NCBI GenBank assembly: GCA_024694965.1
Contig: JAILJC010000212.1
Location: 1-64,000, forward strand
DNA: 64,000 bases
From: Lachnospiraceae bacterium
GTDB lineage: Bacteria; Bacillota; Clostridia; Lachnospirales; Lachnospiraceae
Reading direction: 5' to 3'
Shown: one piece after another, positions 1 through 64,000 of the stretch
How positions within the stretch are numbered: position 1 is the stretch's first letter
How the letters are laid out: every line of letters begins with the position of its first letter
Translations under genes and position numbers: made by a program
The notes under the pieces: generated by a model
Told to the model about the DNA's origin: nothing
Databases searched by the model: none
The model's input: the letters and a program-made list of their open reading frames with translations, nothing else

Positions 1-1
1 A

Positions 2-2653
2 TTAACTGCCTTTCCCGGTACCGTACTTGCCGGTGAACTTACCGACGATCTGAAGGATAATGTTGCGGATGTGCAGCTTGAGGATGCTCCTGTCTTCTCC
101 GGTTCAGAAGATATCATTTTGGAACCGGTTTCCGAAGAGGAGCTTGCAAACATTGATGAGGTAGCAAACGAAGAGACGGAAGAGGTTGTGAATCTGGACG
201 GTGATCCCGCACCCGGTAACTGGAAGGAGCCTGTTGCATACAAATTGGGCACCACGGTAAAGGATTCCACTTACAAGCATGACTTAAATGATCCCGAACA
301 GGAGAAGCAGGGTATCTATTATGATAAGAAGTTTTATAAGTTCAGTACTGAAAAGGACGGATATTATAAATTAACCGCAACGGCAAATGGCGAGACCGAA
401 TTCCATCTTACCAATGACCTTGATAAATATTTTAATTCAACACAGCACAAAGATTTTAAATTCGGCAGCTGCGATAACAGCTCCCTCGAAAAAGAGATCA
501 AAGCTCTTAAAGGCCAGGAATTATTTATCGTAGTAGACGGTAATGTCGGTTGGGAAAAGAAGGATGAAAAGCCTTTCGAGTTTACATTCTCACTTGAAAG
601 AGAGGTTACCTTATTCGATAAGGAAAACCCGACAGAGATCTCTCTTGACAAGGCTCAGACAACGAAAGGTACAATTGAACACAATTTTGACGGTAAAAAC
701 ATATATTTTAACGAAAATGAAAACCTTTCTGCCCATTATCATTACTATCAGATGACAGTAGAGAATGCGGGCAGGCTTAATTTAGAAGTTTCAACCGATA
801 CGGGTATCGTTATCGATCTTTATGATGCTCCACATTGGACCAGCTCCGGAACAAAAGTAAATTGGACCCCGGGAACCGAAACCGTGAAAGAAAATGTAGA
901 TAAAGCCCGCTTCAGTGTGGATCTGAAAAAAGGTATTTATAACTTATTTGTCTCTGTAAATACTTCGGAAGAAGGTATGACCGATTATACGATCAAGACG
1001 GAGTTTAAACCGATCACTGCAGGTAAAAACGAAGAACTTCTCATTGATGACGTGCTTGGCGGATCAAGGAATGATGAGTTATCTGCCTGTCCCATTAAAA
1101 AAGATACCAAGTATGTTGCACAGTCTTCGGTAGAAACGCGCACTAAGACTGACTGGTATAAACTGACTCTTGATTCTCCTTCCAAGCTGTTTTTATCACT
1201 GAGCACCACCGAGATCGATTATTTCGAATTCATTATGAAGGATGATATCAAGGATACATCTTCATTATCATTTGAGGATTTTTCGGAGCAGAGTCATATA
1301 GCAAAGGATAAGCCTCTTGTCAGCAAACCGCTGATAGCAAGATACAGGGATTATACGGATATCTTCCCGACGGGTACCTATTACATCGGTATCATGAAAT
1401 TCTCATCCGGAAGCTATCATTTTGAACTTTCGAGCGGGGGCAAGAAGAAGGTAAGTTCCATCAAGCTTAACAAGAAGGAAACCACCTTGTCGCTTAAAGG
1501 CGAGGAAACCCTTACCGCTGCTGTAGGTCCCGCAGATGCCGACAATAAGAGTATTGTATGGACCGTTACGGAACATCCCGAATTGGTTGAAATATTAAAA
1601 TCCGACGATGAAACATGTACAATAAAGGGTGTGAGCTCAGGTTACGCTACCTTAACGGCTACCACCTCCAATCCTGATGTTTCCGCTACCTGCAGGATAC
1701 ATGTTCTTGACCAGGAATTAGATAATTTCACTAAAGATCTGGATGATGATTCGAATGTAGTTTCAAACGAAAAGATCGCTCTGATAAGCGAGGATTATTT
1801 CGGCAAGGATTTCCAGGTTGAATCGACAGATAAGTTTGAAGTAAGGGATCCCGCAACCGACAAGGTTGATAAGAAGCTTGGTTCGGTTAAGAAGGATAAG
1901 AAACTCGGCTACGTATTCTGCGGCGGTAAGAAGTCAGGTGACGTTAAGGTTACCAGGATGACCAAGGTCGGCAAGACCTATTTACCTAACGGCAGTGTTA
2001 CGTTTAAGGTTGAAGTTCCCAAGTACTTCAAGGATTCTGCTAAGAATAAGGATATCAAGGTAAAGAATGTTTCTAAGAGAGGTGACTCTGTAAAGCCTGA
2101 AGAAATGATAGATATGGCAGAAGCTACCGTTGTTCCCAACTATTTCGTATGTAATGCGAAGGCAGGATTTGTTGAATTTAACAACGAGACCGGTGAGCTT
2201 ACAGTCCTTAAGTCCGGCAAGTTCAAGGTAACCGCTTACTACGGATTTGATATCGAAGCATCAAAGAGCACCGATAAGAAGGTAGCCAAGAATGCGGCAA
2301 AGAATGCCGGCAAGCTCGAATACACAGTAACTGCCAAACTTCCTACCGTTAAGGATTTCAGTGTTAAGCCCGGTAAGAAGGGAAAGACAGTTAACGTAAC
2401 CGTTAAAAATATTCCCGAAAATGTTAAGCTTACGGCTGAAAACTGGAAGGCAGTTAAGGTTCTTCTATCTGATGACGGAACAAAGGAATTAACTGATGAA
2501 GGGGCTGATTTCAAGATCACTCCCACTGAAGTAAAGGGCAACTTTACAAAATGTGCGGTTGAAGTTCCTACAGGTACCGAACCTTGTGTATTTGCTGTTG
2601 TAGTTACGGTGGATGAAATTGATTACCCGAGCTTTATAACGGTAAAACAATAA
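2..2653 (+). CDS. Secreted Big_2/PPC-like surface protein, 5' end cut by window
   Basis: The reading frame is open from base 2, so the true start lies left of the window; the GTG at 71 is only an internal codon. The first visible residues (LTAFPGTVLAGEL) look like the end of a signal peptide, which suggests export. Three stretches have the alternating pattern of PPC-type beta-sandwich domains (about bases 300-600, 680-980 and 1080-1430). They are followed by a bacterial Ig-like Big_2 domain (about 1444-1713, with a VSSIKLNKKETTLSL strand and a GYATLTATT strand). The C-terminal third is Lys/Asp rich and probably holds further beta-sandwich modules. No sortase motif or membrane anchor is seen at the C-terminus. 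A surface or secreted adhesin-like role is inferred; no catalytic motif was recognised. Confidence 0.75.
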   Translation, partial: LTAFPGTVLAGELTDDLKDNVADVQLEDAPVFSGSEDIILEPVSEEELANIDEVANEETEEVVNLDGDPAPGNWKEPVAYKLGTTVKDSTYKHDLNDPEQEKQGIYYDKKFYKFSTEKDGYYKLTATANGETEFHLTNDLDKYFNSTQHKDFKFGSCDNSSLEKEIKALKGQELFIVVDGNVGWEKKDEKPFEFTFSLEREVTLFDKENPTEISLDKAQTTKGTIEHNFDGKNIYFNENENLSAHYHYYQMTVENAGRLNLEVSTDTGIVIDLYDAPHWTSSGTKVNWTPGTETVKENVDKARFSVDLKKGIYNLFVSVNTSEEGMTDYTIKTEFKPITAGKNEELLIDDVLGGSRNDELSACPIKKDTKYVAQSSVETRTKTDWYKLTLDSPSKLFLSLSTTEIDYFEFIMKDDIKDTSSLSFEDFSEQSHIAKDKPLVSKPLIARYRDYTDIFPTGTYYIGIMKFSSGSYHFELSSGGKKKVSSIKLNKKETTLSLKGEETLTAAVGPADADNKSIVWTVTEHPELVEILKSDDETCTIKGVSSGYATLTATTSNPDVSATCRIHVLDQELDNFTKDLDDDSNVVSNEKIALISEDYFGKDFQVESTDKFEVRDPATDKVDKKLGSVKKDKKLGYVFCGGKKSGDVKVTRMTKVGKTYLPNGSVTFKVEVPKYFKDSAKNKDIKVKNVSKRGDSVKPEEMIDMAEATVVPNYFVCNAKAGFVEFNNETGELTVLKSGKFKVTAYYGFDIEASKSTDKKVAKNAAKNAGKLEYTVTAKLPTVKDFSVKPGKKGKTVNVTVKNIPENVKLTAENWKAVKVLLSDDGTKELTDEGADFKITPTEVKGNFTKCAVEVPTGTEPCVFAVVVTVDEIDYPSFITVKQ

Positions 2654-2671
2654 GTTTATAAATATTGCTAT

Positions 2672-2708
2672 AAAAATACCTCCCGGAAATTCCGGGAGGT
2701 ATTTTTTT
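2672..2708. terminator. Bidirectional rho-independent terminator
   Basis: A perfect 16-bp stem (2672-2687 with 2691-2706, loop AAT) with A-rich and T-rich outer arms lies between the convergent Big_2 gene and ddl, so it can end transcription from both sides. Confidence 0.93.
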
Positions 2709-2727
2709 CACAGAAACGGTTTATCTC

Positions 2728-3909
2728 TTACAGCTTTCCGCCTTTGGAACCGCCGAAGCTTGCAGAATTTAATATGTTCGTATCAAATGTGAATGTAAGG
2801 CTTTCCTCTGTGCGTGCCCTCTTTAAACATAAGTCGATCATGCGTGTTAAGAGTTCCTTATACGGGATACCTATCGGTTCCCATAAGTAGAATGACAATG
2901 ATCCGGGGATCGTGTTTATCTCATTAAAATATAACTTTCCGTTATCCTCATCTATCATAAAGTCGATACGTGCCACTCCGTTGCAGCCAAGGAGCTTGAA
3001 TGACTTAACCGCCATCTCTCTTACCTCATTCCTCAGCTTATCGGGTATCTCGGCCGGTATCTTTCGTGATACGCTTGCCATCCCCTTGGAACCGCCGCTC
3101 TTTGAGTTGCTTACGTATTTATCCTCATAGCTTAATATATCTTCGCTGTGCATGGGCTCCTCGACCTCTGAAGCGATCGCCTCATTCTCATCACCCAGTA
3201 CCGCACAGTTGACTTCCCTTAAGTTTGATATCGCATGCTCAACAAGGACCTTGGTCGCATACCTGAACGCATCATCTACTGAATCTGCAAGGCTCACCCT
3301 GTCCTTTGCAACCGAAATACCGACGCTTGAACCTAAGTTTACGGGCTTAACGATGACAGGATATCCAAACGTCTTCTCTACATCATCAAGCAGCGCTTCC
3401 ATTTCAGCGTAATGGCTTAAGGTATAAAGCTTCGCATCAAGCACGGGAACATCGCCCTCCTTGAGTACCGCCTTCATGATGAACTTATCCATTCCTATGG
3501 CGGATGCGGTCACATCACAGCCGACAAACGGGATCCCCATGGTCTTAAGATAACCCTGGAAAGCTCCGTCCTCAACATTGGTACCGTGTACAACCGGAAA
3601 GGCTATGTCAATTTCCTGCTCCTGATTCTTCCCGAATTTCTTAAGCGGGAACTGTATGAGCTTAACGCGTCCGTTCTCGTTTACCATGATCACACGCTGC
3701 GACCTTAGGAGCAGGCCCTTAATATCCTTGTAAGCTTCGATGTTTCCGATATCACTCCCTATATACATCTCGTTTTTCTTGGTCATGTATACGGGGATGA
3801 CCTCATATTTATCGGTATCCATGCTCAGGATAGCCTGTATCCCGGAAATTACCGAGACCTCATGTTCCACGCTCTTACCGCCAAAGATCATGGCAACTCT
3901 TGTTTTCAT
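2728..3909 (-). CDS. ddl: D-alanine--D-alanine ligase
   Basis: ATP-grasp ligase that joins two D-alanines for peptidoglycan precursors in the cytoplasm. The N-terminus carries the FGGKSVEHEVSV signature, the centre has PVIVKPVNLGSSVG (ATP-binding loop), and the C-terminal part has the metal-binding NEINTIPGSL motif. I place the start at the ATG at 3909 (MKTRVAMIFGG), because a GAGGAG ribosome-binding site lies about 8-10 bases upstream; the upstream in-frame codon would overlap that site. The protein is about 393 residues, slightly longer than the usual 350-370, with a Ser/Gly/Lys tail. It is transcribed alone and converges on the Big_2 gene across a shared terminator. A VanG-type D-Ala-D-Ser ligase is less likely, because no van genes are nearby. 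Confidence 0.93.
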   Translation of the reverse strand: MKTRVAMIFGGKSVEHEVSVISGIQAILSMDTDKYEVIPVYMTKKNEMYIGSDIGNIEAYKDIKGLLLRSQRVIMVNENGRVKLIQFPLKKFGKNQEQEIDIAFPVVHGTNVEDGAFQGYLKTMGIPFVGCDVTASAIGMDKFIMKAVLKEGDVPVLDAKLYTLSHYAEMEALLDDVEKTFGYPVIVKPVNLGSSVGISVAKDRVSLADSVDDAFRYATKVLVEHAISNLREVNCAVLGDENEAIASEVEEPMHSEDILSYEDKYVSNSKSGGSKGMASVSRKIPAEIPDKLRNEVREMAVKSFKLLGCNGVARIDFMIDEDNGKLYFNEINTIPGSLSFYLWEPIGIPYKELLTRMIDLCLKRARTEESLTFTFDTNILNSASFGGSKGGKL

Positions 3910-4012
3910 CCTACCGTCTCCTCTCATACTCTAAATCCGTTTTCTTAACGGTTTTCATCCTTGTCCTATCCATAAAACCCACTGTCTAAGATACCACAGT
4001 ATCCTGCTTTTA

Positions 4013-4879
4013 TCAAACTGCCGTCTTTCTTACCGCGCCCGGAGTTACGCCCTTATATTTCCTGAACATCCTTATGAAATGGCTCTGGTCCGCATACCCC
4101 AGTTCCTGCCCGATGTCATTTAATGACCGGTCCGTGAACTTAAGCATCTCCTCCGCCTTTTCAACCCTTAACGATTCCAGATGCTCCTTGCATGACCTGC
4201 CGTACATCTCCTTGAAACTCCTTGCGAAATGCGAATAGCTCATATTACATCTCTTCGCAAGATCATCTACCCTCAGATCCTCATCCAGATGAAGATCTAT
4301 ATATTCAGTTATATTCTGAAGGGACAGTTCTTCCCTGGTGATAAAGTCCGATACATTGTTAAAATCGATCCCTTCATCCTGCCACAGCCTTATAAGCTTC
4401 GTCATAAGAAGGCACAGCTTAGCATGGACTGCCACGTCGAACCCAATCTCTTTCCTGTCAAGCTCTTCCCTGCAGAATTCAAAAAAGCTTCCGTGTTCAT
4501 GGATCTCATCTCCGCCCGGAAAGAACACCCTGGCGTTCTGCTTTCGCGCCACGGCAAGCAATGTGCGCAGCCCCGGCGTATAATTTGTATTTACAGCCAA
4601 CCTTGATATGTCGAATTTGATCCCGGCAAACCTCGCGCTCCTCATGCTGCTCGCGGACATGGAATGCAGTACATTACTAAAGAACAGGATCATATCCCCT
4701 TCTTCAAGATAATATTCCTCTTCTCCGGCTGTCACGAACATGTTTCCCTCTGTCATGCATAAGATCTCGACATACGGATGAAAATGAGGCCTTACGGGAA
4801 AATCATTCACCGCCGTGTCAAATACAAATGATTCGTACGGAGTGTTCAATATATCACTGTATTCATACAGATAATTCAT
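4013..4879 (-). CDS. AraC-family transcriptional regulator
   Basis: This 288-residue regulator has an N-terminal cupin-like sensor (PHFHPYVEILCMTEG, then YYLEEGDMILFFSN) and a C-terminal double helix-turn-helix (about residues 185-285, including LAKRCNMSYSHFARSFKEM and a second helix around GYADQSHFIRMFRKY). An AGGAAGG ribosome-binding site precedes the ATG. It is divergent from the MATE/GH113 pair and probably controls it; the cupin domain suggests a sugar or similar small ligand. That target is inferred from position alone. Confidence 0.92.
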   Translation of the reverse strand: MNYLYEYSDILNTPYESFVFDTAVNDFPVRPHFHPYVEILCMTEGNMFVTAGEEEYYLEEGDMILFFSNVLHSMSASSMRSARFAGIKFDISRLAVNTNYTPGLRTLLAVARKQNARVFFPGGDEIHEHGSFFEFCREELDRKEIGFDVAVHAKLCLLMTKLIRLWQDEGIDFNNVSDFITREELSLQNITEYIDLHLDEDLRVDDLAKRCNMSYSHFARSFKEMYGRSCKEHLESLRVEKAEEMLKFTDRSLNDIGQELGYADQSHFIRMFRKYKGVTPGAVRKTAV

Positions 4880-4911
4880 GCGAAACCTTCCTGCTCCGGA
4901 TCAAACAAAAA

Positions 4912-4973
4912 ATTCTATATAGATATACCTATTTTACAGCATTTATTATATAAATGATAGATTTATTCTATAT
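4912..4973. promoter_or_regulatory. AT-rich divergent control region with direct repeat
   Basis: The space between the AraC gene and the MATE gene is strongly AT-rich and contains ATTCTATAT twice (4912-4920 and 4965-4973, 53 bases apart). Such repeats could be AraC half-sites. No convincing -35/-10 pair could be fixed here. Confidence 0.3.
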
Positions 4974-5065
4974 TTTGATTGATTCTTTATATCATTCACC
5001 GGGATATAGGATTACACTCTTTTCACAACTATCTTATATCAGTATCTGAGATGGAGGTGATGGAT

Positions 5066-6508
5066 ATGAACAGAAGATTTGTAAAAGATATGACAACAGG
5101 TGACGAGTTTAAGCTTCTCATAGGCTTTTCTGTTCCGATGCTCATCGGCAATCTGTTCCAGCAGGTTTATAACATGGTGGATTCGATCGTCGTCGGCAAG
5201 TACGTAGGGGCCGATTCCCTTGCGGCAGTGGGAGCTACGGGATCTCTTAATTTCCTGTTCTTTTCATTATGCATAGGTCTGTCGGGAGGTATCGGCGTTG
5301 TGATATCACAGCATTTCGGAGCCGGGGATGAGACCAATGTACGCAAGACCATCTTTAATTCAATATATATAATAGCGACCGCGGGACTTGTGATGTCCCT
5401 GCTCGGAGTGTGTTTTGCAAGGCCCATACTTACATGGCTCCGCACTCCTGCCAATATACTTGATGATGCCACCGCTTATATGCAGATAGTAAGCGGCGGG
5501 CTGCTCGCAGTGGCTGCCTATAACTGTATTTCTTCTATATTAAGGGCGCTCGGTGATTCCAGGACCCCGCTTTTCTTCCTTATATTCGCCAGCCTTGTGA
5601 ACGTTATCCTCGATCTTGTGCTCGTTATCTTCTTCGGACTCGGAGTAAGGGGCGTCGCCTATGCCACGATAACAGCCCAGGTACTCTCAGCCGCGGGAAG
5701 CCTGGCTTTTGCAATAAAAAAGAACCCGTATTTCTTAATATCACGGGACGAGATGCACTATGATACCGGGATAGCGTCGAAGTGTTACCGCCTGGGTCTG
5801 CCTCTTGCATTGCAGTCATCACTCATCGCGATATCATGCGTGGCCTTACAGAGCGTTGTAAATACCTTCGGTTCGACCGTGGTCGCTGCGTTCACCGCGA
5901 CTTCCCGTATAGAGCAGCTGGTCCAGCAGCCCTTTAACTCGCTCGGAATGGCGTTATCGACCTTTACCGGCCAGAATATGGGAGCGGGCAAGCTTGACAG
6001 GGTCAAAAGAGCATTTGCAAAGTCAGTCCTTGTAGTTTCGTGTTTCAGCCTTCTCATGCTTGCAGTGTTCCATGTTTTCGGAAACGGGATAATGAAGATC
6101 TTCGTATCTGAGCCGTCAGTCATAGAGTTCGGAACACAGGCTCTTAAGATAACCTCGTGGTTTTACCTGTTTCTTGGTATGATATATATTGTAAGGGGCC
6201 TGTTAAACGGTGCCGGGGATGCTGTTTATTCAATGATAAACGGATGCGTCGAGGTATTCGGACGTATAGTTTTTTCCAATACTCTTGTGCTTATACCTTC
6301 TGTCGGCAAATGGGGTGTATGGCTCGCGACCGCGCTTACATGGTGTATAACCGGTATAGCAAGCCTTATAAGGTTTAAGCAGGGTAAATGGAAGACTATA
6401 AGGGTAGTTGACCGGAAGGAAAAGGAGAGATCATGGAATACATCAAAGGAATCACATACGGAGCCTTCGCAGGAGCCGGTTCTTTTGCGAAAAAGCAGGC
6501 TTATTTAA
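5066..6508 (+). CDS. MATE-family efflux transporter
   Basis: Polytopic membrane transporter of the MATE family with about 12 membrane segments in two similar halves (for example FSVPMLIGNLFQQVYNMVDS, family-typical near the N-terminus, and GLPLALQSSLIAIS opening the second half). It exports organic cations or drugs using an ion gradient; the substrate is unknown. I choose the ATG at 5066 because GGAGG at 5053-5057 lies 8 bases upstream; the frame is open further up to 4979. The hydrophilic tail after the last membrane helix reads 76 bases into the next gene. The neighbouring AraC gene is a probable regulator. Confidence 0.92.
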   Translation: MNRRFVKDMTTGDEFKLLIGFSVPMLIGNLFQQVYNMVDSIVVGKYVGADSLAAVGATGSLNFLFFSLCIGLSGGIGVVISQHFGAGDETNVRKTIFNSIYIIATAGLVMSLLGVCFARPILTWLRTPANILDDATAYMQIVSGGLLAVAAYNCISSILRALGDSRTPLFFLIFASLVNVILDLVLVIFFGLGVRGVAYATITAQVLSAAGSLAFAIKKNPYFLISRDEMHYDTGIASKCYRLGLPLALQSSLIAISCVALQSVVNTFGSTVVAAFTATSRIEQLVQQPFNSLGMALSTFTGQNMGAGKLDRVKRAFAKSVLVVSCFSLLMLAVFHVFGNGIMKIFVSEPSVIEFGTQALKITSWFYLFLGMIYIVRGLLNGAGDAVYSMINGCVEVFGRIVFSNTLVLIPSVGKWGVWLATALTWCITGIASLIRFKQGKWKTIRVVDRKEKERSWNTSKESHTEPSQEPVLLRKSRLI

Positions 6509-7389
6509 GTCTTGATAAACTGATCGAATGCACGGGAGCCAACTATATAGTACTTGTACCGAACGGCTTGCAGGATACTCCCCAGTCTCAGGAGATAGAC
6601 TATACATCTCCCGCGAGTCTTAAGGATGACGAGCTTAAAAAGATGATCGGTCATATCAAGTCGCGCGGATTAAAGGTTGCTCTCAAACCTACGGTCAACT
6701 GTAAGAACGGTACCTGGCGGGCTCATATCTGCTTTTTTGACAGGGATGTTCCCTGTGAGCCGAAATGGTCGGTATGGTTTAAGGCGTATACGGACTTCCA
6801 GCTGCATTACGCGCGTCTGGCTGAAGAAACGGATGTTGATATGTTCATTGCCGGCTGTGAAATGGTGCAGTCAGAGCACAGAGAAGATGAATGGCGTAAA
6901 GTCATTTCAGATATAAGGGAAGTCTACAGCGGACCCGTTACCTATAATACCGATAAATATCAGGAAGATAATGTGAACTGGTGGGACTGCGTGGACATGA
7001 TATGCTCAAGCGGATACTATCCCGTAAATGACTGGGATACCCAGCTTGACCGGATAGAAAAAGTTGTAAAGAAATTCGATAAGCCCTTCTTCTTTGCCGA
7101 GGCAGGCTGCAAATCAACCAAAGGTTCCATGTACCTGCCTAATGACTGGACACTCAGGGGCGATGCAGCTCCCGATGAACAGGCATTGTGGTATGATACC
7201 ATGTTCAGGGCCTGTGATAAACGTGATTTTGTTAACGGTTTCTTCCTGTGGGACTGGAGCTTAAAGCTCTATTCCCACAGGGAAGCCTCCCTTGATAAAG
7301 GGTACGACATCTACGGAAAACCTGCAGAGCAGGTCATCCGCGATCATTATATGTCTATTCCCAGAAAAGCTCATCCAGAGTCTTGTTGA
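6433..7389 (+). CDS. Glycoside hydrolase, GH113-like (beta-mannanase type)
   Basis: A 318-residue TIM-barrel protein resembling GH113 beta-1,4-mannanases. The likely acid/base Glu143 lies in FIAGCEM and the likely nucleophile Glu223 in FFFAEAG; both follow strand-like stretches as in clan GH-A. There is no signal peptide, so it should act in the cytoplasm on imported oligosaccharides. Its ATG is preceded by AAGGAGAG and lies inside the end of the MATE gene in another frame, so the two are co-transcribed and probably translationally coupled. Its 3' end overlaps the convergent XRE gene by 35 bases. Family assignment is from motif memory; the substrate is unproven. Confidence 0.75.
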   Translation: MEYIKGITYGAFAGAGSFAKKQAYLSLDKLIECTGANYIVLVPNGLQDTPQSQEIDYTSPASLKDDELKKMIGHIKSRGLKVALKPTVNCKNGTWRAHICFFDRDVPCEPKWSVWFKAYTDFQLHYARLAEETDVDMFIAGCEMVQSEHREDEWRKVISDIREVYSGPVTYNTDKYQEDNVNWWDCVDMICSSGYYPVNDWDTQLDRIEKVVKKFDKPFFFAEAGCKSTKGSMYLPNDWTLRGDAAPDEQALWYDTMFRACDKRDFVNGFFLWDWSLKLYSHREASLDKGYDIYGKPAEQVIRDHYMSIPRKAHPESC

Positions 7390-7546
7390 GCACCTTGCAT
7401 ATCGCTATGCAAAGATTGATCGTAGGGTTATAATCACCCTTTTCGATGGCGCTTATCGTCTGTCTCGATACCCCGCATTTCTTTGCAAGGTCCTCCTGGG
7501 ACAGATCCATGCCGGCCCTGGCTGCCTTGAGTTTTAAGTTCTTCAT
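7355..7546 (-). CDS. Small XRE-family DNA-binding regulator
   Basis: A 63-residue protein made almost entirely of one helix-turn-helix (LSQEDLAKKCGVSRQTISAIE). It is of the YozG/Cro-like type often found as the second gene of a pair with a small membrane protein, as here (upstream stop and this start are 3 bases apart). It probably represses its own operon. Its last 35 bases overlap the 3' end of the GH113 gene on the other strand. Confidence 0.92.
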   Translation of the reverse strand: MKNLKLKAARAGMDLSQEDLAKKCGVSRQTISAIEKGDYNPTINLCIAICKVLNKTLDELFWE

Positions 7547-7549
7547 GGA

Positions 7550-8080
7550 TCAGTCCTCCTCATCTTTCTTATTTTTATCTATAAGATGCTTGATGCCAAG
7601 TTCAGTAAGCAATATCGCCATCATGATCATGACCAGAATGTTTAACACTGGTGCCCCGCTTATACCATTCCTTGCAAATTCCCCTCTTAAAGCAGGTACT
7701 ACTATCGGGAAAAGGTTAAGGAACAGACATACTCCGAAAATAATGTAATAACGCTTGTGGTCATTATTAAGTCCCCAGTAAACATCATGCCATATGCAAT
7801 ATCCGCCAAGAACAGTACATGATAAGAATATCCCTATGAATTCGGCAATATAGGGTTCGAAGGGTAAAGAAACCTCTCCTATTGAAAGTCCTATAAGAAG
7901 AGCCTGGTACAAAAGCATTGTATAAAATGCGATCTTATATGCCTTGCCTCTTATCTTTTCCTGTCTCTCATCATACTCACTCTTTATCTTCCTGTCAGTA
8001 TTGGCGACCTTATAAAGGATCACCACTATGACAAGACCTACCATCAAACCTGCTATAAATCCAATTCCCCTTCCGTTCAT
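7550..8080 (-). CDS. Uncharacterised polytopic membrane protein paired with XRE regulator
   Basis: A 176-residue protein with about five predicted membrane helices: residues 5-23, then around 50-68, 78-97, 112-130 and 146-163. Between the first two lies a charged segment (KIKSEYDERQEKIRGKAYK) of a kind seen in membrane proteins encoded next to small XRE regulators in Firmicutes. A GGAGG ribosome-binding site precedes the ATG. Function is unknown; it may sense envelope stress or act with the regulator. Confidence 0.85.
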   Translation of the reverse strand: MNGRGIGFIAGLMVGLVIVVILYKVANTDRKIKSEYDERQEKIRGKAYKIAFYTMLLYQALLIGLSIGEVSLPFEPYIAEFIGIFLSCTVLGGYCIWHDVYWGLNNDHKRYYIIFGVCLFLNLFPIVVPALRGEFARNGISGAPVLNILVMIMMAILLTELGIKHLIDKNKKDEED

Positions 8081-8169
8081 GATCTTCCTCCTTTACTTAT
8101 CTTAAATCTTATTATTTCCTTTTATTTCCGTGCTCAAAAAAAACTCCATCAATAAGTTCTTACATACAT

Positions 8170-8193
8170 GAAAGGGTGACGTCTTTCCCTTTC
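8170..8193. repeat. Inverted repeat in leader of membrane-protein/XRE operon
   Basis: A perfect 7-bp inverted repeat (GAAAGGG 8170-8176, CCCTTTC 8187-8193, 10-base spacer) begins just downstream of the predicted -10. It is a good candidate operator for the small XRE regulator or an RNA hairpin at the 5' end. Confidence 0.5.
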
Positions 8194-8200
8194 TAAGCAT

Positions 8201-8229
8201 ATAATAACCTGTCAATGGAGTAATGTCAA
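8201..8229 (-). promoter_or_regulatory. Sigma-A promoter of membrane-protein/XRE operon
   Basis: On the minus strand TTGACA (8229-8224) and TATTAT (8206-8201) are separated by exactly 17 bases. Transcription would begin near 8194, about 114 bases before the first start codon. Confidence 0.8.
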
Positions 8230-8288
8230 GTATATTTTACAATTTTCTTTTATGAAATGATTTTAGCTTGATTTATTTGCTTAAATGA

Positions 8289-9896
8289 TCAGTAATTATC
8301 AGGCAGATCGTTCTCTAAAAGGATATACTTATGTCCCTGCCCCTTTATCTCATAAGCACAGGAAAGAGCTTCCTCAAGCTTATCGAATGCTTTTATCTTC
8401 TCTTCCGGAAAGCCCTTGCTCAAAGCCCCGTCATATATGGGCTTCGTACGTTTCTTACCGACAAGAAGTATATGATCGCAGCAATCCGCCGCATATGTTC
8501 CAAACTTATAGTTATATTCCTCTTCCTTATCACCGAGCTCGACCATTCCGGGAGTGATCATTATCCTTATGCCGTCAAACATCTTAAGAGTTTCAACCGC
8601 TGCCCTGCTGCCCACGGGATTTGAATTGAACGCATCGTCTATGATCGTAACAAGCCCGTGCTCCCTAAGCTGCATCCTGTGCTCAACGCTCTGAAGCCGC
8701 CTTACCGGAACTTTAAGGTCCTTAAGCTTAACGCCCAGTTTATTTGCGACCGCTATCGCACCCACTACGTTTATCACATTATGGGCGCCTAAAAGCTTCA
8801 TCTGGAACTGTTCGCTTTCACCGTCGGGAGATGTGACCGTAAAATCGGTACCCTGCTGCGATACCCTGATATCTCCTGCCCTATATCCGTTTACAGCTAT
8901 CCCGGACATATCAGATATGTCTTTTTCTTCCGCCGTATCCGATGCGTCCGTATAATAAAATACCTTATTCTTATATCCCTGCGCTTTATCCCTTATGTAC
9001 CCGTTATCCCCGTTAAGGAACAGCATCCCCCCATCCGGCAGGGCATCCGCGAGTTCAAACTTCGTGTTCTTTATATTTTCCATATTAAAGAAGGTTTCAA
9101 GATGCTGAGGCCCTATCGATGTGATAATCCCGTGATGAGGATGCACGATATCACCGATCTCCTTAATATCTCCAACATGCCTTGCACCCATCTCACATAC
9201 GAAGATCTCATGCGTTGACTTAAGCGATTCCCTTATCGTCTTTACCACGCCCATCGGCGTATTGTAGCTCTCGGGCGTTACCAGCACGTTAAAACTGTCC
9301 TTTAAGAGAGTCTGTAAGTAAAACTTGACGCTTGTCTTTCCGTAGCTTCCCGTAACACCGATAACGGTAAGGCCGGGTGATTCTTTAAGCATCCTCTTTG
9401 CATCGTTTATATAGTACTGCTTTACGCCCCATTCGACGGGATGGTTTATCGTATTGGCAACTACGTTCATCAGCAGCTGGAGCCCCGTAAGGATCAAGAG
9501 CATGCCGCTTAACCTGTTTATCCCGCAAAATACAAAGGTAATTACAAGTATTGCCGCTTCGACAACGATCATGGTCGCTATCATTCTCTTGACCCTTGCG
9601 GTGTATACGAGTTTCTTCTTTGTATTAAGCCTTCTCATCGCGTTATATACAAGGATGATGAGAAGCAGAGTCAGCCAGCTTAAGATATCAAGGCCCGTAA
9701 CCGGGAAGATCAGCCTTAATATGCCTGTGACAAGTGCAAATATGAGAAGCCACTGGGGCCTTAGGTTTTTCTTAAGCCTGTTTAAATGTTCCCCGTTCTT
9801 ATAGCCGTTCAACTGGAACATATGCATGTTGTGGCGCATGGCAAGGAAGAACGCGGGGATAAAAAGTATAAAAGTAATTATTGTTCGTATGATCAT
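8289..9896 (-). CDS. Mur-ligase-family protein with N-terminal membrane domain (MurF-like)
   Basis: A 535-residue protein whose first 150 residues hold about five membrane helices (2-20, 48-66, 70-86, 105-125, 130-148) in place of the usual MurF N-terminal UDP-binding domain. The central ligase domain has the P-loop GVTGSYGKTS (about 180-189), and the C-terminal domain has DDAFNSNP. MurF adds D-Ala-D-Ala to the UDP-muramyl tripeptide; this variant may work on a membrane-bound or modified precursor. It is the last gene of a long minus-strand run, 32 bases after the hydrolase. Whether it is the organism's only MurF cannot be seen here. Confidence 0.8.
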   Translation of the reverse strand: MIIRTIITFILFIPAFFLAMRHNMHMFQLNGYKNGEHLNRLKKNLRPQWLLIFALVTGILRLIFPVTGLDILSWLTLLLIILVYNAMRRLNTKKKLVYTARVKRMIATMIVVEAAILVITFVFCGINRLSGMLLILTGLQLLMNVVANTINHPVEWGVKQYYINDAKRMLKESPGLTVIGVTGSYGKTSVKFYLQTLLKDSFNVLVTPESYNTPMGVVKTIRESLKSTHEIFVCEMGARHVGDIKEIGDIVHPHHGIITSIGPQHLETFFNMENIKNTKFELADALPDGGMLFLNGDNGYIRDKAQGYKNKVFYYTDASDTAEEKDISDMSGIAVNGYRAGDIRVSQQGTDFTVTSPDGESEQFQMKLLGAHNVINVVGAIAVANKLGVKLKDLKVPVRRLQSVEHRMQLREHGLVTIIDDAFNSNPVGSRAAVETLKMFDGIRIMITPGMVELGDKEEEYNYKFGTYAADCCDHILLVGKKRTKPIYDGALSKGFPEEKIKAFDKLEEALSCAYEIKGQGHKYILLENDLPDNY

Positions 9897-9928
9897 TTTA
9901 TTCCTTTATTTTCTGTGCTGCTCTTAGT

Positions 9929-10699
9929 CTAGCACTCAAAGTAGCTCCTCATTATATTACGGAAGATAACCGGCTGTTCAAGGAAGGAAAAATGCCCGCA
10001 GCCCTGAAGTATTGCAAGTCCGCAGTTTGGTATCATTTCCTCCATCAACTTACCGTCGCTTATCGGTGTTGCCGTATCCTTATCGCCCCAGATAAGGAGC
10101 GTATCCTGTTTGATCTTCGGCAGCAGGTCCGTTAAGTCTTCGTTTACCGCCATTACCATGCACTGCCGCATCATGGGTGAAGCATTCCTGTAATCGGCCG
10201 AGCCCTGCTGACTCCTCCAGTCATCAATGAGCTCGGGAAACAGCGCATATATGAGCTTAACGCTTACTATCTTCTTTATAATCTTGTACTTTCTTATATT
10301 GAATTTCTGCTTAAATGACCTTTTCGGCATGATACCGGCGCTGTCTATGAGCACTAAGTTCTTTATCTCAAACGGTATGCTCTCCCTCGCCGCAAGCTTG
10401 ATTATTATCCTTCCGCCGTAGGAATGTCCTATAAGAGTCGCCTTCCTTATATCAAGCGCCTCCATGAACTTAATGAAAAAATCCGCGTAAGCATCCACAT
10501 TCCAGGGCTCTTTAGGCTCATCGGATCCGCCGAAACCGGGTAAGTCAAACTGGACAAAGCGGTATTTTTCGTTTATCGAATCCGCCACGGAATCATAAAC
10601 TCCAAGGTCTGTGCCCCATCCCTGGAGCATCACGACCGTATCGTCTCCCGATCCGGTTATCTTATAGCATATGTTCAATCCGTCAACTTCTATGTTCAT
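9929..10699 (-). CDS. Alpha/beta hydrolase
   Basis: A 256-residue alpha/beta hydrolase. The oxyanion region is MLQGWGTD, the nucleophile Ser is in GHSYGG, the acid Asp is in WGDKDTATP and the His is in GCGHFSFLEQP, so the triad is complete. The substrate is unknown. Its ATG overlaps the stop of the GH9-like gene in an ATGA, so the two are translationally coupled. The C-terminal FLEQP motif is common in small-ester or C-C hydrolases of this family. Confidence 0.9.
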   Translation of the reverse strand: MNIEVDGLNICYKITGSGDDTVVMLQGWGTDLGVYDSVADSINEKYRFVQFDLPGFGGSDEPKEPWNVDAYADFFIKFMEALDIRKATLIGHSYGGRIIIKLAARESIPFEIKNLVLIDSAGIMPKRSFKQKFNIRKYKIIKKIVSVKLIYALFPELIDDWRSQQGSADYRNASPMMRQCMVMAVNEDLTDLLPKIKQDTLLIWGDKDTATPISDGKLMEEMIPNCGLAILQGCGHFSFLEQPVIFRNIMRSYFEC

Positions 10700-12141
10700 C
10701 TTCCTCTTCCCGTTTTCTTTTTCTGCTTTGCGTCATTTGCCGTCGGTTCTTTATCTTCGTAAATATAACTGTCGATAAGTCCCGATAAGATAAATTCCTG
10801 CGGCTCGTTGTAGTATTCCGATCCGTGATCATAAGCATAGTCTTTACCCAACGCATTTCTTCCATACAGGAAAGCGAGCCTGTCCTCGCAGCACTCAACA
10901 TAAGTAATACTCTTGCTTATGTAATTACCCAACACCACAAGCCTGGCGTTATCAAAAGCCTCTTTTACAGCTTCCTCTTCATTTTCACTATCGGAAACAG
11001 TAAAGAACTCCTCCTCCGGAGACTGCTTGACCACGGTATTTATATCATTCATAAGTGTGGTTATGAATATCTCGGCCACGTCAAGTTCAATGCTGTAATA
11101 GCAGGTAAGATATGCCACCGACCCGAAATATCCGCTTGCTTCTTCATTAAGTCCCTTCTGCAGTCCGTTCGGATTGCTGCCTGCGTAGCTTTCGGCGGTA
11201 AGCCGGTATTCCTTGATGCCTGTTAGCTTATACAGCTGCGCCGAAGCCCAGAACCGCTTGTCGTCACAGGGCTTCGTAGCGGAATACATTCCCTTTTCGT
11301 AATTATCCTCCGCCACATCATACACTGCCTGTGCTATCTTTGTACATTCGTCCGCAAATGCCTTATCGTATTCACTGTAGTTATAGGCAAACATCGCAAA
11401 CACCGCAGCATACTGGTACTGCCTTCCCACATCTGAATGCAGGAACGAAGGGCTTATCTCATCCTCGTCAAAAAACTCCTTAAGTACATCTATATCATCT
11501 TTTGCGATAAGTACCGTCTTTGGAACCTGTTTTCTTTCATCATCCAAAGAAATATCTGCCGCATCCGGAAAAAACTCATTGGAAAGCAGCCTGTCCGCTA
11601 TCCTCATGAAGCTTTGCCCCATGTTTTCCTCCGTGACCTTATCTGCCTCTTTATTGCCCGCAAAATAGTCAAGCCTTTTGGAAAGCAGCTCCTTATACAG
11701 TCCACCGGTTATCGTAAAGGGCTCCGATCTTGCTCCCTTATCGGTCTTTATGTAATACTTTCCTTCCTTCTTTACCTCCGTAAGATCACACACGGCGATG
11801 TTTTTTCCATCCGTTTCTCCGTTAATGTCATCCTCATCCCGTCTGTAACGTATCTTTCCTTCGTACACCGCTTTATCGGTGTCCGCATTCATAACCCTGA
11901 AGGCTTCATCACCGTCCGGGTCTACCACCATTGCCCGCTTAGAACCTGCGGACTCGTATATCCCGGCTCCCGTTGTGATAACGGTGTTTATCTCAGGCAC
12001 ATTATTACTTACCGTGATCCCCGTATCGTAATCGGGTGCAGGTACTAAAGGCTCGGGCTCCGGTCTCTTTTTACCGCACCCGGATGCCAGTATCATGATA
12101 ACGGCCGCGCCGGCAAGGATCAAAGATAAACGCCTACTCAT
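10696..12141 (-). CDS. Lipoprotein with CelD_N-like Ig domain and degenerate GH9-like domain
   Basis: An exported lipoprotein: the ATG at 12141 (MSRRLSLIL) follows AAGGA and leads to a signal peptide ending in the lipobox LASGC. An earlier in-frame GTG at 12165 lacks a ribosome-binding site. Residues about 45-150 match the Ig-like N-terminal domain of GH9 cellulases (NTVITTGAGIYE, KRAMVVDPDG, YYIKTDKGARSEPFTI). The rest resembles the helical GH9 barrel (KRFWASAQLYKLTG), but I cannot find the usual catalytic DAGD stretch or the C-terminal NEVAI-like acid, so it may be non-catalytic. It lies in an operon with a membrane protein and a hydrolase. A wall-glycan binding role is inferred. Confidence 0.65.
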   Translation of the reverse strand: MSRRLSLILAGAAVIMILASGCGKKRPEPEPLVPAPDYDTGITVSNNVPEINTVITTGAGIYESAGSKRAMVVDPDGDEAFRVMNADTDKAVYEGKIRYRRDEDDINGETDGKNIAVCDLTEVKKEGKYYIKTDKGARSEPFTITGGLYKELLSKRLDYFAGNKEADKVTEENMGQSFMRIADRLLSNEFFPDAADISLDDERKQVPKTVLIAKDDIDVLKEFFDEDEISPSFLHSDVGRQYQYAAVFAMFAYNYSEYDKAFADECTKIAQAVYDVAEDNYEKGMYSATKPCDDKRFWASAQLYKLTGIKEYRLTAESYAGSNPNGLQKGLNEEASGYFGSVAYLTCYYSIELDVAEIFITTLMNDINTVVKQSPEEEFFTVSDSENEEEAVKEAFDNARLVVLGNYISKSITYVECCEDRLAFLYGRNALGKDYAYDHGSEYYNEPQEFILSGLIDSYIYEDKEPTANDAKQKKKTGRGR

Positions 12142-13894
12142 GCCCTTCCTTTCCGGAAGCGGCACTTCTCCTCTTTCTTATGAACAGAACGATCACGCAC
12201 ACTGCCGTTACAAGGCTTATTATTTCCGATATGTGCATCAGAACTGTTCCGTTATAGCTTACCTTAAGCCTTCCCGTATTACCGTTTAAATATACCCGGC
12301 ACATGCCGTTATGTCCTTCTCCGGTCACCGTTAAGGCAGTCTTCTTTCCGCTGCCGTCGGTTATCCCGGCACCGTATCCCAGATAATATATGAAAGGAAC
12401 ATCAACGCTATTCACGCTTTCCCCTATATCGGCTTCTATCGTGTTCTTTACCCGCGTAAAGGGGATCTCGCTCCCGTTATCGGCGATCATCTTCTCACTG
12501 TCATCAACAAGGCTTCCCATCTCCTTTACAGCCTCGGGCAGCCATTCACCCGCAATGACATTGGCCGTGACCGGTTTATATGAATAGTAGTCATCCGAAT
12601 AATCGTAGTACCCTGTAATGCCCGATTTATACGCATTGAAGGCACTCACACCGTTAAGCAGGAGAATCACTATAAGTACTACCGCACCAAGGTTTACGGA
12701 GCTTATCCCATCATCCGGATCTATGCTTAGCAAACGATTCCGGCCTTCTTCATCATCCCTTCCGGCAACCCTTGCATATATGAGGCCTGCTGCCACCGAA
12801 AACAGACAGGATCCCATTATGAAGAACCTCCAGGGAAACTGGATGAAGCTTATAAACCTCCCAAGCCTCTCCCAAGGCATCAGATCACAGGCAAGCAGTG
12901 TAAACAGTATGCCCGCAAGGATAAGCAGATCGGCATACCCAACAATGTTTATTTTAATCTGGCTGTATGCCTGATCGCCTGTTTTATTGTTTGCTGTCTT
13001 TGGGAACTTCTTTCTAATGAATATCCTCGGGATAAGAATAAGGATACATACGCTGCCAAGCCCCGGAAAAGCAGGTCCGAACAGGTTAACAAACCTTACC
13101 GCCTCATCAACGGGCTCCATCCACGGCGTACTCACATAGAATACGGTATTTATAAACTGCTCCAGCATGGGCAGCCAGTAGAAGCAGGTGATAAGAAGCG
13201 TAACTATTGTGCTGCAGATAAGCCTTAAGAACACCTTCTTATTTAAGAAAACCTTCTTAAAGCATATGATAAGAGCCGCCAGTCCGAACAGCGTACACAT
13301 CACAAAGCTCGAGGTATGGCACAAAAGTATTCCCGCATATCCGAGCACGAACAGCTGCGGCTTATCCATTTCCTCATAGACCGCATTGTATATCGCGTAT
13401 ATCACAAAGGGGATAAAGATGAATGCCGTATATTCCCCGACCGCAGCCCTTACATAGATATCATCGAGATGGTACTGGCAAAGGGTGAGGGTAACGGAAG
13501 CAATTAAAGCTCCGAAGGTCGATCCCGTCATTTTCTTAACACAGTAATATACCGACAGATAGCACAATATTATGCATACGGCGACAAAGATATGGTAGCT
13601 TGCGTTTATCGATACACCGATGACCCGAAGCAGTGCCGGTATGTACAGAAGGAAATCAGGATAGAACATGGAGCTTGCATATCCCGCTCCCCCGAAAAAG
13701 AGAACATTTATCTTAAGAAAAGGCTTACCCAACATAATGCCTTCCTTAAGACTTTCAATCCTCAAAAGGTGGTAGTCCAGGTCATGTCCGTTTACACAAT
13801 ACCTTGAAATGAGCGGTGCACACGCAATGACCATCGTAATAAGGAACACTGCCGCACTTATTTGGTTTTTCCTGTTTTTAAAGTATTCCTTCAT
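12134..13894 (-). CDS. Polytopic membrane protein, GT-C/PTPS-related type
   Basis: A 586-residue protein with roughly ten or more membrane helices and a short first extracellular loop containing NGHDLDYHLLRIESLKEG. The acidic/His loop after the first helix is the arrangement of GT-C glycosyltransferases and of the PTPS-related membrane family, which use polyprenyl-phosphate sugars. A C-terminal soluble segment (about residues 430-550) precedes a last helix and a basic tail. It starts 2 bases after the esterase stop, and its end overlaps the GH9-like lipoprotein start by 8 bases. The role as an envelope glycan transferase is inferred; the family is poorly characterised. Confidence 0.7.
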   Translation of the reverse strand: MKEYFKNRKNQISAAVFLITMVIACAPLISRYCVNGHDLDYHLLRIESLKEGIMLGKPFLKINVLFFGGAGYASSMFYPDFLLYIPALLRVIGVSINASYHIFVAVCIILCYLSVYYCVKKMTGSTFGALIASVTLTLCQYHLDDIYVRAAVGEYTAFIFIPFVIYAIYNAVYEEMDKPQLFVLGYAGILLCHTSSFVMCTLFGLAALIICFKKVFLNKKVFLRLICSTIVTLLITCFYWLPMLEQFINTVFYVSTPWMEPVDEAVRFVNLFGPAFPGLGSVCILILIPRIFIRKKFPKTANNKTGDQAYSQIKINIVGYADLLILAGILFTLLACDLMPWERLGRFISFIQFPWRFFIMGSCLFSVAAGLIYARVAGRDDEEGRNRLLSIDPDDGISSVNLGAVVLIVILLLNGVSAFNAYKSGITGYYDYSDDYYSYKPVTANVIAGEWLPEAVKEMGSLVDDSEKMIADNGSEIPFTRVKNTIEADIGESVNSVDVPFIYYLGYGAGITDGSGKKTALTVTGEGHNGMCRVYLNGNTGRLKVSYNGTVLMHISEIISLVTAVCVIVLFIRKRRSAASGKEGHE

Positions 13895-13896
13895 CC

Positions 13897-14736
13897 CTAC
13901 ATCTCTTCCAGCATTTCATAAGTCTTGTTAAGCGTGTCTGATTCTTCCCTTGTTTTTAAGAATACGCCCGAACAATACGCGGAATGCGTATTCCAAGCCT
14001 CCTTAACCTCATACAGTTCCGTCTCCATACCGAGAATGGAAGCCTTGTCGCAGAAAGCCTGCGCCTGATCCCAGCCCAGCAGTCCGTCATGTTTGCTGTG
14101 TATCATCTTTAGCTTAAAATCATCCCTTGCAGAAAGCATGGAATAGGGCTCTCCCTTCTTCCAGTCGCTTACTTCCTTGCTGCCAAACAGGTATTTAAGG
14201 AGCGTTTTTTCGGTCCCCGTTTTTTCATAGTCAAAGCACAGGGGTCCCGCCATCAAAAGCAGTCCGTTAAATTCATCTTTTGAAATCGAAAACCTCTCCT
14301 GCCTTGCCCCGTCAAAGCACAGGACCGCCGCAAGATGGGCACCCGCGGATGAACCCATAAGTATCGTCTTATCGTATGATAAGCCCTTTTCCTTTATGTA
14401 TTTCCTTATCTCAGCATAATCCTTAAATACATCATCCGCTATATCCTCATAGGTATATTTAGGAGTTTTACGGTATTCCGGCATAAAACAGTCGTATCCA
14501 TGCATCGCAAGGTTCTGTCCGATATAGAAATCCTGCTTCGGGCTGTGAGAGTTCCAGCCTCCACCGTGAATATATATTATGAGCTTATCCTTCTTATCGC
14601 CTGCTGCCGGAAAGAACATAAAATACTGATCCTTTCCGCCCCAAACTACCTCATCCGCCTTTACGGTCTTTTTAACCTTTAGGAGCGGAACTATAAATTT
14701 CGGGTAGCTTAAGTATTCCCTTACAGTATCATTCAT
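13897..14736 (-). CDS. Alpha/beta hydrolase fold esterase
   Basis: An esterase/lipase of the BD-FAE or hormone-sensitive-lipase type: oxyanion hole HGGGW, nucleophile Ser in GSSAGAH, acid Asp in HSKHDGLLGW, and a C-terminal His in NTHSAYC. The ATG at 14736 overlaps the preceding stop in ATGAATGA, so translation is coupled; the longer reading from TTG 14769 is not supported. No signal peptide is seen, so it is probably cytoplasmic. Carbohydrate-ester deacetylation is plausible from the neighbours but not shown. Confidence 0.85.
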   Translation of the reverse strand: MNDTVREYLSYPKFIVPLLKVKKTVKADEVVWGGKDQYFMFFPAAGDKKDKLIIYIHGGGWNSHSPKQDFYIGQNLAMHGYDCFMPEYRKTPKYTYEDIADDVFKDYAEIRKYIKEKGLSYDKTILMGSSAGAHLAAVLCFDGARQERFSISKDEFNGLLLMAGPLCFDYEKTGTEKTLLKYLFGSKEVSDWKKGEPYSMLSARDDFKLKMIHSKHDGLLGWDQAQAFCDKASILGMETELYEVKEAWNTHSAYCSGVFLKTREESDTLNKTYEMLEEM

Positions 14737-16138
14737 CTTTGTTTTCCGTTTCTTTTTCCTTATCCTCAACCAGCTCCGAGAAGCTGAAGGTCACGTCATT
14801 CCCGTCATTTGCAATGCTCACCGAGTAGCTCTTTGTCTTGCAGCCGTCCTTGCTCAAAGTGATCACGTGCGCACCGGTTACCTTAGGCGTACTTGTCGGA
14901 GCTATGCCTATATAATTGCCGTCAAGGTATACCTCAGCTCCCGAGGGCTGTTCAATGTACAGTTTCTTCTCACCCGAGATCACTGCCTTGTTCGTGCTTG
15001 AAGAAGATGTTGTTGTCGTTGTACTTAAGCTGTCGGATGATAAGCTGTTACTGCTTACCGTCTGTGTCGAAGATGACGATGAGCTCGATGAAGAACTCGA
15101 AGAAGAATCGGTATCCTCATCCATAGTAACTTCTATCTCGGCGTAATCGGAACCCACCCTTATGTTTGAAGTTATGGTCTGGTATCCCGCACATTCGACC
15201 CTTATCGCATGTACGCCGAACTCAAGCGGTACCCTGTCGGTAAATTCGGTTATCTCATCATCCACATACAGCCTTGCGTAGTCGGGCGTGATCGTAAATT
15301 TGATATGTCCGATCGCAACTTCTTCTATCTCGATCTTTGACAGATCGAGGGATGACTCTTTATCCCTTACGACATTTATCTGTTCCTGGCCGGCATATCC
15401 GCGGTTCGTTACCTTTACAAGGTAGCTTCCCTCACCTACGGGGATCAGCATCTCCTCGGTGATCGGCTTTATTATCTCCTGTCCTATCTCGATCCATCCG
15501 CCGACGAAATACGTGTCGTTCAATACCCTTATGTATCCATGGCCCTTATCCACTACGACAGAGAGTATCTGCTTGTCGATCCCGCGGACGATGAGAGTGT
15601 CAAGTTCTGTAACGTCCATGATCTCGGCTTCCCTGCCCTGTGAGAAGATCTTTAAGTCGTCCGTGAACTTATACGCATCATCGGCTATCATCATTATCTT
15701 CTTGCGTTCGTCAAACGAAAACCTTGTAACGTCCGAATACGTCCAGGTTTTATCCGTTACCTTTATGCCGGTAAGCTTTCTTAGGCTCTTTGTATAATCA
15801 ATCTCAAATATCTCACCGGGGGCAAGCTGGGCAAGAGTCATCACATCACCGTACTTGCCTTCGATCTTTATCCCGTCCTCATACGGCAGTTCATATATCT
15901 TCCCCGAAACGATATCCTGAAACTTCATCATCCGGTGCTTCTCATCAACCTTTAAAAGGATGCCCCGGACCCCGTCATCGGTCTCTTCCGAAATCTCCGC
16001 GGCGGGCTCTTCCTGCATTTCAAGCTCGGCCTGCACCCTGTCGTTCGCCCGCTCTTTGGCATATTCCATTATTATAAGGTAACAGCCTGTGAACATTATA
16101 AACAATATAACGCATATAGGCACTATGGCTTTTCTCAT
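14729..16138 (-). CDS. Membrane-anchored PEGA-domain protein
   Basis: One N-terminal membrane helix (about residues 5-25), then a long extracellular part. Two PEGA-type domains are visible: one around residues 290-345 (FTITPDYARLYVDDE, VPLEFGVHAIRVECAGY) and one near the C-terminus (YIEQPSGAEVYLDGNYIG, GAHVITLSKDGC). They are joined by an extremely Ser/Thr-rich linker of about 45 residues with a run of 13 serines. PEGA domains are found in surface proteins and are thought to bind wall glycans. It lies 15 bases after cca and is coupled to the esterase. Function unknown. Confidence 0.85.
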   Translation of the reverse strand: MRKAIVPICVILFIMFTGCYLIIMEYAKERANDRVQAELEMQEEPAAEISEETDDGVRGILLKVDEKHRMMKFQDIVSGKIYELPYEDGIKIEGKYGDVMTLAQLAPGEIFEIDYTKSLRKLTGIKVTDKTWTYSDVTRFSFDERKKIMMIADDAYKFTDDLKIFSQGREAEIMDVTELDTLIVRGIDKQILSVVVDKGHGYIRVLNDTYFVGGWIEIGQEIIKPITEEMLIPVGEGSYLVKVTNRGYAGQEQINVVRDKESSLDLSKIEIEEVAIGHIKFTITPDYARLYVDDEITEFTDRVPLEFGVHAIRVECAGYQTITSNIRVGSDYAEIEVTMDEDTDSSSSSSSSSSSSSTQTVSSNSLSSDSLSTTTTTSSSSTNKAVISGEKKLYIEQPSGAEVYLDGNYIGIAPTSTPKVTGAHVITLSKDGCKTKSYSVSIANDGNDVTFSFSELVEDKEKETENKDE

Positions 16139-16153
16139 CTACCTCTTCCTTTG

Positions 16154-17515
16154 TCACCCCTGAACTTTCCTTACCTTCTCCATAAGATACTCTGCCGTGT
16201 TATGCTCCGGTACATCTAGCACATCCTCAAACAGCATTTCAAGCATCTCCCCAAGTCCGGGCCCGGGCTTTACTCCGGCCTTTATAAGGTCATTCCCCGT
16301 TACGGCAAGCTCCTTTATAGAAAGGCAGTCGCCCCTCTCCTTTATCCTTAGATACATCCGCTCAAAGTCATCTATATCCTTAAGCTTTGCTTCCCGCTCC
16401 ATCATGCTCTGTGCGCATATGTCACAGCGGCGTACGATGAGCCAAAGCGGTATCAGTTCCCTTGATATCTCAACTATGGTCCGCCTTACCCTCGGCTCCG
16501 TAAGCTTACGCCTGTGGTCATGATACTTAACGAGCCTGCGTACCTTATTCATAGTATCATTATCATACTTAAGGCGCCTTAATATATCCGCGGCTATCTT
16601 CTCGCTTATGAACGCATGACCCTTGAAATGATCTCTTCCGGTTTCTTCATCAACTGTCCTTGCCTCAGGCTTCCCGCAGTCATGCAGCAGCATGGTAAGC
16701 CGAAGGAGCTTTATATCGTTATCGCTTAATCCATCATCATATTTAACCGAATTTTTCAGCGCTTCTATCGTATGGATTCCCACGCTGTACATATGATGCG
16801 GCGTATTCTGTCCGGTTTCCATCATAAGGTCAAACTCCGGGAGGATCACCTTTGATACTCCGGTTTCATACAGTATAAGGAGCTTTTCCGGATGCTTTGA
16901 AGTTAAAAGCTTCTGAAGCTCCATCCTTATCCTCTCGGCACTTATGAGCTTAAGGCTATCTTTAAGCTCTCCCACCGCTTCAAGCGTTTTTTCGTCTATT
17001 TCATAATCAAGCTGGGCCGCAAACCTGACTGCGCGAAGGATACGCAGGGCATCCTCGTTAAACCTCTCCACAGGGTCCCCCACCGCCTTAATGACTTTGT
17101 TTTCCATGTCCTTAAGGCCGCCGAACAAGTCCACCAATCCCGCTTCATCATTGTATGCCATTGCATTTATGGTAAAGTCGCGCCTCTTTAAGTCTTCTTC
17201 AAGGCTCTTTGTAAAAGTCACCTGTTTGGGATGCCTGCCATCTTCATATATTCCATCTATCCTGTAGGTGGTCACTTCATACCCTTCATTACCAAACATG
17301 ATCGTTACGGTGCCATGCTGGATGCCTGTATCGATGGTCCTCCGAAACAGCGATTTTACCTGTAACGGCGAGGCTGAAGTGGTTATGTCCCAGTCGTTCG
17401 GTTCCTTACCCAACAAAGAATCCCGCACGCATCCTCCCACGGCATAAGCCTCGAAGCCTTCATCTGTTAGCTTATTGATGATAAGCCTGACCTTATCCGG
17501 TAGTTTGATCTGCAT
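16154..17515 (-). CDS. cca: CCA-adding tRNA nucleotidyltransferase with HD domain
   Basis: A 453-residue class II nucleotidyltransferase that adds or repairs the 3' CCA of tRNAs. The head has the GG motif (AVGGCVRDSLLG) and the catalytic acids in NDWDITTS, followed by the conserved RRDFTINAMAY and EDALRILRAVRFA. A C-terminal HD phosphohydrolase domain is present (LLHDCGKPEA). Start supported by GAGGT 9 bases upstream. Neither tRNA gene in this window encodes its CCA end, which fits the need for this enzyme. It lies between ackA (28 bases upstream) and the PEGA gene. Confidence 0.95.
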   Translation of the reverse strand: MQIKLPDKVRLIINKLTDEGFEAYAVGGCVRDSLLGKEPNDWDITTSASPLQVKSLFRRTIDTGIQHGTVTIMFGNEGYEVTTYRIDGIYEDGRHPKQVTFTKSLEEDLKRRDFTINAMAYNDEAGLVDLFGGLKDMENKVIKAVGDPVERFNEDALRILRAVRFAAQLDYEIDEKTLEAVGELKDSLKLISAERIRMELQKLLTSKHPEKLLILYETGVSKVILPEFDLMMETGQNTPHHMYSVGIHTIEALKNSVKYDDGLSDNDIKLLRLTMLLHDCGKPEARTVDEETGRDHFKGHAFISEKIAADILRRLKYDNDTMNKVRRLVKYHDHRRKLTEPRVRRTIVEISRELIPLWLIVRRCDICAQSMMEREAKLKDIDDFERMYLRIKERGDCLSIKELAVTGNDLIKAGVKPGPGLGEMLEMLFEDVLDVPEHNTAEYLMEKVRKVQG

Positions 17516-17543
17516 ACGGGATACCTCTGTATTTCAAATAAGA

Positions 17544-18737
17544 TTATTTAACCAGCTTTACCGTTTCCCTTGCTATCGCAAGTTCCTCGTTTGTGGGGAT
17601 CACGAGTACGCTTACCTTCGATGCGTCGGGCGAAATGACAGCCTCTTCACCCCTTATATTATTCTTTTTCGGATCGACGCCGGTACCTAAGTATCCAAGA
17701 TATCCGCCGATCATCTGCCTTACTTCGATATTGTTCTCGCCAACGCCTGCGGTAAATACTATGGCATCAACGCCGTTCATTGCCGCCGCATATGAGCCTA
17801 TATACTTGGCAACCCTGTAGGAATAAGCCTCCAGAGTGGTCTTTGCCTGGTCGTTACCGCTGTTTGCCGCTTCTCCAAGGTCCCTGAAATCACTGGATAC
17901 CCCTGATAATCCAAGGACACCCGACTTCTTGTTAAGGATGTTTAACATCTCATCTATCGAAAGCTCTTCCTTATTGCTTATAAACTGGAGGATCGCGGGA
18001 TCAAGGTCTCCGCTCCTGGTTCCCATGAACAGTCCTTCAAGAGGCGTAAGCCCCATGCTCGTATCAACGCATTTGCCGTTTTCTACGGCGCTTATGCTGG
18101 CACCGTTACCCAAGTGGCATACAATGACCTTGAAGTTGTTTATATCCTTTCCAAGGAATTCGGCTGCCCTCTTTGATACGAACTCATGGCTCGTACCGTG
18201 GAATCCGTACCTGCGCACCTTGTATTTCTTATAGTAATCATAAGGTATTCCGTACAGATATGCCTTCTTCGGCATCGTCTGATGGAAGGCCGTATCAAAT
18301 ACCGCAACCATGGGAACGTTCGGCATTATCTTCTGACATGAACGGATACCTATAAGGTTAGCCGGGTTATGCAGCGGCGCAAGGTCGTTGCATTCCTCGA
18401 TGGCCTTTATCACATCCTCGTTTATTAAAGTGGCGGATGAGAAGTTCTCTCCTCCGTGCACTATCCTGTGACCGACGGCACCAATCTCTTCAAGTGAAGA
18501 GATCACTCCGTTTTCCTTATCGATAAGGCTGTCGATAACAAGTTTTACCGCCTCCGTATGATCCGGCATATCGGCATTCTTCTTTATCTTATCCTTACCT
18601 TCGGGCTGGTAGGTCACCATACCCCCGTCAATACCTATCCTCTCACATAAGCCCTTGGCAAGAACCTCTTCCGAATCGGAATCTATGAGCTGGAACTTAA
18701 GTGATGAACTTCCGCAGTTGATGACTAAGATCTTCAT
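17544..18737 (-). CDS. ackA: Acetate kinase
   Basis: A 397-residue enzyme of full family length that interconverts acetyl phosphate and acetate with ATP formation, a main energy step in fermenting clostridia. Motifs: [11 protein letters not shown] at the N-terminus, [22 protein letters not shown] (phosphate binding) and FTAGVGENN (adenosine pocket). A clear purine-rich ribosome-binding site precedes the ATG. The usual partner pta is not adjacent; instead ackA follows proS by 21 bases in the same operon. Confidence 0.97.
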
Positions 18738-18758
18738 TTTTTATACCTTCTTCCTGAT

Positions 18759-20192
18759 TTAATATGCCTTACCCCAGTAGACCATCTTCTTGGCGGGCTT
18801 TCCGCAGCATACGCAGGTCTTCGCCAGCTCTTCCTGCTCAAAAGGCATGCAGCGGCTAGTAACAGCCAGCTCCTCCTTTATCGCATCTTCACACTCCTGG
18901 TTGCCGCACCACATGGCCTTTACAAATCCCGTTTCCTCATTGAACAGGCGACGGAACTCCTCCATGTTCGTTGCAACAAAGGTATGCTTCTCACGGTGCT
19001 GCCTTGCACGCTCAAGCATTTCCTTCTGCATCCTGTCAAGAAGCTCTGTTACCTGTGATTCTAACTGATCAAATGCAACTTCCGTCTTCTCCCTTGTATC
19101 CCTGCGGCAGATAACGCACTTTCCTGCCTCCATATCCTTGGGACCTATCTCGACACGAAGGGGTATTCCCCTCATTTCCTGCTCGGAGAACTTCCATCCG
19201 GGACTCTTGTCTGTTTCATCAATGTCTGCCCTGCATACCTTCTTAAGCCTGTCGCAAAGCTCGTTTGCCTTCTCAAGCACGCCTTCCTTCTTCTGCTGGA
19301 TGGGTATCACCATCACCTGAGTGGGCGCGATCTTCGGAGGCAGGCACAGTCCCGAATTATCGCCGTGGACCATGATCACCGCACCGATGAGCCTTGTCGT
19401 CGTGCCCCATGAAGTCTGGTGTACATACTGAAGCTTGTTGTTATTGTCCGTATACTGTATATCGAAGGCCCTGGCAAATCCGTCGCCGAAGTTATGGCTC
19501 GTACCCGACTGCAGTGCCTTTCCGTCATGCATGAGTGCCTCTATCGTGTAGGTCGATTCCGCACCCGCAAACTTTTCCTTGTCTGTCTTGCGGCCCTTGA
19601 TGACCGGGATCGCCAGCACCTCTTCGCAGAATGACGCATACACATTCAACATCTGAAGCGTCCTCTCCTCGGCTTCCTCTGCAGTCGCATGCGCAGTATG
19701 GCCTTCCTGCCATAAGAACTCACGGCTCCTGAGGAACGGCCTTGTCTCCTTTTCCCAGCGCACTACCGAGCACCACTGGTTGCATATCTGCGGCAGATCC
19801 CTGTAGGACTGCACCGTATTCTTATAGTAATCACAGAACAGGGTCTCTGAGGTCGGACGTACGCACAGCCTCTCCTGGAGCGGCTGTAATCCGCCGTGTG
19901 TTACCCATGCAACCTCGGGAGCGAACCCTTCCACATGATCCTTTTCCTTATTTAATAAGCTCTCGGGGATGAACATCGGAAGGTATACATTCTTAACTCC
20001 CGTTGCCTTGAACCTCTCATCCATCTGGCTCTGAATGAGTTCCCAGATGGCATATCCCGCGGGCCTTATCACCATACAGCCCTTAACGGAAGTATAGTCA
20101 AGGAGTTCGGCCTTCTTAACAACATCCGTATACCACTGCGCGAAATCATCCTCCATCGCAGTTATCGCTTCAACCAGCTTTTTCTCTGCCAT
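18759..20192 (-). CDS. proS: Proline--tRNA ligase, short (archaeal/eukaryotic-like) type
   Basis: A 477-residue class II aminoacyl-tRNA synthetase that charges tRNA-Pro. It lacks the inserted editing domain of the longer bacterial form and ends in the C-terminal zinc-binding type extension ([18 protein letters not shown]), as in the archaeal-like group. Class II signatures include [14 protein letters not shown] and [24 protein letters not shown] ribosome-binding site precedes the ATG. First gene of a nine-gene minus-strand run behind the promoter at 20238-20266; the leader of about 40 bases is too short for a T-box. Confidence 0.96.
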
Positions 20193-20237
20193 TTTCTTTT
20201 CTCCTACTCAATAAAACTAAAATCAATACAATATATA

Positions 20238-20266
20238 ATTGTATAAAAAATGCCGTTTTTATGCAA
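20238..20266 (-). promoter_or_regulatory. Sigma-A promoter of the proS-ackA-cca operon
   Basis: On the minus strand TTGCAT (20266-20261) and TACAAT (20243-20238) are 17 bases apart, placing the start of transcription near 20231, about 40 bases before proS. Confidence 0.75.
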
Positions 20267-20298
20267 GTATTTTGCTGTATCGGAGCATGAACTCCCTA

Positions 20299-20979
20299 TC
20301 AGATCTCAAACATTTCCGTAGAATCAAACTCCATCCTCTCACCCGTGCGCGGATGGTTAAATCCCAGATGATACGCGCATAAGCCTATCGATTTTTCCGG
20401 TATACCGGCGATAGAAGCCTTTGTTCCCGGTTCGCGGATTTTCGAGCCGTACTTAACATCGCCCGCTATCGGGTGCCCCATATTTGATAACTGGGCCCTT
20501 ATCTGATGGAACCGTCCGGTGATGAGCTTTATATCAAGCAGAGCCACCCCCGCATCTTCATCGGTTTTTACCGTTTTATACTCAAGCTCCGCCCTCTTTG
20601 CATCTTTCGTATCCTTAGGTACCACCCTCGCGGTATCCTTATCCTTTAAAAGATAATCCGTAAGGCTTATCCATTCACCTTTTGTATCCACGATCCCTTC
20701 GACAAAAGCGTGATACTTTTTGTCAAAGTCACCGCCCGTAAGCTGGCGGTTAAGCTCTGCTGCCGCCTCTTTGTTAAGTGCAAACACGAGTATCCCGCCA
20801 ACCGGCTTGTCAAGCCTGTGAATAAGCCCGAGGTACGGTCCAAAATTGTTTGCTTTTCTGCTTAAGTGATTCTTAAGCATACTGACCATGTCCGCTTCCG
20901 AAACGTTCCGGGTCTCAACCGGTATTCCGGCCGGTTTTTTTACTACCATTATGTCCTTGTCTTCATACAGTATTTCCAT
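20299..20979 (-). CDS. RluA-family pseudouridine synthase
   Basis: Converts uridine to pseudouridine in rRNA or tRNA. It has the catalytic motif GLIHRLDKPVGG (Asp) and the C-terminal GRFHQIRAQL and HPIAGDVKYGS elements of the RluA family, without an S4 domain. I start it at the ATG at 20979 (MEILYEDKD), the normal family N-terminus; the further 16 codons upstream read like non-coding sequence. The target base is unknown. It is divergent from the carboxypeptidase gene. Confidence 0.9.
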   Translation of the reverse strand: MEILYEDKDIMVVKKPAGIPVETRNVSEADMVSMLKNHLSRKANNFGPYLGLIHRLDKPVGGILVFALNKEAAAELNRQLTGGDFDKKYHAFVEGIVDTKGEWISLTDYLLKDKDTARVVPKDTKDAKRAELEYKTVKTDEDAGVALLDIKLITGRFHQIRAQLSNMGHPIAGDVKYGSKIREPGTKASIAGIPEKSIGLCAYHLGFNHPRTGERMEFDSTEMFEI

Positions 20980-21015
20980 ATGTTTCCCACTTATGCATAG
21001 CCTTAAACCCTGCTG

Positions 21016-21044
21016 TTGGTGTTTCACTCATCATATGTTATAAT
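21016..21044 (+). promoter_or_regulatory. Extended -10 promoter of D,D-carboxypeptidase gene
   Basis: TTGGTG (21016-21021), 17-base spacer and TATAAT (21039-21044) with a TG two bases upstream of the -10. Transcription would begin near 21051. Confidence 0.75.
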
Positions 21045-21087
21045 ACCGTATTATTAAGCCTGTAACAATTATGTATTAACGGTAAAA

Positions 21088-22422
21088 ATGAGCAATCTCG
21101 AAGAAGAAATAATAAGACGTAAATATGCCGCAAGGCGTGAAGAACTTATAAGGCAGAAAAAAAACCGGCATTACAGGGACATGGGAGTCAGGTACTTAGT
21201 CCCTGCTATTGTCATTATCTTAATTGTTACGGTGATCGTGTGCGTCCTTGTAAAAGTTTCCAAAAAGAAGGATGAAAAGGAAGCCTTTAACGGTCCCAAC
21301 ATCTCCATTGAAAAAAGCAAGGCGGTGGAAGAGGAGGTTTTGGATGAACCCGATGTCCCCGCACCGCACCTTGTCTATTCGGCAACGGACAATGCACAGA
21401 CCACCGGGCTTCCCGGCGATGTTGTAAGCAGCTACGGGATCCTTATAGATCTTGCGGATGATACCATCCTTGCACAGCGCAACGCCCGTACCCGCATAAG
21501 CCCGGCTTCGATGACCAAGATACTGACAGTCCTTGTTGCCGCTGAAAACATAAATTTGGAGCAGCTTGACGATACGGTCACGATAACCCTTGAGTATACC
21601 GATTACAGCTACGCCAATGACTTAAGTGCCGTCGGTTTTGCGGAAAACGAAGTTGTGACTGTCCGCGACCTTTTCTACGGCACCATCCTGCCTTCGGGCG
21701 GTGATGCCGCACTTGCGCTTGCCTGTTATGTCGCGGGGAGCGAGGAGGAATTCGTTAAGCTGATGAACGACCGCTTAAAGGAACTTCAGCTTAATGACAG
21801 CACTCATTTTACAAATGTAGCGGGAATGTATGATGAACAGCATTTCAGTACCGTATACGATATGGCCATGATCCTTCATGCGGCGATTGACAATGAACTG
21901 TGCCGCACCGTCCTTAATGCGCACACCTATACGACCTCCGTAACAAGGGAGCATCCCGAGGGCATAAAGATATCCAACTGGTTCTTAAGGCGTATAGAAG
22001 ATAAGGACTGCGGCTTTACGGTTGAATGTGCCAAGACGGGATTTGTCATGCAGTCAAGGAACTGTGCCGCGAGCTTTGCCGATGATGAGGACGGACACGG
22101 ATATATATGTGTTACGGCCGATTCTTCAAGCGGATGGCGCTGCATCTACGACCATGTTTCCATTTACTCCGCCTTTTCCGGACTTACCGAAAAGCCTCCC
22201 GTAGAGTCATCGGAGGATTCGATCCCGGTTGATAATACCCTTGATGAAACGGAGGGTGCTGATGAGGGGCTGAGCGATAATAACGAACTTCTTGATATGG
22301 ATGAGCCTTCTTTGGCTGAGGGCCTTTCCATGGGTGAAGAAAATCCGAAAGAGACTCCCGATACCGATACACAAAAGCCCGATAACAAGATCCCCGTGAA
22401 AAACGAGATCACGGGGAACTAG
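21088..22422 (+). CDS. D-alanyl-D-alanine carboxypeptidase, type II membrane protein
   Basis: A penicillin-binding peptidase of the S11 family that removes the terminal D-Ala from muropeptides. A cytoplasmic basic N-terminus is followed by one membrane helix (about residues 36-57). The active-site motifs are SMTK (Ser141-Lys144), SGG (203-205, in place of the common SAN/SGN) and KTG (316-318). The tail after residue 360 is acidic and Pro/Ser-rich and lacks the C-terminal amphipathic helix of classic PBP5, so anchoring is N-terminal. The ribosome-binding site is weak. A second, PBP5-like paralogue lies at 24869. Confidence 0.9.
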   Translation: MSNLEEEIIRRKYAARREELIRQKKNRHYRDMGVRYLVPAIVIILIVTVIVCVLVKVSKKKDEKEAFNGPNISIEKSKAVEEEVLDEPDVPAPHLVYSATDNAQTTGLPGDVVSSYGILIDLADDTILAQRNARTRISPASMTKILTVLVAAENINLEQLDDTVTITLEYTDYSYANDLSAVGFAENEVVTVRDLFYGTILPSGGDAALALACYVAGSEEEFVKLMNDRLKELQLNDSTHFTNVAGMYDEQHFSTVYDMAMILHAAIDNELCRTVLNAHTYTTSVTREHPEGIKISNWFLRRIEDKDCGFTVECAKTGFVMQSRNCAASFADDEDGHGYICVTADSSSGWRCIYDHVSIYSAFSGLTEKPPVESSEDSIPVDNTLDETEGADEGLSDNNELLDMDEPSLAEGLSMGEENPKETPDTDTQKPDNKIPVKNEITGN

Positions 22423-22424
22423 CC

Positions 22425-22643
22425 TTACTCACATCCGAAATTGCCTACGCTTCCGTCTGCAAACGGACTTCCTATGTCACATCTGCCGTGGTGGTGGACC
22501 TCCCTTACAAAGTCCTCCCTTTCGGTTTCGACCCGGTGCACGCCTATGCGGCTCACACCCGATTCTGTCTTTGAATCAAGCATCTTTATGACTTCTTCTA
22601 TCTCTTCGTTCGTAACATCTTTTTTATCCATGCCTTCAGTCAT
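22425..22643 (-). CDS. Small conserved-looking protein with HHHGRCDIGSPF motif
   Basis: A 72-residue protein with a strong AGGGAGG ribosome-binding site 5 bases before its ATG, which supports it as a real gene. The N-terminal half is acidic and helical (NEEIEEVIKMLDSKTESG); the C-terminal half has VHHHGRCDIGSPFADG and ends in NFGCE. The clustered His and two Cys could bind a metal. I do not recognise a named family. It is convergent with the carboxypeptidase gene (2-base gap) and divergent from the acyltransferase gene. Confidence 0.7.
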   Translation of the reverse strand: MTEGMDKKDVTNEEIEEVIKMLDSKTESGVSRIGVHRVETEREDFVREVHHHGRCDIGSPFADGSVGNFGCE

Positions 22644-22693
22644 TGCAGCCTCCCTGATACACTGTTTACGCCTCTTTTTTATGATACATCAAT

Positions 22694-22722
22694 TTGCTTT
22701 TTTTTTCATTAGAATTTATACT
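22694..22722 (+). promoter_or_regulatory. Possible promoter abutting acyltransferase start
   Basis: TTGCTT (22694-22699), 17-base spacer, TATACT (22717-22722). The predicted transcription start would fall on or beside the ATG pair at 22727/22730, implying a leaderless or nearly leaderless message. Confidence 0.45.
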
Positions 22723-22726
22723 TTTG

Positions 22727-23860
22727 ATGATGGATAAGAAGAAGAGAGTTTCCTATTTTGATACGGCCAGGGGGATCGGTATGATTCTGGTGCTTTTGGG
22801 GCACCTTCAGAATGATACCGTATTTTCTTATTCCCCGCATATCCTTGGCCTTTGCGCCTGGATATTCTCTTTCCACATGCCGCTTTTCTTTATTATCTCC
22901 GGAATGCTCATATGTTTTAAGGAAGAAGAAAAGGGTGATATCGGAACGATCGTTAAAAAAAGGTTCCGCCAGATCATGATCCCCTATTTCTGGTTCAGCT
23001 TTATCTATATTTTCATCGTACTGTATTATCTGATCATCGCCAGAGTCATTCTTTTAAAAACTCTGCTCATACAGCTTTGGTATGTGCTCGGAATGTACGG
23101 GATGAACGTGCTGTGGTTCCTACCCGCATTGTTCGCCGCCGAAATTATGTTCGTTCTCATTACCCAACGCTTTAAAAATCAAAAATCCATAATTGCCGTT
23201 TTAGTGCTTCTGATTGGCGCTATTATCATTAATTATGCCAGGAAGTTTTTACCCAACGATTCTGAGTTATTCGAAAGGATCAATGAATTTATAGTCACTT
23301 TGATCCGTCCCGTATTTGCCTGCTCGTTCATCCTTATCGGCTACCTTCTTTTTAAGGGCATCAAAGTTCTGAATGAAAAAACAAAAAGGGCATGGCTTGT
23401 CATGCTTTTAAGCCTTCCCCTTCTTCTTTTTGTCAACATCCTTATAAACATAAAGAACCGCCCGGTCGATTTCAGGTCACTTGTGTTTAACAACTATCCC
23501 CTGTATTACATCTGTTCAACCTGCGGTTCACTGTTCATCATAATTTTATGCATGCTTTTGTCAAAAATAAGGATCGGAAATAAGATAAACGGCGACAATG
23601 CCTTCCCGGTCCTTAAGTTCTACGGCGTTAATTCCCTTGTATTCATGGCTGTCCATAACAATTCATCGATCATGACTCTTGCCCTTAAGCTGGCCATGTA
23701 TCTTAACCAGTATTTAACAAGGGCACGCGGGTACATATGCTATGCCCTCGTCATCCTTATATTCCTTATCTACATAACCTTGACCATCATGGTCATAAAC
23801 CGGTTCTTCCCCTTCCTTGCGGGAAAGCCGTATAAACCGCTTAGGTCAGATGGTAAGTGA
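22727..23860 (+). CDS. Acyltransferase-3 family membrane protein
   Basis: A polytopic O-acyltransferase with about ten membrane helices. Typical elements are FDTARGIGMILVLLGHL (with the catalytic-type His) and FSFHMPLFFIISGML near the N-terminus. Members acetylate extracellular sugars or glycans, or act as serine/amino-acid exchangers (VanT-like). The ATGs at 22727 and 22730 are both possible starts and neither has a clear ribosome-binding site. Its 3' end overlaps the convergent TSCPD gene by 15 bases. The substrate is unknown. Confidence 0.88.
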   Translation: MMDKKKRVSYFDTARGIGMILVLLGHLQNDTVFSYSPHILGLCAWIFSFHMPLFFIISGMLICFKEEEKGDIGTIVKKRFRQIMIPYFWFSFIYIFIVLYYLIIARVILLKTLLIQLWYVLGMYGMNVLWFLPALFAAEIMFVLITQRFKNQKSIIAVLVLLIGAIIINYARKFLPNDSELFERINEFIVTLIRPVFACSFILIGYLLFKGIKVLNEKTKRAWLVMLLSLPLLLFVNILINIKNRPVDFRSLVFNNYPLYYICSTCGSLFIIILCMLLSKIRIGNKINGDNAFPVLKFYGVNSLVFMAVHNNSSIMTLALKLAMYLNQYLTRARGYICYALVILIFLIYITLTIMVINRFFPFLAGKPYKPLRSDGK

Positions 23861-24106
23861 CAGGGCTTCCTCAATAGACTTTGCGAGCTGATCCGCACAT
23901 GAGGTACCCCTGCCCCCGCAGTCATTTCCCTTAAGTATCCTTGCAGCATCGGCGGCGTTTCCGCCCTCAAGCAGCAGTCCTATCGCCTTAAGGTTCCCGT
24001 TGCAGCCACCAATAAATTTAAGGTTATGAATGCTTCCGCTGTCATCAAGATCATAATCGATCTGTCTTGCACACACTCCCTTCGGAGTATAGGTATAATG
24101 CTTCAT
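23846..24106 (-). CDS. TSCPD-domain protein (TIGR03905 type)
   Basis: A small (86-residue) protein of the TSCPD/TIGR03905 type: VCARQIDYDLD near the start, FIGGCNGNLKAIGLLLEG in the middle and RGTSCADQLAKSI near the end (TSCAD replaces TSCPD). Four or five Cys suggest metal binding; related domains occur at the C-terminus of vitamin-B12-dependent ribonucleotide reductases. The ATG at 24106 follows AGGAGG and overlaps the trmB stop in an ATGA, so it is coupled to trmB. Cellular role unknown. Confidence 0.85.
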   Translation of the reverse strand: MKHYTYTPKGVCARQIDYDLDDSGSIHNLKFIGGCNGNLKAIGLLLEGGNAADAARILKGNDCGGRGTSCADQLAKSIEEALSLTI

Positions 24107-24762
24107 CTGTTTTCCTCCTGATCCTGTCTGATGATATACTTGCATATCGGATTTCCCATATTTGAAAACCGCTCTTCGTATTCAGTCATTATATTTCCTT
24201 TTATCATTTCCTCATCGTTATGCAGGTCATAAGTCATTTTAAGGATCTCCCAGCCTGCTGCCGGAGCCTCGGCAACGGAGTAATCAAACAGCACCCTGTT
24301 ATCCGTCTTAAACTCGACAACCCCGTCCTTTTTGATTATTTCCCTGTATCTGTCAAGGAAATTCCCTGATGTAAGCCGCCTCTTCGCGTGCCGATCCTTA
24401 GGCCAGGGATCTGAAAAATTAAGGTATATCCTGTCTACTTCATCCCTGTCAAAAACATCGGAAATATATTCCGCATCCATTCTTATGAAAACAAGGTTTT
24501 TAAGTTCGTTTGCTTCCATCTTCTGGACGGCACGGAGCAGAACGCTTGAATATTTCTCAATCCCCACGAAATTGATATCCGGGTTTTTTTCCGCAAGCTG
24601 TGTAATGAACCTGCCCTTGCCCATGCCTATCTCGATATACTGAGGATTATCGTTTTCAAAAACCTGCTTTTTCCATTTACCCTTTTGCTTTTCGGGCTCA
24701 TGGATGACATATTCGCTTCCTGCGATAACTTCCCTTGATCCCGTAATGTTCTTAAGTCTCAT
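24103..24762 (-). CDS. trmB: tRNA (guanine-N7-)-methyltransferase
   Basis: Methylates N7 of G46 in tRNA variable loops using S-adenosylmethionine. The 219-residue length is normal. Motifs: SAM-binding EIGMGKGRFITQLA, VGIEKYSSVLLRA, and the family-specific NFSDPWPKDRHAKRRLT. The C-terminal YEERFSNMGNPI is also typical. It is the first gene of a two-gene unit with the TSCPD protein and is divergent from dacF. Confidence 0.96.
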   Translation of the reverse strand: MRLKNITGSREVIAGSEYVIHEPEKQKGKWKKQVFENDNPQYIEIGMGKGRFITQLAEKNPDINFVGIEKYSSVLLRAVQKMEANELKNLVFIRMDAEYISDVFDRDEVDRIYLNFSDPWPKDRHAKRRLTSGNFLDRYREIIKKDGVVEFKTDNRVLFDYSVAEAPAAGWEILKMTYDLHNDEEMIKGNIMTEYEERFSNMGNPICKYIIRQDQEENR

Positions 24763-24868
24763 TCCTTATCTCCCTGGGTATTGATTATAACACGGTTAAA
24801 GGCTTAAAACCACCTGTAACGTGATTACGTATCTTCAATAATCGCTCCGTTTATAGTATTATATTTTC

Positions 24869-26305
24869 ATGAAACATTTAAAACGATTGACTCTTACTTT
24901 ATTTATCATATCCTGCATCCTTTTTGATGCTGTCCCTGCTTATGCGGTAAGTACCGTTCCCACCGCCGAGCAGAAGGCAGCGGCAGAAGAGCGCAAGCTG
25001 CTCAGGGTTGAGAGCAACGAATGGGAAGGCTGGCCGGAGGGCCCCGTCATAGGAGCCGAAGCCGCGATACTCATGGACTTTACAACCGGCACCATACTGT
25101 ATTCAAAGAACATCCATGAACAGCTGTATCCCGCAAGCACCACCAAAATGATGACTGCCCTGCTCACCATTGAGAACACCTCGATGGATGAGATAGTTAC
25201 TTTTTCACATGATGCGATCCATAATATCGATTCGGATTCAAGCCGCATAGGTATTGATGTCGGCGAGCAGCTGACGGTCGAGCAGTGTCTTTACGGACTG
25301 ATGCTCGGTTCGGCAAATGAAGTCGCCTATGCTCTTGCCGAGCACGTGGCCGGCAGCCTTGAAGCCTTTGTCGATATGATGAACGAACGCGCCTCCGCAC
25401 TCGGCTGCGACAATACCCACTTCATAAACGCAAACGGACTTCCCGATGAGCAGCATTACACCAGCGCCTATGACCTTGCTCTCATTGCCGCCGAATGCTA
25501 TAAGAACGAAGCATTTGCAAACATTTCGGGCACCAGGACCTACACCATACCTGCCACCAACATCCAGTCGGAGGAGCGTATAATGGACAACCACCATTTA
25601 ATGGTGCAGGGTTACAAATACCAGTACGACGGCTTCATCGGCGGTAAGACCGGTTACACCAAAGCGGCAAGGCAGACTCTTGTAAGCTGTGCGGAAAGAA
25701 ACGGCATCCGGCTTATCTGCGTCATAATGAAAGAGGAAGCTCCCAATCAGTTCATCGATACCCAGAAGCTTTTTGATTACGGCTTTGACGGTTTTCAGGT
25801 GCTGAACATAAAGGACAATGAAACAAGGTATACCCTTAACAGCTCGACCTTTTTTAAAACGGACCTTGATATCATGGGAAGCTCTCGCCAGGCCCTTGAC
25901 CTTAATGATTCCGGCTATGTGATCCTTCCGAAAACTGCCGCCTTTTTCGATGCGCAGGCCGAGCTTTCATACTGCGACGATCCTTCCGATCATGTCGCGA
26001 CCATAGATTATTATTATTCCGGGAATCATGTTGGCTATACAACTCTTGACTATGCCCGTACGTCGGCTGATTCTTTCGAATTCTCCAATATACTGAGGGA
26101 TACATCCGGTAAGGAACCCACCGCGCTTAAGAGATCAAAAAAGACCGTGTTTGTAAACGTAAAGCGGATCGTACTTATACTCACCCTGATCCTAGGTACG
26201 ATCATCGTCTTTCTGTTCCTTAAGTCATTCATTTCAAGCTATTCCTATTCCGACCGCCACCTTCGGAACCTTAAAAGAAACAGATATAAAAAAAGAAAGG
26301 GCTGA
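24869..26305 (+). CDS. dacF: D-alanyl-D-alanine carboxypeptidase (PBP5/DacF type)
   Basis: A secreted, membrane-anchored S11 peptidase that trims D-Ala from peptidoglycan stem peptides. A signal peptide ends near AYA (residues 24-26). The motifs are STTK (Ser90-Lys93), SAN (148-150) and KTG (260-262). A C-terminal membrane helix (about 430-450) and basic tail anchor it. No Shine-Dalgarno sequence precedes the ATG; TATTAT ends 7 bases before it, so a leaderless message is possible. Its stop codon lies within a hairpin shared with the convergent exonuclease gene. Confidence 0.93.
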   Translation: MKHLKRLTLTLFIISCILFDAVPAYAVSTVPTAEQKAAAEERKLLRVESNEWEGWPEGPVIGAEAAILMDFTTGTILYSKNIHEQLYPASTTKMMTALLTIENTSMDEIVTFSHDAIHNIDSDSSRIGIDVGEQLTVEQCLYGLMLGSANEVAYALAEHVAGSLEAFVDMMNERASALGCDNTHFINANGLPDEQHYTSAYDLALIAAECYKNEAFANISGTRTYTIPATNIQSEERIMDNHHLMVQGYKYQYDGFIGGKTGYTKAARQTLVSCAERNGIRLICVIMKEEAPNQFIDTQKLFDYGFDGFQVLNIKDNETRYTLNSSTFFKTDLDIMGSSRQALDLNDSGYVILPKTAAFFDAQAELSYCDDPSDHVATIDYYYSGNHVGYTTLDYARTSADSFEFSNILRDTSGKEPTALKRSKKTVFVNVKRIVLILTLILGTIIVFLFLKSFISSYSYSDRHLRNLKRNRYKKRKG

Positions 26306-26328
26306 CCTCAGCCTTCCCTTTCTTTTTT
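26289..26328. terminator. Bidirectional terminator covering both stop codons
   Basis: A 13-bp A/T-flanked stem (26289-26301 with 26316-26328) encloses both convergent stop codons, TGA at 26303-26305 and the complement of TGA at 26308-26310. The inner GGCTGA/TCAGCC can form an alternative small hairpin. Confidence 0.88.
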
Positions 26329-27273
26329 AAGATGCCGCTTCTCCATCCTCTGGAGCCTTAACTTGTCCTGTTTTTCCCTTATCTGCATGGCAACATCGTC
26401 GCCCACGAGCTTAAGTGTTTTTATTACATATACCTTTCCGTCGTCCGCTTTCTTCATTCGGACCTTGCCTTTTAGGTATCCGTGTTTTTTACAGTATGCC
26501 AGGCAGAAATAATGCTTGCCGTTTACCGAAAACCATTTGATGAGCTTCGTTGCATTCCTTCCGCAAAGATAGCACTTGGTGGAGCTTACCGCCTTATCCT
26601 CTATAGCCGTATTCTTATCCTCAAACTCCCTTGAGATATACTTCGAATACGTCTTGAAGTTGACGTGGACCTCCTGTCTTTTGTTCTGCGGCACCATGAA
26701 AACGTCGTAAGAAACGTATTTCTCTATTTCCGGTTTGTAATCATCTATTATCTTAAATACCTTGGCCGTGTAATATGCATCCGAATACGCACGGTGGAAC
26801 GGGATATCCTTATCTATATGGAGGTAGTCAACCGCCCATTCAAGTGCGCGCCTTGTCTTTCCGTCCTCGTAGGTCATGCTGAAAAACTTCTGTATATCGA
26901 AGTACATTAATGGCCCGTTTGAAAGTTCATCCATTCCGTAATAGACCATGTTCCGCTGCAGCTCGGTAAGGTCAAGAGTTCCCCAGATGCAGAATACATA
27001 GTCCTTACCGCACCATTTTAAGAACTCTTCCATGACCTCGGGAAAAGGACGGCCGTCTTTTAGGTCCTCCTTATCCATATTTATGATCTTGGTCGTTATA
27101 TAATGAATGGTATGATATATCTGAGGTTTTATAAGCTCATCGAAATTGTCGACCACCTTCATCTTCCGGTTAAGCTTGACCGCCCCGATCTCCAGTATTT
27201 CAAACGGAAGCCCGAAGTCTCTGTTCTTGTCCGATGCCTGGTTCCATTCAAGGTCCAATACAATGTAATTCAT
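26308..27273 (-). CDS. DEDD-family 3'-5' exonuclease with zinc-ribbon-like tail
   Basis: A 321-residue exonuclease-fold protein. The first catalytic pair is in IVLDLEWN, the third acid region in FCIWGTLDLTELQ and the last motif in HRAYSDAYYTAKVF (HxxxxD), i.e. the DEDDh arrangement. The C-terminal part has KCYLCGR and a later Cys (LAYCKKHG), which looks like a small zinc-binding module, followed by a very basic tail that could bind nucleic acid. Similar proteins resemble sporulation inhibitor KapD-type nucleases. It starts 24 bases after the lipoprotein gene and is probably the last gene of cluster 1. Confidence 0.85.
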   Translation of the reverse strand: MNYIVLDLEWNQASDKNRDFGLPFEILEIGAVKLNRKMKVVDNFDELIKPQIYHTIHYITTKIINMDKEDLKDGRPFPEVMEEFLKWCGKDYVFCIWGTLDLTELQRNMVYYGMDELSNGPLMYFDIQKFFSMTYEDGKTRRALEWAVDYLHIDKDIPFHRAYSDAYYTAKVFKIIDDYKPEIEKYVSYDVFMVPQNKRQEVHVNFKTYSKYISREFEDKNTAIEDKAVSSTKCYLCGRNATKLIKWFSVNGKHYFCLAYCKKHGYLKGKVRMKKADDGKVYVIKTLKLVGDDVAMQIREKQDKLRLQRMEKRHLKKEREG

Positions 27274-27297
27274 ATGATTCTCCGTGTTAAAACATTC

Positions 27298-28713
27298 TCA
27301 GTCAAAATAGATGATGTCCCTGGCAAGGCCGTTCTCATCCTCGTGTCCGTAACCGAACGGGATCGCACAGATATGCCAGCCCGTCATGCGGTAACCCGTA
27401 CGCCAGCCTATCTCATAATCGGTATCGGTGACCGCATCGGCATATATGACAAATACCGTTTCCATGTCCGATGCCATTTCCTGTACTATCTGGCACTCAT
27501 CACTGTAATCGTTGCGGATGAAATCCTTAACCAGAAGACATTCTTCGTATATATCATTATAGTAATACAGGTTATTCCTGTTGTCTCCTTCGCCCATATA
27601 TGCAACATACGGCTGATGGGGTGAATAGAATATCGAATTTCCGGTATCGAAACAGAGCTTCGGGACTTCGCCTTCCGGCCCTTCCGAGTATTCCCTTTCC
27701 TCCTCATAGGTGTCCATGCCGTCCGTAACCTCAGTAAGGCTTCCCTCTGTTCCGGGTGTGGCCTTTATGGTTTTCCAGTCGGCCAGGAAATGTCCCGTTC
27801 CCTCATAATACCCTACACATAAATATATATCACCGTCCATGTTTTTTAACTGCTTCGGCTCCGGATTGCTTCCCTGCGGAGTGCCCATAGATCCGAGCTC
27901 GGTGACTTTTCCGCTTCCGTCGACCGAACACAATATGAATTCATCGTAACCCTTATGCAGAATTGTGATAAGGTCTTCGCCCGCAAATCCCACATATTCA
28001 TAATAAAGATCTTCTCCGCCGAGGCTTACTATATCATTACCGTCCTTTAAAAGGACCATATTTATATTCTCTCCGCCGTACCTTTCAACTGCAAGCAGTT
28101 CACCGCTCTTTGATATTCCGCGCGGCATGCCTTTGCAGTATACTTCTGACTTACCGGTTGCAGGATCATAAAACTCTGTACAGTAGCTGTCAAGGCTGTC
28201 AGGCCTCATCTCACCGATATAGAAGCCCTTGGGAGATGCATACAGCTCACCTACTCCGGTTATCTTTCCGACTTCCTCCCATTCACAGGTATTAAGATCA
28301 TAGCATATGAGCGGACACTCGACGGGATTCCATTCCGTACTTAAAAACTCGCCGAAGGTCGCTCCCTCTTCCATTGCCTCCGGTGATATGTTCCTGAAGT
28401 AAACCTTGTCTCCTATAGTTACAAAATATGTTCCGTTATTGCTTACCGCATTATTCTTAAATGCTTCTGCAAAGTCATACGCTTTTGACTCATTCTTATC
28501 AATGTCTGTTTCGGCTTCCTCTTCTTCCCATTTTATTGCCTCTTCCTGCTCCTGTCCTTCCTGCTTTGATCCTTCATTGTCAAGCTGCTCCTGCGCATTT
28601 GAGTTTACCGTTTCAAGTTTATCCTTAAGTCCTGAATCTTTTTTCCCGCCGCACCCCGTAAGAAGAATGCAGCACAGTATACCTGCCATGATCCTTACAA
28701 ATGATCTTTTCAT
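27298..28713 (-). CDS. Uncharacterised lipoprotein, beta-propeller-like
   Basis: A 471-residue exported lipoprotein: signal peptide ending in the lipobox LLTGC, then an acidic Glu/Asp/Gln-rich linker (about residues 30-80). The rest is made of repeated short beta-strand units (FVTIGDKVYFRN, LICYDLNTCEWEEVGK, FYIGEMRPDSLD, NMVLLKDGNDIVSLGG, GDIYLCVGYY) reminiscent of a DUF5050- or propeller-type fold. AAGGA precedes the ATG. It follows the DltX-like microprotein by 47 bases, so it may be part of the acylation operon, perhaps as an outer-face accessory. No enzyme motif recognised. Confidence 0.75.
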   Translation of the reverse strand: MKRSFVRIMAGILCCILLTGCGGKKDSGLKDKLETVNSNAQEQLDNEGSKQEGQEQEEAIKWEEEEAETDIDKNESKAYDFAEAFKNNAVSNNGTYFVTIGDKVYFRNISPEAMEEGATFGEFLSTEWNPVECPLICYDLNTCEWEEVGKITGVGELYASPKGFYIGEMRPDSLDSYCTEFYDPATGKSEVYCKGMPRGISKSGELLAVERYGGENINMVLLKDGNDIVSLGGEDLYYEYVGFAGEDLITILHKGYDEFILCSVDGSGKVTELGSMGTPQGSNPEPKQLKNMDGDIYLCVGYYEGTGHFLADWKTIKATPGTEGSLTEVTDGMDTYEEEREYSEGPEGEVPKLCFDTGNSIFYSPHQPYVAYMGEGDNRNNLYYYNDIYEECLLVKDFIRNDYSDECQIVQEMASDMETVFVIYADAVTDTDYEIGWRTGYRMTGWHICAIPFGYGHEDENGLARDIIYFD

Positions 28714-28760
28714 TTATCAATATCCTTCTTTCTTCCCTGTTTGTTACTAAAAAACACAGC

Positions 28761-28883
28761 TTAAAAACCCTGGTACAGGATCGTTAAGTTGGAAGCCTGA
28801 AAAACGGCATAGATCACGACAGCCGCTTTAAATCCCATCCATACTATCTTTAAAATGTCTTTAATGTCAAACCTCTCATCCAT
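28761..28883 (-). CDS. DltX-like 40-residue membrane microprotein
   Basis: A short gene read directly from the sequence: ATG at 28883, stop TAA at 28763-28761, AGGGG ribosome-binding site about 8 bases upstream. The product starts MDERFDIKDILK, has one hydrophobic helix (about residues 13-29) and ends in LTILYQGF. DltX of teichoic-acid D-alanylation is likewise about 50 residues, has one helix and a C-terminal FxYxxF-type motif whose Tyr carries the acyl group between DltB and DltD. Here Ile replaces the first Phe. It sits directly downstream of the MBOAT gene, where such a partner is expected. The MBOAT of this cluster lacks the motif. Function is inferred. Confidence 0.72.
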   Translation of the reverse strand: MDERFDIKDILKIVWMGFKAAVVIYAVFQASNLTILYQGF

Positions 28884-28921
28884 TCTGTTTTCCCCTGTTT
28901 AAAATTCCGTTTTATCTTAAA

Positions 28922-30136
28922 CTATCGACCCGTAAAAAGCGACATCACAGGATACCCGGTAAAAGTGAATGTTAGGCAGATATACCCCCATGTCACGATA
29001 CGTGCAACGGTAATGACCACCGGATTATTTTCATACTTTTTGTTCTTTTCTTTACCGAGCCATTTTTTTCTTTTCGTTTTCCAAAGCGTCGCCACTACTA
29101 TACCAAGTCCCTGAAAAAGACCGTACATGACGTAATCCATGGTCGTTCCGTGCCAGATACCGGCAACCAGAAAAGTAACAAACAGCGAGATACACTGAGC
29201 AAGCAGGATCTTCTTTTTTAAAGGCACCGAGAGGAGCCATTTGTAAAACGGGGTAAAGATATAATCCCTGATCCATTCGGATAAGGTTATATGATGCCTG
29301 TTCCAGAACTCCACTACGTTTACCGACATATAAGGACGGTTGAAGTTTTCATGTATCTTCATTCCGGAAAGTCCTGCCGCACCTATGACGATATCACAAT
29401 AACCCGAAAAATTAAAATAAATATACCAGCAATTGAAAAATGCAAAAATACAAAATGCACCGGCGGCTTTTAAAAACCCGTCATGGTCTTTTAATCCGTC
29501 AAACCAGTATTTAGCCCACGAATCCAGGATGGCGGATATCACATAAACCTTAACATATCCGTTTATCACCCTGTTAATATCATCCAGTAATTCCTTTTTT
29601 GTTATCGGTATAAAACCTGTTTCTTCCCCGCTTCCGTAAAAGTCATCAACGAATTCCCTGTATCTTAATATCGGGCCTGCCATCAGGGTATAAAAATCCA
29701 ATATATAGTTCAGGTAATCGATACAGCCGAGGGAATATCCTTCTTCCTTAAGGCTTTTATACTGCATGATGTAGTCGATCTCCCTGAACAGAAAATACGA
29801 AAGCCCGAGGATCTTAAACAGGAATATCTCCGGAAGGTGTAACAGCGAGAAAACAAAACCGTATTTTGCAAGATACACATAGATGACAACTATGCCTGCG
29901 ATCATAAACGGCTTAAGCTTCTCCCTGCTGCCCCAAAAGTGCATCAGCAAATACGGCAGCATTACCCAGATGACAGTGATCACCCACTGCAGGAGTGAAT
30001 GGGAGGCAGCCGTAATGACCAATACATTAAGTGCAAGAAACACTGTCTTCCTTAAACGTGATCTGTATCTTAAAAGAAACGGAGCTACAATGATAAGGCA
30101 TGCGAAAAACAAGGATTTTGTCGACAATTCGATCAT
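28922..30136 (-). CDS. MBOAT-family O-acyltransferase (DltB-like), cluster 1
   Basis: A 404-residue polytopic membrane O-acyltransferase. The family His residues are visible in NRHHITLSEWIRDYIFTP and in the invariant AGIWHGTTMDY. In Dlt-type systems this channel passes an acyl group from a carrier protein thioester in the cytoplasm to the outer face. It begins 1 base after the carrier-protein stop, with an AGGGA ribosome-binding site inside the end of that gene. Unlike the MBOAT at 58502, its C-terminus (SLFTGR) has no FxYxxF motif; the separate microprotein downstream seems to provide it. The acyl group and the acceptor polymer are unknown. Confidence 0.92.
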   Translation of the reverse strand: MIELSTKSLFFACLIIVAPFLLRYRSRLRKTVFLALNVLVITAASHSLLQWVITVIWVMLPYLLMHFWGSREKLKPFMIAGIVVIYVYLAKYGFVFSLLHLPEIFLFKILGLSYFLFREIDYIMQYKSLKEEGYSLGCIDYLNYILDFYTLMAGPILRYREFVDDFYGSGEETGFIPITKKELLDDINRVINGYVKVYVISAILDSWAKYWFDGLKDHDGFLKAAGAFCIFAFFNCWYIYFNFSGYCDIVIGAAGLSGMKIHENFNRPYMSVNVVEFWNRHHITLSEWIRDYIFTPFYKWLLSVPLKKKILLAQCISLFVTFLVAGIWHGTTMDYVMYGLFQGLGIVVATLWKTKRKKWLGKEKNKKYENNPVVITVARIVTWGYICLTFTFTGYPVMSLFTGR

Positions 30137-30137
30137 T

Positions 30138-30377
30138 TTATTTTCCCTGGATCTTATTATCGATCAGCTTGATAAAGTCACCGATGTTCTTTAAGGTATT
30201 TGTTTCCGCGATGGAAAACTTTATATCAAACTCATCCTGAACAGCTACGATAAGTACCACATGTGTAAGGGAATCCCATCCTTCAATGTCGTCCGCCGTT
30301 GTCTCATTGCTTATAACTATATCCTCATCATCAAACACATCCCTAAAAACTTCCTGTAATCTTTCCAGCGTACTCAT
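30138..30377 (-). CDS. Acyl carrier protein, cluster 1
   Basis: A 79-residue carrier protein with the phosphopantetheine site GWDSLTHVVLI (Ser36). Its acidic helical character is normal. The start is fixed by GGAGG 7 bases upstream and overlaps the end of the SGNH gene by 35 bases. It should carry the acyl group handed to the MBOAT encoded 1 base downstream. No adenylating or acyl-ACP ligase gene is in this cluster, so the loading enzyme must be elsewhere; the nearest candidate is at 54515. Confidence 0.93.
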   Translation of the reverse strand: MSTLERLQEVFRDVFDDEDIVISNETTADDIEGWDSLTHVVLIVAVQDEFDIKFSIAETNTLKNIGDFIKLIDNKIQGK

Positions 30378-31437
30378 TTATATCCTCCATAATCCTGTTT
30401 GTATATCTTATCCCCGCATCATATCCTAAATGTACTCCGTCTGCATATTCATTCTGCGCATAATCATCCCGGTAATCCACATATACGATCCCGTTTTCAT
30501 CAAGGAACGGTATCAGCCTGTTATCCACATAATCCTTATATGCATGTCCAAAGTCCGTGTTTCCCAGGTTTGGCGGCATGGGAGACAGTTCAACGATAAG
30601 ATGGCAGTTTTTATCTATATCCTTTATAAGGCCTTCCGTTATATCCTTCATGTCATCCGCTATATCAAGAGTTTCGGCTTCAGCCTCCGGACTGAAATAA
30701 TTATTCCTGAAATTTCCCGGGATCTTCAGATCGTCATAATTCCCGTTCATTTCAATCCCAAACTGTGCCGCTCTTTCGGTAAGACCGGTACCGTGGCTGC
30801 CTTTTAATACCTGATCCATATAATCCATAAAAAGCTCCCGGACATTCTGGATCCTTATAAGGTAAGTATTAAACGCATAAAGCGGGGCCAGTATCTTCGG
30901 CCCTTTTCTGATATCGATCCTGTTTTGTTCCCCTTCTTCATCCAAAACCTTGTATTTGCCCCATTTATCAAGGATCGTTTCGGTAATGGTGATCGATGGG
31001 TTCCGAAAAGTGGAAAAAGATATCTCCAGTTTGATGATATCCTCATCCCCTATAAGATCTTCCCCTGACAGCAGTTTAAACAATATCTGATCCGACCTGT
31101 AACATCCGTTCCCGCATGTCATAAAACGATAGGAGTAAGAATCATCATTCCCGGCGATCTCACCATGAAACGGAACAACACATACCGAAGAACCTATGGA
31201 TATCACACTTCTTTCATCCTTTTTGATCCTTGACATTTCTTCGATAAAACGGTTGTCTACAATATGATATCCCTCATCATACCACGGAGACGAAATACCG
31301 GTTGCATTTTCCCTGTATAGTTTTAGATAATCGGTGTTTAATCGATCTGTCAGATATATGGATAACTGTCCTGCCAGAATTATAAATAAGACGGCCAGCC
31401 CCAAAACCGCCGCAACTGCCGCAAATACTCTCTTCAT
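30343..31437 (-). CDS. SGNH-hydrolase-like membrane-anchored protein (DltD position), cluster 1
   Basis: One N-terminal signal-anchor helix (about residues 3-25) followed by an extracellular domain. The block I nucleophile is in SVISIGSSVCVV and the block V Asp/His in YADGVHLGYDAG, as in SGNH/GDSL enzymes and DltD-like transferases. It probably completes acyl transfer to the outer polymer or edits it. I start it at the ATG at 31437; a GTG at 31491 would add 18 residues that do not look like a signal. The ribosome-binding site is weak. First gene of the cluster 1 operon. Confidence 0.82.
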   Translation of the reverse strand: MKRVFAAVAAVLGLAVLFIILAGQLSIYLTDRLNTDYLKLYRENATGISSPWYDEGYHIVDNRFIEEMSRIKKDERSVISIGSSVCVVPFHGEIAGNDDSYSYRFMTCGNGCYRSDQILFKLLSGEDLIGDEDIIKLEISFSTFRNPSITITETILDKWGKYKVLDEEGEQNRIDIRKGPKILAPLYAFNTYLIRIQNVRELFMDYMDQVLKGSHGTGLTERAAQFGIEMNGNYDDLKIPGNFRNNYFSPEAEAETLDIADDMKDITEGLIKDIDKNCHLIVELSPMPPNLGNTDFGHAYKDYVDNRLIPFLDENGIVYVDYRDDYAQNEYADGVHLGYDAGIRYTNRIMEDINEYAGKITGSF

Positions 31438-31472
31438 CTTCTTTAGTTTACAACTCCCAACCGGTAATAGCC

Positions 31473-31502
31473 CCGGGCTGTATACGATCACCCTTCGCCC
31501 GG
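31473..31502. repeat. GC-rich inverted repeat in leader of cluster 1
   Basis: CCGGGC (31473-31478) and GCCCGG (31497-31502) form a 6-bp inverted repeat with an 18-base loop in the otherwise AT-rich 5' region of the SGNH gene. It could shape the leader RNA; no known riboswitch was recognised. Confidence 0.4.
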
Positions 31503-31591
31503 ACCATTAGTTATTTTATCATGAATTTATTAAGCGGTGAATCCCTTAATTCTTCTAATTGTAGATTGAATTCTACGCTGTAGAGTGGCTT

Positions 31592-31620
31592 AATAAAGTT
31601 AGTAACTGCGCGGTTATCAA
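31592..31620 (-). promoter_or_regulatory. Candidate promoter of cluster 1
   Basis: On the minus strand TTGATA (31620-31615) and TTTATT (31597-31592) are 17 bases apart, giving a leader of about 148 bases. A rival -10 (TAAAAT near 31515) with a weak -35 is also present, so the assignment is tentative. Confidence 0.35.
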
Positions 31621-31650
31621 TACTAATCAACCAAATACCGGAGGAAATAT

Positions 31651-32304
31651 ATGGATCAGAAAATTGTCGGTGCTTTTTTACAATCTCTTAGAAAAGAAAA
31701 AGGATTAACTCAAAAAGAACTTGCTGACAGGATATGTGTCAGTGACAAGACTATATCAAAATGGGAGAACGGAAACAGCATGCCAGATACATCCATGCTC
31801 GTTGATCTTTGCCGTGAACTTGACATTTCCATAAATGAACTATTAAGTGCCGAAAGGATCCCTCCGGAGGAATACACCGAGAAAGCAGAGGTTACTATCA
31901 TGAATCTAATGAAAGAAAATCAGGAGAATAAAAAGTCCGATAAGATACGGTATATTATTGGTACTGTATTTCTGATGATCACTATCGCGCTTACAGGCAT
32001 TGGAATTGGAACGAATATCGCATGGTATATTGATATACCGTCATTTCTGCTGCTTGCGTGCGGCTGTGCTGCTGTATCTCTTCTAAGTAATATACATCCG
32101 GGGAGATCAGCGGTCATCAGTGTTTTAAGAAAGAGTGTCATTCCTATCGGTACACTGATCGCATCTGTTTCTTTGATCGCCATGATCCACCGGACAGATG
32201 CCCCCGAAAAGATTGGCCCAAACATCGCAGTCTCACTGCTTGCTGTAGTATACGCCCTCATCGCCTACTTTATTCTCTTCTTACTGGAGCAACATCGTAA
32301 ATAA
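31651..32304 (+). CDS. XRE-family regulator with C-terminal membrane domain
   Basis: A 217-residue protein with an N-terminal helix-turn-helix (LTQKELADRICVSDKTISKWE) and four C-terminal membrane helices (about residues 100-120, 126-145, 160-180 and 188-210). Such membrane-tethered XRE proteins are common in Firmicutes and may sense the envelope. GGAGG precedes the ATG. It runs against the direction of its neighbours and is more AT-rich, beside a tRNA gene whose 3' end is duplicated, so acquisition by transfer is possible. Targets unknown; the divergent cluster 1 operon is a candidate. Confidence 0.9.
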   Translation: MDQKIVGAFLQSLRKEKGLTQKELADRICVSDKTISKWENGNSMPDTSMLVDLCRELDISINELLSAERIPPEEYTEKAEVTIMNLMKENQENKKSDKIRYIIGTVFLMITIALTGIGIGTNIAWYIDIPSFLLLACGCAAVSLLSNIHPGRSAVISVLRKSVIPIGTLIASVSLIAMIHRTDAPEKIGPNIAVSLLAVVYALIAYFILFLLEQHRK

Positions 32305-32309
32305 CTAAC

Positions 32310-32323
32310 CCGTCCACGAGAGG
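32310..32323. repeat. Duplicated tRNA-Arg 3' end (14 bp)
   Basis: CCGTCCACGAGAGG is identical to 32375-32388, which is the 3' end of tRNA-Arg. The copy lies right after the XRE gene. Such duplications are typical of attachment sites left by integrating elements, although only 65 bases separate the copies. Confidence 0.55.
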
Positions 32324-32337
32324 GCGCACATAAAAAT

Positions 32338-32367
32338 GGGAAGGTATGCTTGATACCTTCCCTTTTT
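32338..32367. terminator. Terminator between XRE gene and tRNA-Arg
   Basis: A 10-bp stem GGGAAGGTAT/ATACCTTCCC (32338-32347, 32353-32362) with a T5 tail on the plus strand and A5 on the other side; it can serve both converging transcripts. Confidence 0.88.
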
Positions 32368-32375
32368 AATATATC

Positions 32376-32449
32376 CGTCCACGAGAGGATTCGAACCTCC
32401 GACCTTTCGCTTAGGAGGCGAACGCTCTATCCTGCTGAGCTACGTAGAC
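32376..32449 (-). tRNA. tRNA-Arg (anticodon CCT)
   Basis: Cloverleaf on the minus strand: acceptor GTCTACG pairs with CGTGGAC, D-arm GCTC/GAGC, anticodon stem TTCGC/GCGAA with loop CTCCTAA giving anticodon CCT (reads AGG), and T-arm with GGTTCGAATCC. CCA is not encoded. AGG is visibly the favoured Arg codon in neighbouring genes, so this tRNA is likely important. Confidence 0.95.
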
Positions 32450-32510
32450 GTATTGTTACCCAAGGATTTCTCCTTGTTATAACCGCTATTCAATTATAAG
32501 CACAACAAAG

Positions 32511-32539
32511 ATTATATAGTTTTTTTCGTGAATTGGCAA
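32511..32539 (-). promoter_or_regulatory. Sigma-A promoter of tRNA-Arg
   Basis: On the minus strand TTGCCA (32539-32534), a 17-base spacer and TATAAT (32516-32511). Transcription would begin near 32504 and pass a small CAAGGA/TCCTTG hairpin before the tRNA. Confidence 0.75.
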
Positions 32540-32550
32540 GCCATTTCTTA

Positions 32551-33432
32551 TCAGTTAAAATCAACCTTTCCCTGCATAAGCACGGTTCCCTTGAACCTTC
32601 GTCCGGCCATCGGCTCCCCGAGCAGATCCTTTTTGTTTATGCTTATGTTCATTGCCATTCCGTTATAGTCAAGAGTCAGGATATACAGTTCCTCATCGGT
32701 ACTTAAGTTCTTCTCCGTCGTAAAATCAGTGATCTCACCCATTATGGAATAAAGGTTGCATTCCACACCGTAGGGCATAAAGTATGATTCAACGAGAGTA
32801 TAAACATCTTCGTTCCTTATCTTCTTTGACAGCTGGGCATAAGTATCTATATCATCAAGAGTAAGACTTTCGATCGCATTTTCATCACCATTCCTTGCCG
32901 CCATCAAAAGCTTGTTCCGGTTGCTCGCGTTCTTTTCGGTCTTTAGCTTTTCTTTCTTATCCTTCTTTATGGGAAGCATTATCATTCCGCTGACGGACAG
33001 TCCCGAAAAACTTACCGTCATCTTTTCCTCGGATTCCTTCTTCTCCTGTGCCATATGTTTCATGACATCAACCGAATTGCGGATATCAAAGATTAAGGTC
33101 ACGCCTATCCTTGGATCATCGCACACCCCGGCAAAATACTCATGCGCCGAATACCGTTCTACGCTGACATATTCATTGGTACTGACATTGTAGGCCCTGC
33201 ACACCGGATAATAAAAGTCGAGTGTCAATTCATTGCTGTCATCATATTCACCCCTGACCACTATGCCGGTAGTAGGAGAATAGTACCTTACATATTCACA
33301 TATTATGCTGTTCCTGTCCGTTTCAATAAAGCTCTTTTCCGAAGGCTCCATGATAACCTGCCTTACAAGTTCCATAAGATCCTTCTTTGTCTTAACATTA
33401 CTGAATCCGGCCGCACTTAAATACTGATGCAA
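32551..33432 (-). CDS. DUF3881-type protein
   Basis: A 293-residue protein of the DUF3881 type, a family I associate with Lachnospiraceae; recognition is by overall pattern (MHQYLSAAGFSNVKTKKDL start, and the C-terminal ILTLDYNGMAMNISINKKDL). It looks cytoplasmic with a mixed alpha/beta character and a Lys-rich linker around residues 150-170. No catalytic motif is seen. It follows the DUF4446 gene by 18 bases, downstream of parAB. Function unknown. Confidence 0.75.
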   Translation of the reverse strand: MHQYLSAAGFSNVKTKKDLMELVRQVIMEPSEKSFIETDRNSIICEYVRYYSPTTGIVVRGEYDDSNELTLDFYYPVCRAYNVSTNEYVSVERYSAHEYFAGVCDDPRIGVTLIFDIRNSVDVMKHMAQEKKESEEKMTVSFSGLSVSGMIMLPIKKDKKEKLKTEKNASNRNKLLMAARNGDENAIESLTLDDIDTYAQLSKKIRNEDVYTLVESYFMPYGVECNLYSIMGEITDFTTEKNLSTDEELYILTLDYNGMAMNISINKKDLLGEPMAGRRFKGTVLMQGKVDFN

Positions 33433-33450
33433 TATTCTACCTCAATATGA

Positions 33451-33975
33451 TCAATCAAATTTCGTAGAGTCACCCTGAAGCGCAAGCATCAGCGCCTTCT
33501 TTTCCTCATCGCCGAGGGATATGGGTGATTCTCCGTCAATTATTTCCTTGGTATAGACATAGCAGCCATCCGAGCTGTGGACCGAGTTTAATATGAAACC
33601 CGTCCTGTTGTCATTAAGGAGAGCGATACTGAAGGACAGCTTTCCGCCCATCTCCTTAAATGCATCGTACTTGACTATGCCCACCCTCTGATATGTTTCC
33701 CTTAAATCTTCTATTATAAGACCGATATCCTTCTTGTTCTTTTCGGCCGTGACCTTAAGGAGAGTGATGTCATCAAATAAACTTTTGATCTCCTCCTCCA
33801 TGCTTTCCGGCCCGCGCCCTCTCATGAACGCGTCATAACTTGTCTTAAGACGGCTGTATTTTGCAAGCAGCGAAAGAAACGAAGCAAAAAGGATGATAAG
33901 GATTATGAAGAGCAGGATGAACAATACTCCGGGATCTATATCCAGCCCTATTGAATTAAAAAGCTTACTGTTCAT
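33451..33975 (-). CDS. DUF4446-family membrane-anchored protein
   Basis: A 174-residue protein with one N-terminal membrane helix (about residues 15-38), a coiled-coil segment and a C-terminal domain with QRVGIVKYDAFKEMGGKLSFSIALL and NRTGFILNSVHSSDGCYVYTKEI, which is the DUF4446 signature. This family is found next to parB in many clostridia, as here (9 bases after parB). Role unknown, possibly linked to chromosome segregation or envelope. Confidence 0.88.
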   Translation of the reverse strand: MNSKLFNSIGLDIDPGVLFILLFIILIILFASFLSLLAKYSRLKTSYDAFMRGRGPESMEEEIKSLFDDITLLKVTAEKNKKDIGLIIEDLRETYQRVGIVKYDAFKEMGGKLSFSIALLNDNRTGFILNSVHSSDGCYVYTKEIIDGESPISLGDEEKKALMLALQGDSTKFD

Positions 33976-33984
33976 ACTTCTCCC

Positions 33985-34881
33985 CTACTCCGATATCGCC
34001 GAACCGATAAGCTGCTCCGCGATCCTTTCAAAATCATTCGCCGTGTAATATTCAATTTCGATCTTGCCCTTTTTGTTGTCCTTAGGTTTGATGGACACTT
34101 TGGTGCCGAGGGCGTTCTTTATCTTTTCTTCAAAATCCCTGTATATGAATTCATTGTCGAGCTTGACCTCGGGTTTTACCTTCGGAGTTTTTCCGAGTGA
34201 CTTGATAAGCCTCTCAACTTCGCGCACCGACATGTTCTGATCGAAAACCTGCTGCGCAATGTTATACTGCTGCTCCTTATCTTCTATAGCAAGCAATGCC
34301 CTTGCATGTCCCTGCGTCAGCATCTCGTTTATGAGCATCTGCTGGACTTCGTCGCACAGGTTCAAAAGGCGCATTGAATTGGTGATGGTCGTCCTGCTTT
34401 TTGATACTATCTCGGCAACTTCATCCTGCTTAAGATCATATTTTTCAAGCAGGGTCTTATAAGCCATCGCTTCTTCTATCGGGTTAAGGTCTTCCCTCTG
34501 GATATTTTCGATAAGGGAAATCTCGGCCTTTTCCTGTTCGGTAAAGCTTCTTATAAGAACGGGCACTTCCTTAAGGCCCGCCTTCATTGCCGCACGCCAC
34601 CTTCGTTCACCGGCAACTATCTCGTAATGATCTTTCTCCGCCTGGACTATTATGGGTTCTATGATCCCGTATTTTTTAATGGAATCTGCAAGCTCCTGAA
34701 GCTTGTCCTCATTGAAGTTTTTCCTCGGCTGGTCTTTCCTGGGTTCGATCTTTGATATCTTAACCATCTCATCCGGAGCGGATGTCTTCTTATTTACATC
34801 GATCTCGGGTTTTACATCGAGTTCGTCAAGCGGGATGAGAGCACCCAGGCCCTTTCCCAAACCCTTTGATTTTGCTGCCAT
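33985..34881 (-). CDS. parB: Chromosome-partitioning protein ParB (Spo0J)
   Basis: A 298-residue CTP-dependent clamp that loads at parS and organises the origin region. It has GERRWRAAMKAG (CTP-binding GERR motif), the adjacent ENIQREDLNPIEEA box and a helix-turn-helix (LKQDEVAEIVSKSRTTITNSMRLL) for parS binding, then a C-terminal dimerisation domain. It lies 13 bases after parA with its own ribosome-binding site. Two perfect parS sites lie about 0.95 kb upstream. Confidence 0.97.
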   Translation of the reverse strand: MAAKSKGLGKGLGALIPLDELDVKPEIDVNKKTSAPDEMVKISKIEPRKDQPRKNFNEDKLQELADSIKKYGIIEPIIVQAEKDHYEIVAGERRWRAAMKAGLKEVPVLIRSFTEQEKAEISLIENIQREDLNPIEEAMAYKTLLEKYDLKQDEVAEIVSKSRTTITNSMRLLNLCDEVQQMLINEMLTQGHARALLAIEDKEQQYNIAQQVFDQNMSVREVERLIKSLGKTPKVKPEVKLDNEFIYRDFEEKIKNALGTKVSIKPKDNKKGKIEIEYYTANDFERIAEQLIGSAISE

Positions 34882-34894
34882 ATATCTTCTCCTT

Positions 34895-35671
34895 TTAACA
34901 GAATTTGTCGTGAGCTATAAACTCGGCTGCGAGTTCCGCATACTTTTCCGCGCCGACGGATTTTGCATCATACTGATCGATTGGCTGCCCATGGCTGGGT
35001 GCCTCTGCCAAACGTATGTTCCTGGGTATTACGGTATCATAAACATAATAGCTTACATTATCCTTAACATTATCTACCACCTGCTGGGACAGGTTGGTCC
35101 TGGAATCATACATCGTAAATACTATACCGTTGACTTCAAGGTTGGGATTGATCCTGTTCTTTACCATGTTTATAGTCTTGACCAGCTGGCTTAATCCTTC
35201 GAGTGCATAGTACTCACACTGGATAGGTACAAGGATAGAATCCGCGGTTGTCATGGAATTGACCGTTAGTATATTAAGGGACGGAAGACAGTCAATGATG
35301 ATGAAGTCATACTTGTCCCTTATCCAGTCAACCTCCTTCTTAAGAATCATCCAGTTTTTTTCTATTCCGATGAGCTCGATCTCGGCTCCGGCCAGATCAG
35401 CATTCGCGGGAATGACCGAAAGGTTCTTAACGACATCCTTAATGATGCAGTCATTGATATCCTCCGCCTCACCGATCATGAGCTGATAAATGGTATTTAA
35501 GTTTTCCTGATTCTTATCGATACCGAATCCGCTGGTTGCATTTCCCTGAGGATCGCAATCTATAAGGAGCACCTTTCTTCCTTTTTTCGCCAAAGCAGAC
35601 GATAAGTTGATAGCGGTAGTGGTCTTACCGACACCGCCCTTTTGGTTAGCTATTGCAACTACTCTTCCCAT
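34895..35671 (-). CDS. parA: Chromosome-partitioning ATPase ParA (Soj)
   Basis: A 258-residue deviant-Walker ATPase with AIANQKGGVGKTTTAINLS (Walker A with the signature Lys), DCDPQGNATSGFG and IIIDCLPSLNILT (Walker B). With ParB and parS it moves origins apart and in Firmicutes also influences DnaA. There is a GGAG-like ribosome-binding site, and the parS pair lies just upstream. Confidence 0.97.
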   Translation of the reverse strand: MGRVVAIANQKGGVGKTTTAINLSSALAKKGRKVLLIDCDPQGNATSGFGIDKNQENLNTIYQLMIGEAEDINDCIIKDVVKNLSVIPANADLAGAEIELIGIEKNWMILKKEVDWIRDKYDFIIIDCLPSLNILTVNSMTTADSILVPIQCEYYALEGLSQLVKTINMVKNRINPNLEVNGIVFTMYDSRTNLSQQVVDNVKDNVSYYVYDTVIPRNIRLAEAPSHGQPIDQYDAKSVGAEKYAELAAEFIAHDKFC

Positions 35672-35822
35672 AATTCTCCTCTTCTGATATTTTTAGTAAG
35701 TCATTGTATTAGTATAGACCATAGAAAGTTTATTTTCAATGACATAAATGAGACGATTTGTTTCACGATTTGATGGTACGATGATGTTTCACAGTATCAA
35801 AACACAATATATGGATCATCGA

Positions 35823-35838
35823 TGTTTCACGTGAAACA
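35823..35838. promoter_or_regulatory. parS site 1
   Basis: Perfect 16-bp palindromic parS TGTTTCACGTGAAACA, the ParB-binding sequence conserved from Bacillus to Clostridia. Two half-like sites (TTGTTTCACG near 35758, ATGTTTCACA near 35784) lie upstream. Confidence 0.96.
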
Positions 35839-35870
35839 TCATATTGTGTTTTACAAATTCAAACACTGAA

Positions 35871-35886
35871 TGTTTCACGTGAAACA
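35871..35886. promoter_or_regulatory. parS site 2
   Basis: A second perfect TGTTTCACGTGAAACA, 48 bases from the first (centre to centre), ending 12 bases before the stop of the coiled-coil gene. Confidence 0.96.
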
Positions 35887-35897
35887 TGATTGATTTA

Positions 35898-36476
35898 TTA
35901 CTTCAATGCATCCATTATCTTCTTCAGTTGACGCTTTATACTTTTGATCTCGTTCTTTGCACGATCACTGTCATTGTCAAAAATCTTCAGACACATGTCC
36001 AGTTTATGGGATATACCTGACAGCTTTTCCCTTATTTCATCATAGTCATAATTAAGACTAAGGTTGTAAACTACATCCTCATTCATATGTTCATTTACAA
36101 ACTTTTCCGATTCTTCAACAGCCCTTACTGCAGGATCGTCGCTTTCATTTTCTTTTATAACCAGAGGCCTGAGTTTATTACAATAATCATTATAATAGGT
36201 ATACTTCTCCCGGTACTCCTCGATCATTATCTCAAGCTCTTCCTGTTTTATCTCAAGATCCTCAAGTGAATCAACCTTCCGTTTATCTATTTCCCTTGGA
36301 GAAAACAGCTTTGATTCATCCTCTGTTTTTTCGCTGTATTCGATCTTCCTTCTGATTATTTCCTTTTCGGTTTCGTAATTATCGATCTCGATCTTATACT
36401 CATTCCGCTTTTTCAAAAAGTCATCGAACAGTTCTTTTAAAACCGATTCGGCTTCCGGCCTGCTGTCTTTTTTCAA
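35898..36476 (-). CDS. Uncharacterised coiled-coil protein between parA and rsmG
   Basis: A 192-residue, very charged protein predicted almost wholly helical, with long coiled coils (for example residues 15-55 and 65-105, and a basic final helix). Its start is TTG at 36476, overlapping the rsmG stop as TTGA and supported by AAGGTGG 6 bases upstream. I recognise no family; the coiled coils recall DegS-type sensor N-termini but no kinase domain follows. Its place between rsmG and the parS/parA locus suggests, weakly, a role at the origin. Confidence 0.75.
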   Translation of the reverse strand: MKKDSRPEAESVLKELFDDFLKKRNEYKIEIDNYETEKEIIRRKIEYSEKTEDESKLFSPREIDKRKVDSLEDLEIKQEELEIMIEEYREKYTYYNDYCNKLRPLVIKENESDDPAVRAVEESEKFVNEHMNEDVVYNLSLNYDYDEIREKLSGISHKLDMCLKIFDNDSDRAKNEIKSIKRQLKKIMDALK

Positions 36477-37213
36477 GATAATACCACCTTTCTCCCAAGC
36501 GGATTCTTTATAGGGACACCCGCTTTTCTCGGATATTTTTTATCTACCCTACCCATGCTTTTTACGATCACAAACTTCCTTACTATATCGCTGTGAGGCA
36601 GGATCTCTTCCTTAACAGAAACGATCTTTGAATTTAAAAGCTTTATCGCCGCTTTCGATTCATTTATCTCTTCTTCCGATTTGTCGGATTTATAAGATAT
36701 GAAGCTGCCGCCGGGTTTTAAAAACGGAATACAATACTCACTTAATGTACTTAGGTTAGCAACCGCCCTTGAAACAGAATAATCAAAATTTTCCCTGAAT
36801 TTCGTTTCACGTGCAACATCTTCGGCACGCCCGTGCAGACATATTACATTTTCAAGTCCCAAAACCGAAACGGTTTCCTCAAGAAACCTGACTCTTTTGT
36901 TAAGTGAATCCAGCAATACCATCCTGCAATCCGGATTTAAGATCTTTAAAGGAATACCGGGAAAACCCGCTCCGGTCCCGACATCGATAATCGATACATC
37001 TTTATCTGCATCAATGAACTTACATATAAGTACACTGTCAACAAAATGTTTGATGATTACTTCATCAAGCTCGGTTATCGCCGTAAGGTTCATCCGCAAA
37101 TTCCAATCGATAAGAAGATCATAATATGCCTTAAACATTTCTATCTGCTTTTCATCATATTCTATTTTTAGTTCATTAAGTGAGTCCCTTAACAGGTCGT
37201 AACCGTCATTCAT
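36473..37213 (-). CDS. rsmG: 16S rRNA (guanine-N7-)-methyltransferase
   Basis: Methylates G527 of 16S rRNA with S-adenosylmethionine. Motifs: [19 protein letters not shown] at the N-terminus, the SAM loop [30 protein letters not shown], and the basic C-terminus with [13 protein letters not shown]. Starts at the ATG at 37213 (a TTG precedes it) and overlaps the mnmG end. The gene contains a 14/16 parS-like sequence at 36803-36818. Confidence 0.96.
36803..36818. promoter_or_regulatory. parS-like site inside rsmG
   Basis: CGTTTCACGTGCAACA matches the parS consensus at 14 of 16 positions, keeping the central TTTCACGTG core. Secondary parS sites inside coding genes near the origin are known in Bacillus. 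Confidence 0.6.
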
Positions 37214-39086
37214 CAATGTCCTGTCTTCCCTTAAGATAAACCAGCAGTACCGATATATCGGCAGGACTTACTCCGGATATCCTCGATGCCTGGCCGATCG
37301 AAACAGGATTGTAGGCAATGAGCTTCTGCCTTGCTTCATTCCTTAATCCGCTGACTTTTTCATAATCGAAGTCTTCCGGGATCTTCTTCTTTTCAAGCTT
37401 CTTAAATCCTTCAACCTGCTTTATCTGTTTTTCTATATATCCCGCATACTTTATATTTATATTAACCTGTTCCTTTACATCATCATCAAGTTCAGTCCTG
37501 TTATCATCGATCGGCGCTATCATATAATAATCAAGCTCCGGCCTGCTTATAAGTTCAAACAATGAACTTCCCGATTTAAGTTCCGTACTTCCCATTGAAT
37601 TAAGAAAATCTGAAACTCTTTTCGAGGACCCTACATATGTATTCTTAAGACGGTCAATTTCTTCATCGATAAGTTCCTGCTTCCTGACCGTTTTTTCGTA
37701 TTCTTCTTTTGAAACAAGACCGACCTTATATCCTGTTTCCCTAAGCCTTAAGTCGGCATTATCCTGTCTTAATAAAAGACGGTACTCAGCACGCGAAGTC
37801 ATCATCCTATAAGGTTCATGATTTTCCTTGGTTACAAGATCATCGATCAACACACCTATATATGCCTGCGAACGATCCAGAGTTATTTTCTCTTTTCCGA
37901 GCACCGACATCGCAGCATTGATACCTGCGATTATTCCCTGGGCAGCTGCTTCCTCATAACCTGAGCTTCCGTTAAACTGCCCGCCCGCAAACAGATTCTT
38001 TATTTTTTTAAACTCAAGAGTAGGATAGAGTTGTACAGGATTTATGCAGTCGTATTCAATTGCATAGGCATTCCTTACTATCTTACAGTTTTCAAGTCCC
38101 GGAACAGTCCTGTACATCTTAAGCTGAACATCTTCCGGAAGAGAAGATGACATGCCTCCTATATAAACCTCATTTGTTGACAGTCCCTCCGGTTCCACGA
38201 ATATCTGATGCTTATCCTTATCGGCAAACCTTACTACCTTATCCTCAATTGACGGACAGTATCTCGGCCCGGTACCTTCGATAACACCTGCATATAAGGG
38301 AGACCTGTCAAGGTTGTTCCTTATTATCTCGTGTGTTTTTTCATTGGTATAAGTAAGGTAGCATTTTACCTGTTCTTTTTGTATGCTGTCAGGATTCGTT
38401 GAAAACGAAAACGGGACTATCCTTTCATCGCCGAGCTGCTCGATCATTTTTGAATAATCAACTGTACGTCCGTCCATCCTCGCCGGTGTTCCCGTTTTAA
38501 AACGGACAAGTTCTATCCCCGCTTTTTCAAGCGACTGCGTCAGATGGTTGGCAGCCTGCAATCCGTTTGGTCCGGTATTTGTTATAGCTTCACCGCACAA
38601 ACACCTTGCCCTTAAATATGTTCCGGTACAAAGTACAACCGCCTTGGCATGATAAACACCGCCGGTACATATCTTTACGCCTTCGACCATGTTATCCTTT
38701 AGTATCAATTCTGATACCTCGGCCTGTTTTATCGTAAGGTGCTCCTGATTCTCAAGTACCTGCCTCATCGATCTTGAGTACTCGGCTTTATCCGCCTGCG
38801 CACGCAATGAATGTACCGCCGGACCCTTACTCTTATTAAGCATCTTTGACTGGATAAAAGTCTTATCGATATTTTTACCCATTTCACCGCCAAGGGCATC
38901 AACTTCCCTTACGAGATGTCCTTTTGAACTTCCTCCCACATTGGGATTGCAGGGCATAAGTGCAATACTGTTAACGCTTACCGTAAATACAATTGTTTCA
39001 AGGTTGAGCCGCGCACATGCAAGGGCTGCTTCACAACCCGCATGACCTGCTCCGACTACAACAACATCATAATACTCTTCAAACAT
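37206..39086 (-). CDS. mnmG: tRNA uridine-5-carboxymethylaminomethyl modification enzyme MnmG
   Basis: A 626-residue FAD protein (GidA) that with MnmE modifies U34 of tRNAs. The N-terminal FAD loop [15 protein letters not shown] is intact, as are the family stretches [33 protein letters not shown] and [17 protein letters not shown]. The C-terminal helical domain binds tRNA and MnmE. It overlaps rsmG by a few bases, the usual mnmG-rsmG pairing near the origin. Confidence 0.97.
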
Positions 39087-39166
39087 TTTTACTTCCCGGA
39101 CATCAAAAATTTAATAACATCTTCGTGCGGCTAAAAACTTGAAAAAACAGGCAAAAATAAATTTAA

Positions 39167-39212
39167 AATAACATATTTGAATAACACATTTGGATAATGT
39201 GTGTTATTAAAT
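39167..39212. repeat. 13-bp-spaced AATAACA repeats and hairpin, mnmE-mnmG gap
   Basis: AATAACA occurs at 39167 and 39180, with GATAATG at 39193, a strict 13-base period in an AT-rich gap of 156 bases. The second copy also starts an imperfect hairpin (AATAACACAT with ATGTGTGTTATT). The same motif and period recur at 46596-46650. Confidence 0.45.
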
Positions 39213-39242
39213 AATCAAAGCAGCCCGCCTTTTCTGCATTGA

Positions 39243-40619
39243 TCATTTACCCATACAGAACTTTGAAAATATCTCATCAACTATATCATCACCTATCTGT
39301 TCACCGATCACGGCTCCCAGATATTCATATGCATTTTTAAGATCTATCGAAACAAAATCCTCCGGCATCATATCCCCGATCACTTTTTTAACTTCATCAA
39401 GACTCTTGATCGCATTATCAATAAGGAATAAATGTCTTTCATTTGTAATGATCACTTCATCGTTATATTCGAGCGATCCTTTTATAAACATCTCTTTGAT
39501 CTTATCCTTGAATTCATCAATGCCCGTTTCATCCTTCGCAGAAATAGACATTATACATTGCTGAGTTAGTTTTCTTACATCAGCTTCAGTTGTTTTCTGA
39601 TCCAGGTCGCTTTTATTTAAAAGGATCAGTGCCTGCTTGTCTTTTATGAAATCAAAGATCTTTATATCATCATTACTTATCTCTTCGGATGAATCAAGCA
39701 TCATTATTATAAGATCCGCATCCTTTGCAGATTCCATCGCCTTATCCACACCGATCTTTTCTATCACATCATCTGTATCACGTATTCCTGCCGTGTCAGT
39801 TACCTTAAGCGACAGTCCGTTTATCGTTATGTTCTGTTTAAGCGTATCTCTTGTCGTTCCGGCAATATCCGTCACTATCGCGGTATCTTCCCCGGTCAGT
39901 ATATTAAGCAGGGATGACTTTCCTACATTGGGCCTGCCTATTATAACCGTATTTATTCCCTCGGAAATTATCCTTCCTTCCTTAAACGACTTTTTAAGCT
40001 TAATAAGCTCATCATATATTTCATCGACAGTTCCCAAAAGACTGTCATAATATCCGTCAAGATCATAATGCTCCGGATCGTCCAGCGCCGATTCTATATA
40101 AGCTATCTCATATTTAATCTTATCTCTTAATGATACTATCTTCTCAGTCAGCTTTCCTGTCAGTTGTTTTATCGAATTACTTAAAGCATATTCATTTTCA
40201 GAATTAATAACATCTGTTACAGATTCTGCTTTGGAAAGATCGATCCTTCCGTTTAAAAAAGCTCTTTTAGTGAATTCACCGGGTTCTGCAAGTCTCGCCC
40301 CGTTATTTAATACTGTTATTAAAACCCTTCTCATCACAAGGTTTCCGCCATGACAGTTTATCTCAACAGTATCTTCCCTTGTATAACTCTTCGGTGCTTT
40401 AAGAGCTATAAGCAGCACTTCATCTATCGTTTCTTCACCGTCTTTTATAAATCCGTAATAAACCCTGTGAGAATCAAACGGATCCGGAACTTTTCCGGAA
40501 GGCATACAAAAAACACGGGATGCGATCTTAAAGGCATCCTCCCCGCATATACGTATTATACCTATCCCGGAATTGTTCATTCCTGTTGAAATTGCGGCTA
40601 TTGTATCGGAAATGTACAT
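39243..40619 (-). CDS. mnmE: tRNA modification GTPase MnmE
   Basis: A 458-residue GTPase (TrmE) that works with MnmG. The N-terminal formyl-THF-binding domain begins MYISDTIAAISTG, the G domain has GRPNVGKSSLLN (G1), DTAGI (G3) and LNKSDL (G4), and the C-terminus ends in the catalytic CMGK motif. The ATG at 40619 is preceded by GAGGTG; the longer reading is not supported. It follows the jag terminator, so it probably has its own promoter. Confidence 0.97.
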   Translation of the reverse strand: MYISDTIAAISTGMNNSGIGIIRICGEDAFKIASRVFCMPSGKVPDPFDSHRVYYGFIKDGEETIDEVLLIALKAPKSYTREDTVEINCHGGNLVMRRVLITVLNNGARLAEPGEFTKRAFLNGRIDLSKAESVTDVINSENEYALSNSIKQLTGKLTEKIVSLRDKIKYEIAYIESALDDPEHYDLDGYYDSLLGTVDEIYDELIKLKKSFKEGRIISEGINTVIIGRPNVGKSSLLNILTGEDTAIVTDIAGTTRDTLKQNITINGLSLKVTDTAGIRDTDDVIEKIGVDKAMESAKDADLIIMMLDSSEEISNDDIKIFDFIKDKQALILLNKSDLDQKTTEADVRKLTQQCIMSISAKDETGIDEFKDKIKEMFIKGSLEYNDEVIITNERHLFLIDNAIKSLDEVKKVIGDMMPEDFVSIDLKNAYEYLGAVIGEQIGDDIVDEIFSKFCMGK

Positions 40620-40642
40620 ATAACACCTCAAGTGAAAGACTA

Positions 40643-40680
40643 AAAAAGGCTCAAAATGCGCCAGCACCTTGAGCCTTTTT
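40643..40680 (-). terminator. Terminator after jag
   Basis: A 12-bp stem (40643-40654 with 40669-40680) with a 14-base loop and T-rich tail on the minus strand, directly after the jag stop. Confidence 0.85.
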
Positions 40681-40688
40681 CTATGATC

Positions 40689-41426
40689 TTATTTGTTTAA
40701 TGTTATAACAACTCTCCTGAAAGGCTCATCGCCTTCACTGTGTGTGCTAACATACTTATCATTCTGGAGTGCCGAATGTATCACCCTTCTCTCATAGGGA
40801 TTCATGGGCTCTAAGCTTACCGGCCTCTTTGTCCTCTTAACCTTATATGCAAGGTTCTTTGCAAGGTTTTCGAGCGTATCCTTCCTTCTCTTGCGGTAAT
40901 TCTCGGTATCAACCTTAACCCTTATATACTCATTGCTTCCCTTATTTACAACAAGGCTCGTAAGATACTGAAGAGAATCAAGTGTCTGGCCCCTCTTTCC
41001 TATAAGGACACCCATCTCATCACCCAATAACTCTATGTTCATGTCATTATTTATAAGCTCAACCTTAACATCAACCTTAAGGCCCATTGCATTGAATACT
41101 TTATCAAGGAATTCCTTGGGATCGTTATTCAGTACTATTTCACCGCTTTTTGCCTTATTTTCTTTAACGGTCTTTGCTTTTTCGGATTCTTCCTTCTTAA
41201 CTTCCTTTTCCTGTACTTCAGCCTTTTCTTCCCTTACCGGCTTTTCTTCGTTCTCACCTAAAGCCCTGGCCTTTATAACAGCAGCCTTTGTTCCTATTCC
41301 CAAAAATCCCGAAGATCCTTTTTCGATCACTTCATAATCAAGCCTGTCGCTTGTTACCGTAAATTTCTGACATGCTTCGGTTATGGCATCTTCAACTGTT
41401 TTGCCCGTAAACTCTTCATATTCCAT
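40689..41426 (-). CDS. jag: RNA-binding protein Jag (KhpB, KH-R3H)
   Basis: A 245-residue RNA-binding protein (also KhpB or SpoIIIJ-associated). It has the Jag N-terminal domain (GKTVEDAITEA, GSSGFLGIGTKAA), an acidic/Lys-rich linker, a KH domain (LLGDEMGVLIGKRGQTLDSL) and a C-terminal R3H domain (PMNPYERRVIHSAL, EGDEPFRRVVI). It is encoded 17 bases after yidC, the conserved arrangement, and takes part in small-RNA or cell-wall control in other Firmicutes. Confidence 0.96.
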   Translation of the reverse strand: MEYEEFTGKTVEDAITEACQKFTVTSDRLDYEVIEKGSSGFLGIGTKAAVIKARALGENEEKPVREEKAEVQEKEVKKEESEKAKTVKENKAKSGEIVLNNDPKEFLDKVFNAMGLKVDVKVELINNDMNIELLGDEMGVLIGKRGQTLDSLQYLTSLVVNKGSNEYIRVKVDTENYRKRRKDTLENLAKNLAYKVKRTKRPVSLEPMNPYERRVIHSALQNDKYVSTHSEGDEPFRRVVITLNK

Positions 41427-41443
41427 TACAATCGTCCTCCTGG

Positions 41444-42757
41444 TTATTTATTCTCGTTAAAATTCTTAACAAGGTTTGCCCTTGCAGCCAAACTTCCCGG
41501 CTTAGCACTTACATTATTAGCAGTTGATTCTTCTTTAACAGGGGCTTCATTCTTGTCAATATCATCATTGTTTACTATTGCCTTGGTGCTTAACTTCGCA
41601 TTGCTTACAAGACCTGAAGCTTCCCTCATCTGCTTCATCTTTTCAGTCTTCGCCTTTGCCTTGTCGGCATTTTTCTCAATTATCTCGTCCATATCCAATG
41701 AATCGAGATGCTTATTGATGGCAACCTGCTGTATACTCCTTACAACCGCACCGGCTATCCAGTAGATACCCATACCTACGGGAAGGCTGAAACAGAAGAA
41801 CATGGACATTATCGGCATCATGATATTCATTGATTTCATTGAAGCAGCCATTGTATCCTGCTGGCTGTTGCCGCCCTTGTTTGTTTCAGTCTGGGGCATG
41901 AGCTTTGTATTAAGCCACTGTGTAAGGGCAGACAAACCCGGAATAAGCAAAGCGCCTATTATAAGTCCGAAATGGTGCCCTGATATTCCTTCCTTAAAAT
42001 AATAGGAAGGTGAATTTGCAATATTAAGTCCCAAAAAGTTGTTGTACTTTTCAAAAATATCCAAAGCTCCCGTGTGCGAAGCATTTGTAATAAGATCCTT
42101 TAATTCCGGAAAATTACCGCTTGCAAAAATATTCTGCCACTCTGAAGTTGTAGCTTTGTTAAGTACATCAATAAAGGTATTTCTTATGTATTCCTTATCG
42201 CCGTTAATAAAAAGATCATTTGCAAACTGTTTTGAAAACCTTGTAACGGCAGCAAAGTTTTCCTTATTCTGGATAAATTCCTTACTTCCGCTGACTTCGA
42301 TAAATTTGTCCACAAAAGGGATAAATCCGTCTTTTACTTTTGTAACATAAGCAGGGATATTATCGATAACCCTGTAAAGTGCAAATAAAATGGGCATCTG
42401 AATGATAAGCTGTACGCAGCTTCCTGTCGGAGAAGTTCCGTACTTGGCATATACCGCCTTTGTTTCCTCATTCATCCGCATCATCGATTCATTATCTTTT
42501 TTTCCTTTATACTTTTCCTGTATAGCCTGAATCTCGGGATTCATCTTTGCGGAAAGCTTGGAAAACTTCTGCTGCTTAATCGTAAGAGGCATCAGTATAA
42601 GATAGATAACGATGGTGAACAGGATGATAGCAAGTCCCACATTCGGAATACCGATCTTATCAAGGGCGATGAATATACCATTCATCAGATAACCCAGGAT
42701 CTTTGCGATCGGACCCAATATGGCACCGCCGTATTGTGTAAGAATCACACTGTACAA
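41444..42757 (-). CDS. yidC: Membrane protein insertase YidC
   Basis: Inserts membrane proteins with or without SecYEG. The family core is clear: LMPLTIKQQKFSKLSAKMNPEIQ, GSCVQLIIQMPILFALYRVI, and the C-terminal FSLPVGMGIYWIAGAVVRSIQQ. At 437 residues it is much longer than the roughly 260-residue Bacillus proteins, because of a large extracytoplasmic insertion of about 120 residues between the second and third core helices plus a charged C-terminal tail. No lipobox is seen. Confidence 0.96.
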   Translation of the reverse strand: MYSVILTQYGGAILGPIAKILGYLMNGIFIALDKIGIPNVGLAIILFTIVIYLILMPLTIKQQKFSKLSAKMNPEIQAIQEKYKGKKDNESMMRMNEETKAVYAKYGTSPTGSCVQLIIQMPILFALYRVIDNIPAYVTKVKDGFIPFVDKFIEVSGSKEFIQNKENFAAVTRFSKQFANDLFINGDKEYIRNTFIDVLNKATTSEWQNIFASGNFPELKDLITNASHTGALDIFEKYNNFLGLNIANSPSYYFKEGISGHHFGLIIGALLIPGLSALTQWLNTKLMPQTETNKGGNSQQDTMAASMKSMNIMMPIMSMFFCFSLPVGMGIYWIAGAVVRSIQQVAINKHLDSLDMDEIIEKNADKAKAKTEKMKQMREASGLVSNAKLSTKAIVNNDDIDKNEAPVKEESTANNVSAKPGSLAARANLVKNFNENK

Positions 42758-42780
42758 TTATGCTTCCTCCTTACCTGGTT

Positions 42781-42990
42781 TTAAGGAACAGGATCATATC
42801 CGCCTTTTGAAAAGGGATTACATCTTAATATTCTCCAAACAGCGAGCAGACTTCCTTTTAAGGCTCCGTATTTTTCTATTGCTTCCAAACCGTATTGGGA
42901 ACATGAAGGAATATAAGGACATTTAGTCCTCTTAAGACATGAAATATATTTTTGATAAAACCTGATCAAATATATTAGCAATTTCTTCAT
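42781..42990 (-). CDS. yidD: Membrane protein insertion efficiency factor YidD
   Basis: A 69-residue protein with the typical [29 protein letters not shown] and [17 protein letters not shown]. It aids YidC-dependent insertion at the inner face of the membrane. It has its usual place between rnpA and yidC. Confidence 0.96.
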
Positions 42991-43020
42991 ATCTATGCAA
43001 AATGATCTTATTATTAAAGA

Positions 43021-43365
43021 TCAAAAACCTTCATTATAAACCTTATGAAGCTTTAAAAGATGCAGCAATGCCGATTCTACATATTTGAAACTTAAATCAG
43101 CCGCACCACTGCGGGCTATGACTACAATGTCCAAACCACTATTGAACATTTTTTCGTGCAGTCTGTAGCTTTCCTTGATCAATCTTTTTATCCTATGCCG
43201 CTCAACACTGTTTCCGGTCTTTTTACTGACCGATACACCGATCCTGTTGTATTCTTTACCGTTTTCCAATACATAAACTACAAAATATCTGTTAGCTTTC
43301 GACTTTCCTTTTGAATATACGTTTTTAAAATCTGTATTTTTCTTTAAGGAATCTGTAAAAATCAT
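43021..43365 (-). CDS. rnpA: Ribonuclease P protein component
   Basis: The 114-residue basic subunit of RNase P, which matures tRNA 5' ends. Family elements: FKNVYSKGKSKANRYFVVYV, NRIGVSVSKKTGNSVERHRIKRLIKESYR (basic RNA-binding helix) and IVVIARSGAADLSF. It lies between rpmH and yidD as usual. Confidence 0.95.
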   Translation of the reverse strand: MIFTDSLKKNTDFKNVYSKGKSKANRYFVVYVLENGKEYNRIGVSVSKKTGNSVERHRIKRLIKESYRLHEKMFNSGLDIVVIARSGAADLSFKYVESALLHLLKLHKVYNEGF

Positions 43366-43417
43366 TCAACACTACCGTTAAAACATCAAAAAGAGAAATA
43401 GACCACATTTCTGCGGT

Positions 43418-43552
43418 CTATGCTGATAATCTTTTTCTTCCTTTTAATCTTCTGGAAGCTAAAACTTTTCTTCCGCCCGGAGTACTCATTCTACTTCTGA
43501 AACCATGAACCTTGGCTCTCTGCCTTTTCTTAGGTTGAAATGTCATTTTCAT
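43418..43552 (-). CDS. rpmH: 50S ribosomal protein L34
   Basis: A 44-residue protein found by reading the minus strand: begins [18 protein letters not shown], then [22 protein letters not shown], ending LSA. It is typical of L34. AAGGAGGTG precedes the ATG. It is the first gene of the rpmH-rnpA-yidD-yidC-jag operon, and a good promoter lies 60-90 bases upstream. Confidence 0.98.
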
Positions 43553-43612
43553 GATCAGGCCACCTCCTTCTATGTAAAATAATGAAATATGCTATTGGAA
43601 AACATCGTTACA

Positions 43613-43641
43613 ATTATATTAGAAACGAAATATCCAGTCAA
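43613..43641 (-). promoter_or_regulatory. Sigma-A promoter of rpmH operon
   Basis: On the minus strand TTGACT (43641-43636), 17-base spacer, TATAAT (43618-43613); transcription would begin near 43606. Confidence 0.88.
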
Positions 43642-43874
43642 GCGATAAACTATCAAATTTACATAATACTTTTCCACATATTGTTAATAGTTATCAACAG
43701 GGTTGTTGATAACTACCTGTTTTTCAGTTTTTAAGCCAAAAAAACTGTTGATAATGTTATCCACAGCCAATATCTTAAAAATACATATTTATTTGCTAAT
43801 TTTTCATAATTGGTTTAATATATAATAGATTGTAATTAACGTAAGCGGCCCTTAATCAGTTTTAGGGGTACCGC
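43642..43874. other. oriC: Replication origin oriC with DnaA boxes, upstream of dnaA
   Basis: The gene-free gap between rpmH and dnaA contains a perfect DnaA box TTATCCACA (43757-43765) and four close variants: TTTTCCACA (43670-43678), TTATCAACA (43691-43699), and TTATCAACA on the other strand at 43704-43712 and 43746-43754. Gene strand switches here: ribosomal and tRNA-modification genes leave leftward, dnaA-gyrA rightward. A TATAAT at 43821-43826 is the likely dnaA -10. A GC-containing imperfect hairpin (GCGG to CCGC, about 43845-43874) sits directly before dnaA. Confidence 0.92.
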
Positions 43875-45245
43875 ATGAGGTACACCCCGATGGAAAAATT
43901 AATGAATAAATGGGAAGAGATTAAGTCGTCTATTCAAAAGGAATACTCTCTTTCCGATATTTCATTCAAAACGTGGATACAACCCCTTGATATTTACGAA
44001 GTCAAGGATGATACAATAACCATACTTATACCTTCCGATAAAGCTCAGTCTATCAACTATATCAGTAATAAGTATTATCTTCCTATTAAAGTAAGTATAT
44101 CCGAGGCCCTTAAAAAGGAATGTGATATCAAGTTTGTTCTTGAAAAGGATATCTATAACAATTCCAATATATCCTCATCTGCCTCATCAAACAATCTTTT
44201 ATATGAAAATTCAAAGCTTGAACCAAAGTACAACTTTGATACTTTTGTGGTAGGTAATAATAACAGCCTGGCTCATTCCGCAGCATTGGCTGTAGCCGAA
44301 ACACCGGGTGAGGTTTATAATCCTTTATTCCTTTACGGAGGAGTAGGTCTTGGAAAAACTCACTTAATGCATGCCATAGGTAACTTTATAATAAGTAACG
44401 ATCCGTCGGCTAAGGTAATGTATGTTCCAAGCGAACAGTTTACAAATGAGCTTATAGAAGCAATAAGGATAGGAAAGAATTCTCCCGCAGCAATTAACAA
44501 ATTCAGGGAAAAATACAGGAATATAGATGTACTTCTTATAGATGATATACAGTTTATAATAGGTAAGGAAAGCACCCAGCTTGAATTTTTCAACACATTT
44601 GAAAAGCTATATCAGGAGAAAAAACAAATAGTAATATCATCCGATAAACCTCCGAAGGATATGTATATCCTTGAAGAAAGGCTTAAATCAAGGTTTGGCT
44701 GGGGTCTTACAATTGATATCCAGTCACCTGATTATGAAACAAGGGTTGCAATACTTAAAAAGAAAAAGGATCTGGGCGGATACAATATAAGTGATGAAGT
44801 AATAGAATATGTTGCCCGGAATGTAAATTCAAACATAAGGGAACTTGAAGGATCCTTAAATAAGCTTAATGCTTATTACATACTGGGAGATAAAAGGGAA
44901 ATTACTGTTGAAAAAGCCAAGGATGCCCTTAAAGACATTATTTCTCCAAATACTCCAAATAAGATTACCCCACAACATATCATGGATGTGGTATGTGAAC
45001 ATTTGAATATAAAGCCTGAAGAAATAAAGTCAAAAAAGAGAAATGAGGAGATAGTAAGGCCCAGGCAGATAGTAATGTACCTTTGCAACAAATACACCGA
45101 TTGTTCTTCAACAAAAATAGGTGAATTTTTAGGAAAGGATCATTCAACCGTACTTCATGGAGTAACAAAACTTGAAGCCGATCTTGAAAATGATTCAGAT
45201 CTTAAAAACAAAGTAGACATTATAATAAAGAAGCTTAACCTTTAA
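43875..45245 (+). CDS. dnaA: Chromosomal replication initiator DnaA
   Basis: A 456-residue initiator ATPase that binds DnaA boxes and opens the origin. It has the N-terminal domain (SDISFKTWIQPL), Walker A GGVGLGKTHLMHAIG, Walker B LLIDDIQFI, and the C-terminal DNA-binding signature GKDHSTVLHGVTKLE. The start is either ATG 43875 (AGGGG upstream) or ATG 43890 (GAGGT upstream); both have plausible ribosome-binding sites. Confidence 0.98.
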   Translation: MRYTPMEKLMNKWEEIKSSIQKEYSLSDISFKTWIQPLDIYEVKDDTITILIPSDKAQSINYISNKYYLPIKVSISEALKKECDIKFVLEKDIYNNSNISSSASSNNLLYENSKLEPKYNFDTFVVGNNNSLAHSAALAVAETPGEVYNPLFLYGGVGLGKTHLMHAIGNFIISNDPSAKVMYVPSEQFTNELIEAIRIGKNSPAAINKFREKYRNIDVLLIDDIQFIIGKESTQLEFFNTFEKLYQEKKQIVISSDKPPKDMYILEERLKSRFGWGLTIDIQSPDYETRVAILKKKKDLGGYNISDEVIEYVARNVNSNIRELEGSLNKLNAYYILGDKREITVEKAKDALKDIISPNTPNKITPQHIMDVVCEHLNIKPEEIKSKKRNEEIVRPRQIVMYLCNKYTDCSSTKIGEFLGKDHSTVLHGVTKLEADLENDSDLKNKVDIIIKKLNL

Positions 45246-45475
45246 TGATTGTTTATAAATATACTTATAATATTGTTAACAGCGGTTAATATAGAAATTT
45301 ATAAGAAATACTTATAAACATCATTCCTCATAAATTATATATTTTTAAACATATTTATTATTCCGGTTTTTATAATAAACATGCGGTATTTAGAACTATT
45401 AAACATTTAAACAGCCATTATTATATATTATTAAGATATTTATTATTTATCTATATATTAAGAAAGGGATCAAAA
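45246..45475. other. Very AT-rich dnaA-dnaN gap, possible DNA-unwinding region
   Basis: A 230-base gap, extremely AT-rich, with a near-repeat TTTATAA..ATACTTATAA at 45252-45270 and 45298-45317. In Bacillus the downstream oriC part and unwinding element lie in this gap. No perfect DnaA box was seen, so the role is tentative. AAAGGGATC just before 45476 is the dnaN ribosome-binding site. Confidence 0.45.
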
Positions 45476-46579
45476 ATGAAGATAAGCTGTTCAAAAAATA
45501 ACCTGTTAAACGGTGTACAGATAGTTTATAAGGCAGTTCCGAGCAAAACTACCATGACTATCCTTGAATGTATACTTATTGAAGCTGTTAACGGCAGGAT
45601 AAAGCTTACGGCTAACGATACCGAACTGGGTATAGAAACCTATATAGAGGGAAATATAACCGAAGAAGGAGACATATGTATTGATGCCAGGATGCTTCAG
45701 GATATGGTAAGGAAGCTTCCGGATAATGATATAAGGATAGAAACAGATGCAAATAATATGGCATTTATCACGTGTGAGAAGTCAAGGTTTAATATTTCCG
45801 GTAAATCATCGGATGAATTCTCATATCTTCCCGAACTGGAAAAAGATAATCCGCTTATTATTTCACAATATACATTAAAAGAAGTAGTAAGGCAGACTAT
45901 ATTTTCAACAGCTCCCGAAACAGAGCCTAATAAGATGATGACAGGTGAACTCTTTGAAATAAAAGGTAACAGGTTAAGAGTTGCTGCACTTGACGGACAC
46001 AGGCTTTCAATACGAAATATCGAATTAAGGAATGAATATGATGATAAAAGAGTCATCGTTCCGGGAAAGGTACTTAATGAAGTAAGCAAGATATTACCCG
46101 GAGATTCAGATAAGGATGTAAGCATCTATTTTACAAAGAATCATATAATATTTGAATTCGATGAGACAGTTGTGGTATCAAGGCTGCTTGAAGGCAAGTA
46201 TTTTAATATAGATCAGATGCTTACCAGTGATTATGAAACAAAATTCAACATAAATAAGAAAGAATTTATAGATTGTATAGACAGGGCCATGCTCTTTGTT
46301 AAGGAAGGAGACAAAAAACCTCTTTCAATAGACGTTACGGATGCAAATATTGCGGTGAGCATATCCTCTACTATAGGAAATTTCGATGAAGATATAGATA
46401 TCAATAAATCAGGCAAGGATGTAAAGATGGGATTTAATCCCAAATTCATAGTTGATGCCTTAAAGGCAATAGATGAAGAAAAGGTTGATTTTTACATAGT
46501 AAATGCAAAAGCACCCTGCTTCATAAGGGATGAAAAAGAAAATTACATCTATCTGGTATTACCCGTAAATACCAGATAA
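45476..46579 (+). CDS. dnaN: DNA polymerase III beta subunit (sliding clamp)
   Basis: A 367-residue ring-forming clamp that tethers polymerase III. Family elements: MKISCSKNNLLNGVQIVYKAVPSK-like N-terminus, LRVAALDGHRLSIRN, the central FNINKKEFIDCIDRAMLF, and the C-terminal FIRDEKENYIYLVLPV. Ribosome-binding site AAAGGG. Normal place after dnaA. Confidence 0.98.
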   Translation: MKISCSKNNLLNGVQIVYKAVPSKTTMTILECILIEAVNGRIKLTANDTELGIETYIEGNITEEGDICIDARMLQDMVRKLPDNDIRIETDANNMAFITCEKSRFNISGKSSDEFSYLPELEKDNPLIISQYTLKEVVRQTIFSTAPETEPNKMMTGELFEIKGNRLRVAALDGHRLSIRNIELRNEYDDKRVIVPGKVLNEVSKILPGDSDKDVSIYFTKNHIIFEFDETVVVSRLLEGKYFNIDQMLTSDYETKFNINKKEFIDCIDRAMLFVKEGDKKPLSIDVTDANIAVSISSTIGNFDEDIDINKSGKDVKMGFNPKFIVDALKAIDEEKVDFYIVNAKAPCFIRDEKENYIYLVLPVNTR

Positions 46580-46595
46580 TAAACGGATTAAATTA

Positions 46596-46650
46596 AATAA
46601 CACTATAAAATAACATATTAAAATAACACAAAAATATAAAATAAATAACA
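46596..46650. repeat. 13-bp-spaced AATAACA repeats, dnaN-yaaA gap
   Basis: AATAACA occurs at 46596, 46609 and 46622 (exact 13-base period) and at 46644. The whole 77-base gap is AT-rich. The same heptamer and spacing occur at 39167-39199 on the other side of the origin. Confidence 0.45.
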
Positions 46651-46656
46651 TATATT

Positions 46657-46863
46657 ATGATAGAGATAAATATAAGGGATGAATATATAAAATTGGGTCA
46701 GCTGCTTAAGCTTGCCGGTTTGGTAGGATCAGGACTTGAAGCAAAGGTTGAAATAGTAAACGGAAATGTAAAGCTGAACGGAACTACCGAGATACAAAGG
46801 GGTAAAAAGGTATTTCTCGGAGATACCGTGGATTTTAACGGAGAAACCGTAAAGGTAATATAG
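46657..46863 (+). CDS. yaaA: S4-domain RNA-binding protein YaaA
   Basis: A 68-residue S4-like domain (YIKLGQLLKLAGLVGSGLEAK, VNGNVKLNGTTEIQRGKKV). It sits between dnaN and recF in most Firmicutes; in Bacillus it is linked to ribosome assembly. No Shine-Dalgarno sequence precedes the ATG; TATATT ends 3 bases before it. It ends 1 base before recF. Confidence 0.94.
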   Translation: MIEINIRDEYIKLGQLLKLAGLVGSGLEAKVEIVNGNVKLNGTTEIQRGKKVFLGDTVDFNGETVKVI

Positions 46864-46864
46864 C

Positions 46865-49884
<3,020 letters not shown>

Positions 49885-49894
49885 GGGTGTAATA

Positions 49895-52513
49895 ATGGAA
49901 GAAAAAATATTCGACAAGATCCACGAGGTCGATCTTAAGAAAACAATGGAAGGCTCTTATATCGATTACGCGATGAGCGTTATCGCCGCAAGGGCACTTC
50001 CGGACGTAAGGGACGGAATGAAGCCGGTTCAGCGCCGTATACTCTACGCAATGTCCGAGCTTGGCAATTATCCCGACAAACCGCACAGGAAATGTGCACG
50101 TATAGTCGGCGATACAATGGGTAAATACCATCCTCACGGCGACAGTTCCATTTACGGAGCTTTGGTAAACATGGCTCAGGACTGGTCAATGAGGTGTACT
50201 CTTATCGACGGACACGGTAACTTCGGTTCGGTTGACGGCGACGGTGCCGCTGCGATGCGATACACCGAGGCAAGGCTTTCCAAGATTTCAATGGAGATGC
50301 TTGCAGACATTAATAAGGATACGGTTGACTTTATCCCCAACTTTGACGAAACGGAAAAAGAACCCACCGTACTTCCGAGCCGCTTCCCGAATCTTTTGGT
50401 AAACGGTACCACAGGTATTGCCGTAGGTATGGCTACAAATATTCCCCCGCACAACCTCGGGGAAATAATAGCAGCTGTTGTTAAAATGATAGATAACAGG
50501 ATCGAAGAAGACAGGGATACTGATATAGACGAGCTTTTACCTATAGTTAAGGGTCCCGATTTTCCAACCGGGGGTGTTATTTTAGGAACTCGCGGAGTTG
50601 AAGAAGCCTACCGGACAGGAAGGGGTAAGATAAGGGTCCGCGGTGTTACGGATATCGAAACGATGCCTAACGGAAAGAGCAGGATCATAATCACCGAGCT
50701 TCCTTACCTTGTTAATAAAGCCAAGCTGATAGAAAAGATAGCCGAACTTGTAAAGGATAAGAAGATCGACGGCATCACAGATCTAAGGGATGAATCGGAC
50801 CGCGAAGGTATGCGTGTCGTTGTTGAATTAAGAAGGGATGTTAATGCAAACATCATCCTTAACCAGCTTTATAAGCACACCCAGCTTCAGGATACCTTCG
50901 GTGTTATCATGCTTGCTCTTGTAAACAACGAACCGAAGGTAATGAATCTTATACAGATCCTTGCCCAGTACTTAAAGCATCAGGAGGAAGTGGTTACCAG
51001 GCGTACGAAATTCGACTTAAACAAGGCCGAAGAAAGGGCGCATATACTGGAAGGACTGCTCATAGCCCTTGATAATATCGATGAAGTCATAAAGATAATC
51101 AGGGGAAGCAAAACAGTTGCCGATGCAAAGGCACAGCTCATCGAAAGGTTTGCTCTTTCGGATGCACAGGCACAGGCTATTGTAGACATGAGGCTGCGTG
51201 CACTGACAGGACTGGAAAGGGAGAAGCTTGAAGAGGAATATGCGGAACTTCAGAAGAAGATAGCGGAATACAAGGCAATACTTGCGGATGAAAAGCTCCT
51301 GCTCGGTGTTATCAGGAGGGAGATACTTGTTATTTCCGATAAATACAACGATGAGAGGCGCAGCAAGATCGGATTCGACGAATACGATATCACCATGGAA
51401 GACCTTGTACCCAAGGAAAATACGGTAATTGCAATGACTTCCTTAGGATATATAAAGAGGATGACCGTTGACAATTTCAAGTCCCAGCACCGCGGAGGCA
51501 AGGGTATAAAGGGCATGTCCACTATAGAAGATGATTATATCGAGGATCTTCTCATGACGATGAGCCACGATTACATCATGTTCTTCACGGATAAGGGCCG
51601 CGTTTACAGGCTTAAGGCTTACGAGATCCCCGAAGCCGGCAGGACTTCAAGGGGTGTCGCGATAATAAACCTTTTGCAGCTTATGCCCGGTGAAAAGATA
51701 AGCGCGATCATTCCTATAAAGGAATATGATGAGAACCGCAACCTGTTCATGGTCACAAAGAAGGGTATAGTCAAGAAGACCAACATAATGGAATATGTAA
51801 ATATCCGTAAAAACGGTCTTATTGCGATAAACTTAAAGGACGATGACGAGCTTATCGAGGTTAAGTCGACAGATGCAAATACCCATATCTTCTTAGTAAC
51901 CAAAAACGGTATATGCATAAGGTTTAAGGAAACCGACGTAAGGTGTACCGGAAGGTCATCGATGGGCGTAAGGGGTATGAACCTTGTTGACGGTGACGAG
52001 ATCGTTGGTATGCAGCTTGACCACCAGGGTGAAACACTTTTGATAGCATCCGAAAAGGGTTACGGCAAGCGTACAAGGATAGATGAGTTCACCGTACAGC
52101 ACCGCGGCGGTAAGGGAATCAAGTGCTATAAGATAATGGATAAGACAGGCTATGTTGTCGGAGTAAAGGGCGTTAACGAGAATCACGAGATCATGATGAT
52201 AACGACCGAAGGCACGATAATACAGATACCGATGAAGGACGTATCCATCCTCGGAAGGAACACATCGGGTGTTAAGCTCATAAACCTTGACGATAAGGTA
52301 AGGGTTGCCAAGATAGCCAAGGTTCGTGAGAAGGTATCTGACGGAGTAAATGAAACCGAAGACGATGATATTCAGGATATCGTTGATGAAGATGCAAGGG
52401 ATGCGGTTGATTCTCCCGTTGTGATCGTACATGACGAGGTTGAGATCCCCGATGATCCTGATGATGAGGACGGTTTTGATGATCCTGATGAAAACGGTGA
52501 AGATGACGAATAG
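49895..52513 (+). CDS. gyrA: DNA gyrase subunit A
   Basis: An 872-residue subunit that breaks and rejoins DNA; the catalytic Tyr is in [12 protein letters not shown]. The C-terminal pinwheel holds the GyrA box QHRGGKG (about 51484) and a second QHRGGKG in a later blade (about 52096). The last 50 residues form a strongly acidic Asp/Glu tail, known to modulate gyrase activity in some bacteria. It follows gyrB by 10 bases. Confidence 0.98.
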
Positions 52514-52541
52514 TCTGCACGTAAATGCATAGTATTATATT

Positions 52542-52571
52542 TAAGGGGTAAATTATAAAGTTTACCCCTTA
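52542..52571 (+). terminator. Hairpin after gyrA
   Basis: A perfect 11-bp stem (52542-52552 with 52561-52571) with an 8-base loop in the gyrA-fumA gap. There is no run of T after it, so it may be a weak terminator or a processing or stability hairpin. Confidence 0.55.
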
Positions 52572-52593
52572 TAGATTATAAAGGGATAACAAT

Positions 52594-53436
52594 ATGCGCG
52601 AACTTAATGTAAGTATGATAACAAACAGCTTAAGGGATATGTGCATCGAAGCCACGCATTTTCTTACAAATGATATGAAGGACTGTTTATACAGGGCTGA
52701 AAAAAGTGAAGAATCACCCCTGGGAAAGCAGATACTTAAGCAGCTTGAAGAAAACCTTGATATCGCGGGAGAGGATATGATTCCCATCTGTCAGGATACG
52801 GGAATGGCAGTCGTGTTTGCGGAAATAGGACAGGATGTGCATTTTACCGGAGGATCGCTTGAAGATGCGATAAACGAAGGGGTAAGGCGGGGCTATACCG
52901 AAGGTTATCTCCGAAAATCCGTAGTATCCGATCCTTTAATAAGGGAGAATACAAAGGACAATACTCCCGCAGTGATACATTACGAAATAGTCCCGGGCGA
53001 CAAGGTCAGGCTTACAATAGCACCCAAGGGTTTCGGAAGCGAGAACATGAGCAGGATATATATGTTAAAACCGGCGGACGGGATCGAAGGTGTCAAGGAA
53101 GCGATCCTGAATGCGGTATCGGAGGCTGGCCCCAATGCCTGCCCGCCCATGGTAGTGGGAGTAGGTATAGGAGGGACATTTGAAAAGTGTGCGATCCTTG
53201 CAAAAAAGGCGCTGACGAGACCTGTTAATAAACGGTCAGATGTTGGGTATATTGCTGATCTTGAGGCAGAAATGCTTGAAAAGATCAATAAACTGGGTAT
53301 AGGGCCCGGCGGACTTGGCGGTTCAACTACCGCATTTGCGGTAAATATCGAAACCTATGCCACTCATATAGCCGGACTTCCGGTAGCGGTCAATATCTGC
53401 TGCCATGTAAACCGCCATGCGGTCAGGATCATCTGA
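52594..53436 (+). CDS. Fumarate hydratase class I, alpha subunit
   Basis: The 280-residue N-terminal half of the iron-sulfur fumarase (or the related L-tartrate dehydratase alpha subunit). Motifs: PICQDTGMAVVFAEIG (cluster Cys), GPNACPPMVVGVGIGGTFEKCA, and GPGGLGGSTTAFAVNIE. It interconverts fumarate and malate with the beta subunit at 53729. AAAGG precedes the ATG. Fumarase is favoured over tartrate dehydratase by family prevalence in clostridia, not by a residue I can point to. Confidence 0.93.
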   Translation: MRELNVSMITNSLRDMCIEATHFLTNDMKDCLYRAEKSEESPLGKQILKQLEENLDIAGEDMIPICQDTGMAVVFAEIGQDVHFTGGSLEDAINEGVRRGYTEGYLRKSVVSDPLIRENTKDNTPAVIHYEIVPGDKVRLTIAPKGFGSENMSRIYMLKPADGIEGVKEAILNAVSEAGPNACPPMVVGVGIGGTFEKCAILAKKALTRPVNKRSDVGYIADLEAEMLEKINKLGIGPGGLGGSTTAFAVNIETYATHIAGLPVAVNICCHVNRHAVRII

Positions 53437-53445
53437 GGTATTGCC

Positions 53446-53703
53446 ATGGGATTTAATATATTCAAGAGTAAGGCTTCCAGGGAACTTGATGAGATAATAA
53501 CGGGCCTTGAGATGAACATGTCAAATAATTACAAGGATGCGGCTGGTGAAGATTTTGAAAAGCTTAAAAGAGCCTATGAAGAAATGTGTAAAGGCGATAA
53601 GCTTAAAGAAAAGGAAGTAACTCTTTATAACGGGATAATAGTGGGATTTGCCGCAAAGCTTGAAGGCTATTCGCATAAGGATCAGAAACCGTACTGGCAT
53701 TGA
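53446..53703 (+). CDS. Small charged protein between fumarase subunit genes
   Basis: An 85-residue Lys/Glu-rich protein with a GAGGT ribosome-binding site, 9 bases after the alpha subunit stop and 25 bases before the beta subunit start. It has a helical N-terminus (SRELDEIITGLEMNMSNNYKD, helical) and a C-terminal YNGIIVGFAAKLEGYSHKDQ. No family recognised. Position inside the operon suggests a fumarase assembly or regulatory role, unproven. Confidence 0.78.
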   Translation: MGFNIFKSKASRELDEIITGLEMNMSNNYKDAAGEDFEKLKRAYEEMCKGDKLKEKEVTLYNGIIVGFAAKLEGYSHKDQKPYWH

Positions 53704-53728
53704 AAAACAGAAGAAAAAGGAAAAAGCT

Positions 53729-54280
53729 ATGGAAAAACATATAAATGCGCCGCTTAGTGATGATATCGTGAACGAGCTTAAGAGCGGAGATTATGTTTAT
53801 ATAACCGGAACGATATATACGGCAAGGGATGCTGCACATAAAAGAATGTACGAAGCCCTTGAAAGAGACGAGGAGCTGCCCTTTGATATTGAGGGCAATA
53901 TAATCTATTACTTAGGACCGTCCCCGGCAAGGGAAGGGCGGCCAATAGGTTCGGCAGGTCCCACAACCGCCACAAGGATGGATAAATACACTCCTTCCCT
54001 GCTGGATCTCGGTTTAAAAGGGATGATCGGCAAGGGAAAGCGCAGGCAGAACGTCAAGGATGCAATGATAAGGAACAAAGCGGTCTATTTTGCGGCGGTA
54101 GGCGGTGCGGGAGCAATCTTAAGCAAGTGCATTGTGGAATCCGAAGTAATAGCATACGACGATCTTGGGACCGAGGCCGTAAGGAAGCTTAAAGTTAAGG
54201 ATTTTCCGGTAATTGTCGTTATTGACGCGAAAGGAAATGATCTTTATGAAACCGCAGCTCTTCAGTATAAAAAGGACTGA
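53729..54280 (+). CDS. Fumarate hydratase class I, beta subunit
   Basis: The 183-residue C-terminal half of class I fumarase. Motifs: SGDYVYITGTIYTARDAAHKR, GSAGPTTATRMDKYTP and the catalytic-type KGMIGKG. The ATG at 53729 follows AAGGA; a longer in-frame reading from 53648 overlaps the small gene and is not supported. Ends just before the tRNA-Ser promoter. Confidence 0.94.
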   Translation: MEKHINAPLSDDIVNELKSGDYVYITGTIYTARDAAHKRMYEALERDEELPFDIEGNIIYYLGPSPAREGRPIGSAGPTTATRMDKYTPSLLDLGLKGMIGKGKRRQNVKDAMIRNKAVYFAAVGGAGAILSKCIVESEVIAYDDLGTEAVRKLKVKDFPVIVVIDAKGNDLYETAALQYKKD

Positions 54281-54291
54281 AATTCGGTTTA

Positions 54292-54320
54292 TTGACAAAG
54301 ATTGGAGCCTTTAGTATAAT
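54292..54320 (+). promoter_or_regulatory. Consensus sigma-A promoter of tRNA-Ser
   Basis: Exact consensus TTGACA (54292-54297), 17-base spacer and TATAAT (54315-54320). Transcription would start near 54327, 12 bases before the tRNA. This is the best promoter in the window. Confidence 0.95.
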
Positions 54321-54338
54321 CTTACTGTTCAGCGTTAC

Positions 54339-54426
54339 GGAGAAATACTCAAGAGGCTGAAGAGGCGCCCCTGCTAAGGGTGTAGGTCGGGCAACCGGCG
54401 CGAGGGTTCAAATCCCTCTTTCTCCG
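54339..54426 (+). tRNA. tRNA-Ser (anticodon GCT)
   Basis: An 88-base class II tRNA: acceptor GGAGAAA pairs with TTTCTCC, anticodon loop CTGCTAA gives GCT (reads AGC/AGT), a long variable arm and a T-arm with GGTTCAAATCC. CCA is not encoded. Confidence 0.96.
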
Positions 54427-54431
54427 CGAAG

Positions 54432-54472
54432 GCTTCATCCTTAAATCTTAATGATTTGGATGAAGCTTTTTT
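54432..54472 (+). terminator. Terminator after tRNA-Ser
   Basis: A 9-bp stem GCTTCATCC/GGATGAAGC (54432-54440, 54458-54466) extended by an inner AAATC/GATTT stem and followed by six T. The next gene begins only 42 bases later with no clear promoter between. Confidence 0.92.
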
Positions 54473-54514
54473 GATATAAATCCGGTGTGTAAAGCACGGT
54501 AAATACGGGGTTTT

Positions 54515-56056
54515 ATGACAAACATACTTGATATGCTCGAAAGAGCGGCAGATAAATACGGTGATAAGACGGCATATTCGGATCCGGATAAGGAAATAAG
54601 CTTTTCGGATCTTATGCTAAGTGCAAGGCGCACGGCATCCTGTATGCTTAAAAAAGCTGATGGGCAGGCATTCGGGCCGGGGACTGCGGTGGCGTTTTAC
54701 ATGGAAAAGAGTGTTGATGCGCTTATCGTTATGTTTGCTTCCATGTACCTTGGTTCATTTTATAGTTTTATCGATATAAGACAGACCAAAAACCGGGCCG
54801 AGAGCATATTATCGGTACTCGATCCGGTATTTATAATAACCGATGATGCAAACAGTGAGGCTTTAAATGCTTTTGAATTAAGCTCTGATACAGAAAGCCG
54901 TATCCTTAACATCGGTAAGCTTCTTAAGGAAGCAGGGGAAACCGGGGTTGATGAAGATGCGCTTTTGAAACGAAGGAGCGGTTTTTTTGATAAGATGCCT
55001 CTGTATGTGAATTTTACAAGCGGCAGCACGGGAGTTCCCAAGGGTGTTGTAGTGGGACATGCATCGGTTATCGGGTTTATTAGTGAGTTTACTTCGGTGT
55101 TTGGCATAACAAGCGAGGATGTAATCGCAAATCAGGCGCCGTTTGACTTTGACGTATCCGTTAAGGACATATACAGCGGCCTTTATACGGGAGCAAGGAC
55201 AGCGCTTATACCGAGGGAATATTTCTCAAATCCGTCTGTTTTAATGGATTATCTTGCGGATAACAGGGTCACGACCCTTATCTGGGCAGTATCGGCCATG
55301 TGCTTTGTATCGATAATGAACGGACTTGAATACAAAACGCCGGATACGGTCAAAAGAGTTATGTTCTCAGGGGAACTCATGCCTGTAAAACAACTTAATA
55401 AATGGAGGAAATTTATTCCCGATGCCATGTACGTCAATTTGTACGGGCCTACCGAGATAACTTGCAACTGCACTTATCATATATTAAACCGGGAATATGA
55501 AAAGGATGAAGTGATCCCGATCGGGATACCGTTTAAGAATGAGAAGGTTTTCCTGCTTGATGAAAATGACAATAAGGTAGAATCACCCGGAACCGAAGGA
55601 GAAATATGTGTATCGGGTTCCTGTCTGGCACTCGGTTATTATAAGGAACCGGAAAAAACGGCGGAGGTTTTTGTCCAGAATCCTTTAAATACAAGGTTTA
55701 TCGAGCAGATCTATAGGACCGGAGATCTTGGAAAATACGGAGAAGACGGCCTTCTGTATTATACCTCCCGTAAGGATTTCCAGATAAAGCATATGGGACA
55801 GCGGATAGAGCTTAATGATATCGATGTTTCCGCCATGTCTGTAGACGGAGTTTCAAGGGCTGTCAGTATATATGACGACAAACGTAAGAAGATAATCCTG
55901 TTTTATACAGGGGAAACTGATAAGGATGTTCTGGCTGAAAGCCTTCATAAGAAGCTTCCACCGTTCATGCTCCCGTCAAAGACAGTAAAGCTAGAGGAAA
56001 TGCCGCTTAACAAGAACGGAAAAATAGACAGAAAAGCTCTGGAAGGGCTTAAATAG
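54515..56056 (+). CDS. DltA-like amino-acid adenylating enzyme, cluster 2
   Basis: A 513-residue adenylation enzyme of the DltA/NRPS type that activates an amino acid with ATP and loads it on a carrier protein. Motifs: A3 NFTSGSTGVPKGVVVGH, A4 APFDFDVSVKDIY, A5 NLYGPTEIT, A7 YRTGDLGKYGEDG, A10 NKNGKIDRKAL with the catalytic Lys. It resembles D-alanine ligases, but the region where DltA keeps a D-Ala-selective Cys (in WAVSAMCFVSIMN here) seems to differ, so the substrate may not be D-Ala. That alignment is from memory. First gene of a three-gene set with a PLP decarboxylase and a carrier protein. Confidence 0.88.
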   Translation: MTNILDMLERAADKYGDKTAYSDPDKEISFSDLMLSARRTASCMLKKADGQAFGPGTAVAFYMEKSVDALIVMFASMYLGSFYSFIDIRQTKNRAESILSVLDPVFIITDDANSEALNAFELSSDTESRILNIGKLLKEAGETGVDEDALLKRRSGFFDKMPLYVNFTSGSTGVPKGVVVGHASVIGFISEFTSVFGITSEDVIANQAPFDFDVSVKDIYSGLYTGARTALIPREYFSNPSVLMDYLADNRVTTLIWAVSAMCFVSIMNGLEYKTPDTVKRVMFSGELMPVKQLNKWRKFIPDAMYVNLYGPTEITCNCTYHILNREYEKDEVIPIGIPFKNEKVFLLDENDNKVESPGTEGEICVSGSCLALGYYKEPEKTAEVFVQNPLNTRFIEQIYRTGDLGKYGEDGLLYYTSRKDFQIKHMGQRIELNDIDVSAMSVDGVSRAVSIYDDKRKKIILFYTGETDKDVLAESLHKKLPPFMLPSKTVKLEEMPLNKNGKIDRKALEGLK

Positions 56057-56087
56057 TATTGACCTAATATTTCAAGGATGTAGGGTA

Positions 56088-57281
56088 ATGATCGAAGAAG
56101 CGCTTAAAAACATAATAAAAGAATATCCAACCCCTCTGTTTCTGTTTGATGCGGATGAATTAAGAAGCAGGGCGTTTAAGATTAAGGAAATACTTAATGC
56201 AAACGGAAATAAAACAGGACTTTGCTATTCCATAAAGGCAAATCCGTTCTTAATCCCGCAGCTTACGGATGTGGTGGATAAGTTCGAGGTATGTTCGCCT
56301 GGAGAGCTTTCAATCTGCATGTCATACAATGTAAAGTCGGAAATGATCATCTATTCGGGAGTGCATAAGGAAGAGGAAGATATAACCGAGGCAGTAAAAT
56401 TCGGAGTAGGTATACTTACGGCAGAGTCTGTACGGCATTACGGATTGATCGATAAGGTAGCCAAAAAGCTTGAAAAAAAGGTAAATATAATTCTTAGGTT
56501 ATCGTCAAAAAGCCAGTTTGGCATGTCGATCGATGATATCCGGCAAATTCTTAAGGAAAATGCAGGCAATAAATACGTAAATATCGAAGGTCTCCACTAT
56601 TTTGCGGGAACACAGCGTGTAAAGCTTAAGCACCAGAGGGAAGAACTTATGATGCTTAAGGATGTTTTTTCCGGGTTACGGGAGGAATTCGGCATGGAAT
56701 TACGTTTGTTCGAATACGGCCCGGGCCTTGCATTTCCTTATTTTACGGACGAAGACAGGAGCGATACGCTTAAACCCCTTAAGGAGCTCGCCGATGATCT
56801 TTATACGGCAGCAGGCTTCAGCTCCCTTACCGTTGAAATGGGGCGTTTCCTGGCAAGCAGCTGCGGATACTATCTAACAGGGGTGTGTGATGTTAAAAGA
56901 TCGCATGACAATATCTGGTGCATCCTTGACGGAGGGATTAATCACCTTAATTACCTCGGACAAATGATGGGAATGAAAACACCTGTTATAATAACACTTC
57001 CGAATAAGGACAGCACTGAATTAAATAACACCTTTGGATTGGCGGAAAATCAGACCTTGTGTGGATCCTTGTGCACGACCAACGATGTTATTTTAAGAAG
57101 TTTTAAAGACAGGCGCCTTGAGAGCGGAGACGTCCTTGTATTTTGCAATACAGGTGCTTATACCATAACCGAAGGACTGAATCTTTTCTTAAGCAGGAAC
57201 ATGCCGGTTGTCCTTATTAAAAGAGATGGTATAATATCAAAGGTAAGGGATGTTACCCCGACCTGGAAACTTAATTCCTAG
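56088..57281 (+). CDS. Fold-type III PLP decarboxylase (LysA/ODC superfamily), cluster 2
   Basis: A 397-residue PLP enzyme of the diaminopimelate/ornithine decarboxylase group. The PLP Lys is in CYSIKANP; other family points are CSPGELSICMS, EGLHYFAGTQR (HxGSQ position), EMGRFLASSCGYYL (phosphate/R motif), the active-site Cys in LCGSLCTTND and NTGAYTITEGLNLF. The dltA-like gene is 31 bases upstream and the carrier protein gene 14 bases downstream. In butirosin biosynthesis the related BtrK decarboxylates glutamate bound to carrier BtrI; a similar on-carrier decarboxylation is inferred here. It is not likely to be the housekeeping LysA, given this company. Confidence 0.85.
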   Translation: MIEEALKNIIKEYPTPLFLFDADELRSRAFKIKEILNANGNKTGLCYSIKANPFLIPQLTDVVDKFEVCSPGELSICMSYNVKSEMIIYSGVHKEEEDITEAVKFGVGILTAESVRHYGLIDKVAKKLEKKVNIILRLSSKSQFGMSIDDIRQILKENAGNKYVNIEGLHYFAGTQRVKLKHQREELMMLKDVFSGLREEFGMELRLFEYGPGLAFPYFTDEDRSDTLKPLKELADDLYTAAGFSSLTVEMGRFLASSCGYYLTGVCDVKRSHDNIWCILDGGINHLNYLGQMMGMKTPVIITLPNKDSTELNNTFGLAENQTLCGSLCTTNDVILRSFKDRRLESGDVLVFCNTGAYTITEGLNLFLSRNMPVVLIKRDGIISKVRDVTPTWKLNS

Positions 57282-57295
57282 GAGGAATACGTATT

Positions 57296-57517
57296 ATGGA
57301 AGAATTACTGGAATTACTTAAAGATGTAAGGGACGATGTTGATTTTGAGAATGCGCAGGATCTTATAGACGGTAAGATATTGAGCTCTTTTGATATAATA
57401 CAGATCATAAGCGTGATCGATGAGGAGTATGACGTTGCAGTTCCTGCAACGGAGATAATCCCTGCTAACTTCAACAGCGCAAAGGCCATCTATGATATGA
57501 TACAGAGGCTTAAATAG
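57296..57517 (+). CDS. DltC-like acyl carrier protein, cluster 2
   Basis: A 73-residue carrier protein with the phosphopantetheine site in KILSSFDIIQII (probably Ser31, aligned with the Ser of DltC LDSF). AGGAGG precedes the ATG. It should receive the aminoacyl group from the adenylating enzyme encoded two genes upstream and present it to the MBOAT encoded on the other strand. It differs from the cluster 1 carrier (DSL type), so the two systems may use different acyl groups. Confidence 0.88.
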   Translation: MEELLELLKDVRDDVDFENAQDLIDGKILSSFDIIQIISVIDEEYDVAVPATEIIPANFNSAKAIYDMIQRLK

Positions 57518-57526
57518 GAACAGGAT

Positions 57527-58447
57527 CTAAAGCAGGCCCCTTGATCTTAGAAGATCCACGAGCTTTTCGGTATAGACGGTACGTCCCTTAGAGGACATAT
57601 GGCTCATATCCTCATAAAAATCGGGTTCGTGGTTGTCAAAATCGATATCATGCGCATATACGCATTCCACATCATATTCATTCATAAGATCGACAAAGTA
57701 TTTGTGGTATTCAACATATACCGGATCGTCCTCGAGCCTGTAATAATGGGGACTTTCGAGGAATATAAAGGGCTGTGAATCCCTTTTGCATTTTTCGATC
57801 ACTTCACGGACCGCATCAGCCTGTGCATCGATAAGAACGGAATCACTTATATCAAACTGTTCGTTTTCTAAAAATTCCTTTCCGGAACTCTTTGTATCAT
57901 CGGTTTTTGCACCTTTATAATACCTGGTCGAATAAAAACGTTCGGTCACCGGATAAGTTATAAGGTCATCCATTCCCGAGGTAACGAAGTATTCATACAT
58001 CACCGGAAGGCCTGCATTTCCCTCGTTTTTGAGCTTACCCCACAAAGCCCTCTTTCCATCAAACGACAGATCCCAGATAACCCTAGAGTCGGAAAGCTTT
58101 ACTTCCTCTGTGAGCATCAGGGGATCAAGTTCAAACACCATAAGTCCGTAACCGGCTTTCGAGCGTTTCTTTATCTCATCATACTGAATGGAGGTTGCGG
58201 CATACTGATTTCCTCCATAGGAAATGATGAAGGCTCTGTCATTTACGGCTTCATCCAGAGTATGGATGTTAAGGTTGCTCCTGAAGGTGGAAGAACCTAT
58301 AAACAAAAGGTCGAGGTCACCTTCCTTTATGGCCGCCCTTATCCCTCTGTTTCCGATAGGGATCTCACACGAATATACATTTTTAAAGGCTACGGCAGCG
58401 GTTATAACGATAAGTGCCGTAAGCAGGGATATCACAGTTTTTTTCAT
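57527..58447 (-). CDS. SGNH-hydrolase-like anchored protein (DltD position), cluster 2
   Basis: An N-terminal signal-anchor (about residues 3-22) followed by an extracellular SGNH-type domain: block I LLFIGSSTFRSNL (Ser) and block V YEDMSHMSSKG (Asp/His). The ATG at 58447 with GGGGTG upstream is preferred over a TTG 15 bases earlier. It ends 9 bases from the convergent carrier-protein gene and starts 54 bases after the MBOAT. DltD in D-alanylation does the final transfer to the polymer; the same role is inferred here. Confidence 0.83.
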   Translation of the reverse strand: MKKTVISLLTALIVITAAVAFKNVYSCEIPIGNRGIRAAIKEGDLDLLFIGSSTFRSNLNIHTLDEAVNDRAFIISYGGNQYAATSIQYDEIKKRSKAGYGLMVFELDPLMLTEEVKLSDSRVIWDLSFDGKRALWGKLKNEGNAGLPVMYEYFVTSGMDDLITYPVTERFYSTRYYKGAKTDDTKSSGKEFLENEQFDISDSVLIDAQADAVREVIEKCKRDSQPFIFLESPHYYRLEDDPVYVEYHKYFVDLMNEYDVECVYAHDIDFDNHEPDFYEDMSHMSSKGRTVYTEKLVDLLRSRGLL

Positions 58448-58501
58448 AAAACACCCCGACAAACAACTTATTTGTGCATGTTAATGCGGTTTTTCCCGGT
58501 A

Positions 58502-59929
58502 TCAGAATGCCTGGTACATGAAATTTGACTGACCCGCGACCCCAAACAGGGCCATTACAACGAGCATTCCCGTAGCATACAGGTATCTGTGCCGGGAAAA
58601 GGCGTTTTCATTTTTTTCTTTTAACAGTTCAACAATGAACAGTACCGTCATCAGCACGGTGAGTATGATAACGGAGGCCGCAGCCTGATTTCCGTTCCCA
58701 AAGGGTGTAAGTGAAGCCATTATTGAACCGCCGTTTATCTTTGTTGTTGTGAAGATACGCTTATATATCATAAACGCATCGGAAAGACTGTGTGCCCTAA
58801 ACATCACTTCGCCGAGCAGCACGATTAAGAAAGTCCGTATTGTCGTAAATATCTTTATAAACACGTTATCATCATTCCAGTGTATCGCTTTTTTGAGTTT
58901 CTTCATATATGACATTGAACAAACGGAGAAAAGCATGATGATCGCAAAATAAACACCCCAGCCGATATATACATCTTCAGCTCCGTGCCAGATACCGGTG
59001 ATTATCCATACAAGGATAAGAGGAAATACCGTACGGAGGTTACCCTTTTTGGCTTTGGGAAAGATCTTTCCGAGGAACTTGGAAGCTTTTCTGTTCCAGC
59101 CTGATGTTACGGCCGGCATCATAAGGTGCTCTTTGAACCATTCGTTAAGGGAGATATGCCATCTTCTCCAGTATTCCTGAATATTCCTTGAAAAATACGG
59201 GCGCTTGAAGTTTTCGGTAAGCTTTATACCGAGCATGTAGGAAATACCGCAGACTATATCCATATAACCCGAAAAATCGGCATAAAGCTCGATCGCATAG
59301 AAAAACACTGCGATAATTAAGGTAAGTCCCGCATAATTTCCGGGTGAAGAAAATACGGTATCTACATAATAGGTAAGCCGGCCGGCTATTACGAGCTTTT
59401 TGAAAAGACCCTTTATTACCCTGTAACCGCCTGATTTTATATTGTTAAGATCAAAAGCGTGAGGAGATAAAAGCTGATCCTTCATGTTACCGTATGTACC
59501 GATGGGGCCCTGTGTTATCTGGGGAAAGTAGGAGATAAAAAGGGCATAATGCAGCAGGTTTTTCTCCGGTTCGATCTTTTTTCCCATACAGTCATGCGCA
59601 TATCCCAGTGTCATAAATGTGTAAAAGGAAATGCCCAGAGGCACGATCAGCGAATGTATATTGAAATAAATGCTGTACCTGAAAACGATAAGTATACCGA
59701 GGTTTATGATAAGAGTCAGTATCCACCGGACCTTTGAGGGTTTAAGCATCAGGTACCAGGTGGAGACAATGGATACTGCTATAAACACTATATAAACGGG
59801 GCGGACCCAGGCATAGAAAACAATACTGCCAAGAAGCAGCACCATCCATTGGTATTCCGGTTTCACCCTGTAATAAACAATGAGCAGAATGATTATAAAT
59901 ATAAGGAAAGAAATTGAAATAAGGCTCAT
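58502..59929 (-). CDS. MBOAT-family acyltransferase with C-terminal FxYxxF motif, cluster 2
   Basis: A 475-residue polytopic O-acyltransferase (DltB/AlgI-like). Family His residues are in RRWHISLNEWFKEHL and ITGIWHGAED. After a last membrane helix (LYATGMLVVMALFGVAG) the protein ends exactly in NFMYQAF, i.e. the FxYxxF motif that in DltX carries the acyl group and that also ends many AlgI-type MBOATs. So the acceptor segment that is a separate microprotein in cluster 1 is fused here. AAGGA precedes the ATG, and a consensus-like promoter lies upstream. Confidence 0.93.
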   Translation of the reverse strand: MSLISISFLIFIIILLIVYYRVKPEYQWMVLLLGSIVFYAWVRPVYIVFIAVSIVSTWYLMLKPSKVRWILTLIINLGILIVFRYSIYFNIHSLIVPLGISFYTFMTLGYAHDCMGKKIEPEKNLLHYALFISYFPQITQGPIGTYGNMKDQLLSPHAFDLNNIKSGGYRVIKGLFKKLVIAGRLTYYVDTVFSSPGNYAGLTLIIAVFFYAIELYADFSGYMDIVCGISYMLGIKLTENFKRPYFSRNIQEYWRRWHISLNEWFKEHLMMPAVTSGWNRKASKFLGKIFPKAKKGNLRTVFPLILVWIITGIWHGAEDVYIGWGVYFAIIMLFSVCSMSYMKKLKKAIHWNDDNVFIKIFTTIRTFLIVLLGEVMFRAHSLSDAFMIYKRIFTTTKINGGSIMASLTPFGNGNQAAASVIILTVLMTVLFIVELLKEKNENAFSRHRYLYATGMLVVMALFGVAGQSNFMYQAF

Positions 59930-59958
59930 TTTTGGATTCCTTAAGCTTTAATAACTCG

Positions 59959-59988
59959 ATTATAGTGTTAAGGATGTACAGGTGTCAA
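59959..59988 (-). promoter_or_regulatory. Sigma-A promoter of MBOAT/SGNH operon, cluster 2
   Basis: On the minus strand TTGACA (59988-59983), 18-base spacer, TATAAT (59964-59959); start near 59952, about 23 bases before the MBOAT ATG. Confidence 0.85.
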
Positions 59989-59997
59989 ATATTGCGC

Positions 59998-60026
59998 TTG
60001 CACATAAGATGCATATTTTATAAAAT
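59998..60026 (+). promoter_or_regulatory. Sigma-A promoter of YfhO/GT2 operon
   Basis: TTGCAC (59998-60003), 17-base spacer, TAAAAT (60021-60026). Its -35 lies only 9 bases from the -35 of the divergent MBOAT promoter, so the two may be controlled together. Confidence 0.75.
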
Positions 60027-60065
60027 TGGGAAGAAGACTTAAGCATAAGGTGGGCTTTAAGGATT

Positions 60066-62651
60066 ATGCGGGAATTCTTATATAAAAAAAGAAATATATT
60101 GTGCCCGTTACTGGCATTTTTGATCCCTGTTGCCGTAATGGTATTTATCTGCATTCTGTCAGGCTTTTATCCCTTCGGGGATACATCCATCCTGATGGCA
60201 GATATGAGATATCAGTTCGTGGATTATTTCGGGTACATGAAGAAGATATTCTTTTCGAACGATACCCTGTTTTACAGCTTTTCAAAGACGCTTGGCGGCG
60301 ATATGGCGGGGCTTGAGGCCTATTACTGCAATAACCCGTTTCTTCTGTTTCTCCTGTTTTTACCCAACAATATGCTCCCCGGCGGAATACTTGTAATGAT
60401 GATAGTAATGCTCGGTCTTATCGGGCTTTGCTTTAATATCTTCCTTACAGAGGTATACGGCAGCAGGTATACAACCCTTGTTTTTTCAACAGCTTATGCA
60501 TTCATGGGCTATCTTATGGGGTATTTCAACTGCGTTCATTATTTCTTTAATGTGATGATGCTTCCTCTTGTAATGCTTGGTATATACAGGATCATAAAAA
60601 GCGGAAAGATAAGCATTCTTTATATCATTTCGCAGGCTCTTTCCGTTTTTTCCAGTTATTATATAGGATATATGATATGCATCTTTTCGGTATGCTTCTT
60701 TATATATGAGTATTTCACGCTTTATACCGACATAAAGAGCGTGAAGAATATAAAAAAGCATTTAAAGCCCGTATGGATCTTCATATCTACCTCAATACTT
60801 GCCGCAATGTTATCGGCGGTCAGCCTCCTTTGCTCCGTGATATCTTTAAGGGAACAGAGCAGCAGGAAGCATATTCCGATATCACTTAAGGGAAATTTCA
60901 ATATAATAGACTTTTTCTCCGGCTTCTATTCAAATGTATTTAACGGAAACGTATCCGATGACGGCCTGCCGCTTATTTATTCCGGTGCCATTGCCCTAAT
61001 ATTCATAATGATCTTCTATCTTGCCGGATCGATAACAAAAAGGGAGAAGTTTATATCTGCAGGGGTATTTGTTTTTCTGATCCTGGGGTTTTATGTGGAT
61101 ATCCTTAATGTAGCATGGCACGGGTTCTCATACCCGATAGGCTTTCCATACAGGAATTCATTTCTTCTTAGTTTTTGGGTGTTATTTTTAGCTTACAAGT
61201 GTTTCCTGAAACCCGGTGAAATAAAGGCAAAGCAGGTGATCATACCGTTATTCATATGTGTTATTTATTCGTTGTACGCTGCTGTTATTTTAAGAAGCAA
61301 AATAGGATTACGGCCGATATATATTACCTGTTTTTATGTGGCTTTCATATATCTTCTTATATATATATACAAAAAAACGTCATTTAAAAAATATGTAATG
61401 CCTATGTTTTTGATGCTGGCTTTGGTAGATGCATCTTATAATGCATATGTTTCGGTCAATGCATATTTTCCGGAGAAAGAAGAAGATAAAAGCATAAGCA
61501 TCGGAGCATACAGGGACTTTGTTGATGAGACATCCGCCATCGTGGATCACATTAATAATGAAGACAGTGGGTTTTACCGTATTGAGAAGCTTTACAGGCG
61601 CAGCAATAACGATGCGATGCTCATAGGATACAACGGAATGTCGCACTTTTCCTCGTGTGAAGCTGAGCAGACCATGAGGTTTATGGGTACGCTTGGCTTC
61701 AGGGATAACGGAAACTGGGCATTTTACGGCGAAGGAAGCTCTGCATTTGCCGATTGTTTGTTGGGTATGAAATACCTGCTGTCCCAGTACAACGAAACAC
61801 CAAAGCCGTATGAGCCTTTCTACAGATATAACGAAAAATTTGTATTCCTTAATCCCTATGCGCTTCCGTTATGCTTTACGATGCAGAAAAGCTGCACTGA
61901 TCTAAAACCTGAAGGATATGACAAATTTTCCTATCAAAATGCACTGGCGGGAAGTTTTGGATATGAAGGAGACGATATTTATACTAAGGTGGAAGATGTG
62001 GAGGTTACCCTTGATAACCTGAACAGGGAGGGAAATACATATACGGTTATTGATGATAATAAAGAAGCCTGCATTCGATTAAGCTTTATCAACAATAGCA
62101 CGGATTTCATCTATATGTATTATGATGCAGACGCTCTTCAGGAAGCAGATATAGTAGTAAACGGCCTTTTAAAACAGCCTTATTTTACATCATACGGATG
62201 GAGCATAAGGGAGCTGGGCTATTATCCTGAGGGAGAGTCCGTAGAGGTACTTATATATCCCGGGCAAGATGAGATAACCCTTAACGGATTTGAATTCTAT
62301 TATGAAAACAAAGCTGCCATCGCCGATTGGTATGAGTGTGCAACAAAAGACAAATGTGAGCTTACAAAGGTAACATCTTCGCATCTTACCGGAAAAGCTT
62401 CTTCATCCGGAGATAAAATGCTTGTTTTTTCGTTCCCTTATGATAATACATGGCAGGTATTCGTTGACGGAAAGAAAGTCGAGAATAAAAAAGCAATAGA
62501 CGGCCTTCTGGCAGTCGATCTTGAAAAAGGAGATCACAGTGTTGAACTTAAATATACGCCCCGCGGTTTTGTGATCGGCCTTCCCGTAAGTATAGCCGGT
62601 ATCATTTCTTTATTTATAATAGTGTTTTATAAAAAACGCCGGGGTTGTTGA
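60066..62651 (+). CDS. YfhO-family GT-C membrane protein
   Basis: An 861-residue polytopic protein of the YfhO family: about 12-14 membrane helices in the first 430 residues, an early outer loop with SILMADMRYQFVDYFGYMKK, and a large extracellular C-terminal domain before a last helix and basic tail. In Bacillus and Listeria YfhO proteins move a sugar from undecaprenyl phosphate to lipoteichoic acid or related polymers. It is followed after 55 bases by a GtrB/CsbB-type glycosyltransferase, the expected partner that makes the lipid-linked sugar. The sugar and polymer here are unknown. Confidence 0.9.
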   Translation: MREFLYKKRNILCPLLAFLIPVAVMVFICILSGFYPFGDTSILMADMRYQFVDYFGYMKKIFFSNDTLFYSFSKTLGGDMAGLEAYYCNNPFLLFLLFLPNNMLPGGILVMMIVMLGLIGLCFNIFLTEVYGSRYTTLVFSTAYAFMGYLMGYFNCVHYFFNVMMLPLVMLGIYRIIKSGKISILYIISQALSVFSSYYIGYMICIFSVCFFIYEYFTLYTDIKSVKNIKKHLKPVWIFISTSILAAMLSAVSLLCSVISLREQSSRKHIPISLKGNFNIIDFFSGFYSNVFNGNVSDDGLPLIYSGAIALIFIMIFYLAGSITKREKFISAGVFVFLILGFYVDILNVAWHGFSYPIGFPYRNSFLLSFWVLFLAYKCFLKPGEIKAKQVIIPLFICVIYSLYAAVILRSKIGLRPIYITCFYVAFIYLLIYIYKKTSFKKYVMPMFLMLALVDASYNAYVSVNAYFPEKEEDKSISIGAYRDFVDETSAIVDHINNEDSGFYRIEKLYRRSNNDAMLIGYNGMSHFSSCEAEQTMRFMGTLGFRDNGNWAFYGEGSSAFADCLLGMKYLLSQYNETPKPYEPFYRYNEKFVFLNPYALPLCFTMQKSCTDLKPEGYDKFSYQNALAGSFGYEGDDIYTKVEDVEVTLDNLNREGNTYTVIDDNKEACIRLSFINNSTDFIYMYYDADALQEADIVVNGLLKQPYFTSYGWSIRELGYYPEGESVEVLIYPGQDEITLNGFEFYYENKAAIADWYECATKDKCELTKVTSSHLTGKASSSGDKMLVFSFPYDNTWQVFVDGKKVENKKAIDGLLAVDLEKGDHSVELKYTPRGFVIGLPVSIAGIISLFIIVFYKKRRGC

Positions 62652-62706
62652 TTCTTAACTAAAATGCTATTATATGTTTGTTATCTTTTTCCTAGCGGAG
62701 GTTGAA

Positions 62707-63651
62707 ATGGAAGATTACAAATTATCGGTGGTAGTCCCCGTATATAATGAAGAAAACGGAATAAAACCTTTTCTTGAAAGGACAGAAAAGGTTATAGATG
62801 ACTTGGGCTGCGATTATGAGATCATCTTCAGCCTGGATCCGTCAACAGACGATACTTATAATGTAATAAAAGGAGAAATGAAGCGTAATCCGCATATAAA
62901 GCTCATTACCATGAGCCGCAGGTTCAGGCAGGCAGCCGCAACAATGGCAGGAGTGCTTAACTGTACAGGCGATATCTGCGTGGTCATAGATGTGGATCTT
63001 CAGGACCCGCCGGAAGTCATCACCGAGCTTGTCGCAAAGTGGAAGGAAGGTTATGACGTGGTATATGCCCAGCGTATAGACAGGCAGGGCGAGACAAAGT
63101 TAAGAAAGCTTATCGATATGACCGCATACAGGGTTATCAATTTCCTGTCGGATGTTGAAATACCAGTAGATACTTCCGATTTCCGCCTTATAAACAGGAG
63201 GGTTATTGAAGAGATCCGCAAGATGCCCGAAACAAACATGTTCTTCCGCGGAATGGTATCTTATGTCGGATTTAAACAGGCTGCGGTCCGCTTTCACCGT
63301 GAAGCAAGGGAGGCTGATGACAGTAAATACAACCGCTTCTTTGGTGAATTCAGGATGGGCTTCCACGGGATATTCTGTTTTTCGAGCAAGCCGCTTGAAT
63401 ATGTTACCTTCCTTGGCGGTTTCATGACAGCATTCGGAGTGTTCCTTTCCGTTATATGGTTTTTACAGAACGCATTTTGTACCCGCGCTAAAAAAGCGGT
63501 ATCGGGAGTTACGGCGCTTATCTGGTTTATCGGAGGCCTTAACGTTTTCGTATCGGGACTGCTTGGAGAATACATTACAAGGATTTATGACGACGTAAAA
63601 GGAAGGCAGCGTTTCATCATTGATGAGTTCGATGAAAACAAGGGCGAATGA
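62707..63651 (+). CDS. GtrB/CsbB-type family 2 glycosyltransferase
   Basis: A 314-residue polyprenyl-phosphate sugar transferase. The GT-A domain begins LSVVVPVYNEENGI, with the donor-binding DVDLQDPPEVI and a later DTSDFRLINRRVI. Two C-terminal membrane helices (about residues 228-250 and 265-288) and a basic end RIYDDVKGRQRFII are typical of GtrB, CsbB and DPM1-like enzymes. The ATG at 62707 follows GGAGG. No GtcA-type flippase gene is seen beside it. Last gene before a clear terminator. Confidence 0.93.
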   Translation: MEDYKLSVVVPVYNEENGIKPFLERTEKVIDDLGCDYEIIFSLDPSTDDTYNVIKGEMKRNPHIKLITMSRRFRQAAATMAGVLNCTGDICVVIDVDLQDPPEVITELVAKWKEGYDVVYAQRIDRQGETKLRKLIDMTAYRVINFLSDVEIPVDTSDFRLINRRVIEEIRKMPETNMFFRGMVSYVGFKQAAVRFHREAREADDSKYNRFFGEFRMGFHGIFCFSSKPLEYVTFLGGFMTAFGVFLSVIWFLQNAFCTRAKKAVSGVTALIWFIGGLNVFVSGLLGEYITRIYDDVKGRQRFIIDEFDENKGE

Positions 63652-63699
63652 GATCGTTTTCTTCTATATAAAATAGAAGCAATGACAGGATAAAATGTT

Positions 63700-63730
63700 A
63701 AGGACGGATTAATACTATCCGTCCTTTTTT
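63700..63730 (+). terminator. Terminator after glycosyltransferase gene
   Basis: A 10-bp stem (63700-63709 with 63717-63726) followed by a run of T; ends the YfhO/GT2 operon. Confidence 0.92.
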
Positions 63731-63734
63731 ATAC

Positions 63735-63795
63735 TACTAAATATAGAGAAAAACCATGGAAAAAATCATATATATTGTACCCGGGATATTTAGTA
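63735..63795. repeat. Spaced 10-bp inverted repeat upstream of edge promoter
   Basis: TACTAAATAT (63735-63744) and ATATTTAGTA (63786-63795) are perfect inverted repeats 41 bases apart, ending 20 bases before the -35 at 63816. They could bind a regulator or be part of an AT-rich upstream element. Confidence 0.45.
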
Positions 63796-63815
63796 AAAAA
63801 ATTAAGAAAAAGCCC

Positions 63816-63844
63816 TTGACTTAAGCATTTAGGCATGTTAATAT
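63816..63844 (+). promoter_or_regulatory. Strong promoter at right edge
   Basis: TTGACT (63816-63821), 17-base spacer, TAATAT (63839-63844), with A-rich sequence directly upstream like an UP element. No coding start follows within the window, so it drives a leader of at least 150 bases, possibly of an rRNA operon. Confidence 0.75.
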
Positions 63845-64000
63845 TGTTAAGCTGTCGCTGTTAAAGGCAGTAAGTACCTTGAAAATCTAATAGTATAAAC
63901 CATCCCTGAAATTCGTCATAAGGGAGGACCATCGAAGATGGTGGATTCCTTATGACATTTCCAAAACATTTTTCAGAACTAACCCTAAAGTAAATTTAGG
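63845..64000 (+). other. Untranslated leader, possibly of an rRNA operon, with long hairpin
   Basis: About 150 bases without a credible start codon follow the edge promoter. CCTTGAAAATCTAATAG (about 63877-63893) resembles the CTTGAAAACT stretches of Firmicutes rRNA leaders and spacers. A long hairpin (GTCATAAGG 63915-63923 with CCTTATGAC 63948-63956, and inner ACCATC/GATGGT 63928-63942) follows. The mature 16S start is not in the window, so the identity is inference. Confidence 0.4.

Follow-up and report, generated by a model that had tools for sequence, protein, structure and literature searches.

A conserved 40-residue membrane microprotein encoded behind a DltB-like MBOAT in Lachnospiraceae is a candidate DltX-type acyl shuttle

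Genes and features of the cluster 1 locus

We analysed a stretch of 64,000 nucleotides (the window) from the genome of a Lachnospiraceae bacterium (assembly GCA_024694965.1, contig JAILJC010000212.1; genome G000 below). It holds two MBOAT loci, here called cluster 1 and cluster 2. The features of cluster 1 are as follows:

28761..28883 (stop included), minus strand: putative DltX-like acyl-shuttle microprotein, 40 aa; ORF and C-terminus kept in 19/19 loci, with low dN and high or saturated dS
28891..28896, minus strand: Shine-Dalgarno-like AGGGGA, 7 nt 5' of the microprotein ATG, read from the sequence
28800..28856, minus strand: predicted single transmembrane segment (residues 10-28 of the microprotein) from hydropathy, probably N-in/C-out
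28764..28781, minus strand: C-terminal hexapeptide ILYQGF of the microprotein; the codon of Tyr37, the proposed acyl carrier, is at 28773-28775; L, Y, Q and the final F are invariant in 19/19
28922..30136, minus strand: DltB-like MBOAT, 404 aa, without a C-terminal motif of its own; candidate catalytic His281/His282 and His329; its profile matches DltB structures
30138..30377, minus strand: acyl carrier protein (ACP) by PF00550, 79 aa, assigned to the FkbH type by similarity to ACPs beside FkbH in relatives
30343..31437, minus strand: membrane-anchored SGNH transferase with a DltD-like fold; the ORF extends to 31491 from a GTG, and the ATG at 31437 is the likely start
31513..31541, minus strand: promoter-like site 5' of the operon, a consensus match alone in a region where such matches are near shuffled expectation

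The short gene with a ribosome-binding site that the original prediction had placed right after the cluster 1 MBOAT is present at 28761-28883 (minus strand), and its translation gives the 40-aa product MDERFDIKDILKIVWMGFKAAVVIYAVFQASNLTILYQGF. It starts 38 nt after the MBOAT stop, and a scan of the window sequence found no terminator-like site between the two genes. An orthologue in another assembly of the same genus (G017, buffalo rumen) has GGAGGAA at the position equivalent to AGGGGA. The product has the one membrane helix claimed for it, as a single hydrophobic segment with a mean Kyte-Doolittle value of 1.93. All of its charges lie N-terminal to the helix or within the first half of it and the C-terminus is uncharged; the microprotein would thus be oriented N-in/C-out, with an extracytoplasmic C-terminus. 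The window has 410 ORFs of 30-80 aa, and the microprotein ORF is the only one of them with a YxxF ending.

The MBOAT ends in GYPVMSLFTGR, so that the missing Tyr hexapeptide noted in the original prediction was confirmed. A profile of this MBOAT matched only DltB in the PDB (8jem, 6bug; E about 5e-38), and its score against the DltB equivalog model TIGR04091 was 182.7 bits, below the cut-off of 375. In the SGNH protein, the GSS and D-x-x-H motifs were invariant in an alignment of 7 sequences. Its predicted model (pLDDT 75.6) had DltD of E. faecium as best PDB match (6pfx, E 6e-4, with a modest TM of 0.36), while by sequence profile the match to DltD was not significant (hhalign probability 1%) and the SGNH profile had no match in the PDB. 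Directly 3' of the microprotein lies a gene for a 471-aa lipoprotein (27298-28713) with weak matches to EF0163-family and CshA-repeat models; we dropped it as a further component of the operon, a different gene occupying that place in G017.

Conservation and distribution of the microprotein

The reading frame and terminal YxxF, whose conservation in relatives had been set beforehand as the check on this gene, were kept in all loci. After removal of duplicates, a short ORF was found 3' of the cluster 1-type MBOAT in each of the 19 distinct genomes with that MBOAT, spanning four Lachnospiraceae genera, and in 19/19 its product ended in T-[IV]-L-Y-Q-[GS]-F. Counted from the C-terminus, the invariant positions (n=19) were A(-15), F(-13), T(-7), L(-5), Y(-4), Q(-3) and F(-1). 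The 40-mer of G017 is 83% identical and in the equivalent place; in three other genera, where the MBOATs are 49-58% identical, the ORF was present at all loci, and a further search of two of these genera yielded it at 14/14 loci (G420 and G1055 among them being repeats). Window and G017 microproteins differ by 19 synonymous and 8 nonsynonymous changes (24 and 96 sites), and between loci dN was 0.05-0.63 with dS high or saturated. On this comparative evidence the ORF is a real conserved gene.

Gene and MBOAT type occur together, and both are rare. Searched with a microprotein profile (E<1e-16), 397 Lachnospiraceae genomes yielded exactly the five that have the cluster 1 MBOAT type. In a sample of 391 genomes of the class, the window's own genome was the only one with this MBOAT type; the type was further found in 2/25 genomes of a first genus sample, and in 4/4 and 12/48 genomes of two other genera. 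Weaker profile matches (E above 5e-4) in other Lachnospiraceae were taken as noise, none of the three inspected (L106, L107, L110) being a candidate. Residue 19 in the helix (position -22; window 28827-28829) carries a charge whose sign depends on the clade, one having Lys and the other Glu, which suggests a charge partner in a helix of the MBOAT or SGNH protein.

The gene order of the operon in 15/19 genomes is SGNH, FkbH, ACP, MBOAT, microprotein, in most cases with a nucleotidyltransferase-like gene next in line. The remaining operons, those of the window, G017, G1075 and G1084, have no FkbH; in G405, a single protein combines FkbH and ACP, its sequence being read across a masked stretch of N. 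The two FkbH proteins tested scored well over the TIGR01686 cut-off. Locus L058 has two ORFs of 185-187 aa between FkbH and ACP (4499-5667), and a short stretch containing TCATTCTGAGCGAAGCGAAGAATCT between MBOAT and microprotein (7200-7330).

Comparison with DltX

The acyl shuttle was reportedly first described by Schultz, Snow and Walker in 2023. In PatA the acyl group is borne by the Tyr of a C-terminal hexapeptide, and in D-alanylation by that Tyr on a microprotein of its own, DltX, which also keeps DltB and DltD together (PMC12148441); dltX was often overlooked in annotation (PMC5541007). Like DltX, as described for the dltXABCD operon in B. thuringiensis (PMC5541007) and S. aureus (PMC12148441), the microprotein falls in the range of 40-50 aa, has one membrane helix and a C-terminal hexapeptide, probably extracytoplasmic, whose Tyr and final Phe do not vary, and is partnered with an MBOAT of the DltB type and an SGNH protein of the DltD type. 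Unlike dltX, its gene lies 3' of the MBOAT and not 5' of dltA, no DltA is found near 13 of the microprotein operons, the carrier is not of the DltC type, and in most relatives FkbH is part of the operon.

No sequence homology between the two could be detected. None of 7 microproteins scanned matched Pfam DltX (PF12459), scans of the 40 aa with Pfam, NCBIfam and PHROGs gave nothing useful, and an hhalign comparison with DltX aligned the last seven residues without reaching significance. A profile of canonical DltX yielded no DltX over the cut-off in the window's genome, the sole match lying inside the MBOAT gene. Canonical DltX tails (FIYNDF, FIYNQF, FIYNGF, FIYDGF, YIYNAF) read [FY]-I-Y-x-x-F. 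Against the F-x-Y-x-x-F motif, the microprotein keeps the Tyr and last Phe in 19/19, but has Ile or Val in place of the first Phe in 19/19; its motif is [IV]LYQ[GS]F where DltX has [FY]xYxxF. At the level of sequence, the name "DltX-like" given in the original prediction is true of architecture and motif and did not hold for detectable homology. Convergence and divergence beyond detection are both compatible with the data.

In function the microprotein most likely works like DltX, given the published acyl-Tyr role of the hexapeptide together with the matches of its MBOAT to DltB and of its SGNH protein to DltD. The lack of detectable homology to Pfam DltX, the Ile/Val at the first position of the hexapeptide and the weak SGNH-DltD match are points against a DltX-type shuttle. 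A joined AF2 model of MBOAT and microprotein from in-frame loci, with TAA read as Gly as a stand-in for the complex, was uninformative (pLDDT 45.6).

Split and fused forms of the tyrosine motif

The window's genome has 11 MBOATs, of which that of cluster 1 alone lacks an F-x-Y-x-x-F ending. The other 10/10 end in FIYFKF, FIYFRF, FIYFQF, FIYSQF, FLYQRF, FLYFRF, FVYANF, FIYGAF, FMYQAF and FIYGRF, FMYQAF being the ending of the cluster 2 MBOAT whose resemblance to ILYQGF had been pointed out; both endings are in the sequence as claimed. The cluster 2 genes are:

54515-56056, plus strand: DltA-like ligase
56088-57281, plus strand: PLP-dependent decarboxylase-like gene
57296..57514, plus strand: DltC-type carrier protein, 44% identical (E 1.5e-19) to the ACP beside a DltA-like ligase on C57
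57527..58462, minus strand: partner adjoining the MBOAT, SGNH-like by a GSS motif in its sequence, with no Pfam match
58502..59929, minus strand: MBOAT with the fused motif FMYQAF

The ligase, decarboxylase and carrier genes are transcribed towards those of the fused MBOAT and its partner. Identity between the cluster 2 MBOAT and the cluster 1-type MBOAT of G420 is only about 26%. As with PatA, cluster 2 and the nine other fused-motif MBOATs of the genome share with cluster 1 the C-terminal Tyr hexapeptide and the pairing of MBOAT and SGNH protein; they differ from it in that the motif sits on the MBOAT itself, after two extra helices, and not on a microprotein. PatA in addition uses acetyl-CoA, unlike cluster 1 with its carrier protein.

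That the two loci show split and fused forms of the same part, as had been proposed, is supported with qualifications. The proposal agrees with the fused motif of all ten other MBOATs and its absence from that of cluster 1. After the DltB core, fused MBOATs carry two helices (PMC12148441) where the microprotein provides one, and the microprotein is thus more than a severed MBOAT tail; the carriers and the ligase also differ between the loci, and cluster 2 is no mere fused counterpart of cluster 1. By this helix count the MBOAT core would end on the outer face of the membrane and the microprotein begin on the inner one, a possible reason for the part having stayed separate. Since cluster 1 has an FkbH-type carrier and cluster 2 a DltA-like ligase with a DltC-type carrier, their cargos probably differ.

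Elsewhere in the genome, L065 6680-11071 (G000:C57) encodes a DltA-like ligase, a DltC-like ACP, a fused MBOAT (FIYGAF) and an SGNH-like protein in one operon; by this gene content, the genome apparently has a further pathway in which a fused MBOAT depends on a carrier. Fused MBOAT pathways have been stated to have no carrier protein (PMC12148441); cluster 2 looks like an exception to that statement.

Carrier protein and probable cargo

FkbH makes glyceryl-ACP (PMC7489565). The window ACP is 60-69% identical to the ACPs beside operon FkbH genes in relatives; with FkbH-linked ACPs from its own genus it shares about 50% identity, and against DltC its matches had E 0.08 or worse. No DltA-like gene was found in the stretches of 9-26 kb read around 13 of the microprotein operons. 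In the window's genome, FkbH lies elsewhere:

G000:C22, L064 3908-5937: FkbH and ACP genes in tandem, beside housekeeping genes, with no evident downstream glyceryl user nearby

Given FkbH in the operon of 15/19 genomes, no DltA found with the operon, an FkbH-ACP pair elsewhere in the window's genome, and an ACP of the FkbH and not the DltC type, we take the cargo to be probably not D-alanine but glyceryl, which FkbH would make from 1,3-bisphosphoglycerate. The window operon could possibly be supplied with glyceryl in trans by the C22 FkbH. Of 26 genomes in the genus, 24 have this FkbH and nearly all of these lack cluster 1; it is therefore not specific to this operon, and a link to cluster 1 by co-occurrence was not supported on the same ground. 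Another FkbH-type ACP is encoded at L127 (G000:C219), about 3 kb from an AMP-dependent ligase-like gene on the same contig.

As in the FkbH/ACP modules of polyketide and tetronate clusters (Mad7/Mad8 of tetromadurin, PMC7489565), an FkbH-domain enzyme adjoins a standalone ACP in these operons. In those modules, glyceryl enters a polyketide, whereas here the neighbours are genes of a membrane acyl-export relay. In the open-access literature we found nothing relevant tying FkbH to an MBOAT, to polymer acylation or to capsule, an absence that is weak evidence of novelty.

Proposed mechanism and alternative explanations

We propose, with a probability of roughly 0.78, that the gene encodes a translated single-pass membrane microprotein acting as a DltX-type Tyr acyl shuttle between the DltB-like MBOAT and the SGNH transferase. 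The ACP of the operon would be loaded in the cytoplasm, in the window's species by a loader acting from another contig. The MBOAT would take the acyl group off the phosphopantetheine arm of the ACP and, through its catalytic His, place it on Tyr37 of the extracytoplasmic ILYQGF. The acyl-Tyr would then swing to the membrane-anchored SGNH protein, meeting its Ser, and this protein would esterify an envelope polymer. We infer translation, topology, complex formation and all chemistry of this relay from the conserved gene, its strict pairing with the MBOAT, the invariant Tyr, the motif-less MBOAT and the operon context. The wider reading, a use of the split DltX design for something other than D-alanine, with FkbH-derived glyceryl passing from 1,3-bisphosphoglycerate to the ACP and through the acyl-Tyr relay of MBOAT, microprotein and SGNH protein to a surface polymer, we favour by only a little over even odds.

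The same relay could instead carry D-alanine or another amino acid, loaded by a DltA-like ligase encoded elsewhere (window 54515-56056 or C57). The MBOAT is closest to DltB and the SGNH protein to DltD, such ligases exist in the genome, and the window operon has no FkbH in cis. Both ligases, however, have DltC-type ACPs and fused MBOATs of their own nearby, the cluster 1 ACP is near the FkbH-partner ACPs and not DltC, the operon loader is FkbH in 15/19, and no ligase was found around the 13 operons; we consider this cargo unlikely. Somewhat less likely still is a structural or regulatory subunit that joins MBOAT and SGNH protein, its Tyr a docking residue that carries no acyl group. DltX too holds DltB and DltD together (PMC12148441), and the helix residues A(-15) and F(-13) vary no more than the Tyr does; against this, the Tyr occupies the place of the acylated residue of PatA and DltX, and the cluster 1 MBOAT is the only one of the genome without its own motif.

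The ORF might also be what is left of a fused MBOAT's tail after breakage or a frameshift, or a product of stop-codon readthrough, and no independent gene. At seven loci it shares the reading frame of the MBOAT, from which one or two TAA stops separate it. Across loci, however, the spacing ranges from overlap to more than 100 nt in all three frames, which rules out obligatory readthrough. Low dN, the ATG and Shine-Dalgarno sequence of the window ORF, its one helix against two in fused MBOATs (PMC12148441), and the awkward topology that a direct fusion of MBOAT and microprotein would probably have make this origin highly improbable, and we retain the DltX-type shuttle as the preferred reading.

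Significance

Microproteins of about 40 aa are easily overlooked, and a Tyr acyl shuttle on a microprotein has so far been described for D-alanylation only. The microprotein of cluster 1 has no detectable similarity to DltX and another carrier and loader, and by all indirect signs does the same job. A glyceryl relay, if true, would contradict the statement that MBOAT/SGNH pathways other than Dlt have no carrier protein or DltX-like microprotein (PMC12148441). If the cargo is glyceryl, central glycolysis would, in a way for which we found no description in the open-access literature, directly feed the modification of the cell surface.

Follow-up and report, generated by a model that had tools for sequence, protein, structure and literature searches.

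Gene content of cluster 2

The window, by which we mean the whole stretch of 64,000 nucleotides analysed here, derives from a Lachnospiraceae-like, 88%-complete genome that encodes 11 MBOATs. Two of these belong to gene clusters of the window that are referred to as cluster 1 and cluster 2. Cluster 2 comprises the following features:

54515-56056, plus strand: DltA-like adenylation enzyme, predicted aminoacyl-carrier ligase (PF00501)
56088-57281, plus strand: PLP-dependent decarboxylase of the BtrK type, with PLP Lys50 (56235-56237) and loop Cys329 (57072-57074)
57296-57517, plus strand: carrier protein of 73 aa, weak DltC match, phosphopantetheine Ser31 (57386-57388)
57527-58462, minus strand: SGNH/DltD-like protein, predicted to be an extracytoplasmic acyltransferase, with a single TM helix at its N-terminus (AlphaFold2 pLDDT 92.9)
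58502-59929, minus strand: MBOAT O-acyltransferase of 475 aa (PF03062, E 2e-16)
58505-58522, minus strand: terminal acyl-shuttle hexapeptide FMYQAF of the MBOAT, read directly from the sequence
58544-58690, minus strand: two C-terminal helices of the MBOAT (residues 414-439 and 448-462) outside the DltB-like core (AlphaFold2)

The ligase, decarboxylase and carrier genes on the one hand and the MBOAT and SGNH genes on the other are convergent in the window and do not form one operon. Directly beyond the MBOAT, positions 60066-63651 encode a YfhO-family membrane protein and a PgfS-like glycosyltransferase, for which a link to the acceptor glycan is possible.

The MBOAT and its SGNH partner

The MBOAT terminates in FGVAGQSNFMYQAF* with its stop codon at 58502-58504, and the predicted acceptor Tyr472 is encoded at 58514-58516. 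The NFMYQAF end that the earlier note had reported is thus present in the frame 58502-59929 on the minus strand (...QSNFMYQAF). Profile, alignment and fold match all identify the protein as an MBOAT with its catalytic histidine: His315 (58985-58987) and His258 (59156-59158) are invariant in alignments of relatives, and the best solved fold match is DltB (6bug, TM 0.65/0.74). Homology to DltB stops near residue 378. In the AlphaFold2 model (mean pLDDT 88.3), the hexapeptide is predicted to sit on a flexible tail, corresponding to the low-confidence residues 463-475, past two helices that are absent from DltB. A helical extension in front of the motif had been proposed before and is borne out by the model, which contains two helices instead of the single membrane helix envisaged. 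The protein consequently displays both the two extra helices and the FxYxxF ending of fused-shuttle MBOATs.

The adjacent SGNH gene more likely starts at the ATG at 58447. A Pfam search with its product, the DltD family included, gave no match, and we base its identity on the fold search, in which DltD (6pfx, E 1.3e-5) was the top match of the model and PatB was also found. The predicted catalytic residues are Ser58 (58289-58291), Asp285 and His288 (57599-57601), of which Ser58 in a GxS motif and His288 in a DxxH motif are invariant in relatives. Cluster 2 therefore places an SGNH partner with a DltD fold next to the tailed MBOAT.

Conservation of the C-terminal tail

For analysing the tail independently of the motif, 125 MBOATs were selected solely by HMM score and length. 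Every one of the 124 full-length tailed members of this set terminates in Y-x-x-[FY], which argues that the motif is not a chance occurrence, and the sole exception is the MBOAT of cluster 1. By location, 92 of the 124 are encoded near a decarboxylase, 5 near a carrier only and 27 near neither. A set of 32 relatives from decarboxylase loci was likewise chosen without regard to the motif; past residue 325, no column of it except Tyr472 is at least 97% conserved. The closest orthologues (68-85% identity) end in GQSNFMYQAF, GQSSFMYQQF and similar sequences; the first Phe of the hexapeptide is looser, with Leu, Met or Pro in some proteins, and the final residue is Phe or Tyr. The Tyr is also invariant in a larger alignment, but the rows of that alignment were picked with the motif and its invariance is partly by construction, so that we rely on the motif-blind sets. 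According to the earlier note, a lack of conservation of the terminal motif in orthologues would have refuted its reading, and the invariant Tyr leaves that reading standing. Terminal hexapeptides of the FxYxxF type are established acyl-Tyr shuttles for DltX-like and PatA-like ends (PMC12148441). Taken at the level of sequence, these data support the view that the fused motif acts as an acyl shuttle.

The window contains the separate and the fused form of the shuttle side by side, as cluster 1 combines a motif-less MBOAT with a microprotein ending in ILYQGF:

28761-28883, minus strand: DltX-like membrane microprotein of 40 aa, ending in ILYQGF
28922-30136, minus strand: MBOAT without terminal motif, grouping with DltB in the tree (support 99)
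30138-30377, minus strand: carrier protein
30343-31491, minus strand: SGNH-like protein without Pfam match

No ligase was found beside cluster 1 (28761-31491), and no strong DltA match was found in the source genome. A canonical Dlt operon that served as control likewise encodes a separate DltX-like frame, ending in PGFTYAEF, beside a tail-less DltB. No such frame was detected in cluster 2 or in 118 decarboxylase loci, which agrees with the proposal that cluster 2 is complete without a separate microprotein. Among the ten other MBOATs of the source genome, nine end in the same type of hexapeptide and are included in the 124 tailed proteins above, and the tenth is the motif-less protein of cluster 1.

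For eight of these nine fused MBOATs, no carrier was found nearby. The remaining one, which ends in FIYGAF, is encoded on another contig together with a ligase, a carrier and an SGNH-like protein, and this locus has no decarboxylase. A further contig of the genome contains an NRPS-like frame of 3095 aa with three adenylation domains.

A conserved five-gene module

Comparison of loci reveals a conserved module of five genes in Lachnospiraceae, Oscillospiraceae, Erysipelotrichaceae and Coriobacteriia, mostly organised as one co-directional operon. The usual order on one strand is ligase, decarboxylase, carrier, MBOAT and SGNH protein, while the flanks are unrelated and variable; flanking genes were considered as a pointer to the acceptor polymer and rejected for this reason. 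When the family was sampled, the decarboxylase was found at E <= 1e-60 in 44 of 250 genomes. At least 584 relatives were recovered in a scan of species genomes, and the 80 best loci belong to Lachnospiraceae (Butyrivibrio, Roseburia, Lachnospira), Eubacterium ramulus, Gemmiger, Erysipelotrichaceae, Slackia, Olsenella, one Treponema MAG and others. The decarboxylase is adjoined by the ligase in 108 and by the carrier in 98 of the 118 distinct loci. In 72 loci both flanks are at least 5.5 kb long; among these, the ligase is present in 67, the carrier in 63 and the MBOAT in 61, and the other 11 have no MBOAT nearby.

Several loci deviate from this arrangement. Six contain a second ligase subtype with the pocket IARWxSQ[AG]S, in which the usual amino-binding Asp is missing; the carrier is located between ligase and decarboxylase in most of them, and the MBOAT tail, where seen, is mostly FVYMQF. 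This subtype may carry another acyl group. Four other loci (L188, L190, L196 and L197) encode two full-length tailed MBOATs per set of ligase, decarboxylase and carrier, which suggests that one donor serves several acceptors. In the Treponema MAG, ligase, decarboxylase and carrier are present and no MBOAT lies within the 11 kb examined.

Ligase, decarboxylase and carrier

The ligase pocket reads DVKWxS[LV]CN in 98 of 105 linked relatives, one Ile at the seventh position counted in, and the minor type accounts for 6 of the 105. The pocket is unlike that of DltA at most positions, and the corresponding segments of a DltA-type ligase from the locus set differ (FDLSVM, FCGE, YGPTETTVC). Such a near-constant, non-DltA pocket argues for one predicted substrate other than D-Ala. 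In beta-amino-acid ligases such as VinN, the loop after YGPTE is one residue shorter (PMC11253843), whereas in the cluster 2 ligase it has the same length as in NRPS domains and DltA. A VinN-like ligase with beta-aspartyl activation was rejected on this ground, which is why aspartate and glutamate are treated here as no more than possible substrates. Lys217 was also considered, as a marker of the decarboxylase-associated subtype, and rejected, because it is also present in some ligases from decarboxylase-less loci (L047 and L064).

The closest solved relative of the decarboxylase is BtrK (2j66/7ru7, E 3e-30). Its catalytic residues are invariant among relatives and the PLP Lys and loop Cys are intact. 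TIGR03099 is its best NCBIfam match, although far under the cut-off. The specificity loop contains CT as in BtrK, not the CE of LysA, and the LysA insert is absent; the score against the curated LysA model (160.9 versus 297.9 bits) is below the cut-off. In the carrier protein, Ser31 is conserved in relatives.

Proposed pathway and alternative explanations

We consider it reasonably probable that cluster 2 is a self-contained, carrier-fed system for envelope acylation, in which a decarboxylated amino-acyl group is delivered via the fused Tyr. The DltA-like ligase would charge the carrier with an amino acid that has a second carboxylate, and the BtrK-like enzyme would decarboxylate this carrier-bound amino acid. 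The resulting amino-acyl thioester may be beta-alanyl or gamma-aminobutyryl (GABA). That the decarboxylase acts on the carrier is suggested by gene linkage. The MBOAT would then transfer this acyl group across the membrane to Tyr472 in its fused tail. From there, the serine of the SGNH protein with the DltD fold would take it over, and this protein would finally esterify a surface polymer. Sequence, fold and comparison of loci establish the tail, the catalytic residues, the two partner proteins and the conserved gene set, whereas we infer the donor, the acyl group, the polymer and the order of these reactions.

The earlier note mentions neither the literature view that fused-motif MBOATs are acyl-CoA users, which makes a carrier together with a fused motif unusual, nor that the adjacent decarboxylase speaks against plain D-alanylation. 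In the main competing explanation, MBOAT and SGNH protein are an ordinary PatA/PatB-like O-acetyltransferase pair using acetyl-CoA, while ligase, decarboxylase and carrier serve another pathway. The convergent arrangement in the window, the use of acetyl-CoA by characterised fused-motif MBOATs (PMC12148441) and the eight further fused MBOATs of this genome near which no carrier was found all favour it. Phylogeny speaks on both sides: the window MBOAT belongs to a nine-member clade (support 100) that joins carrier-less MBOATs on a long branch (support 93), a placement that keeps this explanation alive for the window MBOAT, but all nine members come from decarboxylase loci. Since the five genes also form a single co-directional operon in most relatives and the MBOAT is retained in most well-flanked loci, we regard the acetyl-CoA explanation as unlikely.

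Plain D-alanylation, with a DltX fused to DltB and the decarboxylase as a passenger, would account for the resemblance of ligase, MBOAT and SGNH protein to their Dlt counterparts. Against it, the ligase and the MBOAT miss the DltA and DltB equivalog cut-offs by far (258.4 versus 559.85 bits and 149.5 versus 375 bits, respectively), the ligase pocket is different, and the decarboxylase with its invariant catalytic residues is a regular neighbour of the ligase, which makes this explanation quite improbable. Slightly more improbable still is that the decarboxylase is the diaminopimelate decarboxylase (LysA) of the cell and supplies lysine, perhaps as the acyl group. It is the sole LysA-family match in the incomplete source genome, but a separate, higher-scoring LysA match exists in 25 of 25 related genomes tested. 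This, together with the CT motif, led us to reject the assignment, and the missing insert and the kinship with BtrK point in the same direction.

Relation to known systems

A fused shuttle by itself is already known: in PatA, the acetyl group has been demonstrated on the Tyr of the fused MBOAT tail, and the same paper states that, Dlt apart, MBOAT-SGNH systems have no carrier protein, evidently because they use acyl-CoA (PMC12148441). What is new in cluster 2 are its surroundings. It shares with PatA/PatB and similar pairs the terminal FxYxxF on two extra helices and the separate SGNH partner, but differs from these reportedly carrier-less, acyl-CoA-using systems by its linked ligase, carrier and decarboxylase; at the level of genes, the carrier found beside most decarboxylases departs from the carrier-less pattern of fused-shuttle MBOATs. 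With DltABCDX it has ligase, carrier, MBOAT, DltD-fold protein and a Tyr shuttle motif in common, whereas its shuttle is fused, DltX is missing, a decarboxylase is added, the ligase pocket is different and the DltA and DltB cut-offs are failed. As the features of DltA, DltB and DltX are not found, we place the system with the MBOAT-SGNH kind and not with Dlt.

Decarboxylation on a carrier has precedents in BtrK, the glutamyl-carrier (glutamyl-ACP) decarboxylase of butirosin (PMC7857480), and in VinN/VinL/VinO of vicenistatin (PMC11284099). BtrK/BtrI and VinN/VinL/VinO resemble cluster 2 in that a carrier-loaded amino acid is decarboxylated by a PLP enzyme, which in BtrK has an alanine-racemase fold, but they feed secondary metabolites, while in cluster 2 the carrier is accompanied by an export acyltransferase; the cluster 2 ligase also differs from VinN in its loop, as described above. 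The exosortase-A-associated ligase and decarboxylase (TIGR03098/TIGR03099) represent the same two enzyme types, and cluster 2 scores far under their cut-offs. We found no description of the combination of carrier, fused tail and decarboxylase in the open-licence papers that were searched.

Implications

On balance, the evidence leaves it about evenly poised whether cluster 2 represents a third class of envelope acylation that is widespread in gut bacteria, being carrier-fed like Dlt, using a PatA-like fused shuttle and supplying a surface polymer with an amino-acyl group that is produced by decarboxylation on the carrier, such as beta-alanyl or GABA. If this is true, the published split between systems with a carrier and separate DltX and systems with acyl-CoA and a fused tail would not hold generally, and a surface ester with positive charge would have gone unrecognised in many gut Bacillota and Coriobacteriia. 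D-Ala esters influence charge, resistance to peptides and sensing by the host, and an amine located further from the ester than in D-Ala would alter charge and ester stability.
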